NCBI GenBank assembly: GCA_035498015.1
Contig: DATKAO010000217.1
Location: forward strand, 1-43,228
DNA: 43,228 bases
Direction: 5' to 3'
Source: Myxococcota bacterium
GTDB lineage: Bacteria; Myxococcota_A; UBA9160; SZUA-336
In this document: positions 1-43,228 of the stretch, one piece after another
Numbering within the stretch: the first letter of the stretch is position 1
Layout of the letters: each line of letters starts with the position of its first letter
Position numbers and translations under genes: made by a program
The notes under the pieces: model-generated
What the model saw: the letters and a program-made list of their open reading frames with translations, nothing else
Told to the model about the DNA's origin: nothing
The model's database searches: none

Positions 1-1294
1 CGTCCGACCCGACCCGCGAGGCACCCGGCACGAAGCTGTAGTCGTCGTCGAACGTGACGGGTCCCGACTCGGCGACCGCTGAGCTCGTCCAGTCCGAGTC
101 ACGCTGGAACAACGCGAGGCGGCGAGTCTGTGCCGTGTCGAGCAGGTTCCCGACCGAGAGACGACCCAGCGCATCGACTCGGAGCGAGAGGTTCACGTTC
201 CACCAGAAGTCGATCGGCGACGCCGGCGTGATGTCCTCCCGGACCCAGCCCGCGTCGGTCTCGCGGGCATGGACCCCGACGTAGCGCTCCTGGTTCGTGT
301 TCGGGTCGTTCGGCAGCTGCGACGAGAAGACCACGTGCGCGCGCCCGGCCGCGTCGAGCGCAGCCACGAGATTGCCGCCCCCGAGCCCCAAATCGTCGAG
401 CCGCCAGCCGGCGGGTGAGCGCTCGAGGTGGACCAGATGCCAATATCCATCGCTGGCCGGTGACTGGTTGACGAAGACCACGTGCGCGGTGCCGGCGGCG
501 TCGACCACGAGCGCGCTCGGGTCCTTGGCTGGCAGCAGGGTGGTGTCGCCGACGGAAGTCACCGGCTCGTGGTGCCAGCCCTGGTCGTCGCGGAACGAGT
601 AGATGAGCTGCTCCGGACCGCTCGCCGTGAACCAGATCGCGTGGAGCCGCCCCGAGCCATCGATCGCGAGCTGGCTCGAGGCCGAGAAGCGCGTCGCCGT
701 GTGCGCCTGGCGATCGTCGTTGATGCGCTCGATCACCCAGCCACCCGGGGGCCGGCTCTGCAGGAACAGGTCCTGCCGCTCCGTCACGCCGTTGTTCGAG
801 AACGACATCAGGTGCGGCACGTGACTCGCGTCGACGACCAGGCCAGTCACGACGCGGTACTGGTTCCCCTCGTCGCCCGGCGGCTGCGGGACCTCCTCGA
901 TCTGCCACGTCCCGGTGCGATCCGTGGCGTATTGCCTCGTGATCAAGAACGACCGGCTGTGCTCGGTGCTCTCCGGCGCGAGGTCGATGCGGTCGTAGAT
1001 CAGGTGAAAGTCGCCGCTCGGGCCCTCGGCGGCGCGCAGATGCTCACCGGATCTTGGGTGCGAGTCCACGACTTCGCTGTGCCAGCTGCCGCCGTCCTGC
1101 CAGTAGTGGTAGACGCGGTCACCTCCCACGAAGAAGTGCGGCCGATTCTGCGCGTCGATCTGGACCCCCGACTCGGTGAGCGAGAACTCACGCACCTCCT
1201 CCACGAGCTGATTCGTCCACTGCGCGCTCGCGCGTGGTGGGGTGAGTGCGAGCGCGCAGACAGCAAGCAGGCTTGCGGGGAGCCGGAGCTTCAT
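1..1294 (-). CDS. Secreted beta-propeller-like repeat protein, C-terminus cut by window edge
   Basis: An open frame of 431 codons starts at ATG 1294-1292 and runs off the left edge with no stop. The N-terminus is a signal peptide (about residues 1-24, ending ASA before QW). The rest is built from units of roughly 55 residues. Each has a strand such as VVDAAGTAHVVF (263-274) or ALDAAGRAHVVF (312-323); related copies sit near 45-55, 153-163, 210-222 and 372-382. Each unit also has a GW turn near 69, 128, 184, 239, 296, 349 and 401. This periodicity suggests a propeller of seven or more blades of the BNR/exo-alpha-sialidase-like type. No catalytic motif is evident, so binding or scaffolding is as likely as hydrolysis. 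The ribosome binding site is weak. The partner and ligand are unknown. Confidence 0.75.
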   Translation of the reverse strand, partial: MKLRLPASLLAVCALALTPPRASAQWTNQLVEEVREFSLTESGVQIDAQNRPHFFVGGDRVYHYWQDGGSWHSEVVDSHPRSGEHLRAAEGPSGDFHLIYDRIDLAPESTEHSRSFLITRQYATDRTGTWQIEEVPQPPGDEGNQYRVVTGLVVDASHVPHLMSFSNNGVTERQDLFLQSRPPGGWVIERINDDRQAHTATRFSASSQLAIDGSGRLHAIWFTASGPEQLIYSFRDDQGWHHEPVTSVGDTTLLPAKDPSALVVDAAGTAHVVFVNQSPASDGYWHLVHLERSPAGWRLDDLGLGGGNLVAALDAAGRAHVVFSSQLPNDPNTNQERYVGVHARETDAGWVREDITPASPIDFWWNVNLSLRVDALGRLSVGNLLDTAQTRRLALFQRDSDWTSSAVAESGPVTFDDDYSFVPGASRVGSD

Positions 1295-1335
1295 GGGCGG
1301 CCCAGAATACCATGGACTCGGGCTCCGCGGTCCCC

Positions 1336-1986
1336 TCAGACACTCGTGAGAAAGGGCGTGAGACAGGCCAGGACCTCCGCCGCGTGGGTCTCCTGCGGCG
1401 AGTGACCGGCGCCGGCGATGACCTCGAGCTTCGCGCCCGGGATCTTCTCGGCCATGTAGCGCGAGCCGGCGAGGAACACCTCGTCCTTCTCGCCCACGAT
1501 CACGAGCACGGGCACGCGAATGGACGGGAGTGACTCGATCACCCGGCCGTCGCGCTGGGCCAGGATCCCGCGCGCGGCGTGGGCGAGCTCGCGCTGCCCC
1601 TTCGCTTCGAAGCTCCGCGCCCGTTCCTCGACCCTGCGGTTCCAGCCGGCGCGCGCGTCGTCCTTGCGGTAGCCCGGGCCCGTGTCCATCAGCACGAGCC
1701 CGGCCACGCGCTCCGGATGTGCCAGGTGGAAGGCGAGCGAGAGAAAGCCGCCCATGGAATGACCCACGAGCACCGCGCGCTCGGCGCCCGCGCGCTCGAG
1801 CAGCCCGGCCATGTCGCCGAGCGTCCGCTCGACCGAGTACGCGGCCGGATCGTCCGGTGACTCGCGCTCGCCGTGACCGAGGATGTCCCAGACGATCGCT
1901 TCGTGCTGCCCCGAGAGGGGTCCCACCAGCTTCGCCCAGTCGCGCGCGCTGCCCGAGTAGCCGTGGGTCAGGAGCAGCGTGCTCAA
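1336..1986 (-). CDS. Alpha/beta hydrolase, TTG start
   Basis: A 216-residue alpha/beta-hydrolase of the esterase/lactonase/dehalogenase superfamily. Visible elements are the first core strand with HG (residues 8-9), the nucleophile elbow GHSMGG (Ser77), an acid in GEKDEV (Asp168) and the catalytic histidine in GAGHS (His195). The family is usually 250-280 residues; the shortness comes from a compact N-terminus and cap. The start must lie before the first strand, and the only usable codon there is TTG at 1986-1984, overlapping the stop of the upstream acyl-CoA dehydrogenase (TTGA). It is therefore the third gene of an operon with two acyl-CoA dehydrogenases, suggesting hydrolysis of an ester, lactone or CoA thioester from the same substrate. 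The substrate is not predictable. Confidence 0.85.
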   Translation of the reverse strand: MSTLLLTHGYSGSARDWAKLVGPLSGQHEAIVWDILGHGERESPDDPAAYSVERTLGDMAGLLERAGAERAVLVGHSMGGFLSLAFHLAHPERVAGLVLMDTGPGYRKDDARAGWNRRVEERARSFEAKGQRELAHAARGILAQRDGRVIESLPSIRVPVLVIVGEKDEVFLAGSRYMAEKIPGAKLEVIAGAGHSPQETHAAEVLACLTPFLTSV

Positions 1987-3233
1987 CGCTTGTTCCGGGG
2001 CACGTCGCGGAAGGGCTTCTTCGTGTCGATGTCGGGGTCCTTCGGCAGGCCGAGCACGCGCTCCGACACGATGTTGCGCTGGATCTCGTCGGTGCCGCCC
2101 GCGATCGACACGGCGGGCACCGAGACCAGAATCTCCGCGATCACGCCCTCGAGCGGCCCGTCGGCGCCCGAGAGCAGGGCGTCGGTCCCCGTGATCAGCG
2201 TGTGCACGCGCGAGCAGGCGCGCGCGATCTCGCTCGCGTAGAGCTTCCCGAGTGACCCCTCGGGTCCCGGCGGCCGGCCCGCCATGCGCGCGGCGCGCGC
2301 GCGCTTCGCGGTCCACTCGGTCGCGCGCGCCAGGGCCAGGAGCTTGGCGATCTCCTGTCTCACCACCGGATCGCGCGCCTTGCCCGTGGCTTGCGCCCGC
2401 TCCACGATCAGATCGGCGCGGCCCGCGCGCTGCGGGTACCACGTGTAGGGCGCCATGATCTGGGTCGTCTCGGCGCGCTGCTCGTCGTAGGCGCGGCCCT
2501 GGCCGCGGGCCGAACGCGCGGCGCGCTGCAGCACGTCGAACGAGCGGCGCTCGTGCGCCAGCGTGGCCAGCGCCACGGTCCAGCCGTTCCCCACGTCGCC
2601 GATCGCGTTGGCGGCGGGCACGCGCGCGTCGTTGAGAAACACCTCGTTGAACGACGCGTGGCCGTTCATCTGCTTGAGCGGCTTCACCACCACGCCGGGC
2701 TGGTGCATCTCGAGCGCGAAGTAGGTGATGCCGCGGTGCTTGGGCACGTCCCAGTTGGTGCGCGCGAGCAGCATGCCGTACTTCGCGTGGTGGGCGCTGG
2801 TGGTCCACAGCTTCTGGCCGTTCACGACATATTCGTCGCCGTCCGCAGACAGCTCGGCGCGCGTCGTGAGTCCCGCGAGGTCGGAGCCCGACCCGGGCTC
2901 GCTGAACAGCTGACACCAGGTGTCTTCGCCGGTCACGATCCTGCGCAGGAGCCGCCGCTTCAGGTCGTCGGAGCCGTGCTCCAGGATCGTCGGCGCCGCG
3001 AGGCCCATGCCGCCGCCGCCCGGCGTGCCCACCGCGCCGATCTTCTCGAACTCCTCGTTCGCCACCTCGGCCAGCGACGGCGAGAGACCGCGGCCGTACC
3101 ACTCGACCGGCCAGGTCGGACAGCCCCAGCCCGAGTCGGCGAGCTTGTTGCGCCACTCCACGAGTGACAGCTCGGGGCTCCAGTTCGCCTCGAGCCAGGC
3201 GCGGACCTCGGCGCGGACCGATTCGGCGTCCAT
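1983..3233 (-). CDS. Acyl-CoA dehydrogenase, subunit 1 of adjacent pair
   Basis: A 416-residue FAD-dependent acyl-CoA dehydrogenase (COG1960/FadE type) that would introduce a C2-C3 double bond into an acyl-CoA. It has the helical N-terminus, the FAD/substrate segment FSEPGSGSDLAG, the middle beta domain (KLWTTSAHHAKYG) and the C-terminal GGTDEIQRNIVSERVLGLP. In MCAD-type enzymes the catalytic glutamate lies in the YEGT segment; here that position reads AGGT, so the base must be elsewhere or in the partner. The ATG at 3233 overlaps the stop of the upstream homologue (TGATG). Actinobacterial steroid-degrading FadE enzymes encoded as adjacent pairs form alpha2beta2 heterotetramers; a heteromer with the neighbour is inferred, not shown. 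Confidence 0.92.
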   Translation of the reverse strand: MDAESVRAEVRAWLEANWSPELSLVEWRNKLADSGWGCPTWPVEWYGRGLSPSLAEVANEEFEKIGAVGTPGGGGMGLAAPTILEHGSDDLKRRLLRRIVTGEDTWCQLFSEPGSGSDLAGLTTRAELSADGDEYVVNGQKLWTTSAHHAKYGMLLARTNWDVPKHRGITYFALEMHQPGVVVKPLKQMNGHASFNEVFLNDARVPAANAIGDVGNGWTVALATLAHERRSFDVLQRAARSARGQGRAYDEQRAETTQIMAPYTWYPQRAGRADLIVERAQATGKARDPVVRQEIAKLLALARATEWTAKRARAARMAGRPPGPEGSLGKLYASEIARACSRVHTLITGTDALLSGADGPLEGVIAEILVSVPAVSIAGGTDEIQRNIVSERVLGLPKDPDIDTKKPFRDVPRNKR

Positions 3234-4363
3234 CACAGGCCCGTGCGCTGTGCGAACAGCTCGCGGTGATAGGTCGGGTCGCCGAGAAACACCTCGCTCG
3301 CCTTGGCGCGCTTGAAGTACAGGTGCACGTCCTGCTCCCAGGTGAAGCCGAGGCCGCCGTGAATCTGGATGGCCTCGGCCGCGATCTCGAGATAGGCATC
3401 GGAGCCCTGCGCCTTCGCGAGCGACGCGACGGCCGGCAGCTCCTTGGCCGACTCGTCGGCGCAGCCGGCGGCGTAGTAGGCCGACGAGCGCGCCAGCTCG
3501 AGCGACATCAGCATGTCGGCGCACTTGTGCTTGATGGCCTGGAAAGAGCCGATCGGGCGGCCGAACTGCACGCGCGTCTTCGCGTACTCGACGGTCATCT
3601 CGAGCAGTCTCTGCGCGCCGCCGGCCATCTCGTTGGCGAGCAGCGCAGCGGCCTGGTCGAGCGTCTTCTCGAGCGCGGCCGCGGCGTTGCCGACCTCGCC
3701 CAGCGGCTCGGCGCGCGCGCCGCGGAAGCCGAGGCGCGCGAGCTTGCGCGTCGGGTCGAGCGTGGTGAGTGGCCGGCGCTCGAGGCCCGCCGTGTCGCCG
3801 CGCAGGTGGAACAAGCCGATGCCCTCGCGGCCGTCGGTCTTCGGCCGGCGCGCGGCCACCACGATGCGGTCGGCGGTCAGGCCATCGGGCACGAACGACT
3901 TCTCGCCGAACAGCGTGAAGCCGTCGGCCACACGCTGCGCCTGGAGCTCGATGCCGCCCAGGTCCCAGCGGCCGGAGGGCTCGGTGAGCGCGAGCGTGGC
4001 GATCGACTCACCCGAGGCCAGCGCAGGCAATAACGCAGCCTTCTGTGACTCCGTGCCCGCGTTCAGGATTGCGTTGGTGGCCAGCGCGACCGAGGCGAAG
4101 TAAGGCGCGCAGAGCAACGCGCGGCCCATCTCCTCGAGCACGATCGCGAGCTCCGCGAAGCCCAGCCCCTGGCCGCCGTACTGCTCGGGCACGTGCACGC
4201 CCGGCAGGCCCAGCTCCTGACTGAGTCGCTTCCAGACGCCCGGCTCGTAGCCCTCGGGCGTCTCCATGAGCCGCCGGACCTCGGTCGTGGGGGAAGTCTC
4301 TTCCAGGAAGCGGCGCACGGTGCGGCGCAGCTCGTCCTGCTCTTCGCTCGGGCTCCAGCGCAT
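3233..4363 (-). CDS. Acyl-CoA dehydrogenase, subunit 2 of adjacent pair
   Basis: A 376-residue acyl-CoA dehydrogenase homologue, first gene of a three-gene coupled operon. The N-terminal helical domain starts at ATG 4363 (RWSPSEEQDELRR). The FAD-contact segment is TEPSGRWDL, less canonical than in its partner. The C-terminal domain carries IQIHGGLGFTWEQD followed by HLYFKRAKAS and a divergent tail, LGDPTYHREL. This tail resembles subunits of heteromeric steroid or branched side-chain FadE pairs; that resemblance is from memory of the family. The stop overlaps the next ATG by one base, so roughly equal synthesis of both subunits is expected. The divergent DinB gene starts 61 bp upstream, and the short gap must hold both promoters. 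Confidence 0.9.
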   Translation of the reverse strand: MRWSPSEEQDELRRTVRRFLEETSPTTEVRRLMETPEGYEPGVWKRLSQELGLPGVHVPEQYGGQGLGFAELAIVLEEMGRALLCAPYFASVALATNAILNAGTESQKAALLPALASGESIATLALTEPSGRWDLGGIELQAQRVADGFTLFGEKSFVPDGLTADRIVVAARRPKTDGREGIGLFHLRGDTAGLERRPLTTLDPTRKLARLGFRGARAEPLGEVGNAAAALEKTLDQAAALLANEMAGGAQRLLEMTVEYAKTRVQFGRPIGSFQAIKHKCADMLMSLELARSSAYYAAGCADESAKELPAVASLAKAQGSDAYLEIAAEAIQIHGGLGFTWEQDVHLYFKRAKASEVFLGDPTYHRELFAQRTGL

Positions 4364-4424
4364 GCCCCATTTTCGCACGGGCGCGGGGGCGGGTGCCGCG
4401 GGGCTCTGCCATGCTTCCGGGGCC

Positions 4425-4952
4425 ATGAACCTGATCGCCCACTTCTCGGAGATGGCGCGCAACAACGCCTGGTCCAACCGTCGCCTCCACGCGGCCTGCG
4501 CAAAGCTCCGCCAGGAGGAGCTCGACGCGCCGCGCACGAGCTTCTTTCCGAGCCTCACCGCCACGCTGAATCACATCCTGGTGGTCGACTGGTACTACCT
4601 GGACGGGCTGGAGGGCGGGGGCCGGGGGCTCGAGACACAGCGGAACCCCGTGCCGTTCCCGCGCCTGGCCGAGCTGGCCGCCGCCCAGCGCGCCGCGGAC
4701 GCGCGCCTGGTCCGCTTCTGCGATGCGCTCGAGCCCGGAACGCTCGCGCGCGAGGTGACTCTGGACCGGGGCGACGAAGGACTCACGCGCGAGCCGGTGA
4801 CCGCGGTGCTCGCGCACCTGTTCGTGCACCAGATCCACCACCGCGGCCAGGCGCACGCCATGCTCTCGGGCACGCGCGTCGCCCCGCCGCAGCTCGACGA
4901 GTTCTTCCTCGAATACGACCGGGAGCGACGCGCAGGGGACGAGATCGCCTAG
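4425..4952 (+). CDS. DinB/YfiT-family four-helix metal-binding protein
   Basis: A 175-residue DinB-superfamily protein. The family folds as a four-helix bundle with a metal bound by three histidines. Here the likely ligands are His50 (TLNHIL), His135 and His139 (HLFVHQIHHRGQAH). Members are often damage-inducible or act as thiol-dependent (bacillithiol, mycothiol, glutathione) transferases and maleylpyruvate isomerase-like enzymes; the exact reaction is unknown. The start is ATG 4425, after a weak GGGG stretch. The gene is divergent from the acyl-CoA dehydrogenase operon. Its stop codon is interleaved with that of the convergent esterase: both use the CTAG palindrome at 4949-4952. Confidence 0.88.
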   Translation: MNLIAHFSEMARNNAWSNRRLHAACAKLRQEELDAPRTSFFPSLTATLNHILVVDWYYLDGLEGGGRGLETQRNPVPFPRLAELAAAQRAADARLVRFCDALEPGTLAREVTLDRGDEGLTREPVTAVLAHLFVHQIHHRGQAHAMLSGTRVAPPQLDEFFLEYDRERRAGDEIA

Positions 4953-5890
4953 CGGAGTCTCTTGTCCAGGAACGCGACCATGCCGCGCACCTGCTCGAGC
5001 GCCTGGGGCAGGAACTCCATCTGCGCGAAGCCGTGCGGCATGCCGGGCACGATCACGTTCTCGTGCTCGACGCCCGCGCGCTTCATCCCTGCGGACAGCG
5101 CCTTCTGGTGCTCGACCAGGGGATCCGCGTCGCCGCACACGAGATACGACGGCGGCAGCTGCGCGGCGGCATGCACCGGCGAGACGCGCGGGTCGCGCAG
5201 GCGCGACAGCGGCGGGTTCTGGCCGAGATAGCCGTAGATCATCGAGTCGCGCAGCGCGGCCGCCACCGCCGGGTCCGTGCCCGGCTGCGCCGTCTCCATG
5301 GTGCGCATGGCCTCGAAGTCGAACGCGCCGTAGATCAAGAGCGCCGCGCGCAGCCGGGGCGCGCTCGAGTCACTCGCCAGGTGCGCGGACACCGCGGCCG
5401 ACAGATTGCCGCCCGCAGAGTCACCACCGATCGCGATGCGCCTGGCGTCGCCGCCCCAGCGCGCCGCGTTCTCCGCGGCCCAGCGCACGGCGTGCACGCA
5501 GTCCTCGAAGCCCTTGGGGAAGGCCGCCTCGGGCGCCAGCCGGTAGTCGATGCTGGTCACGAGATACCCGGCCTCGGCGAAGCGCGCCGTCAGCTTGCGG
5601 TGCGTGCGCGGGCTGCCGGCGACCCAGCCGCCGCCGTGCAGATACACGAGCACCGGGTGCGGCCCCTTGCCCTTGGGCACGAACACGTCGGCAGTCACGC
5701 GCGCGCCGTCGACCTCGCGCACCAGCACGTTCTCGTGCAGCGCGCCGATCTCGGGCCCGCCCGCGTTCAACAGCTCCGCGAACTGGTCCAGCATCTTGCG
5801 CAAGCCCGGCACGTCGGACGGCGGGGTGCTCATCATCGCCATCATCCGCTGGAGCATGTCGGCGGGCATCTGCGCGGGTTCCTGAGCCAT
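4949..5890 (-). CDS. Alpha/beta hydrolase fold-3 esterase, HSL (bacterial family IV) type
   Basis: A 313-residue hormone-sensitive-lipase-like carboxylesterase. Diagnostic features are the oxyanion motif HGGGW (85-89), the nucleophile GDSAGG (Ser158), an acid in CGDADPL (Asp256) and a histidine in MPHGF (His286). Length and motif spacing are normal for family IV, which hydrolyses short to medium acyl esters in the cytoplasm. The start ATG 5890 has a strong AGGGAGGA ribosome binding site 7-8 bases upstream. The Met-rich N-terminus (RMMAMM, residues 15-20) is unusual. The gene is divergent from an SDR dehydrogenase, with which it might be co-regulated; physiological substrate unknown. Confidence 0.93.
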   Translation of the reverse strand: MAQEPAQMPADMLQRMMAMMSTPPSDVPGLRKMLDQFAELLNAGGPEIGALHENVLVREVDGARVTADVFVPKGKGPHPVLVYLHGGGWVAGSPRTHRKLTARFAEAGYLVTSIDYRLAPEAAFPKGFEDCVHAVRWAAENAARWGGDARRIAIGGDSAGGNLSAAVSAHLASDSSAPRLRAALLIYGAFDFEAMRTMETAQPGTDPAVAAALRDSMIYGYLGQNPPLSRLRDPRVSPVHAAAQLPPSYLVCGDADPLVEHQKALSAGMKRAGVEHENVIVPGMPHGFAQMEFLPQALEQVRGMVAFLDKRLR

Positions 5891-5967
5891 GGCGGGTCCT
5901 CCCTTGGGGTTGCGCCGAGCGTACCACCTTCGAGAAATCGAGACCGCGCGCGCGGTAGACTCCGCCC

Positions 5968-6930
5968 ATGAAGAGCTTTGCAGGGAAGATCGCCGTCATC
6001 ACCGGCGGCGGAACGGGCATGGGGCGCGAGCTGGCTCGGCAGCTCGCGGAGGCCGGCGCGCACATCGCCATGTGCGACGTCTCGGAAGAGAACATGGCGC
6101 AGACGCGCGCGCTGTGTCTCTCGCACGCGCCGCGCGTGCGAGTCACCACGCACCTCGCCGATGTGTCGCTCGAGCGCCAGGTCGTGGCCTTCCGCGATGC
6201 CGTGGCGGAGGAGCACGAGACCGACCACGTCGACCTCCTGTTCAACAACGCGGGCATCGGCGGCGGCGGGAGCTTCGTGAACGACGAGCGCGAGGAGTGG
6301 GACAAGACCTTCGACGTGTGCTGGGGCGGCGTGTACCACTGCTCGCGCGCGTTCCTGCCGCTGCTCATGAAGAGCCGCGAGGCCCACCTGATCAACACGA
6401 GCTCGGTGAACGGCTTCTGGGCGTCACTCGGCCCGCAGTCCGCCCACACGGCCTACAGCGCGGCGAAGTTCGCGGTGAAGGGCTTCAGCGAGGCGCTGGT
6501 CAACGACTTCAAGCTGAACGCCCCGCACATCAAGGTGTCGGTCGTCATGCCGGGTCACATCGGCACCTCGATCGTGATCAACTCCGGCAAGATCCTGGGC
6601 CGCGACCCCAAGGAGATGAGCGACGAGCAGCTCTCCGAGGCGCGCGCGCGCATGGAGCGCGCGGGCTTCCCGGTGGGCGGTGCGAGCACCGACCAGGTCC
6701 GTCAGGCGCTGGTCATGATCGGCGACGCCTTCCGCGACATGGCCCCGATGACCGCCGCCGAGGCGGCGCAGGTGATCCTCCAGGGAGTGCGCGACGAGCG
6801 CTGGCGCATCCTCGTGGGCAAGGACGCCGACGTGCTCGACCGCATGGTGCGCGAGTCACCGGAAGACGCCTACAGCGAGTCGTTCTTCCAGAAGCTGCAG
6901 TCGAGCGCGGGCTTCACGCTGGGCCGCTGA
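5968..6930 (+). CDS. Short-chain dehydrogenase/reductase (classical SDR)
   Basis: A 320-residue classical SDR oxidoreductase. The NAD(P)-binding motif TGGGTGMG lies at residues 12-19, NNAG at 93-96, and the catalytic Ser145/146, Tyr163 and Lys167 in NTSS and YSAAK. An Asp follows the second strand (CDVS), which favours NAD over NADP by general SDR rules. The C-terminus is about 60 residues longer than in minimal SDRs and includes a helical segment (RILVGKDADVLDRMV) seen in steroid- or retinol-type SDRs; the substrate is not identified. The start ATG 5968 follows a TAGACT hexamer a few bases upstream. The 3' end overlaps the convergent thiD by 17 bp. Confidence 0.92.
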   Translation: MKSFAGKIAVITGGGTGMGRELARQLAEAGAHIAMCDVSEENMAQTRALCLSHAPRVRVTTHLADVSLERQVVAFRDAVAEEHETDHVDLLFNNAGIGGGGSFVNDEREEWDKTFDVCWGGVYHCSRAFLPLLMKSREAHLINTSSVNGFWASLGPQSAHTAYSAAKFAVKGFSEALVNDFKLNAPHIKVSVVMPGHIGTSIVINSGKILGRDPKEMSDEQLSEARARMERAGFPVGGASTDQVRQALVMIGDAFRDMAPMTAAEAAQVILQGVRDERWRILVGKDADVLDRMVRESPEDAYSESFFQKLQSSAGFTLGR

Positions 6931-7693
6931 GCCCCAGCACCCGCGCCCCCTTGCCGAGCGGCCGACTCGCGGCGATCGCCCGCGCCACGTACGCCTTCGC
7001 GCCGCGTACAGCATTCTCGAGTGACTCGCCGCGGGCCAGCCGCGCGGTGATCGCGGCCGAGAGCGCGCAGCCGGTGCCGTGCACGGGGCCCACGTCCGAG
7101 CGCTCGCCGCGCAGCCACAGGCGCGCGCCGGCGCGCGTGGCGAGATAGTCGTCGGGCGGGCCGTCGGCGTGCCCGCCCTTCACCAGCACCGCCTCGGCAC
7201 CCAGCTCGAGAAAGAGCGGCGCCGCGCGCTCGGGATCGGTCTCGCCCACGAGCGCCTCGGCCTCGGGAAGGTTGGGAGTCACGAGGGCGGCGCCGTAGAT
7301 CAGCCGCTCGACCAGGTTCCCGAGCGCGCGCTGCTCGAGCAGGAACGTGCCGTCGCTGGCGCGGAACACCGGGTCCACCACGCGCGGCACCTCCCAGCGC
7401 GCCAGCGCGTTTGCGACCGCGAGCACGATGTCGTCGGTGGCCAGCATGCCGAGCTTCAGCGCGCGCGGCCGCAGGTCGGCGAGCACGGCGGTGATCTGCT
7501 CCGCGACCACGCTGGGAAACACCGGAGAGAGCCGCCTCACGCCCTGGGTGGTCTGCACGGTGAGCGCCGTGGGCACGGCCATGCCGTGCACGCCGTGCAG
7601 CGCGAACACCTGCAGGTCGAGCTGCAGCCCGGCCCCGCCGCTCGGGTCCGAGCCCGCGATCGAGAGCGCCGCGGCCAAAGGTGAGTCGCTCAT
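6914..7693 (-). CDS. thiD: Hydroxymethylpyrimidine (phosphate) kinase ThiD
   Basis: A 259-residue ribokinase-family kinase that phosphorylates 4-amino-5-hydroxymethyl-2-methylpyrimidine and its monophosphate in thiamine biosynthesis or salvage. It shows the N-terminal GSDPSGGAG (14-22) with the following QxD segment, the strand VTPNLPEAEAL, and the anion-hole/catalytic motif HGTGC (205-209). Length is typical of a stand-alone ThiD (about 265), with no ThiE or TenA fusion. No other thi gene lies in the window. The start is ATG 7693; the upstream 88 bases before the cupin gene show no convincing ribosome binding site. Confidence 0.93.
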   Translation of the reverse strand: MSDSPLAAALSIAGSDPSGGAGLQLDLQVFALHGVHGMAVPTALTVQTTQGVRRLSPVFPSVVAEQITAVLADLRPRALKLGMLATDDIVLAVANALARWEVPRVVDPVFRASDGTFLLEQRALGNLVERLIYGAALVTPNLPEAEALVGETDPERAAPLFLELGAEAVLVKGGHADGPPDDYLATRAGARLWLRGERSDVGPVHGTGCALSAAITARLARGESLENAVRGAKAYVARAIAASRPLGKGARVLGLSGPA

Positions 7694-7781
7694 CTACGAA
7701 CCGTTCGGCGAGGCGAAGGCCGCCCTGAGCCGAGCCGGCAAGCGCCGCAGGCGCGCGCAGCGAGCCGCAGGCGAGCGAAGC

Positions 7782-8108
7782 TCACCGGGCAGGAGGAGGG
7801 GACATCCACGTGAGCACCACGAGTCGGCCGCCGGAGTGATTCTCCACCCCGTGCACCTCGCCCGAGCCCGCGAGCACGCCTTCGCCGGGTCCGAGCTCGC
7901 GCAGGTCGTCGCCCACGCGGAAGCGGCCGCGGCCCTCGACCACGAGATATACCTTGTCGCAGCCGGCGTGGGCGTGCGGCTTCTGTGACTGGCCGGGCTC
8001 GAGACAGTACAGGTCGAGGAAGAAGCGCTCGGTCTCGAACAGCCCGACCTTCTTCATCTTTTCGGCCGAGAACGCCCAGGCCGAGGAGTCCCAGCGCACG
8101 AGCTTCAT
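7782..8108 (-). CDS. Small single-domain cupin
   Basis: A 108-residue cupin. The first cupin motif is HAHAGCDKVYLVVEGRG (HxH, with Glu further on) and the second is GEVHGVENHSGG, giving a 3-His/1-Glu metal site. The ATG at 8108 overlaps the stop of mrp/apbC by one base (TGATG), so translation is coupled. Small cupins of this kind may be sensors, isomerases or dioxygenases; nothing here selects one. Coupling to an iron-sulfur carrier ATPase is suggestive of iron or redox handling, but this is inference. Confidence 0.82.
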   Translation of the reverse strand: MKLVRWDSSAWAFSAEKMKKVGLFETERFFLDLYCLEPGQSQKPHAHAGCDKVYLVVEGRGRFRVGDDLRELGPGEGVLAGSGEVHGVENHSGGRLVVLTWMSPPPAR

Positions 8109-9205
8109 CAGGGCGTGTTCACCCACTCGATGTTCGTGCCGACGACCGGCGGCGTCTCGGCGTTGAGCAGCGAGAGCTTGCGCGCGACCAGGCCCGCCAC
8201 GGTGCGGATCTCGCGCGCGGCCGCCGAGTCCGGGGCCGCGATCACCGTCGGCCGGCCCTCGTCGCCCGAAGTCACCACGTCGGGCTGCAGCGGCACGTGA
8301 CCCAGCACGTCGGTGCCGAGCTCGCGCGCCGCGCGCTCCGCGCCGCCCGAGCCGAACAAGGTGTGTCGCTTGCCGCAGCCGTCGCACTCGAACCAGCTCA
8401 TGTTCTCGACGATGCCGAGCACGGGCACGTTCACGCGCTGGAACATCTGCAGGCCCTTGCGCGCGTCGATCAGCGCGACCTCCTGCGGCGTGGTCACGAT
8501 CACCGCGCCCGCGAGCGGGGCGGTCTGGCAGATGGTGAGCGCGGCGTCGCCGGTGCCCGGGGGCAGGTCGAGCACGAGATAGTCGAGCTCGCCCCACTTC
8601 ACGTCGGACAGGAACTGGCGGATGATCCCGTGCACCATCGGGCCGCGCCAGATCACCGGCGCGTTCTCGCCCGCGAGGAAGCCGATCGACATGAGCTTGA
8701 GCCCGTAGCTCATGAGCGGGTGGATCTTCTTGTCGGGGGTCACTTGCGGGCGGCCCGAGATGTGGAGCATGAGCGGAATCGACGGACCGTACACGTCGCA
8801 GTCGAGCAGACCGACCTTCGCGCCGGTCTCCGCGAGCGCGAGCGCCAGGTTCACCGCCACGGTCGACTTGCCCACGCCGCCCTTGCCGCTCGCCACCGCG
8901 ACCACGTTCTTCACGCCTTCGAGCCCTTCGGGCTTCGAAGCATGGGTCGAGCCGCGCGTCTGAGCCGTCATGGTCACGTCGACGGCAGTCACTCCGGCGA
9001 GCTTTGCGACCGCCGCGCGCGCCTCGCCCTCGAAGCGCTCCTTGACCGGGCAGGCCGGGGTGGTGAGCTCGATCGCGAACGCGACCTTTCCGCCGTCGAT
9101 CCGGAGGTTCTTCACGAAGCCCAGATCGACGATCGAGCGCTTGAAGTCGGGGTCTTGGATGGGGCGGAGCGCGTCGAGGACGTCGCGCTCGGTGACCTGG
9201 CTCAT
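8108..9205 (-). CDS. apbC: Iron-sulfur cluster carrier ATPase Mrp/ApbC
   Basis: A 365-residue Mrp/NBP35-family P-loop ATPase that binds and transfers Fe-S clusters in the cytosol. The N-terminal MIP18/DUF59 domain (about 1-85) carries TTPACPVK around Cys52. The deviant Walker A SGKGGVGKST is at 106-115, LDCDVYGPS follows at about 134-142, and the bridging CxxC (Cys274 and Cys277, FECDGCGKR) ligates the cluster between two subunits. Length matches bacterial Mrp/ApbC. A strong AGGAGGG ribosome binding site precedes ATG 9205. The following cupin gene is translationally coupled. Confidence 0.95.
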   Translation of the reverse strand: MSQVTERDVLDALRPIQDPDFKRSIVDLGFVKNLRIDGGKVAFAIELTTPACPVKERFEGEARAAVAKLAGVTAVDVTMTAQTRGSTHASKPEGLEGVKNVVAVASGKGGVGKSTVAVNLALALAETGAKVGLLDCDVYGPSIPLMLHISGRPQVTPDKKIHPLMSYGLKLMSIGFLAGENAPVIWRGPMVHGIIRQFLSDVKWGELDYLVLDLPPGTGDAALTICQTAPLAGAVIVTTPQEVALIDARKGLQMFQRVNVPVLGIVENMSWFECDGCGKRHTLFGSGGAERAARELGTDVLGHVPLQPDVVTSGDEGRPTVIAAPDSAAAREIRTVAGLVARKLSLLNAETPPVVGTNIEWVNTP

Positions 9206-9301
9206 CGAGCCCTCCTGTCGTCGGCCGGAAACCCGGGGGGTGTCCGGCGCCGGCGCTTATGGAAGCATAGCCTCGTGCCGAAATCTCGGTCTGGGGTGCG
9301 G

Positions 9302-9631
9302 ATGAAGCTGCCGAGCTCGTACGAACGCGTCTGGAAGGTCGTGCGCCGCATTCCCGCTGGCCGGGTGGCAACTTACGGGCAAGTCGCGCGCATCGCAGGT
9401 CTTGGAGGCGCGGCGCGGCTGGTGGGTTACGCCCTGCATGCCCTGCCCGACCAGGGCCGCCCGGTCCCGTGGCAGCGCGTGATCAACTCACAGGGGCGGA
9501 TCTCGGCGCGGCGCTACTCCGGCGGCGACCTGGTGCAGCGGCGCCTGCTCGAGCGCGAAGGCGTGCGCTTCGACGCGCGCGAGCGGGTCGATCTGGCGCG
9601 CTTCCAGTGGTCGGGGAAGCGCGCGCGGTGA
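9302..9631 (+). CDS. Alkyltransferase-like protein (Atl), no acceptor cysteine
   Basis: A protein of about 109 residues homologous to the DNA-binding domain of O6-alkylguanine-DNA alkyltransferase. It has the segment IPAGRVATYGQVARIAG, the recognition helix ARLVGYALHALP, and PWQRVIN where true enzymes have PCHRV. The acceptor cysteine is therefore Trp, the hallmark of Atl proteins, which flip and flag O6-alkylguanine for nucleotide excision repair instead of repairing it directly. The chosen start ATG 9302 gives the usual Atl length; in-frame GTG codons at 9275 and 9296 are alternatives. The stop overlaps the next start (GTGA). Confidence 0.9.
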   Translation: MKLPSSYERVWKVVRRIPAGRVATYGQVARIAGLGGAARLVGYALHALPDQGRPVPWQRVINSQGRISARRYSGGDLVQRRLLEREGVRFDARERVDLARFQWSGKRAR

Positions 9632-10050
9632 GTGTGCTCGAAGGCCAGGACGCGAGCTTCCTCTCGCGGGTCAAGAACCACCAGCGCCCGCTGGCGGTCG
9701 CCGGCGCGTTGATCTCGCTGTGCGGCATCGCCTACCTGGCGTGGGCGATCCTGCGCTACGACCCCAGCGCCGATCCACGCCAGGACACCGGCTTCGACCG
9801 GCCGATCGCGCAGCTCGGCTTCCTGTTCCAGCGCGGGCTGTGGATGGTCGAGAACGCCGAGCCGCAGACGCCGACCGAGCAGCGCCTGCTCCACGGTCTG
9901 TCGCGCAACATGCAGTTCTCGGCCGGCATGATGGTGCTGCTCGTGCGCATCTTCACCGGCACGCTCACCATGCTCGCGGGCTTCATCATGATGACGGTCG
10001 TGGTGGAGCGCGCGCGGCTGCTGAAGCTGATCAAGCGCCTGCAGGAGTGA
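9628..10050 (+). CDS. Small two-TM membrane protein of unknown function
   Basis: A 140-residue protein starting at GTG 9628, which overlaps the atl stop (GTGA), so the two are co-translated. The N-terminus is basic and cytosolic in style (SRVKNHQRP). It is followed by a TM helix (about 26-46), a loop of about 50 residues, probably periplasmic, and a second, Met-rich TM helix (about 97-125) ending in a basic tail (RARLLKLIKRLQE). I do not recognise a family. The link to an alkylation-damage sensor may be only positional. It ends 17 bp before the convergent protease gene. Confidence 0.75.
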   Translation: MSVLEGQDASFLSRVKNHQRPLAVAGALISLCGIAYLAWAILRYDPSADPRQDTGFDRPIAQLGFLFQRGLWMVENAEPQTPTEQRLLHGLSRNMQFSAGMMVLLVRIFTGTLTMLAGFIMMTVVVERARLLKLIKRLQE

Positions 10051-10060
10051 CTGTCTGACT

Positions 10061-10076
10061 GTGCCGTCTACGGCAC
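10061..10076. terminator. Hairpin between convergent genes
   Basis: GTGCCG-TCTA-CGGCAC forms a perfect 6-bp stem with a 4-base loop between the stop at 10050 and the convergent gene, whose TAG stop (10070-10068) lies in the loop. No run of T follows on either strand, so it is a weak or bidirectional terminator at best. Confidence 0.4.
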
Positions 10077-11321
10077 TTCCGACTTGAAGAACGCCGAGAG
10101 ATCGAGACCCGACACCTTCTCCGCGGCCTTCTCGACCCGATCCGTGGTCACCGTGCCGCCCTCGCCGACCAGGATGCGCACCACGTCGTCGAGCGTCTTC
10201 TGGCCGTGGGTGTGCTCGGCGATGCGCTGGTCGAGCGCGCGCAGCACCGTGAGCGAGCGCGCGGTGCCGGCGCCCGAGACACTCCGGCTGCGCAGGTGCG
10301 CGGCCTCCTTGCCCTTCTCGGCCTGGAGCTCGAAGGCCTTCGCCAGCCGCTCGGGCGAGATCGTGTGCGAGCGCCCGAGGAGCTGCAGCGAGTAGTACTG
10401 CGCGAGCCCTTCGATCGCCCAGTCGCCGTCGTTTCCGGGCCGCAGGCCCAGGGCCGTGTGCATGACCTCGTGCAGCAGCGGGCTCGGGCCGTCCTCGGTG
10501 ATCAGCGGCCGGTGCGCGTGCAGGAAGAGTGAGTCGGGGCCCGAGAGACCGCCGTGCCACATCGGGTCGGCCGCGCTCACGACCAGGAGCCTCTCGGGCA
10601 GCGTGCCGAGCACCTGGCGCAGCACGGGCAGGGTCCAGTGCAGGAGCGCCAGCATGTCCTGGCGGCGCACGCCCATGGTGCGCGGCCCCGCGATCGCGAC
10701 CTTCACGCCCGCGACCTCTTCGCGCAGCACGCCCAGGTCGCCCGCGATCATCCAGCCCGTGGGGCGCGCGAAGGCGTGGTGGCGTTTCTCGACCTTGAAC
10801 TCGCCGCTGCGCAGCTTCCCGAAGGGAGTCACGATCGACCAGCTGTCGGGCACGCGCACGCGAAAGCGCGTGTGCGAGCGCGCGCCGTCGGCGGCCTTCA
10901 CGCGCGCCGGCGGCACGAGGTCCTCGCCGCGGAAGATCGCCCAGGTCTTCGCGCAGCGGGCGTCGTAGCGGCGCGCGTCGCGCAGGTGGTCGATGCGGAA
11001 CACGTAGGTCAGCTTCCCGCCCGTGCGCGGCGGGGTCCACGTGACGTGCGCGCCCTCGACGTGCACCTGGCCGTCGCCTCGGAACAGGAGGTGACGCTGC
11101 GGATCGATGCGAAAGCGCAGCCAGTCGACGTTCTCGGCGCCCTTGCCGAGCTCGAGGGTCACGTGCGCAGCGCGCTCCGTGGGCACGATCTGGGCCTCGA
11201 CGTGGAAGTCGTAGCGAAGCCTGGCCGTCGCGGGGGGCGCGGAGGGCTCCTGCGCGCCGAGATCGCCGGTCAGCGCGAGCGCGGCCACGAGCAGAAGGTA
11301 CAGGGCGGCGTGAGGCTTCAA
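10068..11321 (-). CDS. Secreted HExxH metalloprotease-like protein (gluzincin, M61-like), amidoligase operon
   Basis: A 417-residue exported protein beginning at TTG 11321, which overlaps the stop of the ATP-grasp gene (TTGA). This start gives a proper signal peptide (MKPHAALYLLLVAALAL, cleavage near LGAQ). An N-terminal beta-sandwich-like region (about 35-250) is followed by the zinc motif HEVMH (284-288) and WAIEGLAQYY, where Glu304 is the probable third ligand and a Tyr may assist catalysis, as in M1/M61 peptidases. The H-to-E spacing is a little shorter than classical. It is the fourth gene of the operon, where related loci usually have an aspartyl-protease-like RimB-type protein. A role in processing periplasmic peptides made or exported by the system is inferred. 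Confidence 0.82.
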   Translation of the reverse strand: MKPHAALYLLLVAALALTGDLGAQEPSAPPATARLRYDFHVEAQIVPTERAAHVTLELGKGAENVDWLRFRIDPQRHLLFRGDGQVHVEGAHVTWTPPRTGGKLTYVFRIDHLRDARRYDARCAKTWAIFRGEDLVPPARVKAADGARSHTRFRVRVPDSWSIVTPFGKLRSGEFKVEKRHHAFARPTGWMIAGDLGVLREEVAGVKVAIAGPRTMGVRRQDMLALLHWTLPVLRQVLGTLPERLLVVSAADPMWHGGLSGPDSLFLHAHRPLITEDGPSPLLHEVMHTALGLRPGNDGDWAIEGLAQYYSLQLLGRSHTISPERLAKAFELQAEKGKEAAHLRSRSVSGAGTARSLTVLRALDQRIAEHTHGQKTLDDVVRILVGEGGTVTTDRVEKAAEKVSGLDLSAFFKSEVP

Positions 11322-12277
11322 GGCAGCGCTCCGGCGCGCGCGCGGCGCGCGATCTCGCGCCCCAGCGCGATGCGCTCGGGCCAGTGCATCTCGGGCCGCA
11401 CGCGCCGGTCGACCTCGGCGAGCCGCGGCACGAGCCCCGCGCGGTTCGCGACCTGGATCGCCAGGCCCGGCCGCGCGTTCAGCTCGAGCACCAGCGGGCC
11501 GTGGTCCTCGTCGACCACCACGTCGGCTCCCACGTAGCCCAGCCGCGTCTGGTCGCTGGCGCGTACGGCGATCTCGAGCACGCGCTCGAACTCGGGAATC
11601 ATGCGCGCGAGCACGGCCTCCTGTGTGTCGGGGTGCACGTCGACCGCGCGCCCGTCGCAGACCGCGAAGCTCGTGACTCCCGAATCGAGGTCCACGCCCG
11701 CGCCGACCGCCCCCTGGTGCAGGTTGGCGCGGCCGCGCGAGCGGTGCGTGGGCAGGCGAGTCATCGACATGACCGGCACGCCGCGATACACGACCACGCG
11801 CACGTCGGGCACGCCCTCCGCCGAGATCGCGCGCAGGTCGCGGTGCACCGACAGCCGCTCCTCGGCGAACGCCACGTCGGGCTGGCCGCCGAGCGCGTAC
11901 GCGCCCGAGATGATGCTGGCCGAGTGATACGACAGCGCACGGCGGTCGAGCCACTGCCCGCCGGGCCGCAGGAACCAGTCGCCGTCGCGCTCCAGCACCA
12001 CCAGGATGCCGTTGCCCATCGCGCCGTGCGCGGGCTTGATCACGAACGACGCGTAGGCGTCGAGCTCGCGCAGCATGCCGCGCACCTCGGAGTTCGTGCG
12101 CGCGACCGCGAGCACGGGCGCGGTGGCGATGCCCGCGTCGCGCAGCAGGCGCTTGGTCTGGAGCTTGTCGTCCACGCTGGGGTAGTGCGCGCGCCGGTTC
12201 CAGCGCGAAGTGTACTCGCCGTTGCGGCGGTTGATGCCGAGCACGCCCATCGCGCGCAGCCGCGACGCGAGACTCAT
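11318..12277 (-). CDS. ATP-grasp alpha-L-glutamate ligase-like protein (RimK-related)
   Basis: A 319-residue ATP-grasp amidoligase of the RimK-related group TIGR02291. The N-terminus has the family signature GINRRNGEY followed by YPSVDDKLQTKRLL. The ATP-binding lysine is in FVIKPAHGAMGNG (Lys81) with a glycine-rich loop, and metal ligands are in GADVVVD (Asp252) and LELNARPG (Glu265, Asn267). Relatives join an amino acid, often glutamate, to a peptide or protein carboxylate using ATP in the cytoplasm. The ATG overlaps the stop of the 7TM gene (ATGA), and the stop overlaps the TTG start of the protease. Acceptor and amino acid are unknown; the constant partners argue for a peptide tag or small peptide handled at the membrane. 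Confidence 0.93.
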   Translation of the reverse strand: MSLASRLRAMGVLGINRRNGEYTSRWNRRAHYPSVDDKLQTKRLLRDAGIATAPVLAVARTNSEVRGMLRELDAYASFVIKPAHGAMGNGILVVLERDGDWFLRPGGQWLDRRALSYHSASIISGAYALGGQPDVAFAEERLSVHRDLRAISAEGVPDVRVVVYRGVPVMSMTRLPTHRSRGRANLHQGAVGAGVDLDSGVTSFAVCDGRAVDVHPDTQEAVLARMIPEFERVLEIAVRASDQTRLGYVGADVVVDEDHGPLVLELNARPGLAIQVANRAGLVPRLAEVDRRVRPEMHWPERIALGREIARRARAGALP

Positions 12278-13857
12278 GGTGACTCGTCCTCGAGACCGCG
12301 CGCCAGGCTGCGGAAGCGCCACAGCTCCGAGGCGCGGTAGCCGTTGTAACCACCGATCCAGACCAGGATGCCCATGACCGAGATCACGAGCTCCGGGAAG
12401 CCGAACATCAGGTGCTCGAGCGCCGCGATGCGGAAGATCGGATACACGCAGATCGCCGCGAAGGTCGAGGTAGTGAGCCGCCGCACGGCCGAGGGCATGC
12501 CCTCCTCGGCCGTGGTGATCGAGAAGCGCTCGATCAGCATGGTCATGATCACCACCGGAAACAGCACGCTCGCGTACAGGTCCTTGACCTCGTAGGTGCG
12601 CCCGAAGAGTGACTGGGCGGTGATCGCCAGCACCACCACGCACAAGAGCACGCCGAGCCGCGGCACGAGCAAGAGCTGGAGTCTCTCGAGCAGGAGCCGT
12701 GACACGATGCCGAGCGCGATCACCGAGCCCACCAGCCCGAGCCCCAGCCCGAGCGGCAGCTCGCGCAGCGCGAGCGAGATCAAAAGCGGCATGAACGTGC
12801 CGAACGTGCGCAGCCCGACCAGGTTGCGGATCACCGCGATGATCAGCGCGCCGATCGGGAACACCAGGAGAATGCGCAGCGCCTGCTGCGAGCCCACCGG
12901 CAGGCGGTACAGCGAGATCGCCGCCAGGATCGGGTTCGACGGCACCATGAACGACGCCACCTCGTCGGCGCGAAGTGACTCGCGCAGCACGCGGTAGCGC
13001 GAGGACAGCGCCTCGAGCCCGGTCTCCTCCACCAGCGTCGAGCTGCCCTTGCGCAAGAGCAGGAGGTCCGGCGGGCGCGCGCCGAAGAAGCCCAGCGAGG
13101 GCGAGAGCGAGATCCACTCGCCGCCGATCCAGGCCTCGGCCCACACGGCCTCGCGGCCCTCCTTCTGCGCGCCCAGCCGCAGCCCGGCGGCGATGCGCGC
13201 GGGGTAGCCCGCAGCGCGCAGCAGCGCGACCAGGAGCCGTGCCTTCCCGACCTGGCTGCCTTCGCCGGCCGCCAGGGTGAGCAGCGCATCGTCGCTGCCG
13301 GTGTTGGCGGTCAGGATCTCGTCGGCGACGTAGCCGAGCAACAGGCGCATCTGGCCCAGGGGGTCGTTGGGGTTCGCGGGCGCGATGTTGCCCAAGAGGT
13401 CGTGCAGCTCGGGCGCGTCGGACGGGAAGTGAGTGCTCGAGCGCAGATACTGCTCGGCGATCTCCTTGGGCGGGGCCAGGCCCACGTCGCTGGGCAGCGG
13501 CAGCGGCTCTTCGGAGAGCTGCACGCGGAAGGCGTGGGTCAGGTTGTGGACGCCGTCGAACTTGCCGCTCCAGATGCCGATGCGCTGGCCGGTCTTCTCG
13601 GTGCGGATCGTGAACACCAGCCGATCACTCGTCTGGCGCTCGTCGAAGATCTCCTGCTGGTTGTCGGAGTCGGGCAATGCCGAGCGCACGCTGCCGCGCT
13701 GACCCGAGCCGCGCGCGTCGATCTCGAGCTCCACGCGCCACAGGTTCTCGACGCCGGACGGCCACACCGGCAGGTGCAGCACCAGCGTCTTCCAGGCGAA
13801 GATCGCCAGCCCGATCGCGACCAGGAGACTCCCGGTCAAGACCGCCGCGCGATTCAC
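12274..13857 (-). CDS. Inactive transglutaminase domain fused to seven TM helices (UUP1-type)
   Basis: A 527-residue membrane protein. One N-terminal TM helix (about 6-28) is followed by an extracytoplasmic transglutaminase-like domain (about 40-300), then a C-terminal set of about seven helices with the family motifs RTFGTFMPLL (350-359), IERFSITTAEEG (442-453) and GGYNGYR (502-508). The transglutaminase fold is recognisable (GKARLLVALLRAAGYPARIAAGL), but the Cys is lost (GEGSQVGKA, 198-206) and the usual His segment reads VWAEAWIGGEW (238-248), so it is inactive and probably binds peptide. Families PF14400/PF14402 travel with ATP-grasp ligases. The GTG start lies 15 bp after the AstE-like gene. 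It may sense or transport the ligase product. Confidence 0.92.
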   Translation of the reverse strand: MNRAAVLTGSLLVAIGLAIFAWKTLVLHLPVWPSGVENLWRVELEIDARGSGQRGSVRSALPDSDNQQEIFDERQTSDRLVFTIRTEKTGQRIGIWSGKFDGVHNLTHAFRVQLSEEPLPLPSDVGLAPPKEIAEQYLRSSTHFPSDAPELHDLLGNIAPANPNDPLGQMRLLLGYVADEILTANTGSDDALLTLAAGEGSQVGKARLLVALLRAAGYPARIAAGLRLGAQKEGREAVWAEAWIGGEWISLSPSLGFFGARPPDLLLLRKGSSTLVEETGLEALSSRYRVLRESLRADEVASFMVPSNPILAAISLYRLPVGSQQALRILLVFPIGALIIAVIRNLVGLRTFGTFMPLLISLALRELPLGLGLGLVGSVIALGIVSRLLLERLQLLLVPRLGVLLCVVVLAITAQSLFGRTYEVKDLYASVLFPVVIMTMLIERFSITTAEEGMPSAVRRLTTSTFAAICVYPIFRIAALEHLMFGFPELVISVMGILVWIGGYNGYRASELWRFRSLARGLEDESP

Positions 13858-13872
13858 GTCGGCGTCCGCGCG

Positions 13873-14973
13873 CTAATCGGGCCGCTCCTCGAGCCCGGCG
13901 CGCGCGGCGTCCTCGCCCTGATCGACGCTGGGCAGCGCGGCGGGCAGGCTCGTGCGCTGCACTCCGCCCTCGGTCGCGATGTGGAAGGCCGCGTAGCCGG
14001 GCATGACAAGCTGGTCGATCGCCACGCCGATGATGCGCCCGCGCTCGGGCGCGCGGATCTTGGTCTTCTGGTTCGAGATCGGATCGAACACGGTGCCGAG
14101 CAGCTGCTTCGCCTGCACCATGTCGCCGAGCTGCGCGCGCGCGGCCAGGATCCCGCCCTCCTCGGCGCGCACCCAGCGGGAGCGGAAGTAGATCGCGGGC
14201 GCCGGCAGCGCGTCGGCGGCGGGGGGCAGCATGTCGAGCGCGCCCAGGAGCTGGCGCACACCCGCGAGCCCGCGCCCGATGGCGTCTTCCTGGAAGCGCA
14301 TGGGCTCGCCGGCCTCGTAGGCGATCGCGGGAATGCCCGCGTCGGTCGCGGCGCGGCGCAGCGTGCCGGGCCGGCCCTCGTTGTGGATGGCGAGCGGGCT
14401 GCCGAAGGCCTTGGCCAGCGCCAGCACGTCGGCGCGCCGCAGGTCGCCGCGCACCTGCGGCAGGTTGGTGCGATGGAACGAGCCGGAGTGCACGTCGACC
14501 AGCAGCTCGCAGTGTCTCACCACGTCGTCGAACAGGCGCCGCGCCAGCCGCGCGGCCGAGCTGCCCTTCGAGTGACCGGGGAAGAAGCGGTTCAGGTCGC
14601 GGCGGTCGGGCAGGTAGCGCGAGCCGCGCCGGAACGCGGCCAGGTTCACGATCGGTACACCGATCAGTGTTCCCCGCAGCTCCGCGGCCTGGGTGCGCTC
14701 GAGCGAGCGCCGCACCACCTCGACCCCGTTCAGCTCGTCGCCGTGGATGCCGCCGGTGAGACACACCACGCGCCCGGGCTTCGCGCCCGCGACCACGATC
14801 ACCGGCGTCGAGCTGTCGCCGCCGACCGACTCACCGACCGGCAGCGCCAGCCGCCGCACCTCGCCGCGCGCGATCGTCTGCCCCAGGACCTGGAGCGGCT
14901 CGGCGCGGGCGGCCGGCGAGGGCGCCCACGCGAGCGAGCCGACGAGCAGAGCGACGATCCCCCCGAGCCGCAT
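13873..14973 (-). CDS. Exported succinylglutamate desuccinylase/aspartoacylase-like M14 metallopeptidase
   Basis: A 366-residue zinc deacylase or carboxypeptidase of the AstE/AspA branch of M14. The zinc site is HGDE (His77, Glu80) plus His162 in DVHSG; the substrate arginine is in RDLNRF (125-130) and the catalytic glutamate in AYEAGE (about 220). Unlike cytosolic AstE or AspA, it has a signal peptide (about 1-24) and a C-terminal beta domain (about 255-345). It is the first gene of the four-gene amidoligase operon and would cut an amide or acyl bond of a Glu/Asp-like product outside the cytoplasm, i.e. oppose or mature the ligase reaction. The gene begins 59 bp after the TetR stop on the same strand. 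Function is inferred from family and context. Confidence 0.9.
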   Translation of the reverse strand: MRLGGIVALLVGSLAWAPSPAARAEPLQVLGQTIARGEVRRLALPVGESVGGDSSTPVIVVAGAKPGRVVCLTGGIHGDELNGVEVVRRSLERTQAAELRGTLIGVPIVNLAAFRRGSRYLPDRRDLNRFFPGHSKGSSAARLARRLFDDVVRHCELLVDVHSGSFHRTNLPQVRGDLRRADVLALAKAFGSPLAIHNEGRPGTLRRAATDAGIPAIAYEAGEPMRFQEDAIGRGLAGVRQLLGALDMLPPAADALPAPAIYFRSRWVRAEEGGILAARAQLGDMVQAKQLLGTVFDPISNQKTKIRAPERGRIIGVAIDQLVMPGYAAFHIATEGGVQRTSLPAALPSVDQGEDAARAGLEERPD

Positions 14974-15032
14974 GCCGCGCCGATTGCAGCCGAATTTCGC
15001 GGCCGCCGCCAGAGCAGGTTAGAGGCGCGGAA

Positions 15033-15647
15033 TCAGGCTTCCAGGAGTGCCAGGACGGATGCGGTCATCTGCGCCTGCGGGAAGACGACACCCGTGTCCT
15101 GCAGGTGCATCGCGCCGACACCGAGCGTCACGATGCTCTCCGCGGCGCGCACCGGATCGAGGCTCTTCTTCACCTCGCCCTTTTCCTGCGCGCGCACGAC
15201 CAGCTGCGCGAGGCCCTCGGTGATCTTCCGAAACACCTCGCCCCAGCGCTCCTTCAGCTGCTCCGAGCGGCAGATCGCCTCCGACAGGCGGTGCGTGGCG
15301 ATCGGGTACTTGCCCACCACCGGCCACTCGCGGTGCACCATGTAGCCCGTGAAGCGGTCGACGGCCGTCCTCAGGTCGGTGTCTCCGTTGGCGCCGACCA
15401 CGCTGGTCAGAATGCCGGTCAACGCCCAGTCCATGACCGCGACGAAGAAGTCTTCGCGGTCCTTGAAGTGCACGTAGAACGCGCCCCGCGTGTAGCCTGC
15501 CCGCGCGCAGATCGCGTCGAGGCTCGGCGCGTCGAGGCCGCGCTCCACGAGCTCGATCAGCCCCGCGTACAAGAGCGACTGCTTGGTGGCTTCCTTGGAT
15601 TCGGCACGGGAGCGGCGCGGGGGTCTCTCGGCGGCGTTCGGCTGCAT
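15033..15647 (-). CDS. TetR/AcrR-family transcriptional regulator
   Basis: A 204-residue TetR repressor. The HTH lies at about residues 20-65 (LDAICARAGYTRGAFYVHFKDREDF), with a variable ligand domain after it. The start ATG 15647 has an AGGAAGGA ribosome binding site; an in-frame ATG at 15701 would lengthen the protein but lacks one. An AGAACGAGTTCT inverted repeat just upstream is a candidate autoregulatory operator. The gene lies between the mechanosensitive channel gene (102 bp upstream) and the amidoligase operon (59 bp downstream, same strand), so it may be co-transcribed with, and control, that operon. The inducer is unknown. Confidence 0.92.
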   Translation of the reverse strand: MQPNAAERPPRRSRAESKEATKQSLLYAGLIELVERGLDAPSLDAICARAGYTRGAFYVHFKDREDFFVAVMDWALTGILTSVVGANGDTDLRTAVDRFTGYMVHREWPVVGKYPIATHRLSEAICRSEQLKERWGEVFRKITEGLAQLVVRAQEKGEVKKSLDPVRAAESIVTLGVGAMHLQDTGVVFPQAQMTASVLALLEA

Positions 15648-15680
15648 GTTTCCTTCCTGTGTGGAACGTATGCGGAGCGT

Positions 15681-15692
15681 AGAACGAGTTCT
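15681..15692. promoter_or_regulatory. Candidate TetR operator (inverted repeat)
   Basis: AGAAC-GA-GTTCT is a perfect 5-bp-arm inverted repeat 34-45 bases upstream of the TetR start, in one of the few AT-richer patches nearby. The position suits autorepression. The arms are short, so chance is possible. Confidence 0.35.
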
Positions 15693-15749
15693 CATTACCA
15701 CGCCGCCGCAGGGAGTTTCAAGAAACCCTGACCGGCCGGACCGGGCGAG

Positions 15750-18215
15750 TTACTCGCTGCGGGACTCCACGCGCAGGTGCACTTCGCGCTGCGGAAACGG
15801 GATCTCGATGCCCGCCCCGCGCAGCGCCTCGAGCAGCGCCACCAGGAGCTCGCTGCGCACCCGCGAGCCGATCTCCACGCGGCACCAGATCTGGAGCTGG
15901 AACACGAGCCCGCCTCCGTCCGCGAAGCGCGTGAACAGCGCCACCGGCTCGGGCAGTGACAGCACCTCGGAGCGGCCGCGGGAGGTCTCGAGCAGGATCG
16001 CAATCACCTTGTTGGCGTCGGAGCCGGCGCCCACGGTGAGCTCGAGGTCGAAGCGCCGCGTGCGGTCCGAGAAAGTCCAGTTCACCAGTCTCTCGGAGAT
16101 CAGCGTGGCGTTGGGCACGATCACGTCGGCGCCTTCGCCGGTGCGCACCGTGCTGGAGCGGATGCCGATACGCTTCACCTCGCCCGAGATCGGCCCGATG
16201 TCGATCTGGTCGCCGGTCTGCACGGGTCTCTCGAACAGCAGGATCAGACCCGACACGAAGTTGTTGACCACGTTCTGCAGGCCGAAGCCGATACCCACGC
16301 CCAGCGCGCCGGCGATCAGGCCGAACTTCGACAGGTCGATGCCCGCCGCCCCGATCGCGATCACGAAGCCGCCCGCCAGGATCGTGTAGTGGACGCCGGT
16401 CGAGATGGCCGCCGGCACGCCGCGCGGCAGTGACACGTGCGGCAGCACGTCCTCGTCGAGGAAGAAGCGCAGGAAGCGCGAGATCTGCGCCGAGAGCCAG
16501 ATCGCGAGGAAGAACGCCACCACGTTGCCGAGGCTGACCGACACCGTGCCGACCTCGAGCCGCGCCTGGAACATGACGACCAGCGCGCTGCGCACGCTGG
16601 GCTCGAGCCCCATCGCGCGCAGCGAGGTGCCGACCCACAACAAGAGCCCGACCCAGCGCTGCAGGCCGTTGATTCGGTGGCGCATCAGCTCGCCGTGATC
16701 GCGCACCGACTGCAGCTTGCGCGCAAAGTCACTGCGCAGCGCGGCCGTCACCACGCCGGTCGCGAAGCGCACCAGCGCGTAGATCGCGATGCCGGCGTAG
16801 ATGGTCACGAGCACGCCGCGCAAGAGCACGCGCGAGAGCTGGATCTGGCCGAACAGGTTGGCGGCGGCCGCCCCGAGACACACGGCCAGGGCCACGCGAG
16901 ACACCGGCACGGCCACCGGGCCGAACAGCCCGACCCCGCGCAGCCGGTCCGCGTGGTCCTTGCGCAGCACCCAGGCGAGCAGCCAGATCGTGCCGATCGT
17001 CTCCGGCAGCATGAGGAAGCGCTCGACGGTGGGCGAGGCCGAGAGCAGCCCGCGGATCGAGCCCAGGAAGAACAGCGTGGCCAGCCCGATCAGCCCCGCG
17101 CGCAGGCCGCCGACCAGCTCGGGCGGAAGCAGGCGCAGCACGGGGATCAGCAGGGTGAGCGCCTCGACCTCGGACAGCACCCCGGGCGAGCGCGGCATGA
17201 GCCAGAAGGTCGAGCTGATCGCCACCACCAGCGCGGCCGAGATCGGGCGCTCGAAGATGCGCGTGGGCATTTGCAGGGCCGGGTCCGCGGCCGCGGGCGA
17301 GCGGGTGACTCGCCGGCGCGCCAGCAACAGCAGCGTGAGTGCCACCGCGAAGATCGTGAGCTCGACCTGCACGCGCGCGACCGAGAGCGTGAGGAACTCG
17401 CGCAACAGGTCGAGCTTGCGCTCGACCGCGGCGCGCACTCTCTCGGGTACGAACGCGGGGTCGCCGGACGGCGCCCACGCCTCGGAGCTCCACAGTGGCG
17501 GCGCGTCGCGCTCGAACAGGTGCTTGCTCTGGTCGCCGCGCTGCCGCGCGATGCGGTCGACCATCGAGCTCACCACGAGCTCTTCGCTCGCGACCTCGTC
17601 CTGCAGCGTGAGCGCCTGGCTGCGCTGGTCCTTCAGCCGGCGCTCCGCGCCGCTCACCATGGAGAGTGTGTCGGAGATGCGCTCGCGCGTGGCCGGCGGC
17701 AGCCCCGCGGCCTCGGGCGCGTCGCGCGTGCGCTCCCACAGCTCGCGCTCGCCCTGCAGCACGCGCAGGTCGGCCTCGATCTGCTGCGCGATGCGGGTCA
17801 GTCCCAGGCGCCAGGTCCGCAGCCGGTCGAGGCGCGAGCGCCACTCGTTGTCGAGGTCGTTCAGCGCGTCGAGCGTGGGCGAGGCTTCGAGCAGCGCGTC
17901 GGCGCGCGCCGTGCGCTCGCGCAGCCGCGCCGAGGTCTCGGGCAGCCGCTCCGCGATCTCCTGCTGCAGCGGGCCCTCGGTGTTCTGGTCGTGGATGCGC
18001 CGCACCAGGTTCTTGGCGTCCTCGGCGCGACTCACGATCTCGGGCGCGGGAATCACCTCGGCCGGCGGGGCGGGGGCGGCGGCTTCGCCCGGCAGCGGCG
18101 CGGGCGAGGGCGGGGGCGGGACCACGTCGGCCCGCGCGGACAGCGCGGCTCCGCCGAGCCAGGTGGTGAGCCAGGCGGCGGCGGCGAATCGGGTCAGCGC
18201 CCGCGCGATCGACAC
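15750..18215 (-). CDS. Large MscS-family mechanosensitive channel with periplasmic N-terminal domain
   Basis: An 821-residue member of the MscS superfamily, built like the large MscK/MscM/DUF3772 channels. It has a GTG start at 18215, a signal peptide (about 1-29), a Pro-rich linker, a periplasmic alpha-helical coiled-coil region (about 55-260), about eight to ten further TM helices, and the C-terminal MscS core. The core is recognised by the Gly/Ala-rich pore helix FGLIAGALGVGIGFGLQNVV, then LLFERPVQTGDQIDIG and a beta plus alpha/beta cytoplasmic vestibule ending EVHLRVESRSE. It releases solutes on hypo-osmotic shock. It lies 16 bp after the MFS gene on the same strand, so the two may be co-transcribed. 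Confidence 0.93.
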   Translation of the reverse strand: MSIARALTRFAAAAWLTTWLGGAALSARADVVPPPPSPAPLPGEAAAPAPPAEVIPAPEIVSRAEDAKNLVRRIHDQNTEGPLQQEIAERLPETSARLRERTARADALLEASPTLDALNDLDNEWRSRLDRLRTWRLGLTRIAQQIEADLRVLQGERELWERTRDAPEAAGLPPATRERISDTLSMVSGAERRLKDQRSQALTLQDEVASEELVVSSMVDRIARQRGDQSKHLFERDAPPLWSSEAWAPSGDPAFVPERVRAAVERKLDLLREFLTLSVARVQVELTIFAVALTLLLLARRRVTRSPAAADPALQMPTRIFERPISAALVVAISSTFWLMPRSPGVLSEVEALTLLIPVLRLLPPELVGGLRAGLIGLATLFFLGSIRGLLSASPTVERFLMLPETIGTIWLLAWVLRKDHADRLRGVGLFGPVAVPVSRVALAVCLGAAAANLFGQIQLSRVLLRGVLVTIYAGIAIYALVRFATGVVTAALRSDFARKLQSVRDHGELMRHRINGLQRWVGLLLWVGTSLRAMGLEPSVRSALVVMFQARLEVGTVSVSLGNVVAFFLAIWLSAQISRFLRFFLDEDVLPHVSLPRGVPAAISTGVHYTILAGGFVIAIGAAGIDLSKFGLIAGALGVGIGFGLQNVVNNFVSGLILLFERPVQTGDQIDIGPISGEVKRIGIRSSTVRTGEGADVIVPNATLISERLVNWTFSDRTRRFDLELTVGAGSDANKVIAILLETSRGRSEVLSLPEPVALFTRFADGGGLVFQLQIWCRVEIGSRVRSELLVALLEALRGAGIEIPFPQREVHLRVESRSE

Positions 18216-18231
18216 ACCCCGGAGTCTAACG

Positions 18232-19548
18232 TCAGGGCCGCGCCGTGCGCGGCTCGCGCAGCCGCAGGAGCACCACCGCGGCGGCCGCCAGCTTGAAGGC
18301 GATCGCGCAGGCGAACACCGCCTCGAACGAGAGCGCGGTCGCGATGACTCCTCCGGCCAGCGGCGCGATCACGCCCATGGCTTCGGTCGTGGAGTTGGCC
18401 GCGCCGATGCGCAGCGGCAGGTCTTCGCGCCGGCCGAACTCGAGCACCAGGTTCTGCTGGCCCATCACGAAGCCGCCCGAGCCCGTGCCCACGGCCACCA
18501 TCGCGCCCATGAGACCCGCGTAGCTCGAGGTGCCGAAGAGCGCGAGCGTGCCCAGGATCCAGAGCCCGAGCGCGCCCAGGAACACGGCGCGGAAGCCCAT
18601 GCGGTCGGCGACCGTGCCCCAGAACAGGTTGAGCACGGTCGAGGAGAGCAGGAACGCGGCCGTGAGCTCGCCGAGCTCGGTGCCGCCGATGTGCAGCCGG
18701 TGACCCGCCGACAGCACGTAGTAGGGCATGGCGACGCGTCCCAGGCTGCCGAGCACGCAGGCCAGGAGATACGCGCCGAAGTTCGGGTCGGCGCGCAAGA
18801 GCTCCGGCAGGTCGCGCAGGCGCGCGATCACGCCGGTGCGCTCGCGCACCGCGGGTGACTCGGGCTCGCGGATGAACATCATCATCAACAGCCCGAGCTC
18901 GGTCAGCCCGAAGGCCACCAGGAAGGTCGTGGCGTAGCCGTTCCCGAGCACGTTGTTCTGCACGAAGTAGGCGCCCGCGAGATACCCGACGGCCGAGGAC
19001 GTGATCCCCGCCAGCGCGTTGCGCAGACCCGAGAGCCGGCCGCGCACGTCGACCGGGATCACCTTGGCCATCAGGAAGTTGAAGGTGACGCCCTGCACGC
19101 CCATGAAGAAGCCGAACAGGCCCAGGAAGATGCACACCGCGATCAGGTTCTGGCCCGAGCCGAGGAAGAAGCCCGCGAGCGCCATGCCCAGCACCTGCGC
19201 GCGCACCAGGTTGCCCACGCGCAGGGCCATGGGCAGCACCTTGCGGCGGTGCTCGATGACGGTGGCGGAGAACAGCGGCGAGAGACACTGGCCGAGTGAC
19301 TGCGCGGAGCGCGCGACGCCCACCCACACCGCCGACCCGCCCGAGATGGCGTAGATGTAGTCGGGAATGAAGGTCGGCGCAGTCACCAGGCGGAAGCCGG
19401 TCTGGCCGAACAGCCCGTGGCACAGGTGCGCCAGATAGTTGCGGCGCAGGTTGCGCCGCACCTCGGCCTCGAAGGCGGCCTCGAGCGAGGCTGCGGCCGG
19501 CGGCGCCTCGTCGGAAACTGCAGGGACCGCCTCGCTCGCCTCCACCAT
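18232..19548 (-). CDS. Major facilitator superfamily transporter
   Basis: A 438-residue MFS protein with about 12 predicted TM helices in two halves separated by a cytosolic loop (FIREPESPAVRERTG to LPELLRADP). A 45-residue Ala/Glu-rich cytosolic N-terminus precedes the first helix. Loop 2-3 has a basic stretch, IEHRRKVLP, in place of the canonical GxxxDRxGRR, and the second half has VADRMGFR, which matches the motif. The substrate is unknown; efflux or uptake of the alcohol or aldehyde handled by the adjacent zinc dehydrogenase is a guess. It lies 21 bp after that dehydrogenase and 16 bp before the MscS-like gene. Confidence 0.9.
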   Translation of the reverse strand: MVEASEAVPAVSDEAPPAAASLEAAFEAEVRRNLRRNYLAHLCHGLFGQTGFRLVTAPTFIPDYIYAISGGSAVWVGVARSAQSLGQCLSPLFSATVIEHRRKVLPMALRVGNLVRAQVLGMALAGFFLGSGQNLIAVCIFLGLFGFFMGVQGVTFNFLMAKVIPVDVRGRLSGLRNALAGITSSAVGYLAGAYFVQNNVLGNGYATTFLVAFGLTELGLLMMMFIREPESPAVRERTGVIARLRDLPELLRADPNFGAYLLACVLGSLGRVAMPYYVLSAGHRLHIGGTELGELTAAFLLSSTVLNLFWGTVADRMGFRAVFLGALGLWILGTLALFGTSSYAGLMGAMVAVGTGSGGFVMGQQNLVLEFGRREDLPLRIGAANSTTEAMGVIAPLAGGVIATALSFEAVFACAIAFKLAAAAVVLLRLREPRTARP

Positions 19549-19569
19549 CGGGAGGCGCAGCTTAGCAGG

Positions 19570-20592
19570 TCAGTCGCGCCGCGCGACGAGCTTGATGGCC
19601 GGCTCCGGCCAGGCCTCGCGCACGTCGCTCCAGCCGACCACGCGCGTGGTGACCTCCTGCGGGCGCAGCCGCCCGGATTCGATCGCCGCCACCACCTCCG
19701 GCAGCAGCGCCGCGGCGTGACAGCGGCCGATCGCGCAGCGGATGCCCAGCGTGTACATGCGCCCGAGCGGCAGCGGCACCGGCGGCCCCGGGTAGAACGA
19801 GACGGACTGGTAGGTGCCTTCGGGCTCGGTCGCGCGCAGCGCGTACGCGAGGCCCGGCTGCGTGAGTCCCGCGTCGACCACGATCGGGAAACGCCCCGGC
19901 TTGTCGGCGAAGTCGGTCTCGATCGGCCGCGCGCCGAGCTTGGCCGCGAGCTCGAGTGACTCGCGCTCGGCGCAAGCGAAGTGCACCGCGCCCGCGCCCA
20001 GCACGAGCGCCGCCTGCGCCGCGTAGAGCGGGATGCTCGGAGTGCCGTGACTCACCACGAGCACCTCGGCGCCGGGGCGCGCGCGCAGGTGCGGAGCCAC
20101 GGCGCGCCAGCCGTCCGGCACGTTGTCGGCCACGCTGGCCAGCGCCACCGGGTCGATGTGCGGCGAGATCGGACACAGCATGGCTTCGGCGAACGGCACG
20201 CGGACCAGGTCCGAGAGCACGCCGCCGTACTCCACGCCCGAGAGCGGCTGCATGCCGTAGTCCGACAGGACGGGCATGCGCTCGCACAGCGCGCTCTGGC
20301 CGGCGCGGCAGCGGCCGCAGCGCCCGCAGCTCACCTGGAAGGAGAGGACGGCACGCTGCCCGAGCGAGAGCCCCCGCACCGCGTCGCCCAGTGCCACGAT
20401 CTCGGCCACGCACTCGTGGCCCAGCGCGAACGGCTCGCGGATCGGGAACGTGCCCGAGACCAGGAAGCGGTCGATGTCGCAGCGCGCGACGGCGAGCGGT
20501 CGCACCAGCGCCTCGCAGTCGGCCTGGAGCCGGGGCTCCGGAACGTCACGCCACTCGAGAACGCCGGCCGCAAGGCAGGTGAGCTGTCGCAT
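19570..20592 (-). CDS. Zinc-dependent medium-chain alcohol dehydrogenase
   Basis: A 340-residue MDR-family dehydrogenase (alcohol, threonine or sorbitol dehydrogenase-like). The catalytic zinc ligands are Cys38 (ARCD) and His59-Glu60 (LGHE); the structural zinc site is Cys89, Cys92, Cys95 and Cys103 (CGRCGRCRAGQSALC). The Rossmann glycine motif is degenerate: VVSHGTPSIPLYAAQ replaces GxGxxG, which is unusual and may affect cofactor choice. Early Cys use and the short nucleotide domain resemble theronine dehydrogenase-like members of mixed function. The start is ATG 20592. The LysR gene lies 39 bp upstream on the same strand and is a possible regulator. Confidence 0.88.
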   Translation of the reverse strand: MRQLTCLAAGVLEWRDVPEPRLQADCEALVRPLAVARCDIDRFLVSGTFPIREPFALGHECVAEIVALGDAVRGLSLGQRAVLSFQVSCGRCGRCRAGQSALCERMPVLSDYGMQPLSGVEYGGVLSDLVRVPFAEAMLCPISPHIDPVALASVADNVPDGWRAVAPHLRARPGAEVLVVSHGTPSIPLYAAQAALVLGAGAVHFACAERESLELAAKLGARPIETDFADKPGRFPIVVDAGLTQPGLAYALRATEPEGTYQSVSFYPGPPVPLPLGRMYTLGIRCAIGRCHAAALLPEVVAAIESGRLRPQEVTTRVVGWSDVREAWPEPAIKLVARRD

Positions 20593-20631
20593 GCCCCGAC
20601 CCTGGCACTCACTCCAAGTCCCCGCAAACGC

Positions 20632-21534
20632 TCATTGCGGAAAGGCGGTTGCGTCTGCTGCAAGCCGGTCGAAGAGCCAGCGCCGGAAGGCGCCGATGCG
20701 CGGGTCGTGAAGGTCGCCGGGCCGGCACACGAAGTGATAGGTCTCGTCGGAGAGCAGCGAGATCGCGAACGGGCGCACGAGCTTGCCCTCGGCGATGCGC
20801 CGGCCGCACAGGATCGGCGTGGAGAGCGCCACGCCCTGACTCGACTCGGCCGCCGCGAGCGCGAGCGCCACGTGGTCGTAAGTCACGTTGCGCCGCGGCT
20901 CGAGCTCGGGCACGCCCGCCGCGCGCAGCCAGGCGCGCCATGCGCCGGGCGTCTGCTGGCTGTGGATCAGCGTGTGCCGCGCCAGGTCGGCGGGCTCGCG
21001 CAGACCGGGCTCGCCGGCCGCGAGCGCGGGGCTCGCGACCGGGAAGAAGCGCAATTCGACCAGCGGCTCGCTGTGCAGGCCGTGCCAGGGGCCGCGGCCG
21101 AAGCGGATCGCCACGTCGACCGGCTCGCGCGCGAAGTCGGCGTAGCGCAGCGTGGCCTCGATCTCGACGCGCGTGCCGGGGCTGGCGCGCTCGAAGTCGG
21201 CGAGGTTCGGCACCAGCCAGCTCTCGCTGAATGACTGCAGCGTCGAGACGCGCAGCGGCCGCGCCTCGGGCGCGAGCGCGTCCTGGGCCGCGAACAGCTG
21301 CTCGAGCACCGCATCGACCACGGCCAGATAGCGCTGGCCCTCGTCGGTGAGCTCGAGGCCGGGGTTCAGCCGGCGGAACAGCTTCACCCCCAGGTGCGCC
21401 TCCAGGCCCTGGATCTGACGCGAAAGCGCCGAGGGCGAGAGGTGCAGCTCGGCGGCGGCGCGCTTGAAGGACAGCCCGTGGGCAGAGCGCGAAAAAGCGC
21501 GGAGCGACGCGGTCGGGGGGAGGTCCCGCGGCAT
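20632..21534 (-). CDS. LysR-family transcriptional regulator (GcvA-like)
   Basis: A 300-residue LTTR. The winged HTH is at about 8-66 (LRAFSRSAHGLSFKRAAAEL, then SPSALSRQIQGLEAHLG and LFRR). The effector domain has the LRVSTLQSFSESWLVPNL and AIRFGRG segments typical of the GcvA/AmpR-like group. Unlike most LysR genes it is not divergent from its likely target: it lies in a same-strand run, 9 bp after the kinase gene and 39 bp before the zinc dehydrogenase, so it is probably made as part of a longer transcript. Its co-inducer is unknown. Confidence 0.92.
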   Translation of the reverse strand: MPRDLPPTASLRAFSRSAHGLSFKRAAAELHLSPSALSRQIQGLEAHLGVKLFRRLNPGLELTDEGQRYLAVVDAVLEQLFAAQDALAPEARPLRVSTLQSFSESWLVPNLADFERASPGTRVEIEATLRYADFAREPVDVAIRFGRGPWHGLHSEPLVELRFFPVASPALAAGEPGLREPADLARHTLIHSQQTPGAWRAWLRAAGVPELEPRRNVTYDHVALALAAAESSQGVALSTPILCGRRIAEGKLVRPFAISLLSDETYHFVCRPGDLHDPRIGAFRRWLFDRLAADATAFPQ

Positions 21535-21543
21535 GCCATGATG

Positions 21544-22536
21544 TTACTCGCCTGCGACGAGAGCGGCACCCAATTCGAGCGCGCGCTCGGCCCGCGCCGT
21601 GGTTCCGAGCACGAGCAGGCGCGCGGCGCCGATCGCCCGGCGCAGGACCTCCACGCCGGCATAGCGCCGGGCCCGCGCCAGGACCGCCCGCTCGGGCGCG
21701 TAGCCGTCGACCAGGGCCTTCTCGCAGGCTTCACACAGATCTGTGTCGCGGGCCCGGACCCGCTGCACGTGCACGTGGGCGAAGGCCGTGCCCAGGTCGA
21801 AGGCCGGGTCGCCCACGTGGGCGATCTCGGCGTCGAGCAGCCGGGGGCGGCCGTTCTGGACCAGCACGTTGCCGGCCTGCACGTCGCCGTGACAGAGTGA
21901 CTCGCGCGAGTCGTAGTATCTCGTGCGCAGCTCGGCGATGCGCTCGCGCACGCCGGGCCGGGCCAGCGCGGCGTCGGCCAGCACGCGCAGGCGCGGCTCG
22001 ATCGGGAAGTCGTTGGGCGCGAAGGGCAGGGCGAACACGTGTTCGCCGTGGAGCCGCCGCATCTCGTCGTTCTGGAAGCGCGGCGCGAGCAGCGGCGCCT
22101 CGGCCGCGGTGGTGCGGTGCACGGCGCCGAGAAACTCGCCCAGCGCGAACAGCGTGTCGGGCGAGGCGCGGCCCGAATCGAACAGCGCGTCGAGTCTCTC
22201 GGCGGGACTCACGTCTTCCATGACCAGCGCGCGGTCCTCTTCCACGAAGCGGAGCACGCGCGGCAGGAGCCGCGCCTGGCCGGGCACCAGCCGCCGCAGC
22301 ACCTCGCCGTAGCGCGCCTCGTACACGATGCGCTGCGTGTCGACCCGGTACTGCGGGAAGCGCTCGAGCGCGGGCCGGGCCTGCTTCACCACCACGCGCG
22401 TGCCGTCGGCCGCGGTGACTCGCCGGACCCAATTGATGTTGCCGTCGCCCGCGGCTGCCACGCGCGCGCCCGCGGCGCGCAGCACGCCCAGGGCCTCGAG
22501 CCACGCGGGCAGGCCCGCGTCGGTGAGCGGGGTCAA
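21544..22536 (-). CDS. APH/MtnK-like phosphotransferase, TTG start
   Basis: A 330-residue kinase of the aminoglycoside phosphotransferase/choline kinase fold. The N-lobe segment GDGNINWV (30-37) and VVVKQARP (Lys51) strongly resemble methylthioribose kinase. The catalytic loop is CHGDVQAGNV (His216, Asp218, Asn223) and the metal motif LLDAEIAHVGDPAFDL (Asp235). The substrate is probably a sugar or small hydroxyl compound; MtnK activity is possible, but no other methionine-salvage gene is present. The start TTG 22536 overlaps the SDR stop (TTGA); a GTG 17 codons later is the alternative, but it would leave little before the GDGN loop. Confidence 0.85.
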   Translation of the reverse strand: MTPLTDAGLPAWLEALGVLRAAGARVAAAGDGNINWVRRVTAADGTRVVVKQARPALERFPQYRVDTQRIVYEARYGEVLRRLVPGQARLLPRVLRFVEEDRALVMEDVSPAERLDALFDSGRASPDTLFALGEFLGAVHRTTAAEAPLLAPRFQNDEMRRLHGEHVFALPFAPNDFPIEPRLRVLADAALARPGVRERIAELRTRYYDSRESLCHGDVQAGNVLVQNGRPRLLDAEIAHVGDPAFDLGTAFAHVHVQRVRARDTDLCEACEKALVDGYAPERAVLARARRYAGVEVLRRAIGAARLLVLGTTARAERALELGAALVAGE

Positions 22537-23309
22537 ATCGTGGTCACGCTCCCGCCGTCGACGGGAATCACCGCGCCGGTCACGTACGAGCCCGCGCGCG
22601 AGGCCAGGTAGATCGCCGCGCCGGCCATGTCTTCCGGCTCGCCGATGCGGCCGCGCGGGTTCTGCTTCTTGATCATCTCGCCAAAGCGGTCGAGCGTGGC
22701 CTTCATCATCTGGCTCTCGAACGGTCCCGGCGCGATCGCGTTCACCGTGATGTGCTGCGGCGCCAGCTTGCGCGCCAGCACGCGGGTCATGTGGTGCAGC
22801 GCCGCCTTCGCGGCCGAATACGCGTAGGTCTCCAGGATGGGCACGTGCAGGCCGTCGATCGAGCCGATGTTGATCACGCGCGCCGGATCGGAGTGAGTAC
22901 CTGCCTTGCGCAGGAGCGGCAACAGGTCGCGAGTCAGGAAGAAGATCGACTTCAGGTTCAGGTCCATGACCTTGTCCCAGCCCGATTCGGGAAACACGTC
23001 GAGCTCCGCGCCCCAGTTCGCGCCGGCGTTGTTCACCAGGACGTGCAGCGCGCTCTCGCGCGCCGAGAGCTCGCGCACGATCTGCGCAATGCCTTCCGTT
23101 GTGGCGAGGTCGACCGCGAACGCCTTGCACTCGCCGAGCTTTCCGAGCTCGCGCTCGGCCTCCTCACATGCGTCCTTCTTGCGCGAGCACACGTAGGTGC
23201 GCGCGCCGTTCTCGACGAAGCCGCGCGCGATCATCCGGCCGATTCCGCGCGTGCCGCCCGTCACGAGGGCGACCTTGCCTTTCACCGAAAACAGCTCGTC
23301 GAGCTTCAT
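22533..23309 (-). CDS. Short-chain dehydrogenase/reductase (3-oxoacyl reductase-like)
   Basis: A 258-residue classical SDR with TGGTRGIG (17-24), NNAG (93-96) and a catalytic Ser150, Tyr164, Lys168 (YAYSAAK). An Arg in CSRKK after the second strand favours NADP. The C-terminal IGEPEDMAGAAIYLAS and TGAVIPVDGG are typical of FabG-like or gluconate-dehydrogenase-like SDRs. The start is ATG 23309 with GGGAGA upstream. Its stop overlaps the TTG start of the kinase, so the pair is coupled. It is divergent from the enoyl-CoA hydratase operon, 84 bp away. Confidence 0.93.
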   Translation of the reverse strand: MKLDELFSVKGKVALVTGGTRGIGRMIARGFVENGARTYVCSRKKDACEEAERELGKLGECKAFAVDLATTEGIAQIVRELSARESALHVLVNNAGANWGAELDVFPESGWDKVMDLNLKSIFFLTRDLLPLLRKAGTHSDPARVINIGSIDGLHVPILETYAYSAAKAALHHMTRVLARKLAPQHITVNAIAPGPFESQMMKATLDRFGEMIKKQNPRGRIGEPEDMAGAAIYLASRAGSYVTGAVIPVDGGSVTTI

Positions 23310-23393
23310 TCGCGTCTCCCTGGGGCCCGGCATCCTACCCGAACGCGGATGTAGAATGCCCTTCAAATCCGCTGCGAAAACCTGGAGGAAGGG
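23310..23393. promoter_or_regulatory. Shared divergent promoter region
   Basis: The 84 bp between the divergent SDR and enoyl-CoA hydratase genes are locally AT-richer. A TAGAAT hexamer at 23352-23357 could be the -10 of the rightward promoter (leader about 30 nt), but no good -35 is seen at 16-18 bp. A strong GGAGGAAGGG ribosome binding site precedes the hydratase ATG. The TetR of this operon may bind here; no clear palindrome was found. Confidence 0.35.
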
Positions 23394-24173
23394 ATGCCGG
23401 AATTCTGCAAGACCGAGCGCGACGGACACATCTTCATCGTCACGATGAACCGGCCCGACGTGATGAACGCGCTCCACCCGCCGGCGAACCGCGAGCTGGC
23501 GGCGGCGTGGGACGAGTTCGAGCACGACCCGAAGCTCTGGATCGGCATCATGACCGGCGCCGGCGACCGCGCGTTCTCGGCGGGTAACGACCTGAAGTAC
23601 CAGGCGGGCGGCGGAGACATGGGGCACCAGCCGCGCACGGGCTTCGGCGGACTCACTGCGCGCTACACGCTGAACAAGCCGATCATCGCGGCGGTGAACG
23701 GCGTGGCGATGGGCGGCGGCTTCGAGATCGCGCTGGCGTGCGACCTGATCATCGCGTCGGACAAGGCGGTGTTCGCGCTGCCCGAGCCGCGCGTGGGTCT
23801 GGCGGCGCTGGCGGGCGGCTTGCAGCGGCTGCCGCGCATGGTGCCGCTGAAGCAGGCCATGGGCATGATTCTCACCGGCCGGCGCGTGAGCGCGCAGGAA
23901 GGCAAGGAGCTCGGCTTCGTGACCGACGTCTCGCCGCACGACGAGCTCATGAAGCGCGCGCGCGCCTGGGCGGACCAGATCCTGGAGTGCTCGCCGCTGT
24001 CGGTGCGCGCCAGCAAGGAGACGGTCATGCAGAGCCTCGACATCGCGGACCTCCGACACGCGATGGACAACTCGCAGTACGAGGCGATCCACGAGATGAC
24101 CTACAGCGACGACTTCGTCGAGGGGCCGAAGGCGTTCGCGGAGAAGAGGAAGCCCAATTGGAAAGGCAAGTGA
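23394..24173 (+). CDS. Enoyl-CoA hydratase/isomerase (crotonase; CaiD-like)
   Basis: A 259-residue crotonase-fold enzyme. Oxyanion-hole segments are AFSAGNDLK and NGVAMGGGFEIALACD; the two acidic positions of hydratases are present, in GGGFE and in FALPEPRVGLAALAGG. The FALPE...GG..RLPR pattern and the LTGRRVSAQEG segment resemble carnitinyl-CoA dehydratase and related hydratases, but the substrate is not fixed by this. It is the first gene of a four-gene operon with overlapping start and stop codons (GTGA, ATGA, ATGA). A very good ribosome binding site precedes ATG 23394. Confidence 0.93.
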   Translation: MPEFCKTERDGHIFIVTMNRPDVMNALHPPANRELAAAWDEFEHDPKLWIGIMTGAGDRAFSAGNDLKYQAGGGDMGHQPRTGFGGLTARYTLNKPIIAAVNGVAMGGGFEIALACDLIIASDKAVFALPEPRVGLAALAGGLQRLPRMVPLKQAMGMILTGRRVSAQEGKELGFVTDVSPHDELMKRARAWADQILECSPLSVRASKETVMQSLDIADLRHAMDNSQYEAIHEMTYSDDFVEGPKAFAEKRKPNWKGK

Positions 24174-24757
24174 CTCAGAAGAGCCGGCGCGAGCGCATCG
24201 TCGCGGCGCTGTGCGAACGCATGCTCGCGCGCGGCTTCGCGGCGACCAGCCTGGCCGAAGTTGCGCGCGCGGCGCACATGACCCCGAGTCACTTGCTCTA
24301 CTACTTCAAGGACAAGGAAGAGGTGCTCAACGCCTGCTTCGAGACCGTGACCGCGCAGATCATGGAGGGCCTGGCCGGGCTGGACCGGCTGCCGCCCCCG
24401 GACCGGCTCGACGGCGTGGCCCACTACTTCTTCGGCGGGAAGCTCCTGGAGAAGAACGACCTGGGCATCACGCTCGAGTTCTTCGGCCTGGCCGTGCACG
24501 ACAAGGATCTGCACGCCACCAAGGCGCAGTTCGACCGGATCGTGAAGGGCTGGCTCGCGCACCTGTTCGCGGCCTGCGGCTGCCGCGCGGGCGCGACGCC
24601 CGAGGACGCCGCGGAGTCGGCCTACGCGATGATCGTCGGGCTCTCGACCTCGTCGTTCTTCGACGAGCGTCTCGGCTTGCCGCGCGCGCGGGCGCTCCTG
24701 CGCGAGTCACTCTACACCCTGGCGGGACGTGCGGTCCCCGGAAAGGCACTCCCATGA
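24170..24757 (+). CDS. TetR-family regulator embedded in catabolic operon
   Basis: A 195-residue TetR regulator starting at GTG 24170, overlapping the hydratase stop. The HTH is near the N-terminus (SLAEVARAAHMTPSHLLYYFKDKEEV, about residues 27-52). The C-terminal ligand domain is unrecognised. Its stop overlaps the next ATG (ATGA). Placement as the second gene of the operon suggests that the repressor is made with the enzymes it controls and responds to a pathway intermediate such as an acyl-CoA; this is inference. Confidence 0.9.
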   Translation: MTQKSRRERIVAALCERMLARGFAATSLAEVARAAHMTPSHLLYYFKDKEEVLNACFETVTAQIMEGLAGLDRLPPPDRLDGVAHYFFGGKLLEKNDLGITLEFFGLAVHDKDLHATKAQFDRIVKGWLAHLFAACGCRAGATPEDAAESAYAMIVGLSTSSFFDERLGLPRARALLRESLYTLAGRAVPGKALP

Positions 24758-26007
24758 AGCTGCTCTGGTTTCATCTCATGCCTTACACCGATCTGCCCGA
24801 CGACTTCACCAAGAAGCACGCGTCGGTGTGGGTCGACATCGACTCGAAGCTGTTCGACCCGGCCAAGGCGCACGGCATGTACAACGACTTCATGGACGAG
24901 CTCGAGTTCGCGGCCGAGATCGGCTTCGACGGCGTGTGCGTGAACGAGCACCACCAGAACGCCTACGGGCTCATGCCCTCGCCCAACCTCATCGCCGCCT
25001 CCCTCGCGCGCCGCACGCGCGACGCCGCGATCGTGGTCATGGGCAACTCACTGGCGCTCTACAACCCGCCCACTCGCGTCGCGGAGGAGTTCGCGATGCT
25101 CGACTGCATCTCGGGCGGCCGGCTCGTGGCCGGATTCCCGGTCGGCACGCCCATGGACACCTGCTACGCCTACGGCCAGAACCCGAGTCAGCTACGCGAG
25201 AAGTATCTCGAGGCGCACGACCTGGTGATCAAGGCCTGGACCGATCCCGGCACGTTCGCCTGGAACGGCCGCTACCAGCAGCTGCGCTACGTGAACACCT
25301 GGCCCAAGCCGGTGCAGAAGCCGCACCCTCCGGTCTGGATCCCGGGCGGCGGCTCGATCGAGACCTGGCGCTGGTGCGCCGAGATGGACTACGTGTACGC
25401 CTACCTGAGTTACTTCGGGTACAAGCTCGGCCTGGCCACCATGCAGGGCTTCTGGGACGAGATGGCGCGGCTCGGCAAGGACAAGAACCCCTTCCGCGCC
25501 GGCTTCCTGCAGTTCGTGGGCGTGGCCGAGACGCACAAGGAGGCGCTCGAGCTGTACCGCGAGTCCGCCGAGTACTTCTTCAACCGCTGCCTGCACGTCG
25601 ACGCGCGCTACGCGAACCCCGCGGGTTACTCGAGCGAGGCCACGATCCGCGCGCGCGTGCAGTCACAGGTCGTGGCCGCGGCGAACAAGGCCACCGACGC
25701 ACAAGCCTTCGGACAGCCCTCGTTCGAGGAGATCGTCGAGAAGGGCTACGTGATCATCGGCAGCCCCGACGAGGTCGCGGAGAAGCTGCGCGAAGTGGCG
25801 GTCAACATGAACGTCGGCCAGCTCATGCTGCTCTTGCAGTACGGCAACATGAAGAAGGACCTGGCGTTCTACAACACCGAGCTCTTCGCCAAGCGCGTCG
25901 CGCCGCAGCTTCGGGGCCTGTTCGAGGACCAGTGGGAAGACCACTGGTGGCCCAAGCCCCTGGCGCGCGAGGACCGCTCCGATCCGCGCGCCGTGGTGGT
26001 GCGATGA
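24754..26007 (+). CDS. LLM-class flavin-dependent monooxygenase (luciferase-like)
   Basis: A 417-residue bacterial-luciferase-superfamily oxidoreductase (TIM barrel, reduced FMN or F420 as cofactor). Evidence: the early strand WFHLMPY, FAAEIGFDGVCVNEHHQNAYG with the conserved Glu-His-His, the dimer/cofactor segment LDCISGGRLVAGFPVG, PVWIPGGG, and the late strand VIIGSPDEVAEKL. It is longer than typical (330-380) owing to an insertion around 25-40 and a C-terminal extension (DQWEDHWWP). Known relatives oxidise alkanes, alkanesulfonates, terpenes or cyclic ketones. In this operon a hydratase and a hydrolase flank it, suggesting oxygenation followed by hydrolysis of a ring or ester product. Confidence 0.93.
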   Translation: MKLLWFHLMPYTDLPDDFTKKHASVWVDIDSKLFDPAKAHGMYNDFMDELEFAAEIGFDGVCVNEHHQNAYGLMPSPNLIAASLARRTRDAAIVVMGNSLALYNPPTRVAEEFAMLDCISGGRLVAGFPVGTPMDTCYAYGQNPSQLREKYLEAHDLVIKAWTDPGTFAWNGRYQQLRYVNTWPKPVQKPHPPVWIPGGGSIETWRWCAEMDYVYAYLSYFGYKLGLATMQGFWDEMARLGKDKNPFRAGFLQFVGVAETHKEALELYRESAEYFFNRCLHVDARYANPAGYSSEATIRARVQSQVVAAANKATDAQAFGQPSFEEIVEKGYVIIGSPDEVAEKLREVAVNMNVGQLMLLLQYGNMKKDLAFYNTELFAKRVAPQLRGLFEDQWEDHWWPKPLAREDRSDPRAVVVR

Positions 26008-26789
26008 CCACCGGTGGAGTCATCGAGCGCACGATCAAGCTCGGCGGTGAGTCGATCCGGATCTGGGAGAAGGGCAAGGGCGAGCCTTTGGGCTATCTCG
26101 CCGGCCTGGGCGGGCTGGTCGAGTGGAGCCCGTTCCTCGACGGCCTGGCCGAGCGCCGGCGCGTGATCGTGCCCTCGCTGCCCGGCTTCCCGGGCGGCGG
26201 CCTTTTGCACAAGCAGCTCGACACACTCCCCGACTGGGTGATCTGCATGCTCGACCTGCTCGAGGCCTCGGGCCTCGAGGGCAAGGACCTCGTGGCTCAC
26301 TCGATCGGCGGCATGCTGGCCGCCGAGCTGGCCGCATTCTCGCGCCAGAGCGTGAAGAGCCTGGTGCTGATCGCGCCCTTCGGCCTCTACGACGAGACCG
26401 AGCCGCCGGCCGACCCCTGGGCGCGCCGCGCGCCCGAGATCGCGCCCCTGCTCTCGGCCAAGCCCGCCGAGTACGCGAAGGCGCGACTCACTCCGCCCGC
26501 CGGCCTGTCGTCCGAAGACCAGATCGAGTGGACGATCGTACAGACCCGCGCGGTCGAAGCCGCCGCGCGCCTGCTCTGGCCCTTGGGCCAGCTCGGCCTG
26601 TCCAAGCGGCTGCACCGGGTCACCTGTCCGGTGAAGCTGGTGTGGGGCGCCGAAGACCGGCTCCTGCCCGCGAGCTACGCCAAACGCTGGGCCCAGAGAC
26701 TCCCGAGCGCGACCGACCTGCAAATCGTGGCCGGAGCGGGGCATGCGCTGGACTTCGATGCGCCGGAGGCGGCGGCGAAGCTGGTCTGA
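26004..26789 (+). CDS. Alpha/beta hydrolase, last gene of LLM operon
   Basis: A 261-residue alpha/beta hydrolase. The nucleophile elbow is AHSIGG (Ser100), the acid is in VWGAEDRLLP and the histidine in AGAGHALDFD. The usual HGxG oxyanion segment is replaced by AGLGGLVEW (about 33-41), which is unusual. The ATG overlaps the LLM oxidoreductase stop (ATGA). A C-C or ester hydrolase acting after the flavin monooxygenase is the likely role; no substrate is assignable. It converges on the GNAT gene with 19 bp between, where no hairpin is seen. Confidence 0.9.
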   Translation: MTTGGVIERTIKLGGESIRIWEKGKGEPLGYLAGLGGLVEWSPFLDGLAERRRVIVPSLPGFPGGGLLHKQLDTLPDWVICMLDLLEASGLEGKDLVAHSIGGMLAAELAAFSRQSVKSLVLIAPFGLYDETEPPADPWARRAPEIAPLLSAKPAEYAKARLTPPAGLSSEDQIEWTIVQTRAVEAAARLLWPLGQLGLSKRLHRVTCPVKLVWGAEDRLLPASYAKRWAQRLPSATDLQIVAGAGHALDFDAPEAAAKLV

Positions 26790-26808
26790 GCAGTATCTCG
26801 CTGCCCGC

Positions 26809-27453
26809 CTAGAGCGCCCGGCGCAGGAGCCGCAGGCCCGGTGAGCCCCAGGTGCGCTCGAGCTCGGGGCTTCGCTTCTCGCTCACCATGCGGAAGCCGA
26901 CCTTCTCGTAGGCGGCCTGCGCGGGGTCGTTGCCGATGAACAGGCCGATGTCCGTGAGCGCCGCGCCGCGCGCACGCCCGCGTTCGAGAATGACTCCGAG
27001 CAGCTCGTCGACCAGGCCGCGGCGGCGGAACTCGGGTAGCGTGGCCACGTTCTCCACGATCCACGTGCGCGGTGGGTGCTCGGGGGTGACCGTGAAGAAG
27101 GTCGCGTTGCGCGCCATTCCGGCCTGGCCCTCTTCGGGCGTGCGGCCGAGTCTCTCGTCGACCTCGGCCATGGCCTGGCCCAGGATCGCGTAGGTCAGCT
27201 CGTCTTCGAAGTAGCCGCACAGCGCCGCCGCAGGCCTGCCGTCGACCTCGGCGACCACGAAGCAGGAATGGTGGAACATGTGCGGCTGGGCCGTCGCGGC
27301 GAGCAGCTCGAGATAGCGCAGGCAGTTGCGCTCGGGATAGTCCAAGTAGAAGTCCCAGAAGCCGCGCGGAAGCTGGGAGCGCGCGGCCGCGAGACAGACC
27401 CAGGCGACGAACGCCGCGTGGTCCTTGGTGCCGTCGACGATGCGCACCGTCAT
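26809..27453 (-). CDS. GNAT-family N-acetyltransferase
   Basis: A 214-residue GNAT protein. The acetyl-CoA loop is in NVATLPEFRRRGLVDELLGVILERG, with the downstream segment AQAAYEKVGFRMVSEKR typical of the last strands of the fold. The N-terminal third (FWDFYLDYPERNCLRYLELLA) is a longer helical region than in minimal members. The substrate is unknown. It is divergent from the PEP-CTERM gene, with 65 bp between; on its own strand a GATAAG-like element lies a few bases upstream of the ATG. Confidence 0.88.
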   Translation of the reverse strand: MTVRIVDGTKDHAAFVAWVCLAAARSQLPRGFWDFYLDYPERNCLRYLELLAATAQPHMFHHSCFVVAEVDGRPAAALCGYFEDELTYAILGQAMAEVDERLGRTPEEGQAGMARNATFFTVTPEHPPRTWIVENVATLPEFRRRGLVDELLGVILERGRARGAALTDIGLFIGNDPAQAAYEKVGFRMVSEKRSPELERTWGSPGLRLLRRAL

Positions 27454-27518
27454 GAGCAGAGCTTATCCCGAAAATCCAAGTTGTGTTTTGCCCTCAGCCC
27501 GCGAGATCATCGCGCGAG

Positions 27519-28175
27519 ATGCGTCTCCGGTGGGCAATCGCGGGGGTCCTGGGTGCGTGGGCGGCCGCGTGGGCCGCGCCGGCGCACGCCGCGCCAGTCA
27601 CCGTGAGCTTCGCGGGGGTGGTGCTCGAGGCCGATGACCCCGACGGAATCTCCGACGGCTCGGTTCACCCGGGGACCGCGGTCTCCGGCACGCTGACTTT
27701 CGAGCGCACGGCGCCCCCCAGCTCGCTCGATGCGCAGTTCGGGACCTGGGAGCTCGCGGCGCCGCTCGCCGCCATGCACATCGACGCGGGCAGCTACTCG
27801 TTTTCGTCACTCGCGGGTATCGAGATCCTCACCGCCGACTGGGCGCCCGCCGACGCGCCCTACAACGACGTGTTCCAGGCGCTGACCGTGCTGAACGCAG
27901 TCTCCGGCGTGGTAGGCGCGAACCCGCAAGCGGGGTTCGGCCTCGTGCTCGCCGACAGCAATCGCAGCGCGCTCTCCTCGCCCGCGCTCACGGACGTGCC
28001 GTTCGCGCTCGGCGCGTGGAGCACGCCCGAGATCGCGTTCCGGCTGGTCTCCGACTCCGGAGAGCTCACGAGCGTGATCCAGGTACAGTCACTGGCTCCC
28101 GAGCCCGCGCTCGCGGGGCTGGTCGGACTCGGGCTGGCCGCGCTCGCCGGCGCGCGGAAGAGACTCGCGCGCTGA
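27519..28175 (+). CDS. Exported protein with PEP-CTERM-type sorting tail
   Basis: A 218-residue secreted protein. The signal peptide is about 1-23 (ending AHAAP), starting at ATG 27519; an upstream in-frame ATG at 27483 would put 12 polar residues before it. The middle is beta-rich and has no Cys. The C-terminus reads LAPEPALAGLVGLGLAALAG followed by ARKR: PEP motif, one hydrophobic helix and a basic end, the tripartite signal read by exosortase. The N-terminal stretch VTVSFAGVV and GTAVSGTLTFE are like many PEP-CTERM proteins of unknown function. No exosortase gene is in the window. A hairpin follows the stop. Confidence 0.82.
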   Translation: MRLRWAIAGVLGAWAAAWAAPAHAAPVTVSFAGVVLEADDPDGISDGSVHPGTAVSGTLTFERTAPPSSLDAQFGTWELAAPLAAMHIDAGSYSFSSLAGIEILTADWAPADAPYNDVFQALTVLNAVSGVVGANPQAGFGLVLADSNRSALSSPALTDVPFALGAWSTPEIAFRLVSDSGELTSVIQVQSLAPEPALAGLVGLGLAALAGARKRLAR

Positions 28176-28183
28176 CCCGCAGC

Positions 28184-28209
28184 GCCGGTGAGTGATCGCG
28201 CTCACCGGC
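28184..28209 (+). terminator. Hairpin after PEP-CTERM gene
   Basis: GCCGGTGAG and CTCACCGGC form a perfect 9-bp stem with an 8-base loop, 8 bases after the stop codon. It lacks a clear T run. The rest of 28176-28327, before the next start, shows no gene; it should hold the next promoter, and AAAGGAG at 28312-28318 is the next ribosome binding site. Confidence 0.55.
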
Positions 28210-28327
28210 CGACACGATCTCACCATCGAATCGCCGCGCACTCCGACGCCTGCGTGCGCGATTCGACATGGCCCGAGTCGTCCTAGCGGGGCCGTCCATG
28301 CCGGACGGCGCAAAGGAGACATGTCAC

Positions 28328-29986
28328 ATGCGAACGAATCCATGGGTTCGAGCTGCGCTCGTCGTCGGCTCGGTGAGCGCGCTCTCATTGGGCGCGTCGG
28401 CGAACGGACTCACTCCCGTTCCCAGCGCAAACACGCGCGTCAACGGTGAGGCGCGGCCGAACGTGCTGTCCGTCGAGCTGACCGAGACCATCGCGGCTCA
28501 GGGCTCGAATGCGCTCGAGAACCCGACCTCGAACAACCCGTTCTACGGCTACGACGGCGACGGCCCCATGCTGCCGCTGGCCGGGGACGTGCAGTCCGAC
28601 ACGCACAACGTCGAGGCCACCAAGACCGAGCCCGACAAGAACACCTATCTCGTGCTGGACCACGTGCAGGGTGCGGACCCGAACTACGACTACGGGCACC
28701 ACTTCCTGTTCCAGGGTCACGAGCTCTCGGTCACGGACAGCGCCGACCGCGCACTGAGCTTCATCTCGCGCATCAATCTCGACGCCGACGGCGCGCACCG
28801 GGTCACGCTGCTCGCCGACCACGACACCGACGGCAACCCCATCTCGACCATCGACGGCTCGACCTGGAACCCGTTCGCGCAGCGGCTGCTGTTCACGACC
28901 GAGGACGCCGGCGCGCCCAGCGTCTACCAGGCCACGCTCGGCGTGCCCTCCAGCGTGGTGAACCTGACCTTCGCCTTCGGTCACGCGGGCTACGAGGGCA
29001 TCCAGAACGACGCGAACGGAAACGTGTGGCTCGTCGAGGACCAGAGCGGCGCCGCGGGCGCGCTGAACAAGCACGCCAAGCAGCCCAACAGCTTCGTGTA
29101 CCGCTTCGTGCCCAAGGACCCGCGCGACCTCACCAAGGGTGGCAAGCTGCAGGTGCTGCAGCTGCAGTCACTCGCCAACCCCGGCCAGCCGATCGTGTTC
29201 CACCCGGGCCAGGCCGACGCCGACATCCTGTCTCAGGACGTCAAGGACGAACACACCTACGGGAAGGTGTTCCGCACCAAGTTCATCACGATCCACGACA
29301 ACGCGACCGACGGCACGGGTGACTTCAACGCCAACGATCTGGCCAAGGCGGCGGGCGGCACTCCGTTCAAGCGCCCCGAGAACGGCGTCTTCCGCCCGGG
29401 CTCGAAGTTCACGCAGTTCTTCTTCTCGGAGACCGGTGACACGAACGTGCAGACCGAGGCCGGCTCCGACTTCGGCGGCTTCGGCGGGATCTTCCGGCTT
29501 TCGCTGACCCGCCCCAACGCCGACACGGGCACGCTGTCGATCTTCTACAACGGCGACGTGGCTCACACGGGCCTCGACAACTGCAACTTCCTGACTCCCA
29601 ACGGCATCGTGTTCGTCGAGGACGCGGGCGCCGGCGTGCACCAGGCGCGCAACGGGCTCGACTCCGCCTATCTGTTCGACGTGCGCACCGACTTCTCGCA
29701 GGGCGCGCTGCCGACGCGCATCCTGGCGCAGGGCCGCGACGCCTCGTCGACGCTGGACGCCTCGCTCGCCGACGCGGGCCACGGCTTCCAGAACGAGGAC
29801 GACAACGAGATCACGGGCTTCCACGTCTCGGACGGCGACCCCGGCGTGAACGGCATCCTGGGCGCGAAGCTCCCGATCCCGTTCGTCGCGGGCTGGCGCG
29901 TGTTCTACACGCAGCAGCACGGCGACAACTACACCTGGGAAGTCGTCCCGGCTCGCCCGTTCTTCGCGCTCTTCGACGGCAACTAG
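28328..29986 (+). CDS. Secreted PhoX-like DUF839 protein
   Basis: A 552-residue exported protein of the DUF839/PhoX-like family. The start ATG 28328 was chosen because AAAGGAG lies about 10 bases before it and because it gives a clean signal peptide (about 1-25, ending ASANG); an in-frame ATG at 28268 gives an extra 20 residues without a ribosome binding site. Family signs are STWNPF, FGHAGYEGI, DANGNVWLVED, NSFVYRFVPKDP and a late NDNEITGFHVSDGD-like segment. PhoX enzymes are calcium/iron phosphatases with a beta-propeller fold. Several PhoX ligands cannot be confirmed by eye, so phosphatase activity is uncertain. It is followed by a strong hairpin. Confidence 0.85.
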   Translation: MRTNPWVRAALVVGSVSALSLGASANGLTPVPSANTRVNGEARPNVLSVELTETIAAQGSNALENPTSNNPFYGYDGDGPMLPLAGDVQSDTHNVEATKTEPDKNTYLVLDHVQGADPNYDYGHHFLFQGHELSVTDSADRALSFISRINLDADGAHRVTLLADHDTDGNPISTIDGSTWNPFAQRLLFTTEDAGAPSVYQATLGVPSSVVNLTFAFGHAGYEGIQNDANGNVWLVEDQSGAAGALNKHAKQPNSFVYRFVPKDPRDLTKGGKLQVLQLQSLANPGQPIVFHPGQADADILSQDVKDEHTYGKVFRTKFITIHDNATDGTGDFNANDLAKAAGGTPFKRPENGVFRPGSKFTQFFFSETGDTNVQTEAGSDFGGFGGIFRLSLTRPNADTGTLSIFYNGDVAHTGLDNCNFLTPNGIVFVEDAGAGVHQARNGLDSAYLFDVRTDFSQGALPTRILAQGRDASSTLDASLADAGHGFQNEDDNEITGFHVSDGDPGVNGILGAKLPIPFVAGWRVFYTQQHGDNYTWEVVPARPFFALFDGN

Positions 29987-29990
29987 CACC

Positions 29991-30032
29991 GAGACCGCCC
30001 GGAGGACTCACCCTCCTCCGGGCGGTGGTCTC
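29991..30032. terminator. Strong hairpin between convergent genes
   Basis: GAGACC + GCCCGGAGGA pairs with TCCTCCGGGC + GGTCTC, a 16-bp stem with a 3-base bulge (30024-30026) and a 7-base loop. It sits 5 bases after one stop and 14 bases from the stop of the opposing gene, so it probably terminates both transcripts. Confidence 0.75.
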
Positions 30033-30045
30033 TGGGCCTCTCACT

Positions 30046-30423
30046 CTACTTGCAGGTCTTGTCGAGCACGTTGCCCAGGCTCTTGATGCGCATGCCCGGT
30101 GCGAGCTCGACGCGCGGCGTGCCGACCCAGTCGAGCTGCATGACCACGGTCTGGGTCTGACTGCAGCCGACCTCCGACGCCGTCCGCCGGCACAGGAACA
30201 CGATCTCCTGCGGCGCGCCCGCGATCACCTTGTCGGAGGTGTTGCACGCGAAGCCCTCGCCCTCGAGGCGCGCGGTGGCTGCCTGCGCGGTGACTCCCGC
30301 CAATCCCAGCCCGGCGATGTAGCTCTTGAACTCGGAGTCCGACGCGTACGGCTTGGGCTGCATGGCGCTGCAAGACAGCGCCGCGGCGGCGCCCACGGCG
30401 AGGACGAAGCTTCGTGGTTCCAT
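30046..30423 (-). CDS. Small putative lipoprotein, unknown function
   Basis: A 125-residue protein with a short signal peptide ending AALSC (Cys18), a plausible though non-ideal lipobox, so an outer- or inner-membrane lipoprotein is likely. The mature part has four further Cys (in FACNTS, FLCRR, VGCSQ and the C-terminal TCK), which could form two disulfides in the periplasm. I do not recognise the family. The start is ATG 30423. It is divergent from the HCCA-isomerase-like gene across 36 bp containing the word ATTCTGACAT. Confidence 0.75.
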   Translation of the reverse strand: MEPRSFVLAVGAAAALSCSAMQPKPYASDSEFKSYIAGLGLAGVTAQAATARLEGEGFACNTSDKVIAGAPQEIVFLCRRTASEVGCSQTQTVVMQLDWVGTPRVELAPGMRIKSLGNVLDKTCK

Positions 30424-30429
30424 CGCCGC

Positions 30430-30439
30430 ATTCTGACAT
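30430..30439. promoter_or_regulatory. Candidate TetR half-site in divergent promoter
   Basis: ATTCTGACAT is the exact reverse complement of ATGTCAGAAT, which occurs twice at the TetR divergon near 35.1 kb. It lies in the 36-bp gap between two divergent genes. No second arm is visible here, so binding would be to a half-site or to a degenerate palindrome. Confidence 0.35.
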
Positions 30440-30459
30440 TGCGCGCGGGGTCTGAGACC

Positions 30460-31125
30460 ATGGGTCCCATGACGCTCGAGCTCGACGTCTTCTGGTCGTT
30501 CCGCAGCCCCTATTCGTACCTCGCCACGCCGCGCCTGGTGGAGCTCGAGAAGACCTACGACCTCGCGATCCACGTGCGCCCGGTGCTGCCGCTCGCGGTG
30601 CGGGTCGAGGGCTTCTTCGACCGGGTGAACCCGCTCTTCCCGATGTACCTGCTGCGCGACACGGTGCGCATCGCCGAGTCACTGGGCATGCCGTACGCCT
30701 GGCCGCGGCCCGACCCGATCGTTCAGGAGTTCCCCTCGCGCAAGGTGGCGGCCGAGCAGCCCTACATCTACCGGCTCACGCGGCTGGGGGCGCTCGCGGC
30801 CGAGCGCGGGCGCGGCCTGCCGTTCATCAGCGAGGTCTCGCGCGTGATCTTCGGCGGCACCGCCGGCTGGAACGAAGGCAGTCACCTGGCCGAGGCCGCC
30901 AAGCGCGCCGGCTGCGACCTGGCCGAGATGGATCCCGTGGCCGCGCGCGAGGCGGAGCGGCTCGACGCCGTGATCGCAGAGAACCAGAACGCGCTCCAGG
31001 CGGCGGGTCACTGGGGCGTGCCCACGATGGCCTTCCGGGGCGAGCCCTTCTTCGGCCAGGATCGAATCGAGCTCCTGGTCTGGCGCCTCCGGCAGCACGG
31101 CTTGAAGGAGAGGGTGCGCGCATGA
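30460..31125 (+). CDS. 2-hydroxychromene-2-carboxylate isomerase-like / DsbA-fold thioredoxin protein
   Basis: A 221-residue DsbA/kappa-class GST-like thioredoxin-fold protein. The N-terminus FWSFRSPYSYLA replaces the CxxC of DsbA with the Ser-containing motif of glutathione-dependent HCCA isomerases. The C-terminal HWGVPTMAF and EPFFGQDRIELL are the cis-Pro and distal segments of that family. HCCA isomerase acts in naphthalene degradation, but homologues have other glutathione-linked roles. Start: ATG 30460 follows GGGG by 9 bases; ATG 30469 is an in-frame alternative. The stop overlaps the next ATG (ATGA), so it is co-translated with an exported methyltransferase-like gene. Confidence 0.88.
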   Translation: MGPMTLELDVFWSFRSPYSYLATPRLVELEKTYDLAIHVRPVLPLAVRVEGFFDRVNPLFPMYLLRDTVRIAESLGMPYAWPRPDPIVQEFPSRKVAAEQPYIYRLTRLGALAAERGRGLPFISEVSRVIFGGTAGWNEGSHLAEAAKRAGCDLAEMDPVAAREAERLDAVIAENQNALQAAGHWGVPTMAFRGEPFFGQDRIELLVWRLRQHGLKERVRA

Positions 31126-31889
31126 AGGGCTTCCTGGCGGCCGTGTTTCTCGCGGCGATGGCGATCAGCGAGTCAGCCGCGTTCAAGCCGGCCGAGATTC
31201 CCGGGCCGATCCGCGACGCGGTCGCCGCCTCCGACCGGCCCGACGCCGACAAGGCGCTCGACGCCGGGCGCCAGCCTGCGCAGATGCTCGCCTTCTTCGG
31301 CATCAGCCCGAACATGAAGGTCGCCGACCTGTGGGCCGGCGGCGGCTACACGACGGAGCTCCTGGCCCGCGTGGTGGGCGCGGGCGGCAAGGTCTACTCG
31401 CAGGAGCCGATCTTTCCGCCCGAGCTGAAGCAGATCGAAGACGCCTGGACCCGGCGCGTGGCCTCGCCCGCGCTCGTGCACGTGGTGATTCCGGTGCACC
31501 AGAACACCAGCGACGCCGACTTCCAGCTCGCGCCCGACGGGTCGCTCGACGCGGTCGTGGTCAACATGAACTACCACGACTGGGTGCTGCAGAAGCTCGA
31601 CCGCGAAAAGATCAACGCCATCGTGCTGCGCGCGCTGCGCCCCGGCGGCGTCTACGGCATCGTGGACCACGCCGCCAAGCCGGGCGCCGGCGACGAGTCA
31701 CTGCAGCTCCACCGCATCAACGAGGACTTCCTGATCGCCGAGGTGGAGAAGGCCGGCTTCAAGCTCGCCGGCGCCTCGGCCGCCCTGCGCAATCCCGCCG
31801 ACGACCACAGCTGGAGCACGTCACCGCGTGTGGCGGGCGAGAAGCGCGGCACGAGCGACCGCTTCATGCTGCGCTTCGTGAAGCCCTGA
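31122..31889 (+). CDS. Exported class I methyltransferase-like protein (COG4798 type)
   Basis: A 255-residue protein with a signal peptide (about 1-20, ending ESAA) followed by a methyltransferase-like Rossmann domain. The SAM loop is KVADLWAGGGYTTELLARVVG, the motif II-like strand is DAVVVNMNYHDW, and the end GTSDRFMLRFVKP is characteristic of COG4798 proteins. An exported SAM-type fold is odd, because SAM is cytosolic, so it may not be a methyltransferase in vivo. It is coupled by ATGA to the HCCA-isomerase-like gene. Its TGA is separated by one base from the opposing dehalogenase stop; both lie in TGACTCA (31887-31893). Confidence 0.88.
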   Translation: MKGFLAAVFLAAMAISESAAFKPAEIPGPIRDAVAASDRPDADKALDAGRQPAQMLAFFGISPNMKVADLWAGGGYTTELLARVVGAGGKVYSQEPIFPPELKQIEDAWTRRVASPALVHVVIPVHQNTSDADFQLAPDGSLDAVVVNMNYHDWVLQKLDREKINAIVLRALRPGGVYGIVDHAAKPGAGDESLQLHRINEDFLIAEVEKAGFKLAGASAALRNPADDHSWSTSPRVAGEKRGTSDRFMLRFVKP

Positions 31890-31890
31890 C

Positions 31891-32787
31891 TCACGCCGTC
31901 ATCTGGATGAACTGCTCGATCAGCGCGCAGGCGGTCTCGGGCGCGTCTTCCTGGATGAAGTGACCCACGCCCGGCAGCGTGACCACCGGCCCCTTGGGCC
32001 AGATCGAGCGGAAGGCGCCGACCGACAGCTCGGTGGGGATCGCGCGGTCGGCTTCGCCGTGCACGTACATGGCGGGCTTCGCCGCGAGCTGCGGCAGGTT
32101 CGCGACGTGCTCCAGGATCGCCGCCACCGTCTCGGGCGTGCCGATGTTCTTGGGGAACTGGAGCGCGCCCTTGCAGTCGGCGGGGGTCGGGAAGGCCGAC
32201 GCGTACGCGCGCACCCAGGTCTCGTCGACGTGATCGGCGCGCTCGAAGCCGATGCGCTTCATCACGGACAGGATCGTCGAGCCCAGGTTCGACAGCACCG
32301 GCTCACTCGCCGGGCCGTGCGCCCACTGGTACCACGGCAGGTCTTGCACGCGGCGCGTGCCCGCGGGCGCGCGGCCGGGCACGCCGGTGTTCATGTAGCA
32401 GAGCCGCTGCACGCGCTCGGGATGGCGCAGCGCCCAGCCGCTCATGATCGGGCCGCCCCAGTCCTGACCCACGAGCGTGATCCGTTCGAGCTTCAGGTGA
32501 CCCAGGAGTGAGTCGAGATTGTCGATGTGCGCGCGGATCGAGTACTCGCGCTCCTGCGGCGTCGCGCTCTTGCCGAAGCCCATGTGGTCCGGGACGATCA
32601 CGCGCCCGAGCTTCGCCAGCCGCGGGATGAAGCGCCGGTACAGGTAGCCCCAGGTCGGCTCGCCGTGGAGACACACGATCGGGTCGCCCGCGCCCTCGTC
32701 GACGTAGTGCATGCGGAAGCCCGCGCCGTCGTAGAAGTGCGGGCGGAAGGGCCAGGTGCCGTCGAAGGTCTCGCCTGCGCCGATCAT
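31891..32787 (-). CDS. Haloalkane dehalogenase-like alpha/beta hydrolase (HLD-I type)
   Basis: A 298-residue alpha/beta hydrolase with an aspartate nucleophile: VGQDWGG (Asp109, followed by Trp110, the halide-stabilising residue in DhlA-like enzymes). The oxyanion segment is HGEPTW (41-46), as in DhlA. The cap has YASAFPTPADCKGALQFP, resembling the HLD-I cap, and the base is in GVGHFIQED (His276). Reaction by family: hydrolysis of a carbon-halogen bond to an alcohol plus halide; a related epoxide hydrolase is less likely given HGEPTW. Third gene of an operon, 4 bp after the sulfatase stop. Natural substrate unknown. Confidence 0.88.
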   Translation of the reverse strand: MIGAGETFDGTWPFRPHFYDGAGFRMHYVDEGAGDPIVCLHGEPTWGYLYRRFIPRLAKLGRVIVPDHMGFGKSATPQEREYSIRAHIDNLDSLLGHLKLERITLVGQDWGGPIMSGWALRHPERVQRLCYMNTGVPGRAPAGTRRVQDLPWYQWAHGPASEPVLSNLGSTILSVMKRIGFERADHVDETWVRAYASAFPTPADCKGALQFPKNIGTPETVAAILEHVANLPQLAAKPAMYVHGEADRAIPTELSVGAFRSIWPKGPVVTLPGVGHFIQEDAPETACALIEQFIQMTA

Positions 32788-32791
32788 GGCC

Positions 32792-34444
32792 CTAGTTTGC
32801 CCAGTTCACGTACTCGTCGTCGTCCTGCCACGGCTCGGCCAGGCTGTGGTCGATGGCGGTCGGGCCCTCGATCAGCGCCGGCCAGATGGGCTTCGCCATC
32901 TGTGAGTCGAGCTCGCCCAGCTTGGCCATGAGCTCGGCGACCTTCTCGGGCTGCGCGTCGGCCAGGTTCTTCTGCTCGGTCGGATCGTTCGAGAGGTCGA
33001 ACAGCCAGATCTTCTCGGGCCGCTCGGAGCTCTGCAGCTTCCAGCCGTGCGACAGGATCGAGCGGTAGTGACCCGAACGCCAGTAGATGGCGTCGCGCTG
33101 GCGTGAGTCGGGCTCGCCGCGCACGCGCTTCACCAGGTCCACGCCGTCGATCACGCGATCCGCCGGCAGCGGCGCGCCGGCGGCGGCCGCCGCGGTGGCG
33201 AACACGTCGACGTGCGCCGCGGGCTCGTCGTACTTCACCCCGCGCGGCAGGCGCGCGGGCCAGCGGGCGAAGAACGGCGTGTGTACGCCGCCCTCGAAGA
33301 ACGTGAGCTTCCAGCCGCGGTAGGGCTTGTTGATGTCGGGCAGGCCGATGTAGTTCGCGCCGCCGTTGTCACTCACGAACAGCACCAGCGTGTTCTCTTC
33401 CAGGCCGTTGGCGCGCAGCGCGTCGAGCACCTGGCCCACGCCGCGGTCGAGCGCGCGGATCATGGCGGCGTACACACGCAGCCGGTGCGGCTGGATCGGC
33501 GGCAGGGCGTCGTAGTCGGCGCGCGTGGCCTGGAGCGGCGTGTGCGGCGCGTTGTAGGCCAGATACAGGAAGAACGGACGGTTCTTGTTGGCCTCGATCG
33601 CGCGCGAGGCCTCGCGCGACAGGTAGTCGGTCATGTACAGGTCGGGCGCGAACTGCGGGCTGCCGTTCCAGCGCACGCCGAAGCGCAGGTTGGCCCACAG
33701 GAACTTGTCGATCGGATCGAAGTCCTGCTGTGAGCCGACGCCGTTCGGGTCGTCGGGGTCGAGGAACATCGAGGCGCCCGCCAGGAAGCCGAGATACTCG
33801 TCGAAGCCGCGCTTCTCGGGACGCATGGCGGGCGCTTCGCCCAGGTGCCACTTGCCCAGGCCCATGGTGTGGTAGCCATGGCCGTGCAGGAGCTCCGCGA
33901 GCGTGATCTCGCCCGGGGGGATGCCTTCGTCGGCGAGCGGCGGCACGTCTTTCTCGCGCTCGTCGTAGTAGTGGAACGGGCGCGGTGACTTGTCGTTGAA
34001 GTGAGCCACGAGCCGCATGAATGCCTTGGGCGCGGGCGTAAACTCGAAGCCGAAGCGGGTCGCGAAACGGCCGGTCATGAGCGCCGCGCGCGAGGGCGCG
34101 CAGGTGGCGTTGCCCGCGTAGCCGCGCGTGAACTCCACGCCGTCCCTGGCGAGTGAGTCGATGTGCGGCGTGGGCACGGCGCCGCCGGCCACGCCGCCGC
34201 CCGCGAAAGTGAGGTCGTTGTAGCCGAGGTCGTCGGCCACGATCACCACGATGTTCGGCGGGCGCGCGCCGGGCGCGGGCGCGGACGGCCCGGCGGCCCA
34301 GGTCACCGGGTGGAACGGGCCGACCGGGTCGCGCAGCCGCGCGAGCCAGCCCGGACCGTGCAAAATGAGATACTCGCGGGACGCCCAGGCGGCGGCGCCG
34401 AGCCCCAGCAACACGAGCGCTGCGCCCGCGAGAAAGCGGCGCAT
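32792..34444 (-). CDS. Arylsulfatase-type sulfatase, membrane-anchored or exported
   Basis: A 550-residue formylglycine sulfatase. The N-terminal hydrophobic helix (about 5-21) is a signal or anchor. The metal site begins VADDLGYND (Asp71-Asp72), the modification motif is CAPSRAALMTGR (Cys115, the CxPSR converted to formylglycine), and GKWHLG and VSDNGG supply other active-site residues. It cleaves sulfate esters outside the cytoplasm; this requires a formylglycine-generating enzyme, not seen in the window. It lies 3 bp after the DUF1330-like gene and 4 bp before the dehalogenase, so the three form an operon transcribed away from the TetR operator at 35.08 kb. Confidence 0.94.
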   Translation of the reverse strand: MRRFLAGAALVLLGLGAAAWASREYLILHGPGWLARLRDPVGPFHPVTWAAGPSAPAPGARPPNIVVIVADDLGYNDLTFAGGGVAGGAVPTPHIDSLARDGVEFTRGYAGNATCAPSRAALMTGRFATRFGFEFTPAPKAFMRLVAHFNDKSPRPFHYYDEREKDVPPLADEGIPPGEITLAELLHGHGYHTMGLGKWHLGEAPAMRPEKRGFDEYLGFLAGASMFLDPDDPNGVGSQQDFDPIDKFLWANLRFGVRWNGSPQFAPDLYMTDYLSREASRAIEANKNRPFFLYLAYNAPHTPLQATRADYDALPPIQPHRLRVYAAMIRALDRGVGQVLDALRANGLEENTLVLFVSDNGGANYIGLPDINKPYRGWKLTFFEGGVHTPFFARWPARLPRGVKYDEPAAHVDVFATAAAAAGAPLPADRVIDGVDLVKRVRGEPDSRQRDAIYWRSGHYRSILSHGWKLQSSERPEKIWLFDLSNDPTEQKNLADAQPEKVAELMAKLGELDSQMAKPIWPALIEGPTAIDHSLAEPWQDDDEYVNWAN

Positions 34445-34447
34445 GAG

Positions 34448-35065
34448 TCAGCCTCTCACGGCGAGGGTCAGGAGCGAGGCCGCGAGCGCGAGCGCGAGCG
34501 CGGCCACCACGCGCGGCGAGAAGAACAGCCGCGCCGGCGCAATCGGAAACGCCAACGTGTTGGCGATGCCCGCCCGTTTGAACACGTGGATCGGCGCGAA
34601 CTGGGGGGCGCTCGCGAGCTCGATCAGGTCGCGCCGGCTGCGGTAGCGGATGATGCCCGACATGGTCCAGCCGGGGTTCTTCTCGACACCCCACTCCTCG
34701 AGATACCCGGCCGCGGCGCGCCCGCCCAGCGCCGGATGGCCGCCGCGCCGGAACAGCGCGCGCAGGAAGGGGCCGGTGTAGCCCGCGAGCACCTCGGCAG
34801 CGGACGCCGGCTCGCCGCCGCCCGGCGGCCTCACCGGCTCGGGCTGCAGCCGGATCAGGTTCACCATGAAGAACTCGCGCCCGTCGTCGGCCGCGAGGAA
34901 GCCGCGCATGCGCTCGCGCCGCTCGGGCTCGGCCGTCTCGGCCGGGAGCCTCGCCATGTAGCGCTCGACCTCCGCCGGAGTGAGTCGCGGCCGGAAGCCG
35001 ACGTACCAGGTCCAGAACGCGCCGTAGAGCAGAGCCGCCCCGAGCCAGATCGCCAGCGTCGTCAT
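34448..35065 (-). CDS. Membrane protein with DUF1330-like (dimeric alpha/beta barrel) core
   Basis: A 205-residue protein with a TM helix at each end (about 4-24 and 183-202) enclosing a soluble domain. That domain has FFMVNLIRL near 66-74, AAAGYLEEWGVEKN and WTMSGIIRYRSRRDLIELASAPQFAPIHVFKRAG, which resemble the ferredoxin-like barrel of DUF1330 proteins. The match is by pattern only. ATG 35065 was preferred over the in-frame TTG 35071. First gene of the operon with the sulfatase and dehalogenase; its start is 6 bp from a 27-bp inverted repeat. Confidence 0.72.
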   Translation of the reverse strand: MTTLAIWLGAALLYGAFWTWYVGFRPRLTPAEVERYMARLPAETAEPERRERMRGFLAADDGREFFMVNLIRLQPEPVRPPGGGEPASAAEVLAGYTGPFLRALFRRGGHPALGGRAAAGYLEEWGVEKNPGWTMSGIIRYRSRRDLIELASAPQFAPIHVFKRAGIANTLAFPIAPARLFFSPRVVAALALALAASLLTLAVRG

Positions 35066-35070
35066 GGCCA

Positions 35071-35097
35071 AATTGTGACATTTGTAATGTCAGAATT
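35071..35097. promoter_or_regulatory. TetR operator candidate: 11-bp-arm inverted repeat
   Basis: AATTGTGACAT, then a 5-base spacer TTGTA, then ATGTCAGAATT. The arms match at 10 of 11 positions. The site is strikingly AT-rich for this genome and lies between the divergent DUF1330-like gene (start 35065) and the TetR gene. The word ATGTCAGAAT recurs at 35132-35141. Binding by the adjacent TetR would repress both directions. Confidence 0.7.
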
Positions 35098-35131
35098 GAA
35101 GCGAAAGCGTCTTGCTCCCCCGGCGCCGGCC

Positions 35132-35776
35132 ATGTCAGAATCGGGCATGCCCGTGCGTATCTCCGCGCGTGTCAGCGCGACCATCGACGGCCGCGCGCTG
35201 CGCAGCGAGCGCAGCCGTCACGCGATCGTGACCGCCTTCTTCGAGCTGATCGGGGCGGGCAACCCGCAGCCCACCGCCCAGCAGGTCGCGGCGCAAGCGG
35301 GCGTGGGGCTGCGCAGCGTGTTCCGCCACTTCGAGGACATGGAGTCGCTCTACGCGGAGCTGAACGACCGCGTGCAGGCGGCCGCGCTGCCGCTGCTGCG
35401 GGACCCGCCCGCGACCGGCGCGCTCGAGGAGCGCGCGCTCGCGATCGTGCGCCACCGCAGCGCCTTCTTCGAGGCGCTGTCGCCGTACAAGCGCGCGGGC
35501 GAGATCGTGCGACACCGATCGGTGTTCCTGCAGCGCCAGCACGCGGCCGTGGTGCGCGAGCTGCGCGAGCGGCTGCTGCGCGGTCTGCCTGAGCTCGCCG
35601 CTGCGCCCGACGCGCTGCTCGACGCGCTCGAGGCCGTGCTCTCGTTCGAAGTCTGGGAGCGCATGCGCCGCGACCAGCGCCTGTCGCGCGAGCGCGCGAC
35701 CGAGGCGTTCCGGGCCGTGGCGCTCGCGCTGCTGGCGGATCTGGAAGTGACTCGCCGGCGCAGGCGCCCGAAGTGA
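35132..35776 (+). CDS. TetR/AcrR-family regulator of sulfatase/dehalogenase divergon
   Basis: A TetR protein of about 214 residues. The HTH is PTAQQVAAQAGVGLRSVFRHFEDMESLY. Three in-frame ATGs compete: 35087 lies inside the inverted repeat, 35132 lies in the extra half-site (ATGTCAGAAT, 35132-35141), and 35147 lies just after. I chose 35132 and regard 35147 as equally possible; 35087 is unlikely if the repeat is an operator. The stop overlaps the GTG of the GST-like gene (GTGA). Likely controls itself, the GST gene and the divergent DUF1330/sulfatase/dehalogenase operon. Confidence 0.88.
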   Translation: MSESGMPVRISARVSATIDGRALRSERSRHAIVTAFFELIGAGNPQPTAQQVAAQAGVGLRSVFRHFEDMESLYAELNDRVQAAALPLLRDPPATGALEERALAIVRHRSAFFEALSPYKRAGEIVRHRSVFLQRQHAAVVRELRERLLRGLPELAAAPDALLDALEAVLSFEVWERMRRDQRLSRERATEAFRAVALALLADLEVTRRRRRPK

Positions 35777-36810
35777 GCGCCGAGCCGCTGCGCATCGTCG
35801 GCATGCCGGGCTCGCCCTACAGCCGCAAGCTGCGCGCGGCGTTGCGCTACCGGCGCATCCCCCATCTGTGGCTGCTGCAGCGCTCGCTCGAAGGCCGCGG
35901 ACTGCCGCAGCCCAAGGTGCAGCTCCTGCCGCAGCTGGTCGGTCCCACGGGCCCGGGCGGCGCGCTCGAGGCGCGCACCGACTCGACGCCGCTCCTGCGC
36001 GCGCTCGAGCGCGAGTACCCCGGCCGCTCGCTCGTGCCGCCCGATCCCGTCGTCGCCTTCCTCGACTCGCTGCTCGAGGACTACGCCGACGAGTGGCTCA
36101 CCAAGGCCATGTTCCACTACCGCTGGGCCTATCCGGCCGACATCGCCCGCGCCTCGGCCATCCTGCCGCGCTGGGGCCAGACCGCCCAGCCCGAGTCACA
36201 GGCCCGCGAGCTCGGCGACGTGTTCGCCAAGCGCCAGATCGACCGGCTCTGGGTCGTGGGCTCGAACGAGAGCACCGGCGCGCTGATCGAGGCCAGCTAT
36301 CACCGGCTGTTGGCGCTGCTCGACGCGCGGCTCGGCGAGTCGCGCTTCGTGATGGGCGCGCGCCCCGGCGCGAGTGACTTCGCGATCTACGGCCAGCTCA
36401 CGCAGCTCGTCGGCTTCGACCCCACGCCCGCGGCGATCGCGCTCGCCGAGGCGCCGCGCGTGGTCGCCTGGGTCGATTTCGTGGAAGACCTGTCGGGCGT
36501 CGAGCCGCGCGACGACGGCTGGATCCGGCGCGACGCCGTGCCGGCCTCGTTTCGCGCGCTGCTGGCCGAGGCGGGCCGCGTCTACGCGCCGTTCCTGCTC
36601 GCCAACGCGGCGGCGCTGGCGCGCGGCGCCGAGCGGGTCGAGTGCGAGATCGACGGCCGGCCCTGGGTGCAGCGGCCGTTCCCGTACCAGGGCAAGTGTC
36701 TCGGCTGGCTGCGCGAGGAGCGCGCGGCGCTCTCGCCCGCGGACCGGCGCGCCGCCGACGAGTCACTCGCCGGGACGGGCCTCGAAACGCTGTTCGCTCA
36801 CTCCAGCTGA
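35773..36810 (+). CDS. Glutathione S-transferase-like protein
   Basis: A 345-residue two-domain GST-like protein. The N-terminal thioredoxin fold starts RIVGMPGSPYSRKLRAALRYR, with SPYS at the catalytic position and the cis-Pro/glutathione region TDSTPLLRALEREYPGRS. The all-helical domain follows, with ARPGASDFAIYGQLTQL, the N-capping-box region of GSTs. It is about 100 residues longer than a typical GST, with a C-terminal addition. GTG start at 35773 coupled to the TetR stop. A role in glutathione-dependent handling of electrophiles, fitting a neighbouring dehalogenase, is inferred. The 3' end overlaps the convergent MBL gene by 13 bp. Confidence 0.87.
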   Translation: MSAEPLRIVGMPGSPYSRKLRAALRYRRIPHLWLLQRSLEGRGLPQPKVQLLPQLVGPTGPGGALEARTDSTPLLRALEREYPGRSLVPPDPVVAFLDSLLEDYADEWLTKAMFHYRWAYPADIARASAILPRWGQTAQPESQARELGDVFAKRQIDRLWVVGSNESTGALIEASYHRLLALLDARLGESRFVMGARPGASDFAIYGQLTQLVGFDPTPAAIALAEAPRVVAWVDFVEDLSGVEPRDDGWIRRDAVPASFRALLAEAGRVYAPFLLANAAALARGAERVECEIDGRPWVQRPFPYQGKCLGWLREERAALSPADRRAADESLAGTGLETLFAHSS

Positions 36811-37880
36811 CTCGTCCGCACCTCGGCGGAGCCTGCCGGCAGCTCGATCAAGAGGCCGTCGTCGGCCAGCGTCCAGTCGCCCTTGCGCACGTCGGCCACG
36901 CCGCGCACGAACACCCGCTCCATCACGCCGAAGCGCGGGGAGGGCGTCAGGTGGTAGAGCACGAGCAGCTTCACCCCTGCCTCGTTCGCGCTCTCCGCGG
37001 CTTCGACGGGCGAGGTGTGGTACGAGGGGATGTCGTGCATGATCTTCGCGACGCGCGGCCGGCCGTGGGCCGCGGCCGCCTCGCCGATCATCGCCACCAG
37101 GTGATTGGCCTGGGCCTCGTGCAGCAGCACGTCGGCGCCCTTGGCCGCGGCGATGAGTGAGTCGCTCTTTGCGGTGTCTCCACTCACCACCACCGAGCGG
37201 CCCTTGTAGTCGAAGCGATAGCCGTAGGCGGGCTTCACGGGGTCGTGCTTCACGCGGAAGGCGGTGATCCGCAGCCCGTTCTCCTCGAGCACCACCACGG
37301 GCGCGCCGGTCTCGGCCGGGCCGGGGATCGGCTGCGGCACCAGCGCTTCGCGTTCGGGGATCATGAAATCGGCGCCGTGGTGCAGCACCCGGTAGCTGGT
37401 GTCGAGCGCGTAGGCCTCGTTGAAGCCGGCAGTCACCCGTTCCACGCCGGGCGGGCCGTACACGCGCAGCGCCTCGGGCCGGCCCCCGGCCCAGGTGTTC
37501 AGGTTGAGCTCGCCCAGGTCGCCGATGTGGTCGGAGTGGAAGTGAGTCAGGAGCACGCCCGCGATCCGCGTCGGGTCGACCCGCAGGAGCCCCAGCCGGT
37601 TCGCGGAGCCGGGGCCCGTGTCGACCACCCAGTAGCGGCCGCCCGCGAACACCGCCACGCACGCCTTCGCGCGCGACGGATGGGGCAGGGGCGAGGCCGT
37701 GCCGCACACGAGCACGCGCAAGCCGTCATCGCCGTAGAGTGAGTCGTTGTCGGAAGCCACCAAGTGCCCGATCGCCGCGCGCATCACGGCATCCTGCACC
37801 GCGGGAATGCGCTCGGCGATCGCGAACGCGAGCGCGAGCGCAGCCACCAAGCCCGCCAGCCAACCCAGGACGCGCGCCAT
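36798..37880 (-). CDS. Metallo-beta-lactamase-fold hydrolase (RNase Z-like), membrane-anchored
   Basis: A 360-residue MBL-fold protein. A hydrophobic N-terminus (about 4-22) acts as an anchor or uncleaved signal. The zinc motif is THFHSDHIGD (113-118), with further ligands in VSGDTAKSD, LLHEAQ and YHLTPSP. The order of motifs and the GDT segment resemble the ribonuclease Z/arylsulfatase AtsA branch. As AtsA-like members hydrolyse sulfate esters, a link to the nearby sulfatase operon is possible, but exported or anchored MBL proteins have many substrates. An inverted repeat lies 39 bp upstream of the ATG. Confidence 0.88.
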   Translation of the reverse strand: MARVLGWLAGLVAALALAFAIAERIPAVQDAVMRAAIGHLVASDNDSLYGDDGLRVLVCGTASPLPHPSRAKACVAVFAGGRYWVVDTGPGSANRLGLLRVDPTRIAGVLLTHFHSDHIGDLGELNLNTWAGGRPEALRVYGPPGVERVTAGFNEAYALDTSYRVLHHGADFMIPEREALVPQPIPGPAETGAPVVVLEENGLRITAFRVKHDPVKPAYGYRFDYKGRSVVVSGDTAKSDSLIAAAKGADVLLHEAQANHLVAMIGEAAAAHGRPRVAKIMHDIPSYHTSPVEAAESANEAGVKLLVLYHLTPSPRFGVMERVFVRGVADVRKGDWTLADDGLLIELPAGSAEVRTSQLE

Positions 37881-37918
37881 GGCCCCTCCGATGCGGGCAT
37901 CGGCCCGCGTGAATATTA

Positions 37919-37935
37919 TGGCACACGTAGTGCCA
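37919..37935. promoter_or_regulatory. Inverted repeat upstream of MBL hydrolase gene
   Basis: TGGCAC-ACGTA-GTGCCA: perfect 6-bp arms with a 5-base spacer, beside an AT-rich patch (GAATATTATG, 37911-37920) that reads CATAATATTC on the minus strand and could hold the -10 of the MBL gene. Candidate operator overlapping the promoter; the cognate regulator is unknown. Confidence 0.45.
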
Positions 37936-37941
37936 ATTGTG

Positions 37942-38403
37942 TCATCGGTCGGGCGTCAGCAGCGCCAGGCCGAACAGGGCCAGGATCAGCGCGAGCGCGA
38001 TGCCCAGCGAGAGCCCGAGCGCCTGCCACCAGGACCGCTGTCTCCGGCCCTCGGCCAGCTGCTGCTCGATCTGCTGCCCCTGCTCGCTCTGGGCGATCAC
38101 CCGCGTGACCACGCTCGCCAGGAGCGGCAACGAGCGGAGTGAGCCGACGCGCGGCAGCACGTAGCCCACGCTGAGCAGCGCAGCGGTCGCGATCGAGCCG
38201 AGCAGCAGCGCGCTGCGGGCCGCATCCGGGCGCCCCGTGGCGCGGTAGTTCCGGGCCATGAACAGGCTGCCCGCGAAGGGCGAGCCGAGGATGGCCCCGG
38301 CGAAGATCTGATTCACGGTGTAGAGCGGCACACGACGCGCATCCTCCGACTCGAGCGCGGCGCCGGGCGGGGCGTAGGGTTCTTGGCTCAACCCAGTCAG
38401 CAT
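37942..38403 (-). CDS. Small membrane protein, unknown function
   Basis: A 153-residue protein with hydrophobic segments at about 31-52, 64-85 and 125-149, and an amphipathic, Gln-rich stretch between the last two (IAQSEQGQQIEQQLAEGRRQR). The N-terminus is soluble and ends in VPLYTVNQIF. No known family is recognised. ATG 38403 is divergent from the YjdF-like gene by 42 bp. It is on the same strand as the MBL gene, but 61 bp with an inverted repeat separate them, so separate transcription is likely. Confidence 0.72.
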   Translation of the reverse strand: MLTGLSQEPYAPPGAALESEDARRVPLYTVNQIFAGAILGSPFAGSLFMARNYRATGRPDAARSALLLGSIATAALLSVGYVLPRVGSLRSLPLLASVVTRVIAQSEQGQQIEQQLAEGRRQRSWWQALGLSLGIALALILALFGLALLTPDR

Positions 38404-38445
38404 ACTCCCGCGGACGCCGGACTAGAATGACCGGGGGAGGAAGAC

Positions 38446-39039
38446 ATGACCGTTCCAGCGGCCTGCTTCCTCGTGTGGCTCGCGGTCTGGGCCGCGTGCG
38501 CCGTCACGCCGCTCGACCGCAGTGACTGGTTGCTCGAGAACCTGCTCACGTTCGCCTTCGTGGGGACGCTGCTCGCGACGTTCCGCTCCTTCCGCTTCTC
38601 GGACCGCGCTTACGTGCAGATGGCCATCTTCATGGTCCTGCACGCGGTCGGCGGGCACTACACGTACGCCAAGGTCCCGCTCGGCGACTGGCTCCGGGAC
38701 GGGCTCGGGCTGTCGCGCAATCACTTCGACCGGGTGGTCCACTTCTCCTTCGGTCTCCTGCTCATGCGGCCCATGCGCGAGCTCGGCTTCCGCAACGCGC
38801 CGCACCTGGGGCGCTTCGCGAAGCTCTACTTCAGCGTGGCCGGAATCGGCCTGTGGAGCATGGGGTACGAGATCCTCGAGTGGCTCGTCGCCGCGCTCGT
38901 GGACCCGTCCGCCGGCACCGCGTACCTGGGCACGCAGGGCGACGAGTGGGACGCCCAGAAGGACATGGGTCTCGCGCTCGTGGGCGCGCTGATCGCGGCG
39001 CTGTTCCAGTACCGCGACGGGCGCCCGACCAGCGAGTGA
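38446..39039 (+). CDS. YjdF-like inner membrane protein (DUF2238)
   Basis: A 197-residue multi-pass membrane protein (about six helices). The DUF2238 hallmarks are present: VLHAVGGHYTYAKVPLGDW, NHFDRVVHFSFGLLLMRPMRE and GYEILEW, with a C-terminal QGDEWDAQKDMGLALVGA segment. Conserved His/Asp/Glu in the membrane suggest metal or proton chemistry, but the family function is not established. ATG 38446 is preceded by GGGGGAGG; a TAGAAT hexamer at 38423-38428 may be the -10. Ends one base before the opposing GFA gene. Confidence 0.9.
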   Translation: MTVPAACFLVWLAVWAACAVTPLDRSDWLLENLLTFAFVGTLLATFRSFRFSDRAYVQMAIFMVLHAVGGHYTYAKVPLGDWLRDGLGLSRNHFDRVVHFSFGLLLMRPMRELGFRNAPHLGRFAKLYFSVAGIGLWSMGYEILEWLVAALVDPSAGTAYLGTQGDEWDAQKDMGLALVGALIAALFQYRDGRPTSE

Positions 39040-39040
39040 C

Positions 39041-39451
39041 TCAACCGCCGGGCACGCGCTCGAAGGCCGGGATGCCCGACGGGATCGTGTGGAAGGACTG
39101 CTTGTCCTTGGTGAAGATGGCCATCTGCGGCCCGCCGAACAGGTTCGGGTCGTCGAACGTGCCGACCTTCAGGATCACGCCGCCCGGCACCGTGGGGGCG
39201 CGCGTCAGGATGTGCGTGCCGCAGTCGGGGCAGAACTCGCGCGTGACCGCCTTGGCGAGGTCCTTGCGCGCGAAGCCCTTGGCCGAGCCCTTGGTGTAGC
39301 TGAAGCCCGACGCCGGCATGGCCACGATCACGTTCGGGTGGCCGCCCGAGAAATACTGGCACTCGCGGCAGTGACACTGACCCTTGAACATCGGGTCGCC
39401 CTCCGCCTTGTAGCGCAGCGCCCCGCAGTAACATCCGCCTTCGATCTTCAT
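39041..39451 (-). CDS. GFA-family (glutathione-dependent formaldehyde-activating/CENP-V) protein
   Basis: A 136-residue GFA/CENP-V-fold protein binding two zinc ions: CYCGALRY (Cys7, Cys9), CHCRECQ (Cys26, Cys28, Cys31) and FCPDCGTHI (Cys74, Cys77). Family members form S-hydroxymethylglutathione from formaldehyde or have other glutathione-linked roles; assignment to formaldehyde is not certain. ATG 39451 follows GGAGGA. Its TGA and that of YjdF share the heptamer TGACTCA (39037-39043). Divergent from the TPR lipoprotein gene across 75 bp. Confidence 0.93.
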   Translation of the reverse strand: MKIEGGCYCGALRYKAEGDPMFKGQCHCRECQYFSGGHPNVIVAMPASGFSYTKGSAKGFARKDLAKAVTREFCPDCGTHILTRAPTVPGGVILKVGTFDDPNLFGGPQMAIFTKDKQSFHTIPSGIPAFERVPGG

Positions 39452-39526
39452 CGCCGGTCCTCCGCTGTTTCCCCGACGCGGAAAATCCTATCCGAACGCC
39501 GCGTGTCCTGTACGATCGGGCCTTCC

Positions 39527-40813
39527 ATGCGCGTACGGTTCTCCGTCTTGCTCTCGCTCGCGTGCCTCGTCGCCTGTGTCTCGCAGCCGCCCCGGCCCGC
39601 GACGGAGGACCTGACGTTCTGCCGCGCGGGCTGGCAGGCGACCGAGGCGGGCGACAACCCGCGCGCGCTCGCACTCTTCCAGCGCTGCATCGCGGAGGGT
39701 CACCTCGGTGAGCCGGCGCTCGCGCAGACCTGGCGCAACATCGGCATCACCTACCGGCACATGAACGACTGGCCGAAGGCGATCGACGCGTTCGACCAGG
39801 CGCTCGCGCACTCGCCGCAAAAGCCGTGGGAGGACTACGTGAACCGCGCGAACACCTGGTCCGACGCGGGTGACTCGGACAAGGCGCTGGCCGATTACCA
39901 GCGCGCGCTCGACGTGCACCCCGACTACGATCAGGCCCATCTCGAGCGCGGGATCGAGTACGAGCGCCAGGGCAAGCAGGCCGAGGCGTACGCCGACTTC
40001 CAGCGCGCCTACGAGCTCGGCATGCGCTCGGACTTCCTCATGGGCCGGATCCGCGACTACCGCGCGCGTGGTTTCGGCAAGGCGCCGCCCGTGCCCGGAG
40101 GGCCGCTCGAGAAGCTCGGGAGCTCGTACGCGATCGGCCCCCGGCGGCCCGCGAAGGAAGTCGGCTCCATCTGGACCAGCGCGACTCACTGCCGCGACGG
40201 CCTGGCGGCGGACAGCTTCTTGCCCTACCCCGACGCCGACTCAGTGCGCAAGGCGCGCGCGTACGCGTTCCCGAGCGGCGATCTGCGCGTGGCCTTTCCG
40301 GAGCTGCCGTCGATCGCCAAGCTCGACGTGCGGGTGCAGCTCGGCGACACCGCGCGCGGCGTACGCGACGACTATCTCAGCTTCTCCGACGGGCCGCTCC
40401 GCCCCGTGTTCGCGGCGGTGGTCCGCAGTGAGCTGCCCAAGACCCTGCAGGGTCGCCCCGAGCTCGTGCGCGACGCGGTGCTGCGCCAGATCGACGCGCT
40501 CTCCGGCGCCGTGCCGCCCGGCCAGATGGTGGTGCGCGACCTCGACGGCCCCTGGGGCCCGCTGATCGAGGTGCTGGTCGCGAACCGCGAGGGCACGCCC
40601 TGTTTCCCCACCTCGGATTACCGCGTGCTGCCGCCCGACGCCCCCGCGTCGACGGTCGGCGTGAGTCGCTATCTGGCGCGCGGCGACGTGCTGATCGAGA
40701 TCGCGCTGATCGTGCGCATGCCGCCCGACGTGCCGAAGGCGCGCCAGGGCGAGTACGCGCGCGAGCGCATGAACGAGCTGATGGGCTCGCTCACGTTCTC
40801 GGGAGCCACTTGA
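39527..40813 (+). CDS. TPR-containing lipoprotein with unknown C-terminal domain
   Basis: A 428-residue lipoprotein. The lipobox LVAC gives lipidated Cys17, with Val-Ser next; an inner- or outer-membrane lipoprotein. Residues about 28-170 form four TPR-like helix pairs (e.g. ALAQTWRNIGITYRHMNDWPKAIDAFDQAL and the following two units). The remaining 250 residues are an unrecognised alpha/beta domain with paired repeats (ADVRVQLGD-type strands, AVVRSELPK, IDALSGAVPPGQMVV). TPR lipoproteins usually act as assembly or scaffold factors in the periplasm. ATG 39527; no close same-strand neighbour upstream. Confidence 0.82.
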   Translation: MRVRFSVLLSLACLVACVSQPPRPATEDLTFCRAGWQATEAGDNPRALALFQRCIAEGHLGEPALAQTWRNIGITYRHMNDWPKAIDAFDQALAHSPQKPWEDYVNRANTWSDAGDSDKALADYQRALDVHPDYDQAHLERGIEYERQGKQAEAYADFQRAYELGMRSDFLMGRIRDYRARGFGKAPPVPGGPLEKLGSSYAIGPRRPAKEVGSIWTSATHCRDGLAADSFLPYPDADSVRKARAYAFPSGDLRVAFPELPSIAKLDVRVQLGDTARGVRDDYLSFSDGPLRPVFAAVVRSELPKTLQGRPELVRDAVLRQIDALSGAVPPGQMVVRDLDGPWGPLIEVLVANREGTPCFPTSDYRVLPPDAPASTVGVSRYLARGDVLIEIALIVRMPPDVPKARQGEYARERMNELMGSLTFSGAT

Positions 40814-40844
40814 TTTCGCGCCCCGGCTCTGGTGGCATCGGCGC

Positions 40845-41666
40845 ATGATCAAGCGAGTCGGCGGCAACCTGACCGTGCGCAGGGGCGAGGCGCCCGCGGA
40901 GAGCGCGCAGCTCGAGCGCGACGGCTACGCGGTCGTGCAGAGCGTGCTCGAGCCCGAGCTCGTGGCGCGTCTTGCCGAGGAGATCGGCTCGGTGTTCGCG
41001 ACCTACCCGGCCGAGCGCGGGCGCGGCGACCGCTCCGAGTTCCGCTACGAGATGCTCAACCGCTCGGCGGTCTGTCAGGCAGCGGTCGGGCATCCGGGCA
41101 TCCTGGCAGTGATCGAGCCGTTGCTCGGCGAGGACTGCCACGTGATCGCCAACACCGCCTGGTGGAACCCGCCGGAGTTCGGCGGCGGGCCCTGGCACTG
41201 CGACGCCGGCCCGCACGTGCCGCGGCCCGAGGGCGTGCCCTGGGACGAGCGCATTCCCTATCCCGTGTTCGCGATCGGCGCGCACCTGTATCTGCGCGAT
41301 TGTCCGCTCGAGTGCGGCCCCACCGCGGTGATTCCCGGGAGTCACCGCTCGGGCCGCCTGCCGCCGTTCGACCGCATGAGCGACGAGAACCTCGAGTACG
41401 AGGGCCGCAAGCCCGTGGCGCTGGTCGCGCGCGCCGGCGACGTGGCGCTGTTCGTGTCCGATGCCTGGCACCGCGGCATGCCGGCGCGCCCCGGCGGCAC
41501 CGGCCGCCTGTTCCTGCAGGTGCACTACGCTCGCCGCGACCTGGCGCAGCGCATCCGCACGACCGCCGACGTGAACCAGCTCTCGCCCGAGGCGATCGAG
41601 CGCATCGGCTCGCCGCGCGAGCGCACGCTGCTCGGCCTGCACTCGCCCTTCTTCTACGACGGCTGA
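40845..41666 (+). CDS. Phytanoyl-CoA dioxygenase (PhyH) family protein
   Basis: A 273-residue Fe(II)/2-oxoglutarate-dependent oxygenase of the PhyH family. The iron facial triad is His118-x-Asp120 (PWHCDAGPH) and His209 (DAWHRGMP); Arg221 after it (GTGRLFLQVHY) is the likely 2-oxoglutarate anchor. CGPTAVIPGSHRSG is the family's typical strand-turn. PhyH enzymes hydroxylate alpha positions of acyl-CoAs or many small molecules; the substrate is not predictable. The N-terminal GYAVVQSVLEPELVARL is usual. It is 31 bp after the TPR lipoprotein gene, so co-transcription is possible. Confidence 0.93.
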   Translation: MIKRVGGNLTVRRGEAPAESAQLERDGYAVVQSVLEPELVARLAEEIGSVFATYPAERGRGDRSEFRYEMLNRSAVCQAAVGHPGILAVIEPLLGEDCHVIANTAWWNPPEFGGGPWHCDAGPHVPRPEGVPWDERIPYPVFAIGAHLYLRDCPLECGPTAVIPGSHRSGRLPPFDRMSDENLEYEGRKPVALVARAGDVALFVSDAWHRGMPARPGGTGRLFLQVHYARRDLAQRIRTTADVNQLSPEAIERIGSPRERTLLGLHSPFFYDG

Positions 41667-41675
41667 ATCAGTGAG

Positions 41676-42932
41676 TCACTGACACGACGGGAGCTGGTCG
41701 GGGAACTGCGTCTTGTGCGCGTTCTTCGACCAGCAGTTGCCCGTGCCCGTGCCGTCCCAGGCCAGGTCCACGGCGAACACCGGCTGGATCAGCGGCGACG
41801 GGTTGGCGCCGTTGCCGAACACGGCGTTGTGATCGACCTGGGCGTCGTCGGAATTGGGCTCGATGTCGAGCGCCGAGCAGGCGTCGTCGGGCAGCTGCTG
41901 CGCCACGCAGAAGTTCGCCACCGCGATGCCGTACGAGTCGTTGTTCAGCACCAGGTTGTGGTCGACCCGGTTGTCGTCGGCGGCCAGCACGAGGATGCCC
42001 GTGCCCGGCGGAACGCCGCACACCGCGTCCTCGGGATCGATGCAGGTGTTGGCCTTGTTGTTGGCCTGCACCCAGTTGTGGTCGATGCGGTTGCCCGCGT
42101 TCTGCTTCACGTCGAGGAAGGGCAGGGTGAAGCTCAGGATGCCGCCGGTGTTGCCGGTCGAGACGTTGTGGTCGAGGCGCACGTCGTGACAGTTCTCGAT
42201 CTCGAAGCCACTCACGTTGCCGCGCGCCAGGTTGTGGTCGACCTGCACGTTCTGCGACTGCCCGATGTAGACGCCCGTGTCGTTCGAGCCGGTGGCCAGG
42301 TTGAACTGCACCACGCCGTTGCTCGAGTGACTCGGGAAGATTCCGTACTCGCCGTTGTCGTTGGTCTGGTTGAAGCGCACGCTGAAGTCGTCGACGCAGA
42401 GCAGGAAGATGCCCTGGCCGTCGAAGCCGTTCACGGTGAAGCCGGTGACCGAAGCGCCGGCCAGGCGCACGCCATCGGAGTTCGCGCAGGTGGTCGGATC
42501 GGCGTCGACGGCGCCGAAGCTGATGCCGCGCTCCTGGCCGCCCGCGTTCTCGAGGATCACCGCGCCGGAGTCCGGCTTGCCGTGGTGACCCTTGGCCTTG
42601 CCCTTGTGCTTGCCCTTGCCGGGTCCGTCATCGCCCGGGTCGTTGTCGTCGCCCGGGTCGTCCTGCGGGTCGAAGCGCTTGGGCTTGCTCATGCCCACCA
42701 GCGAGATGCCCGGCTTGGTCACGGACACGGCGCACATGTGACTCGGGTCGCCGGGACAGGGCGCGCCGGCTTCGTGGTAGGTGCCGGGGAAGACCTTGAT
42801 CGTGTCCCCCGGGTTGGCCTGGTCGACGGCGGCCTGGATCGAGTCACCGGAGTGGACGGTGAAGGTCTTGGCCGAAGCGCCGGCGGCGGCGAGCAGCGAA
42901 GCCACGGCGAAGGCGGCGAGGAACACGCGCAT
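41676..42932 (-). CDS. Secreted right-handed beta-helix (NosD/pectate-lyase-like) protein
   Basis: A 418-residue exported protein: signal peptide (about 1-20, ending GASAK), then TFTVHSGDSIQAAVDQANPGDTIKVFPGTY, the usual first coil. About ten short repeats follow, with DHN-type turns (VDHNLARGN, LDHNVSTGN, IDHNWVQANN, VDHNLVLNN, VDHNAVFGN), typical of PbH1/CASH-domain parallel beta-helices. A Asp/Gly/Lys/His-rich low-complexity insert lies at about residues 90-120 (DPGDDNDPGDDGPGKGKHK, then KAKGHHGKPDS) between two coils. Carbohydrate binding or cleavage is likely; no catalytic set is identifiable. The start ATG 42932 has AGGAGGGAG upstream; an in-frame ATG at 42956 lacks one. Confidence 0.88.
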   Translation of the reverse strand: MRVFLAAFAVASLLAAAGASAKTFTVHSGDSIQAAVDQANPGDTIKVFPGTYHEAGAPCPGDPSHMCAVSVTKPGISLVGMSKPKRFDPQDDPGDDNDPGDDGPGKGKHKGKAKGHHGKPDSGAVILENAGGQERGISFGAVDADPTTCANSDGVRLAGASVTGFTVNGFDGQGIFLLCVDDFSVRFNQTNDNGEYGIFPSHSSNGVVQFNLATGSNDTGVYIGQSQNVQVDHNLARGNVSGFEIENCHDVRLDHNVSTGNTGGILSFTLPFLDVKQNAGNRIDHNWVQANNKANTCIDPEDAVCGVPPGTGILVLAADDNRVDHNLVLNNDSYGIAVANFCVAQQLPDDACSALDIEPNSDDAQVDHNAVFGNGANPSPLIQPVFAVDLAWDGTGTGNCWSKNAHKTQFPDQLPSCQ

Positions 42933-43032
42933 GGGACTCCCTCCTGTTGGCTCCACGCTACGTCTGCCGGAGCAGCCGGGTCAACGTGCGAGCATCACAG
43001 TCACGGCAACTTTCTCCAAGTGTTCGCATTCC

Positions 43033-43228
43033 GTCTCTGCGCTGGCCCGGACTCCCGGCGCATGGGCAGCGCTGCGCGCGCGCCCGGAGCTCCTGCCCTC
43101 GGCGGTCGAAGAGGCGCTGCGCTTCGACCCGCCGACGCAGCGCTCCCAGCGCTTCGCCAGCGAGTCACTCGAGCTCGGCGGACGAGTCATTCCCCGGGGC
43201 GCGCTGATCGTGCCCGTGCTCGGCTCCG
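43033..43228 (+). pseudogene. 5'-truncated cytochrome P450 fragment at window edge
   Basis: From about 43033 the frame open to the right edge encodes a typical P450 internal segment: VSALARTPGAWAALRARPEL, then the K-helix AVEEALRFDPPTQR containing ExxR, then ASESLELGGRVIPRGALIV. In intact P450s this follows the I-helix (AGxET), but the upstream bases encode no P450-like sequence and no credible start. The only in-frame ATG (42931) lies opposite the start of the beta-helix gene. The fragment therefore lacks its N-terminal two-thirds. The heme-binding Cys region would lie beyond the edge. A genuine remnant, a recombination scar or an assembly join are all possible. Confidence 0.7.

Follow-up and report, generated by a model that had tools for sequence, protein, structure and literature searches.

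What is built, and what is cut, by an operon that encodes an ATP-grasp ligase together with a seven-transmembrane (7TM) protein and two exported zinc hydrolases? This question is raised by a 43,228-nucleotide stretch of a Myxococcota bacterium genome (contig DATKAO010000217.1), analysed at its full length and referred to here as the window. ORF calls on the window placed four genes on the minus strand, running from 14973 to 10068 in the order AstE-like, 7TM, ligase and HExxH. The first (13873..14973, ATG start, 366 aa; PF24827) encodes an exported AstE/DoeB-like zinc amidohydrolase of the M14 type, and the second (12274..13857, GTG start, 527 aa; PF14402, PF01841 and PF14400) a homologue of RloB. 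The third (11318..12277, ATG start, 319 aa; TIGR02291 and PF14397) encodes a RimK-like ATP-grasp ligase homologous to RloC, and the fourth (10068..11321, TTG start, 417 aa) an exported M61-like zinc protease, assigned from a fold model and zinc-site alignment. The AstE and RloB genes are separated by 15 bp; the rloC homologue adjoins the rloB homologue by a 4-bp overlap (ATGA), and the protease gene follows with another (TTGA).

The ORF coordinates confirmed the spacings given in a first-pass annotation made from the sequence alone, and its four gene assignments were borne out by family scans and, for the fourth protein, by the fold model. Export of both peptidases, also proposed there, is supported by Sec-like signal peptides, judged by eye, at the N-termini of the AstE-like protein (MRLGGIVALLVGSLAWAPSPAARAEP) and the M61-like one (MKPHAALYLLLVAALALTGDLGAQEP). 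The proposed four-gene linkage proved to be conserved: the contiguous order AstE-RloB-RloC-M61 was found in about 17 genomes of the class (L035, L036, L039, L044, L046-L052, L054-L057, L092 and the window, with L039 counted although its last gene is cut). Since this colinear order recurs with near-identical spacings, the linkage is not due to chance, and, judged from sequence, the operon is real, conserved and active-looking.

The RloC homologue scored 325.8 bits against TIGR02291, above the cut-off of 314.2, and was matched by PF14397 (E 3e-68). Its putative ATP/metal residues K81, E265 and N267 are invariant in the homologue alignment, in agreement with the ATP-grasp type assigned at first pass. 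RimK models matched it partially, with a TIGR00768 score of 48.2 bits that lies below the RimK family cut-off of 143.4.

The RloB homologue is composed of an N-terminal TM helix, a periplasmic transglutaminase-like domain that is inactive, and a 7TM bundle. It was matched by PF14402 (7TM_transglut, E 3.9e-60), as well as by PF01841 and PF14400, and its score against NF052267 (RloB) was 221 bits, far below the 900-bit cut-off, a very high value belonging to an 'exception'-type model. Its AF2 model reached a pLDDT of 84, with a transglutaminase domain resembling 3isr (E 3.5e-13). The transglutaminase fold normally carries a Cys/His catalytic site. Both residues are gone from the window protein although PF01841 still matches, and neither occurs in any of the 28 window-type RloB sequences, so the transglutaminase is dead, as the annotation had held.

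PF24827 (AstE_AspA_cat) matched the window AstE with 147.4 bits (E 4.7e-43; cut-off 25), and the closest relatives of the protein, including PDB structures, are DoeB-type deacylases. Its zinc site is intact, with H77, E80, H162 and E220/E223 invariant in 16 homologues. The C-terminal tail is acidic and conserved, ending in ...EERPD; in most AstE copies adjoining rloB the pattern [DE][RH]P[ED] closes a variable linker, with the residues kept while the codons changed. Copies placed elsewhere (L045, L064) and the L095 copy have a different tail, and RimK-linked AstE lacks it. We rejected a Shine-Dalgarno explanation for the tail's GAGGAG codons, as they lie ~13-28 nt from the rloB start and the amino acids persist under changing codons (AGG/CGN, CAT). 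Beyond the four-gene loci, the same class contains cytoplasmic RimK-AstE-RimB clusters (L112, L114, L115, L116, L118), and in L064 and L117 an AstE gene lies next to RloA-RloB in divergent orientation. AstE is unlinked in family f7, where a copy of the same type lies elsewhere in most of the genomes, and was not found in two genomes that encode RloBC (G013 and G057). Based on these arrangements, AstE appears to be a general accessory of poly-Glu-type systems, with a cytoplasmic and an exported form.

The fourth protein is nearly unmatched by sequence: M61 (PF05299) stayed below cut-off (E 0.005; 17.7 vs 22 bits). As a sequence profile of its family gave no convincing relative among solved structures, we turned to a fold model. 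An AlphaFold model built with 22 homologues reached a pLDDT of 90, and Foldseek ranked the M61 aminopeptidases 7xyo (E 4.3e-19, TM 0.59 by query), 4fgm and 8j9c first, followed by M1 aminopeptidases that matched nearly as well. The fold, the HExxH motif and the downstream Glu are common to the window protein and the three M61 enzymes, to which it is 12-18% identical in structural alignment; its zinc site HEVMH (H284, E285, H288) and E304 are invariant in the 22 homologues. Unlike these enzymes, the family reads GGLSGP where a canonical M61 protein of the same class (L177) has GLEH. The Glu of this motif binds the amino terminus of the substrate in M1/M61 enzymes. Its replacement suggests that the M61-like family may be an endopeptidase or may accept acidic chains.

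We examined which protease accompanies RloBC by profile searches of 80 relatives, 32 of which carry PF14402, and by searching the fetched neighbourhoods with profiles; weak PF14402 relatives (L037, L038, L094) and a 7TM-only version (L165/L166) were left out as too distant. Among the other four-gene loci, several are split by contig ends and one (L045) has AstE moved to the end, while one group, mostly of family f7, has RloB-RloC-M61 without an adjacent AstE. Among 379 genomes of the phylum, hardly any strong M61-like match falls outside this class, and nearly every one lies beside RloBC; outside the class, G378 has a partial match of 96 bits and the rest reach at most 38 bits. PF14402 is present in 29 of the 30 genomes with a strong M61-like match; in the remaining one (G042), RloB is truncated by the end of a contig.

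RloA, an aspartic protease of the retropepsin type, occupies this place in other genomes. The order RloA-RloB-RloC was found in the same class (loci L061-L064; genomes G013, G057, G038 and G078) and elsewhere in the phylum (L079), and nearly all dead-RloB loci seen in Pseudomonadota carry RloA. The pairing of AstE with an HExxH protein does not hold for TIGR02291/PF14402 loci in general, almost all such loci in Pseudomonadota carrying the retropepsin instead. Profile searches with PF05618 (RloA/RimB) gave no match in the window's own genome or in a same-genus relative, the former being a draft (257 contigs, 95% complete) in which RloA could sit in a gap. Within one genus, G038 has RloA beside RloB and no M61-like match, while G076, a draft with ~6% contamination, has no RloA beside RloB and an M61-like gene elsewhere; this pair shows a natural exchange of the protease. 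One genome (G042) carries both RloA-RloB and the M61-like gene, on separate contigs. On the whole, the M61-like protein looks like a replacement of RloA.

The state of the RloB catalytic site follows the protease partner. Cys and His are kept in 16 of 16 intact-type RloB sequences (Asp in 14), which come from other classes of the phylum (L080-L089), from L059 and from five Pseudomonadota genomes (L160-L164). No RloA, AstE or M61 matches were found in the fetched stretches of these loci, some of which are short; where the sequence allows, the gene for RloC mostly has genes for TPR proteins and an outer-membrane-barrel-like protein behind it. Both residues are missing from all 74 RloB proteins of the RloA type (46, including L065 and L152 by sequence kinship, with no RloA in their fetched stretch) or the M61 type (28). 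In trees built from the 7TM half alone, so that the catalytic site was not used, the M61 type and the intact type each form one clade (support 99/99 and 100/99; 97 and 93 in a second tree), and the M61-type clade joins the long-branched RloA-type sequence L079. Although it has no exception in this sample, the correlation traces back to few events, because the protease swap corresponds to a single clade and intact and dead sites are separated by essentially one split of the tree. The pattern suggests that RloB gave up its catalytic residues in those versions in which cleavage falls to a separate protease, 'loss' being a reading that depends on where the root of the RloB tree falls. A single position in the system seems to be taken by any of three unrelated hydrolases. 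We did not find this relation between the Cys/His state of RloB and its protease partner described in the literature.

The rlo operon provides the experimental frame for these observations. In P. aeruginosa, rloA, rloB and rloC form one cell-envelope stress operon, which governs hypo-osmotic tolerance (PMC12239564, mBio 2025). RloA is a secreted retropepsin that cleaves poly-Glu of at least 8 residues in vitro. When its three secreted versions are all missing (rloA1-3 mutant), cells become sensitive to low salt and to antibiotics and have an abnormal shape; if rloB or rloC is deleted as well, growth is fully rescued and the other defects partly so (PMC12239564). Cell-wall-antibiotic, cell-shape and biofilm phenotypes are reported for rlo mutants (PMC12239564). 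In Shewanella, a screen associated overproduction of vesicles with an inactive transglutaminase/7TM gene (PMC12096838). The statement at first pass that the biological output is undescribed is therefore outdated, as rloB and rloC have phenotypes and show genetic epistasis with a poly-Glu-cleaving protease (PMC12239564).

Channel genes near the operon agree, indirectly, with a hypo-osmotic role. Upstream in the window lies an MscK/MscS-type mechanosensitive channel gene (15750..18215, minus strand; PF00924, E 5.6e-21). In 5 of 21 genomes, from 3 of 14 genera, an MscS-type channel gene lies no more than ~5 kb away, where ~0.2 such cases would be expected by our estimate, given 95 channel matches across the 21 genomes at ~5 Mb each; the neighbours are perhaps functionally linked. 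Between channel and operon, 59 bp from the latter and on the same strand, a TetR-family regulator is encoded (15033..15701, minus strand; PF00440, E 4e-10), which is also upstream in the same-genus genome G001 and is a possible regulator of the operon.

Taken together, we consider, with a probability of roughly 0.55, that the window holds a variant of the Rlo operon, encoding an envelope amidoligase system with an acidic product that is trimmed on the outer side of the inner membrane. For its substrate, direction of transport and physiological output we infer the following. RloC would use ATP in the cytoplasm to build or lengthen an acidic chain joined by amide bonds, which by analogy with RimK is probably rich in Glu. 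RloB would hold this product or pass it across the inner membrane and present it through its periplasmic domain, the transglutaminase fold being kept for binding without its catalytic residues. The exported M61-like protease would cut the chain in the place that RloA has elsewhere, and the exported AstE-like enzyme would remove a terminal residue or acyl cap, so that the balance of building and cutting would matter for envelope integrity under hypo-osmotic stress. The variant Rlo reading is supported by the gene order with translational coupling in about 17 genomes and the near restriction of the M61-like protein to RloBC genomes; by the missing PF05618 match in the own genome and its relative, together with classical RloA-RloB-RloC loci in the same class and in Pseudomonadota; by the G038/G076 pair and the Cys/His counts of 16/16 vs 0/74; and by the poly-Glu cleavage of RloA and the rescue of rloA1-3 upon rloB or rloC deletion (PMC12239564). 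The RimK-AstE-RimB triads tie AstE to poly-Glu chemistry. The reading is weakened by the small number of events, by G042 with both proteases, by the accessory character of AstE and by the draft state of the genome.

Several other explanations draw on the same observations. RloB and RloC could form a peptide-polymer export machine in place of a protein-tagging system, with RloC polymerising, RloB exporting the chain to the cell surface, and the peptidases setting its length or recycling it. We regard this as rather improbable, yet as the strongest competitor: the TPR and outer-membrane-barrel-like genes that follow RloB-RloC in other classes and in five Pseudomonadota genomes resemble exopolymer secretion, and rlo mutants have a biofilm phenotype (PMC12239564), but no outer-membrane or TPR genes stand beside the window operon, the barrel assignment is weak (PF11854 at E 1e-6 and PF13505 at E 3e-5, once each, several proteins being without any match), and the polymer itself is hypothetical. 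A broader reading is tentative and falls short of even odds: RloB-RloC may form the constant part of a system that handles peptide polymers across the envelope, in which a single step, of cutting or transfer, can be exchanged; it would be done by RloB's own transglutaminase-type cysteine centre (with TPR and barrel-like partners) or, where this is dead, by secreted RloA or by the M61-like protease with AstE.

Glutamylation of envelope proteins, in which RloC would add residues to a C-terminus before export and the peptidases would remove them, has a precedent in RimK, which extends RpsF with Glu at its C-terminal end (PMC10092738, PMC12239564). AstE itself would be one candidate acceptor, its acidic tail being kept at the protein level in most rloB-adjoining copies and different or absent elsewhere; yet docking would explain the tail just as well, and in some RloBC genomes AstE lies elsewhere or is missing. 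We give this explanation a small chance. Slightly smaller still is that of an action on peptidoglycan, with the ligase adding an amino acid to a recycled stem peptide and AstE, which shares the M14 fold with some murein amidases, trimming the wall together with the M61-like protein. Such a role would suit the altered shape of rlo mutants and their cell-wall-antibiotic phenotypes (PMC12239564), and also a weak AstE match to MpaA (E 0.027), but AstE is far nearer to DoeB/aspartoacylase, no wall-recycling genes are prominent in the loci examined, and RloA is specific for poly-Glu.

Three unrelated hydrolases on one core narrow the options to amide-bond hydrolysis or transfer on a periplasmic product, and the RloB versions that keep Cys and His offer a way to trap the substrate. 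In P. aeruginosa the rlo system influences cell shape, biofilm and the sensitivity to cell-wall antibiotics. The cross-family pattern makes its product easier to attack.

Compared with known systems, the window operon recalls the TIGR02291/PF14402 amidoligase systems that Iyer et al. reportedly predicted in 2009, as it likewise pairs an ATP-grasp ligase with an inactive transglutaminase-7TM protein. The rim operon, in which RimK occurs with RimB and in some cases RimA, also combines a RimK-fold ligase with a protease, and in this class AstE is its third partner in five loci (those of the cytoplasmic clusters named above); it differs in being cytoplasmic, in acting on RpsF and in having no 7TM partner. 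With the P. aeruginosa rlo operon the window shares RloB (dead transglutaminase plus 7TM), RloC (ATP-grasp) and an exported protease in one operon; in contrast to it, the window lacks RloA (PF05618) and has in the flanking places an AstE-like enzyme upstream and the M61-like HExxH zinc protease downstream.

Most of the AstE-like proteins encoded beside rloB, including that of the window (C-terminus at 13873-13900), have the conserved acidic C-terminus [DE][RH]P[ED], which follows a variable linker; AstE copies located elsewhere have a different C-terminus. An MscK/MscS-type channel gene lies near the operon in the window (15750-18215) and at the related loci L042, L043, L048 and L054, representing three genera.

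RloB homologues bearing the Cys and His of the transglutaminase site, and mostly the Asp, were found in other classes of the phylum (L080-L089), in Pseudomonadota (L160-L164) and at L059. The operons of the first two groups mostly have the order RloB-RloC-TPR-outer-membrane-barrel-like protein, unlike L059, where the outer-membrane-barrel-like gene is located upstream; no dedicated protease was detected in any of these Cys/His-bearing operons. A shortened RloB (~380 aa), retaining the 7TM part without the transglutaminase domain, is followed directly by RloC at L165 (6080-7919) and L166 (5897-7955), with a secreted-looking protein lacking a Pfam match encoded upstream; L165 also carries RimB-like and RimK-like genes just upstream. 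Distant PF14402 proteins at L037, L038 and L094 (53-71 bits; open frames of ~650-700 aa) have no adjoining RloC.

In genome G042, the end of one contig (L117) carries AstE in divergent orientation to RloA-RloB, and an M61-like gene is also present, at L107. When compared with the rloB-adjoining copies, RimK-linked AstE lacks the [DE][RH]P[ED] C-terminus. Within the class of the window genome, RimK-like and AstE-like genes cluster with RimB, a PF05618 protein without signal peptide, at L112, L114, L115, L116 and L118.
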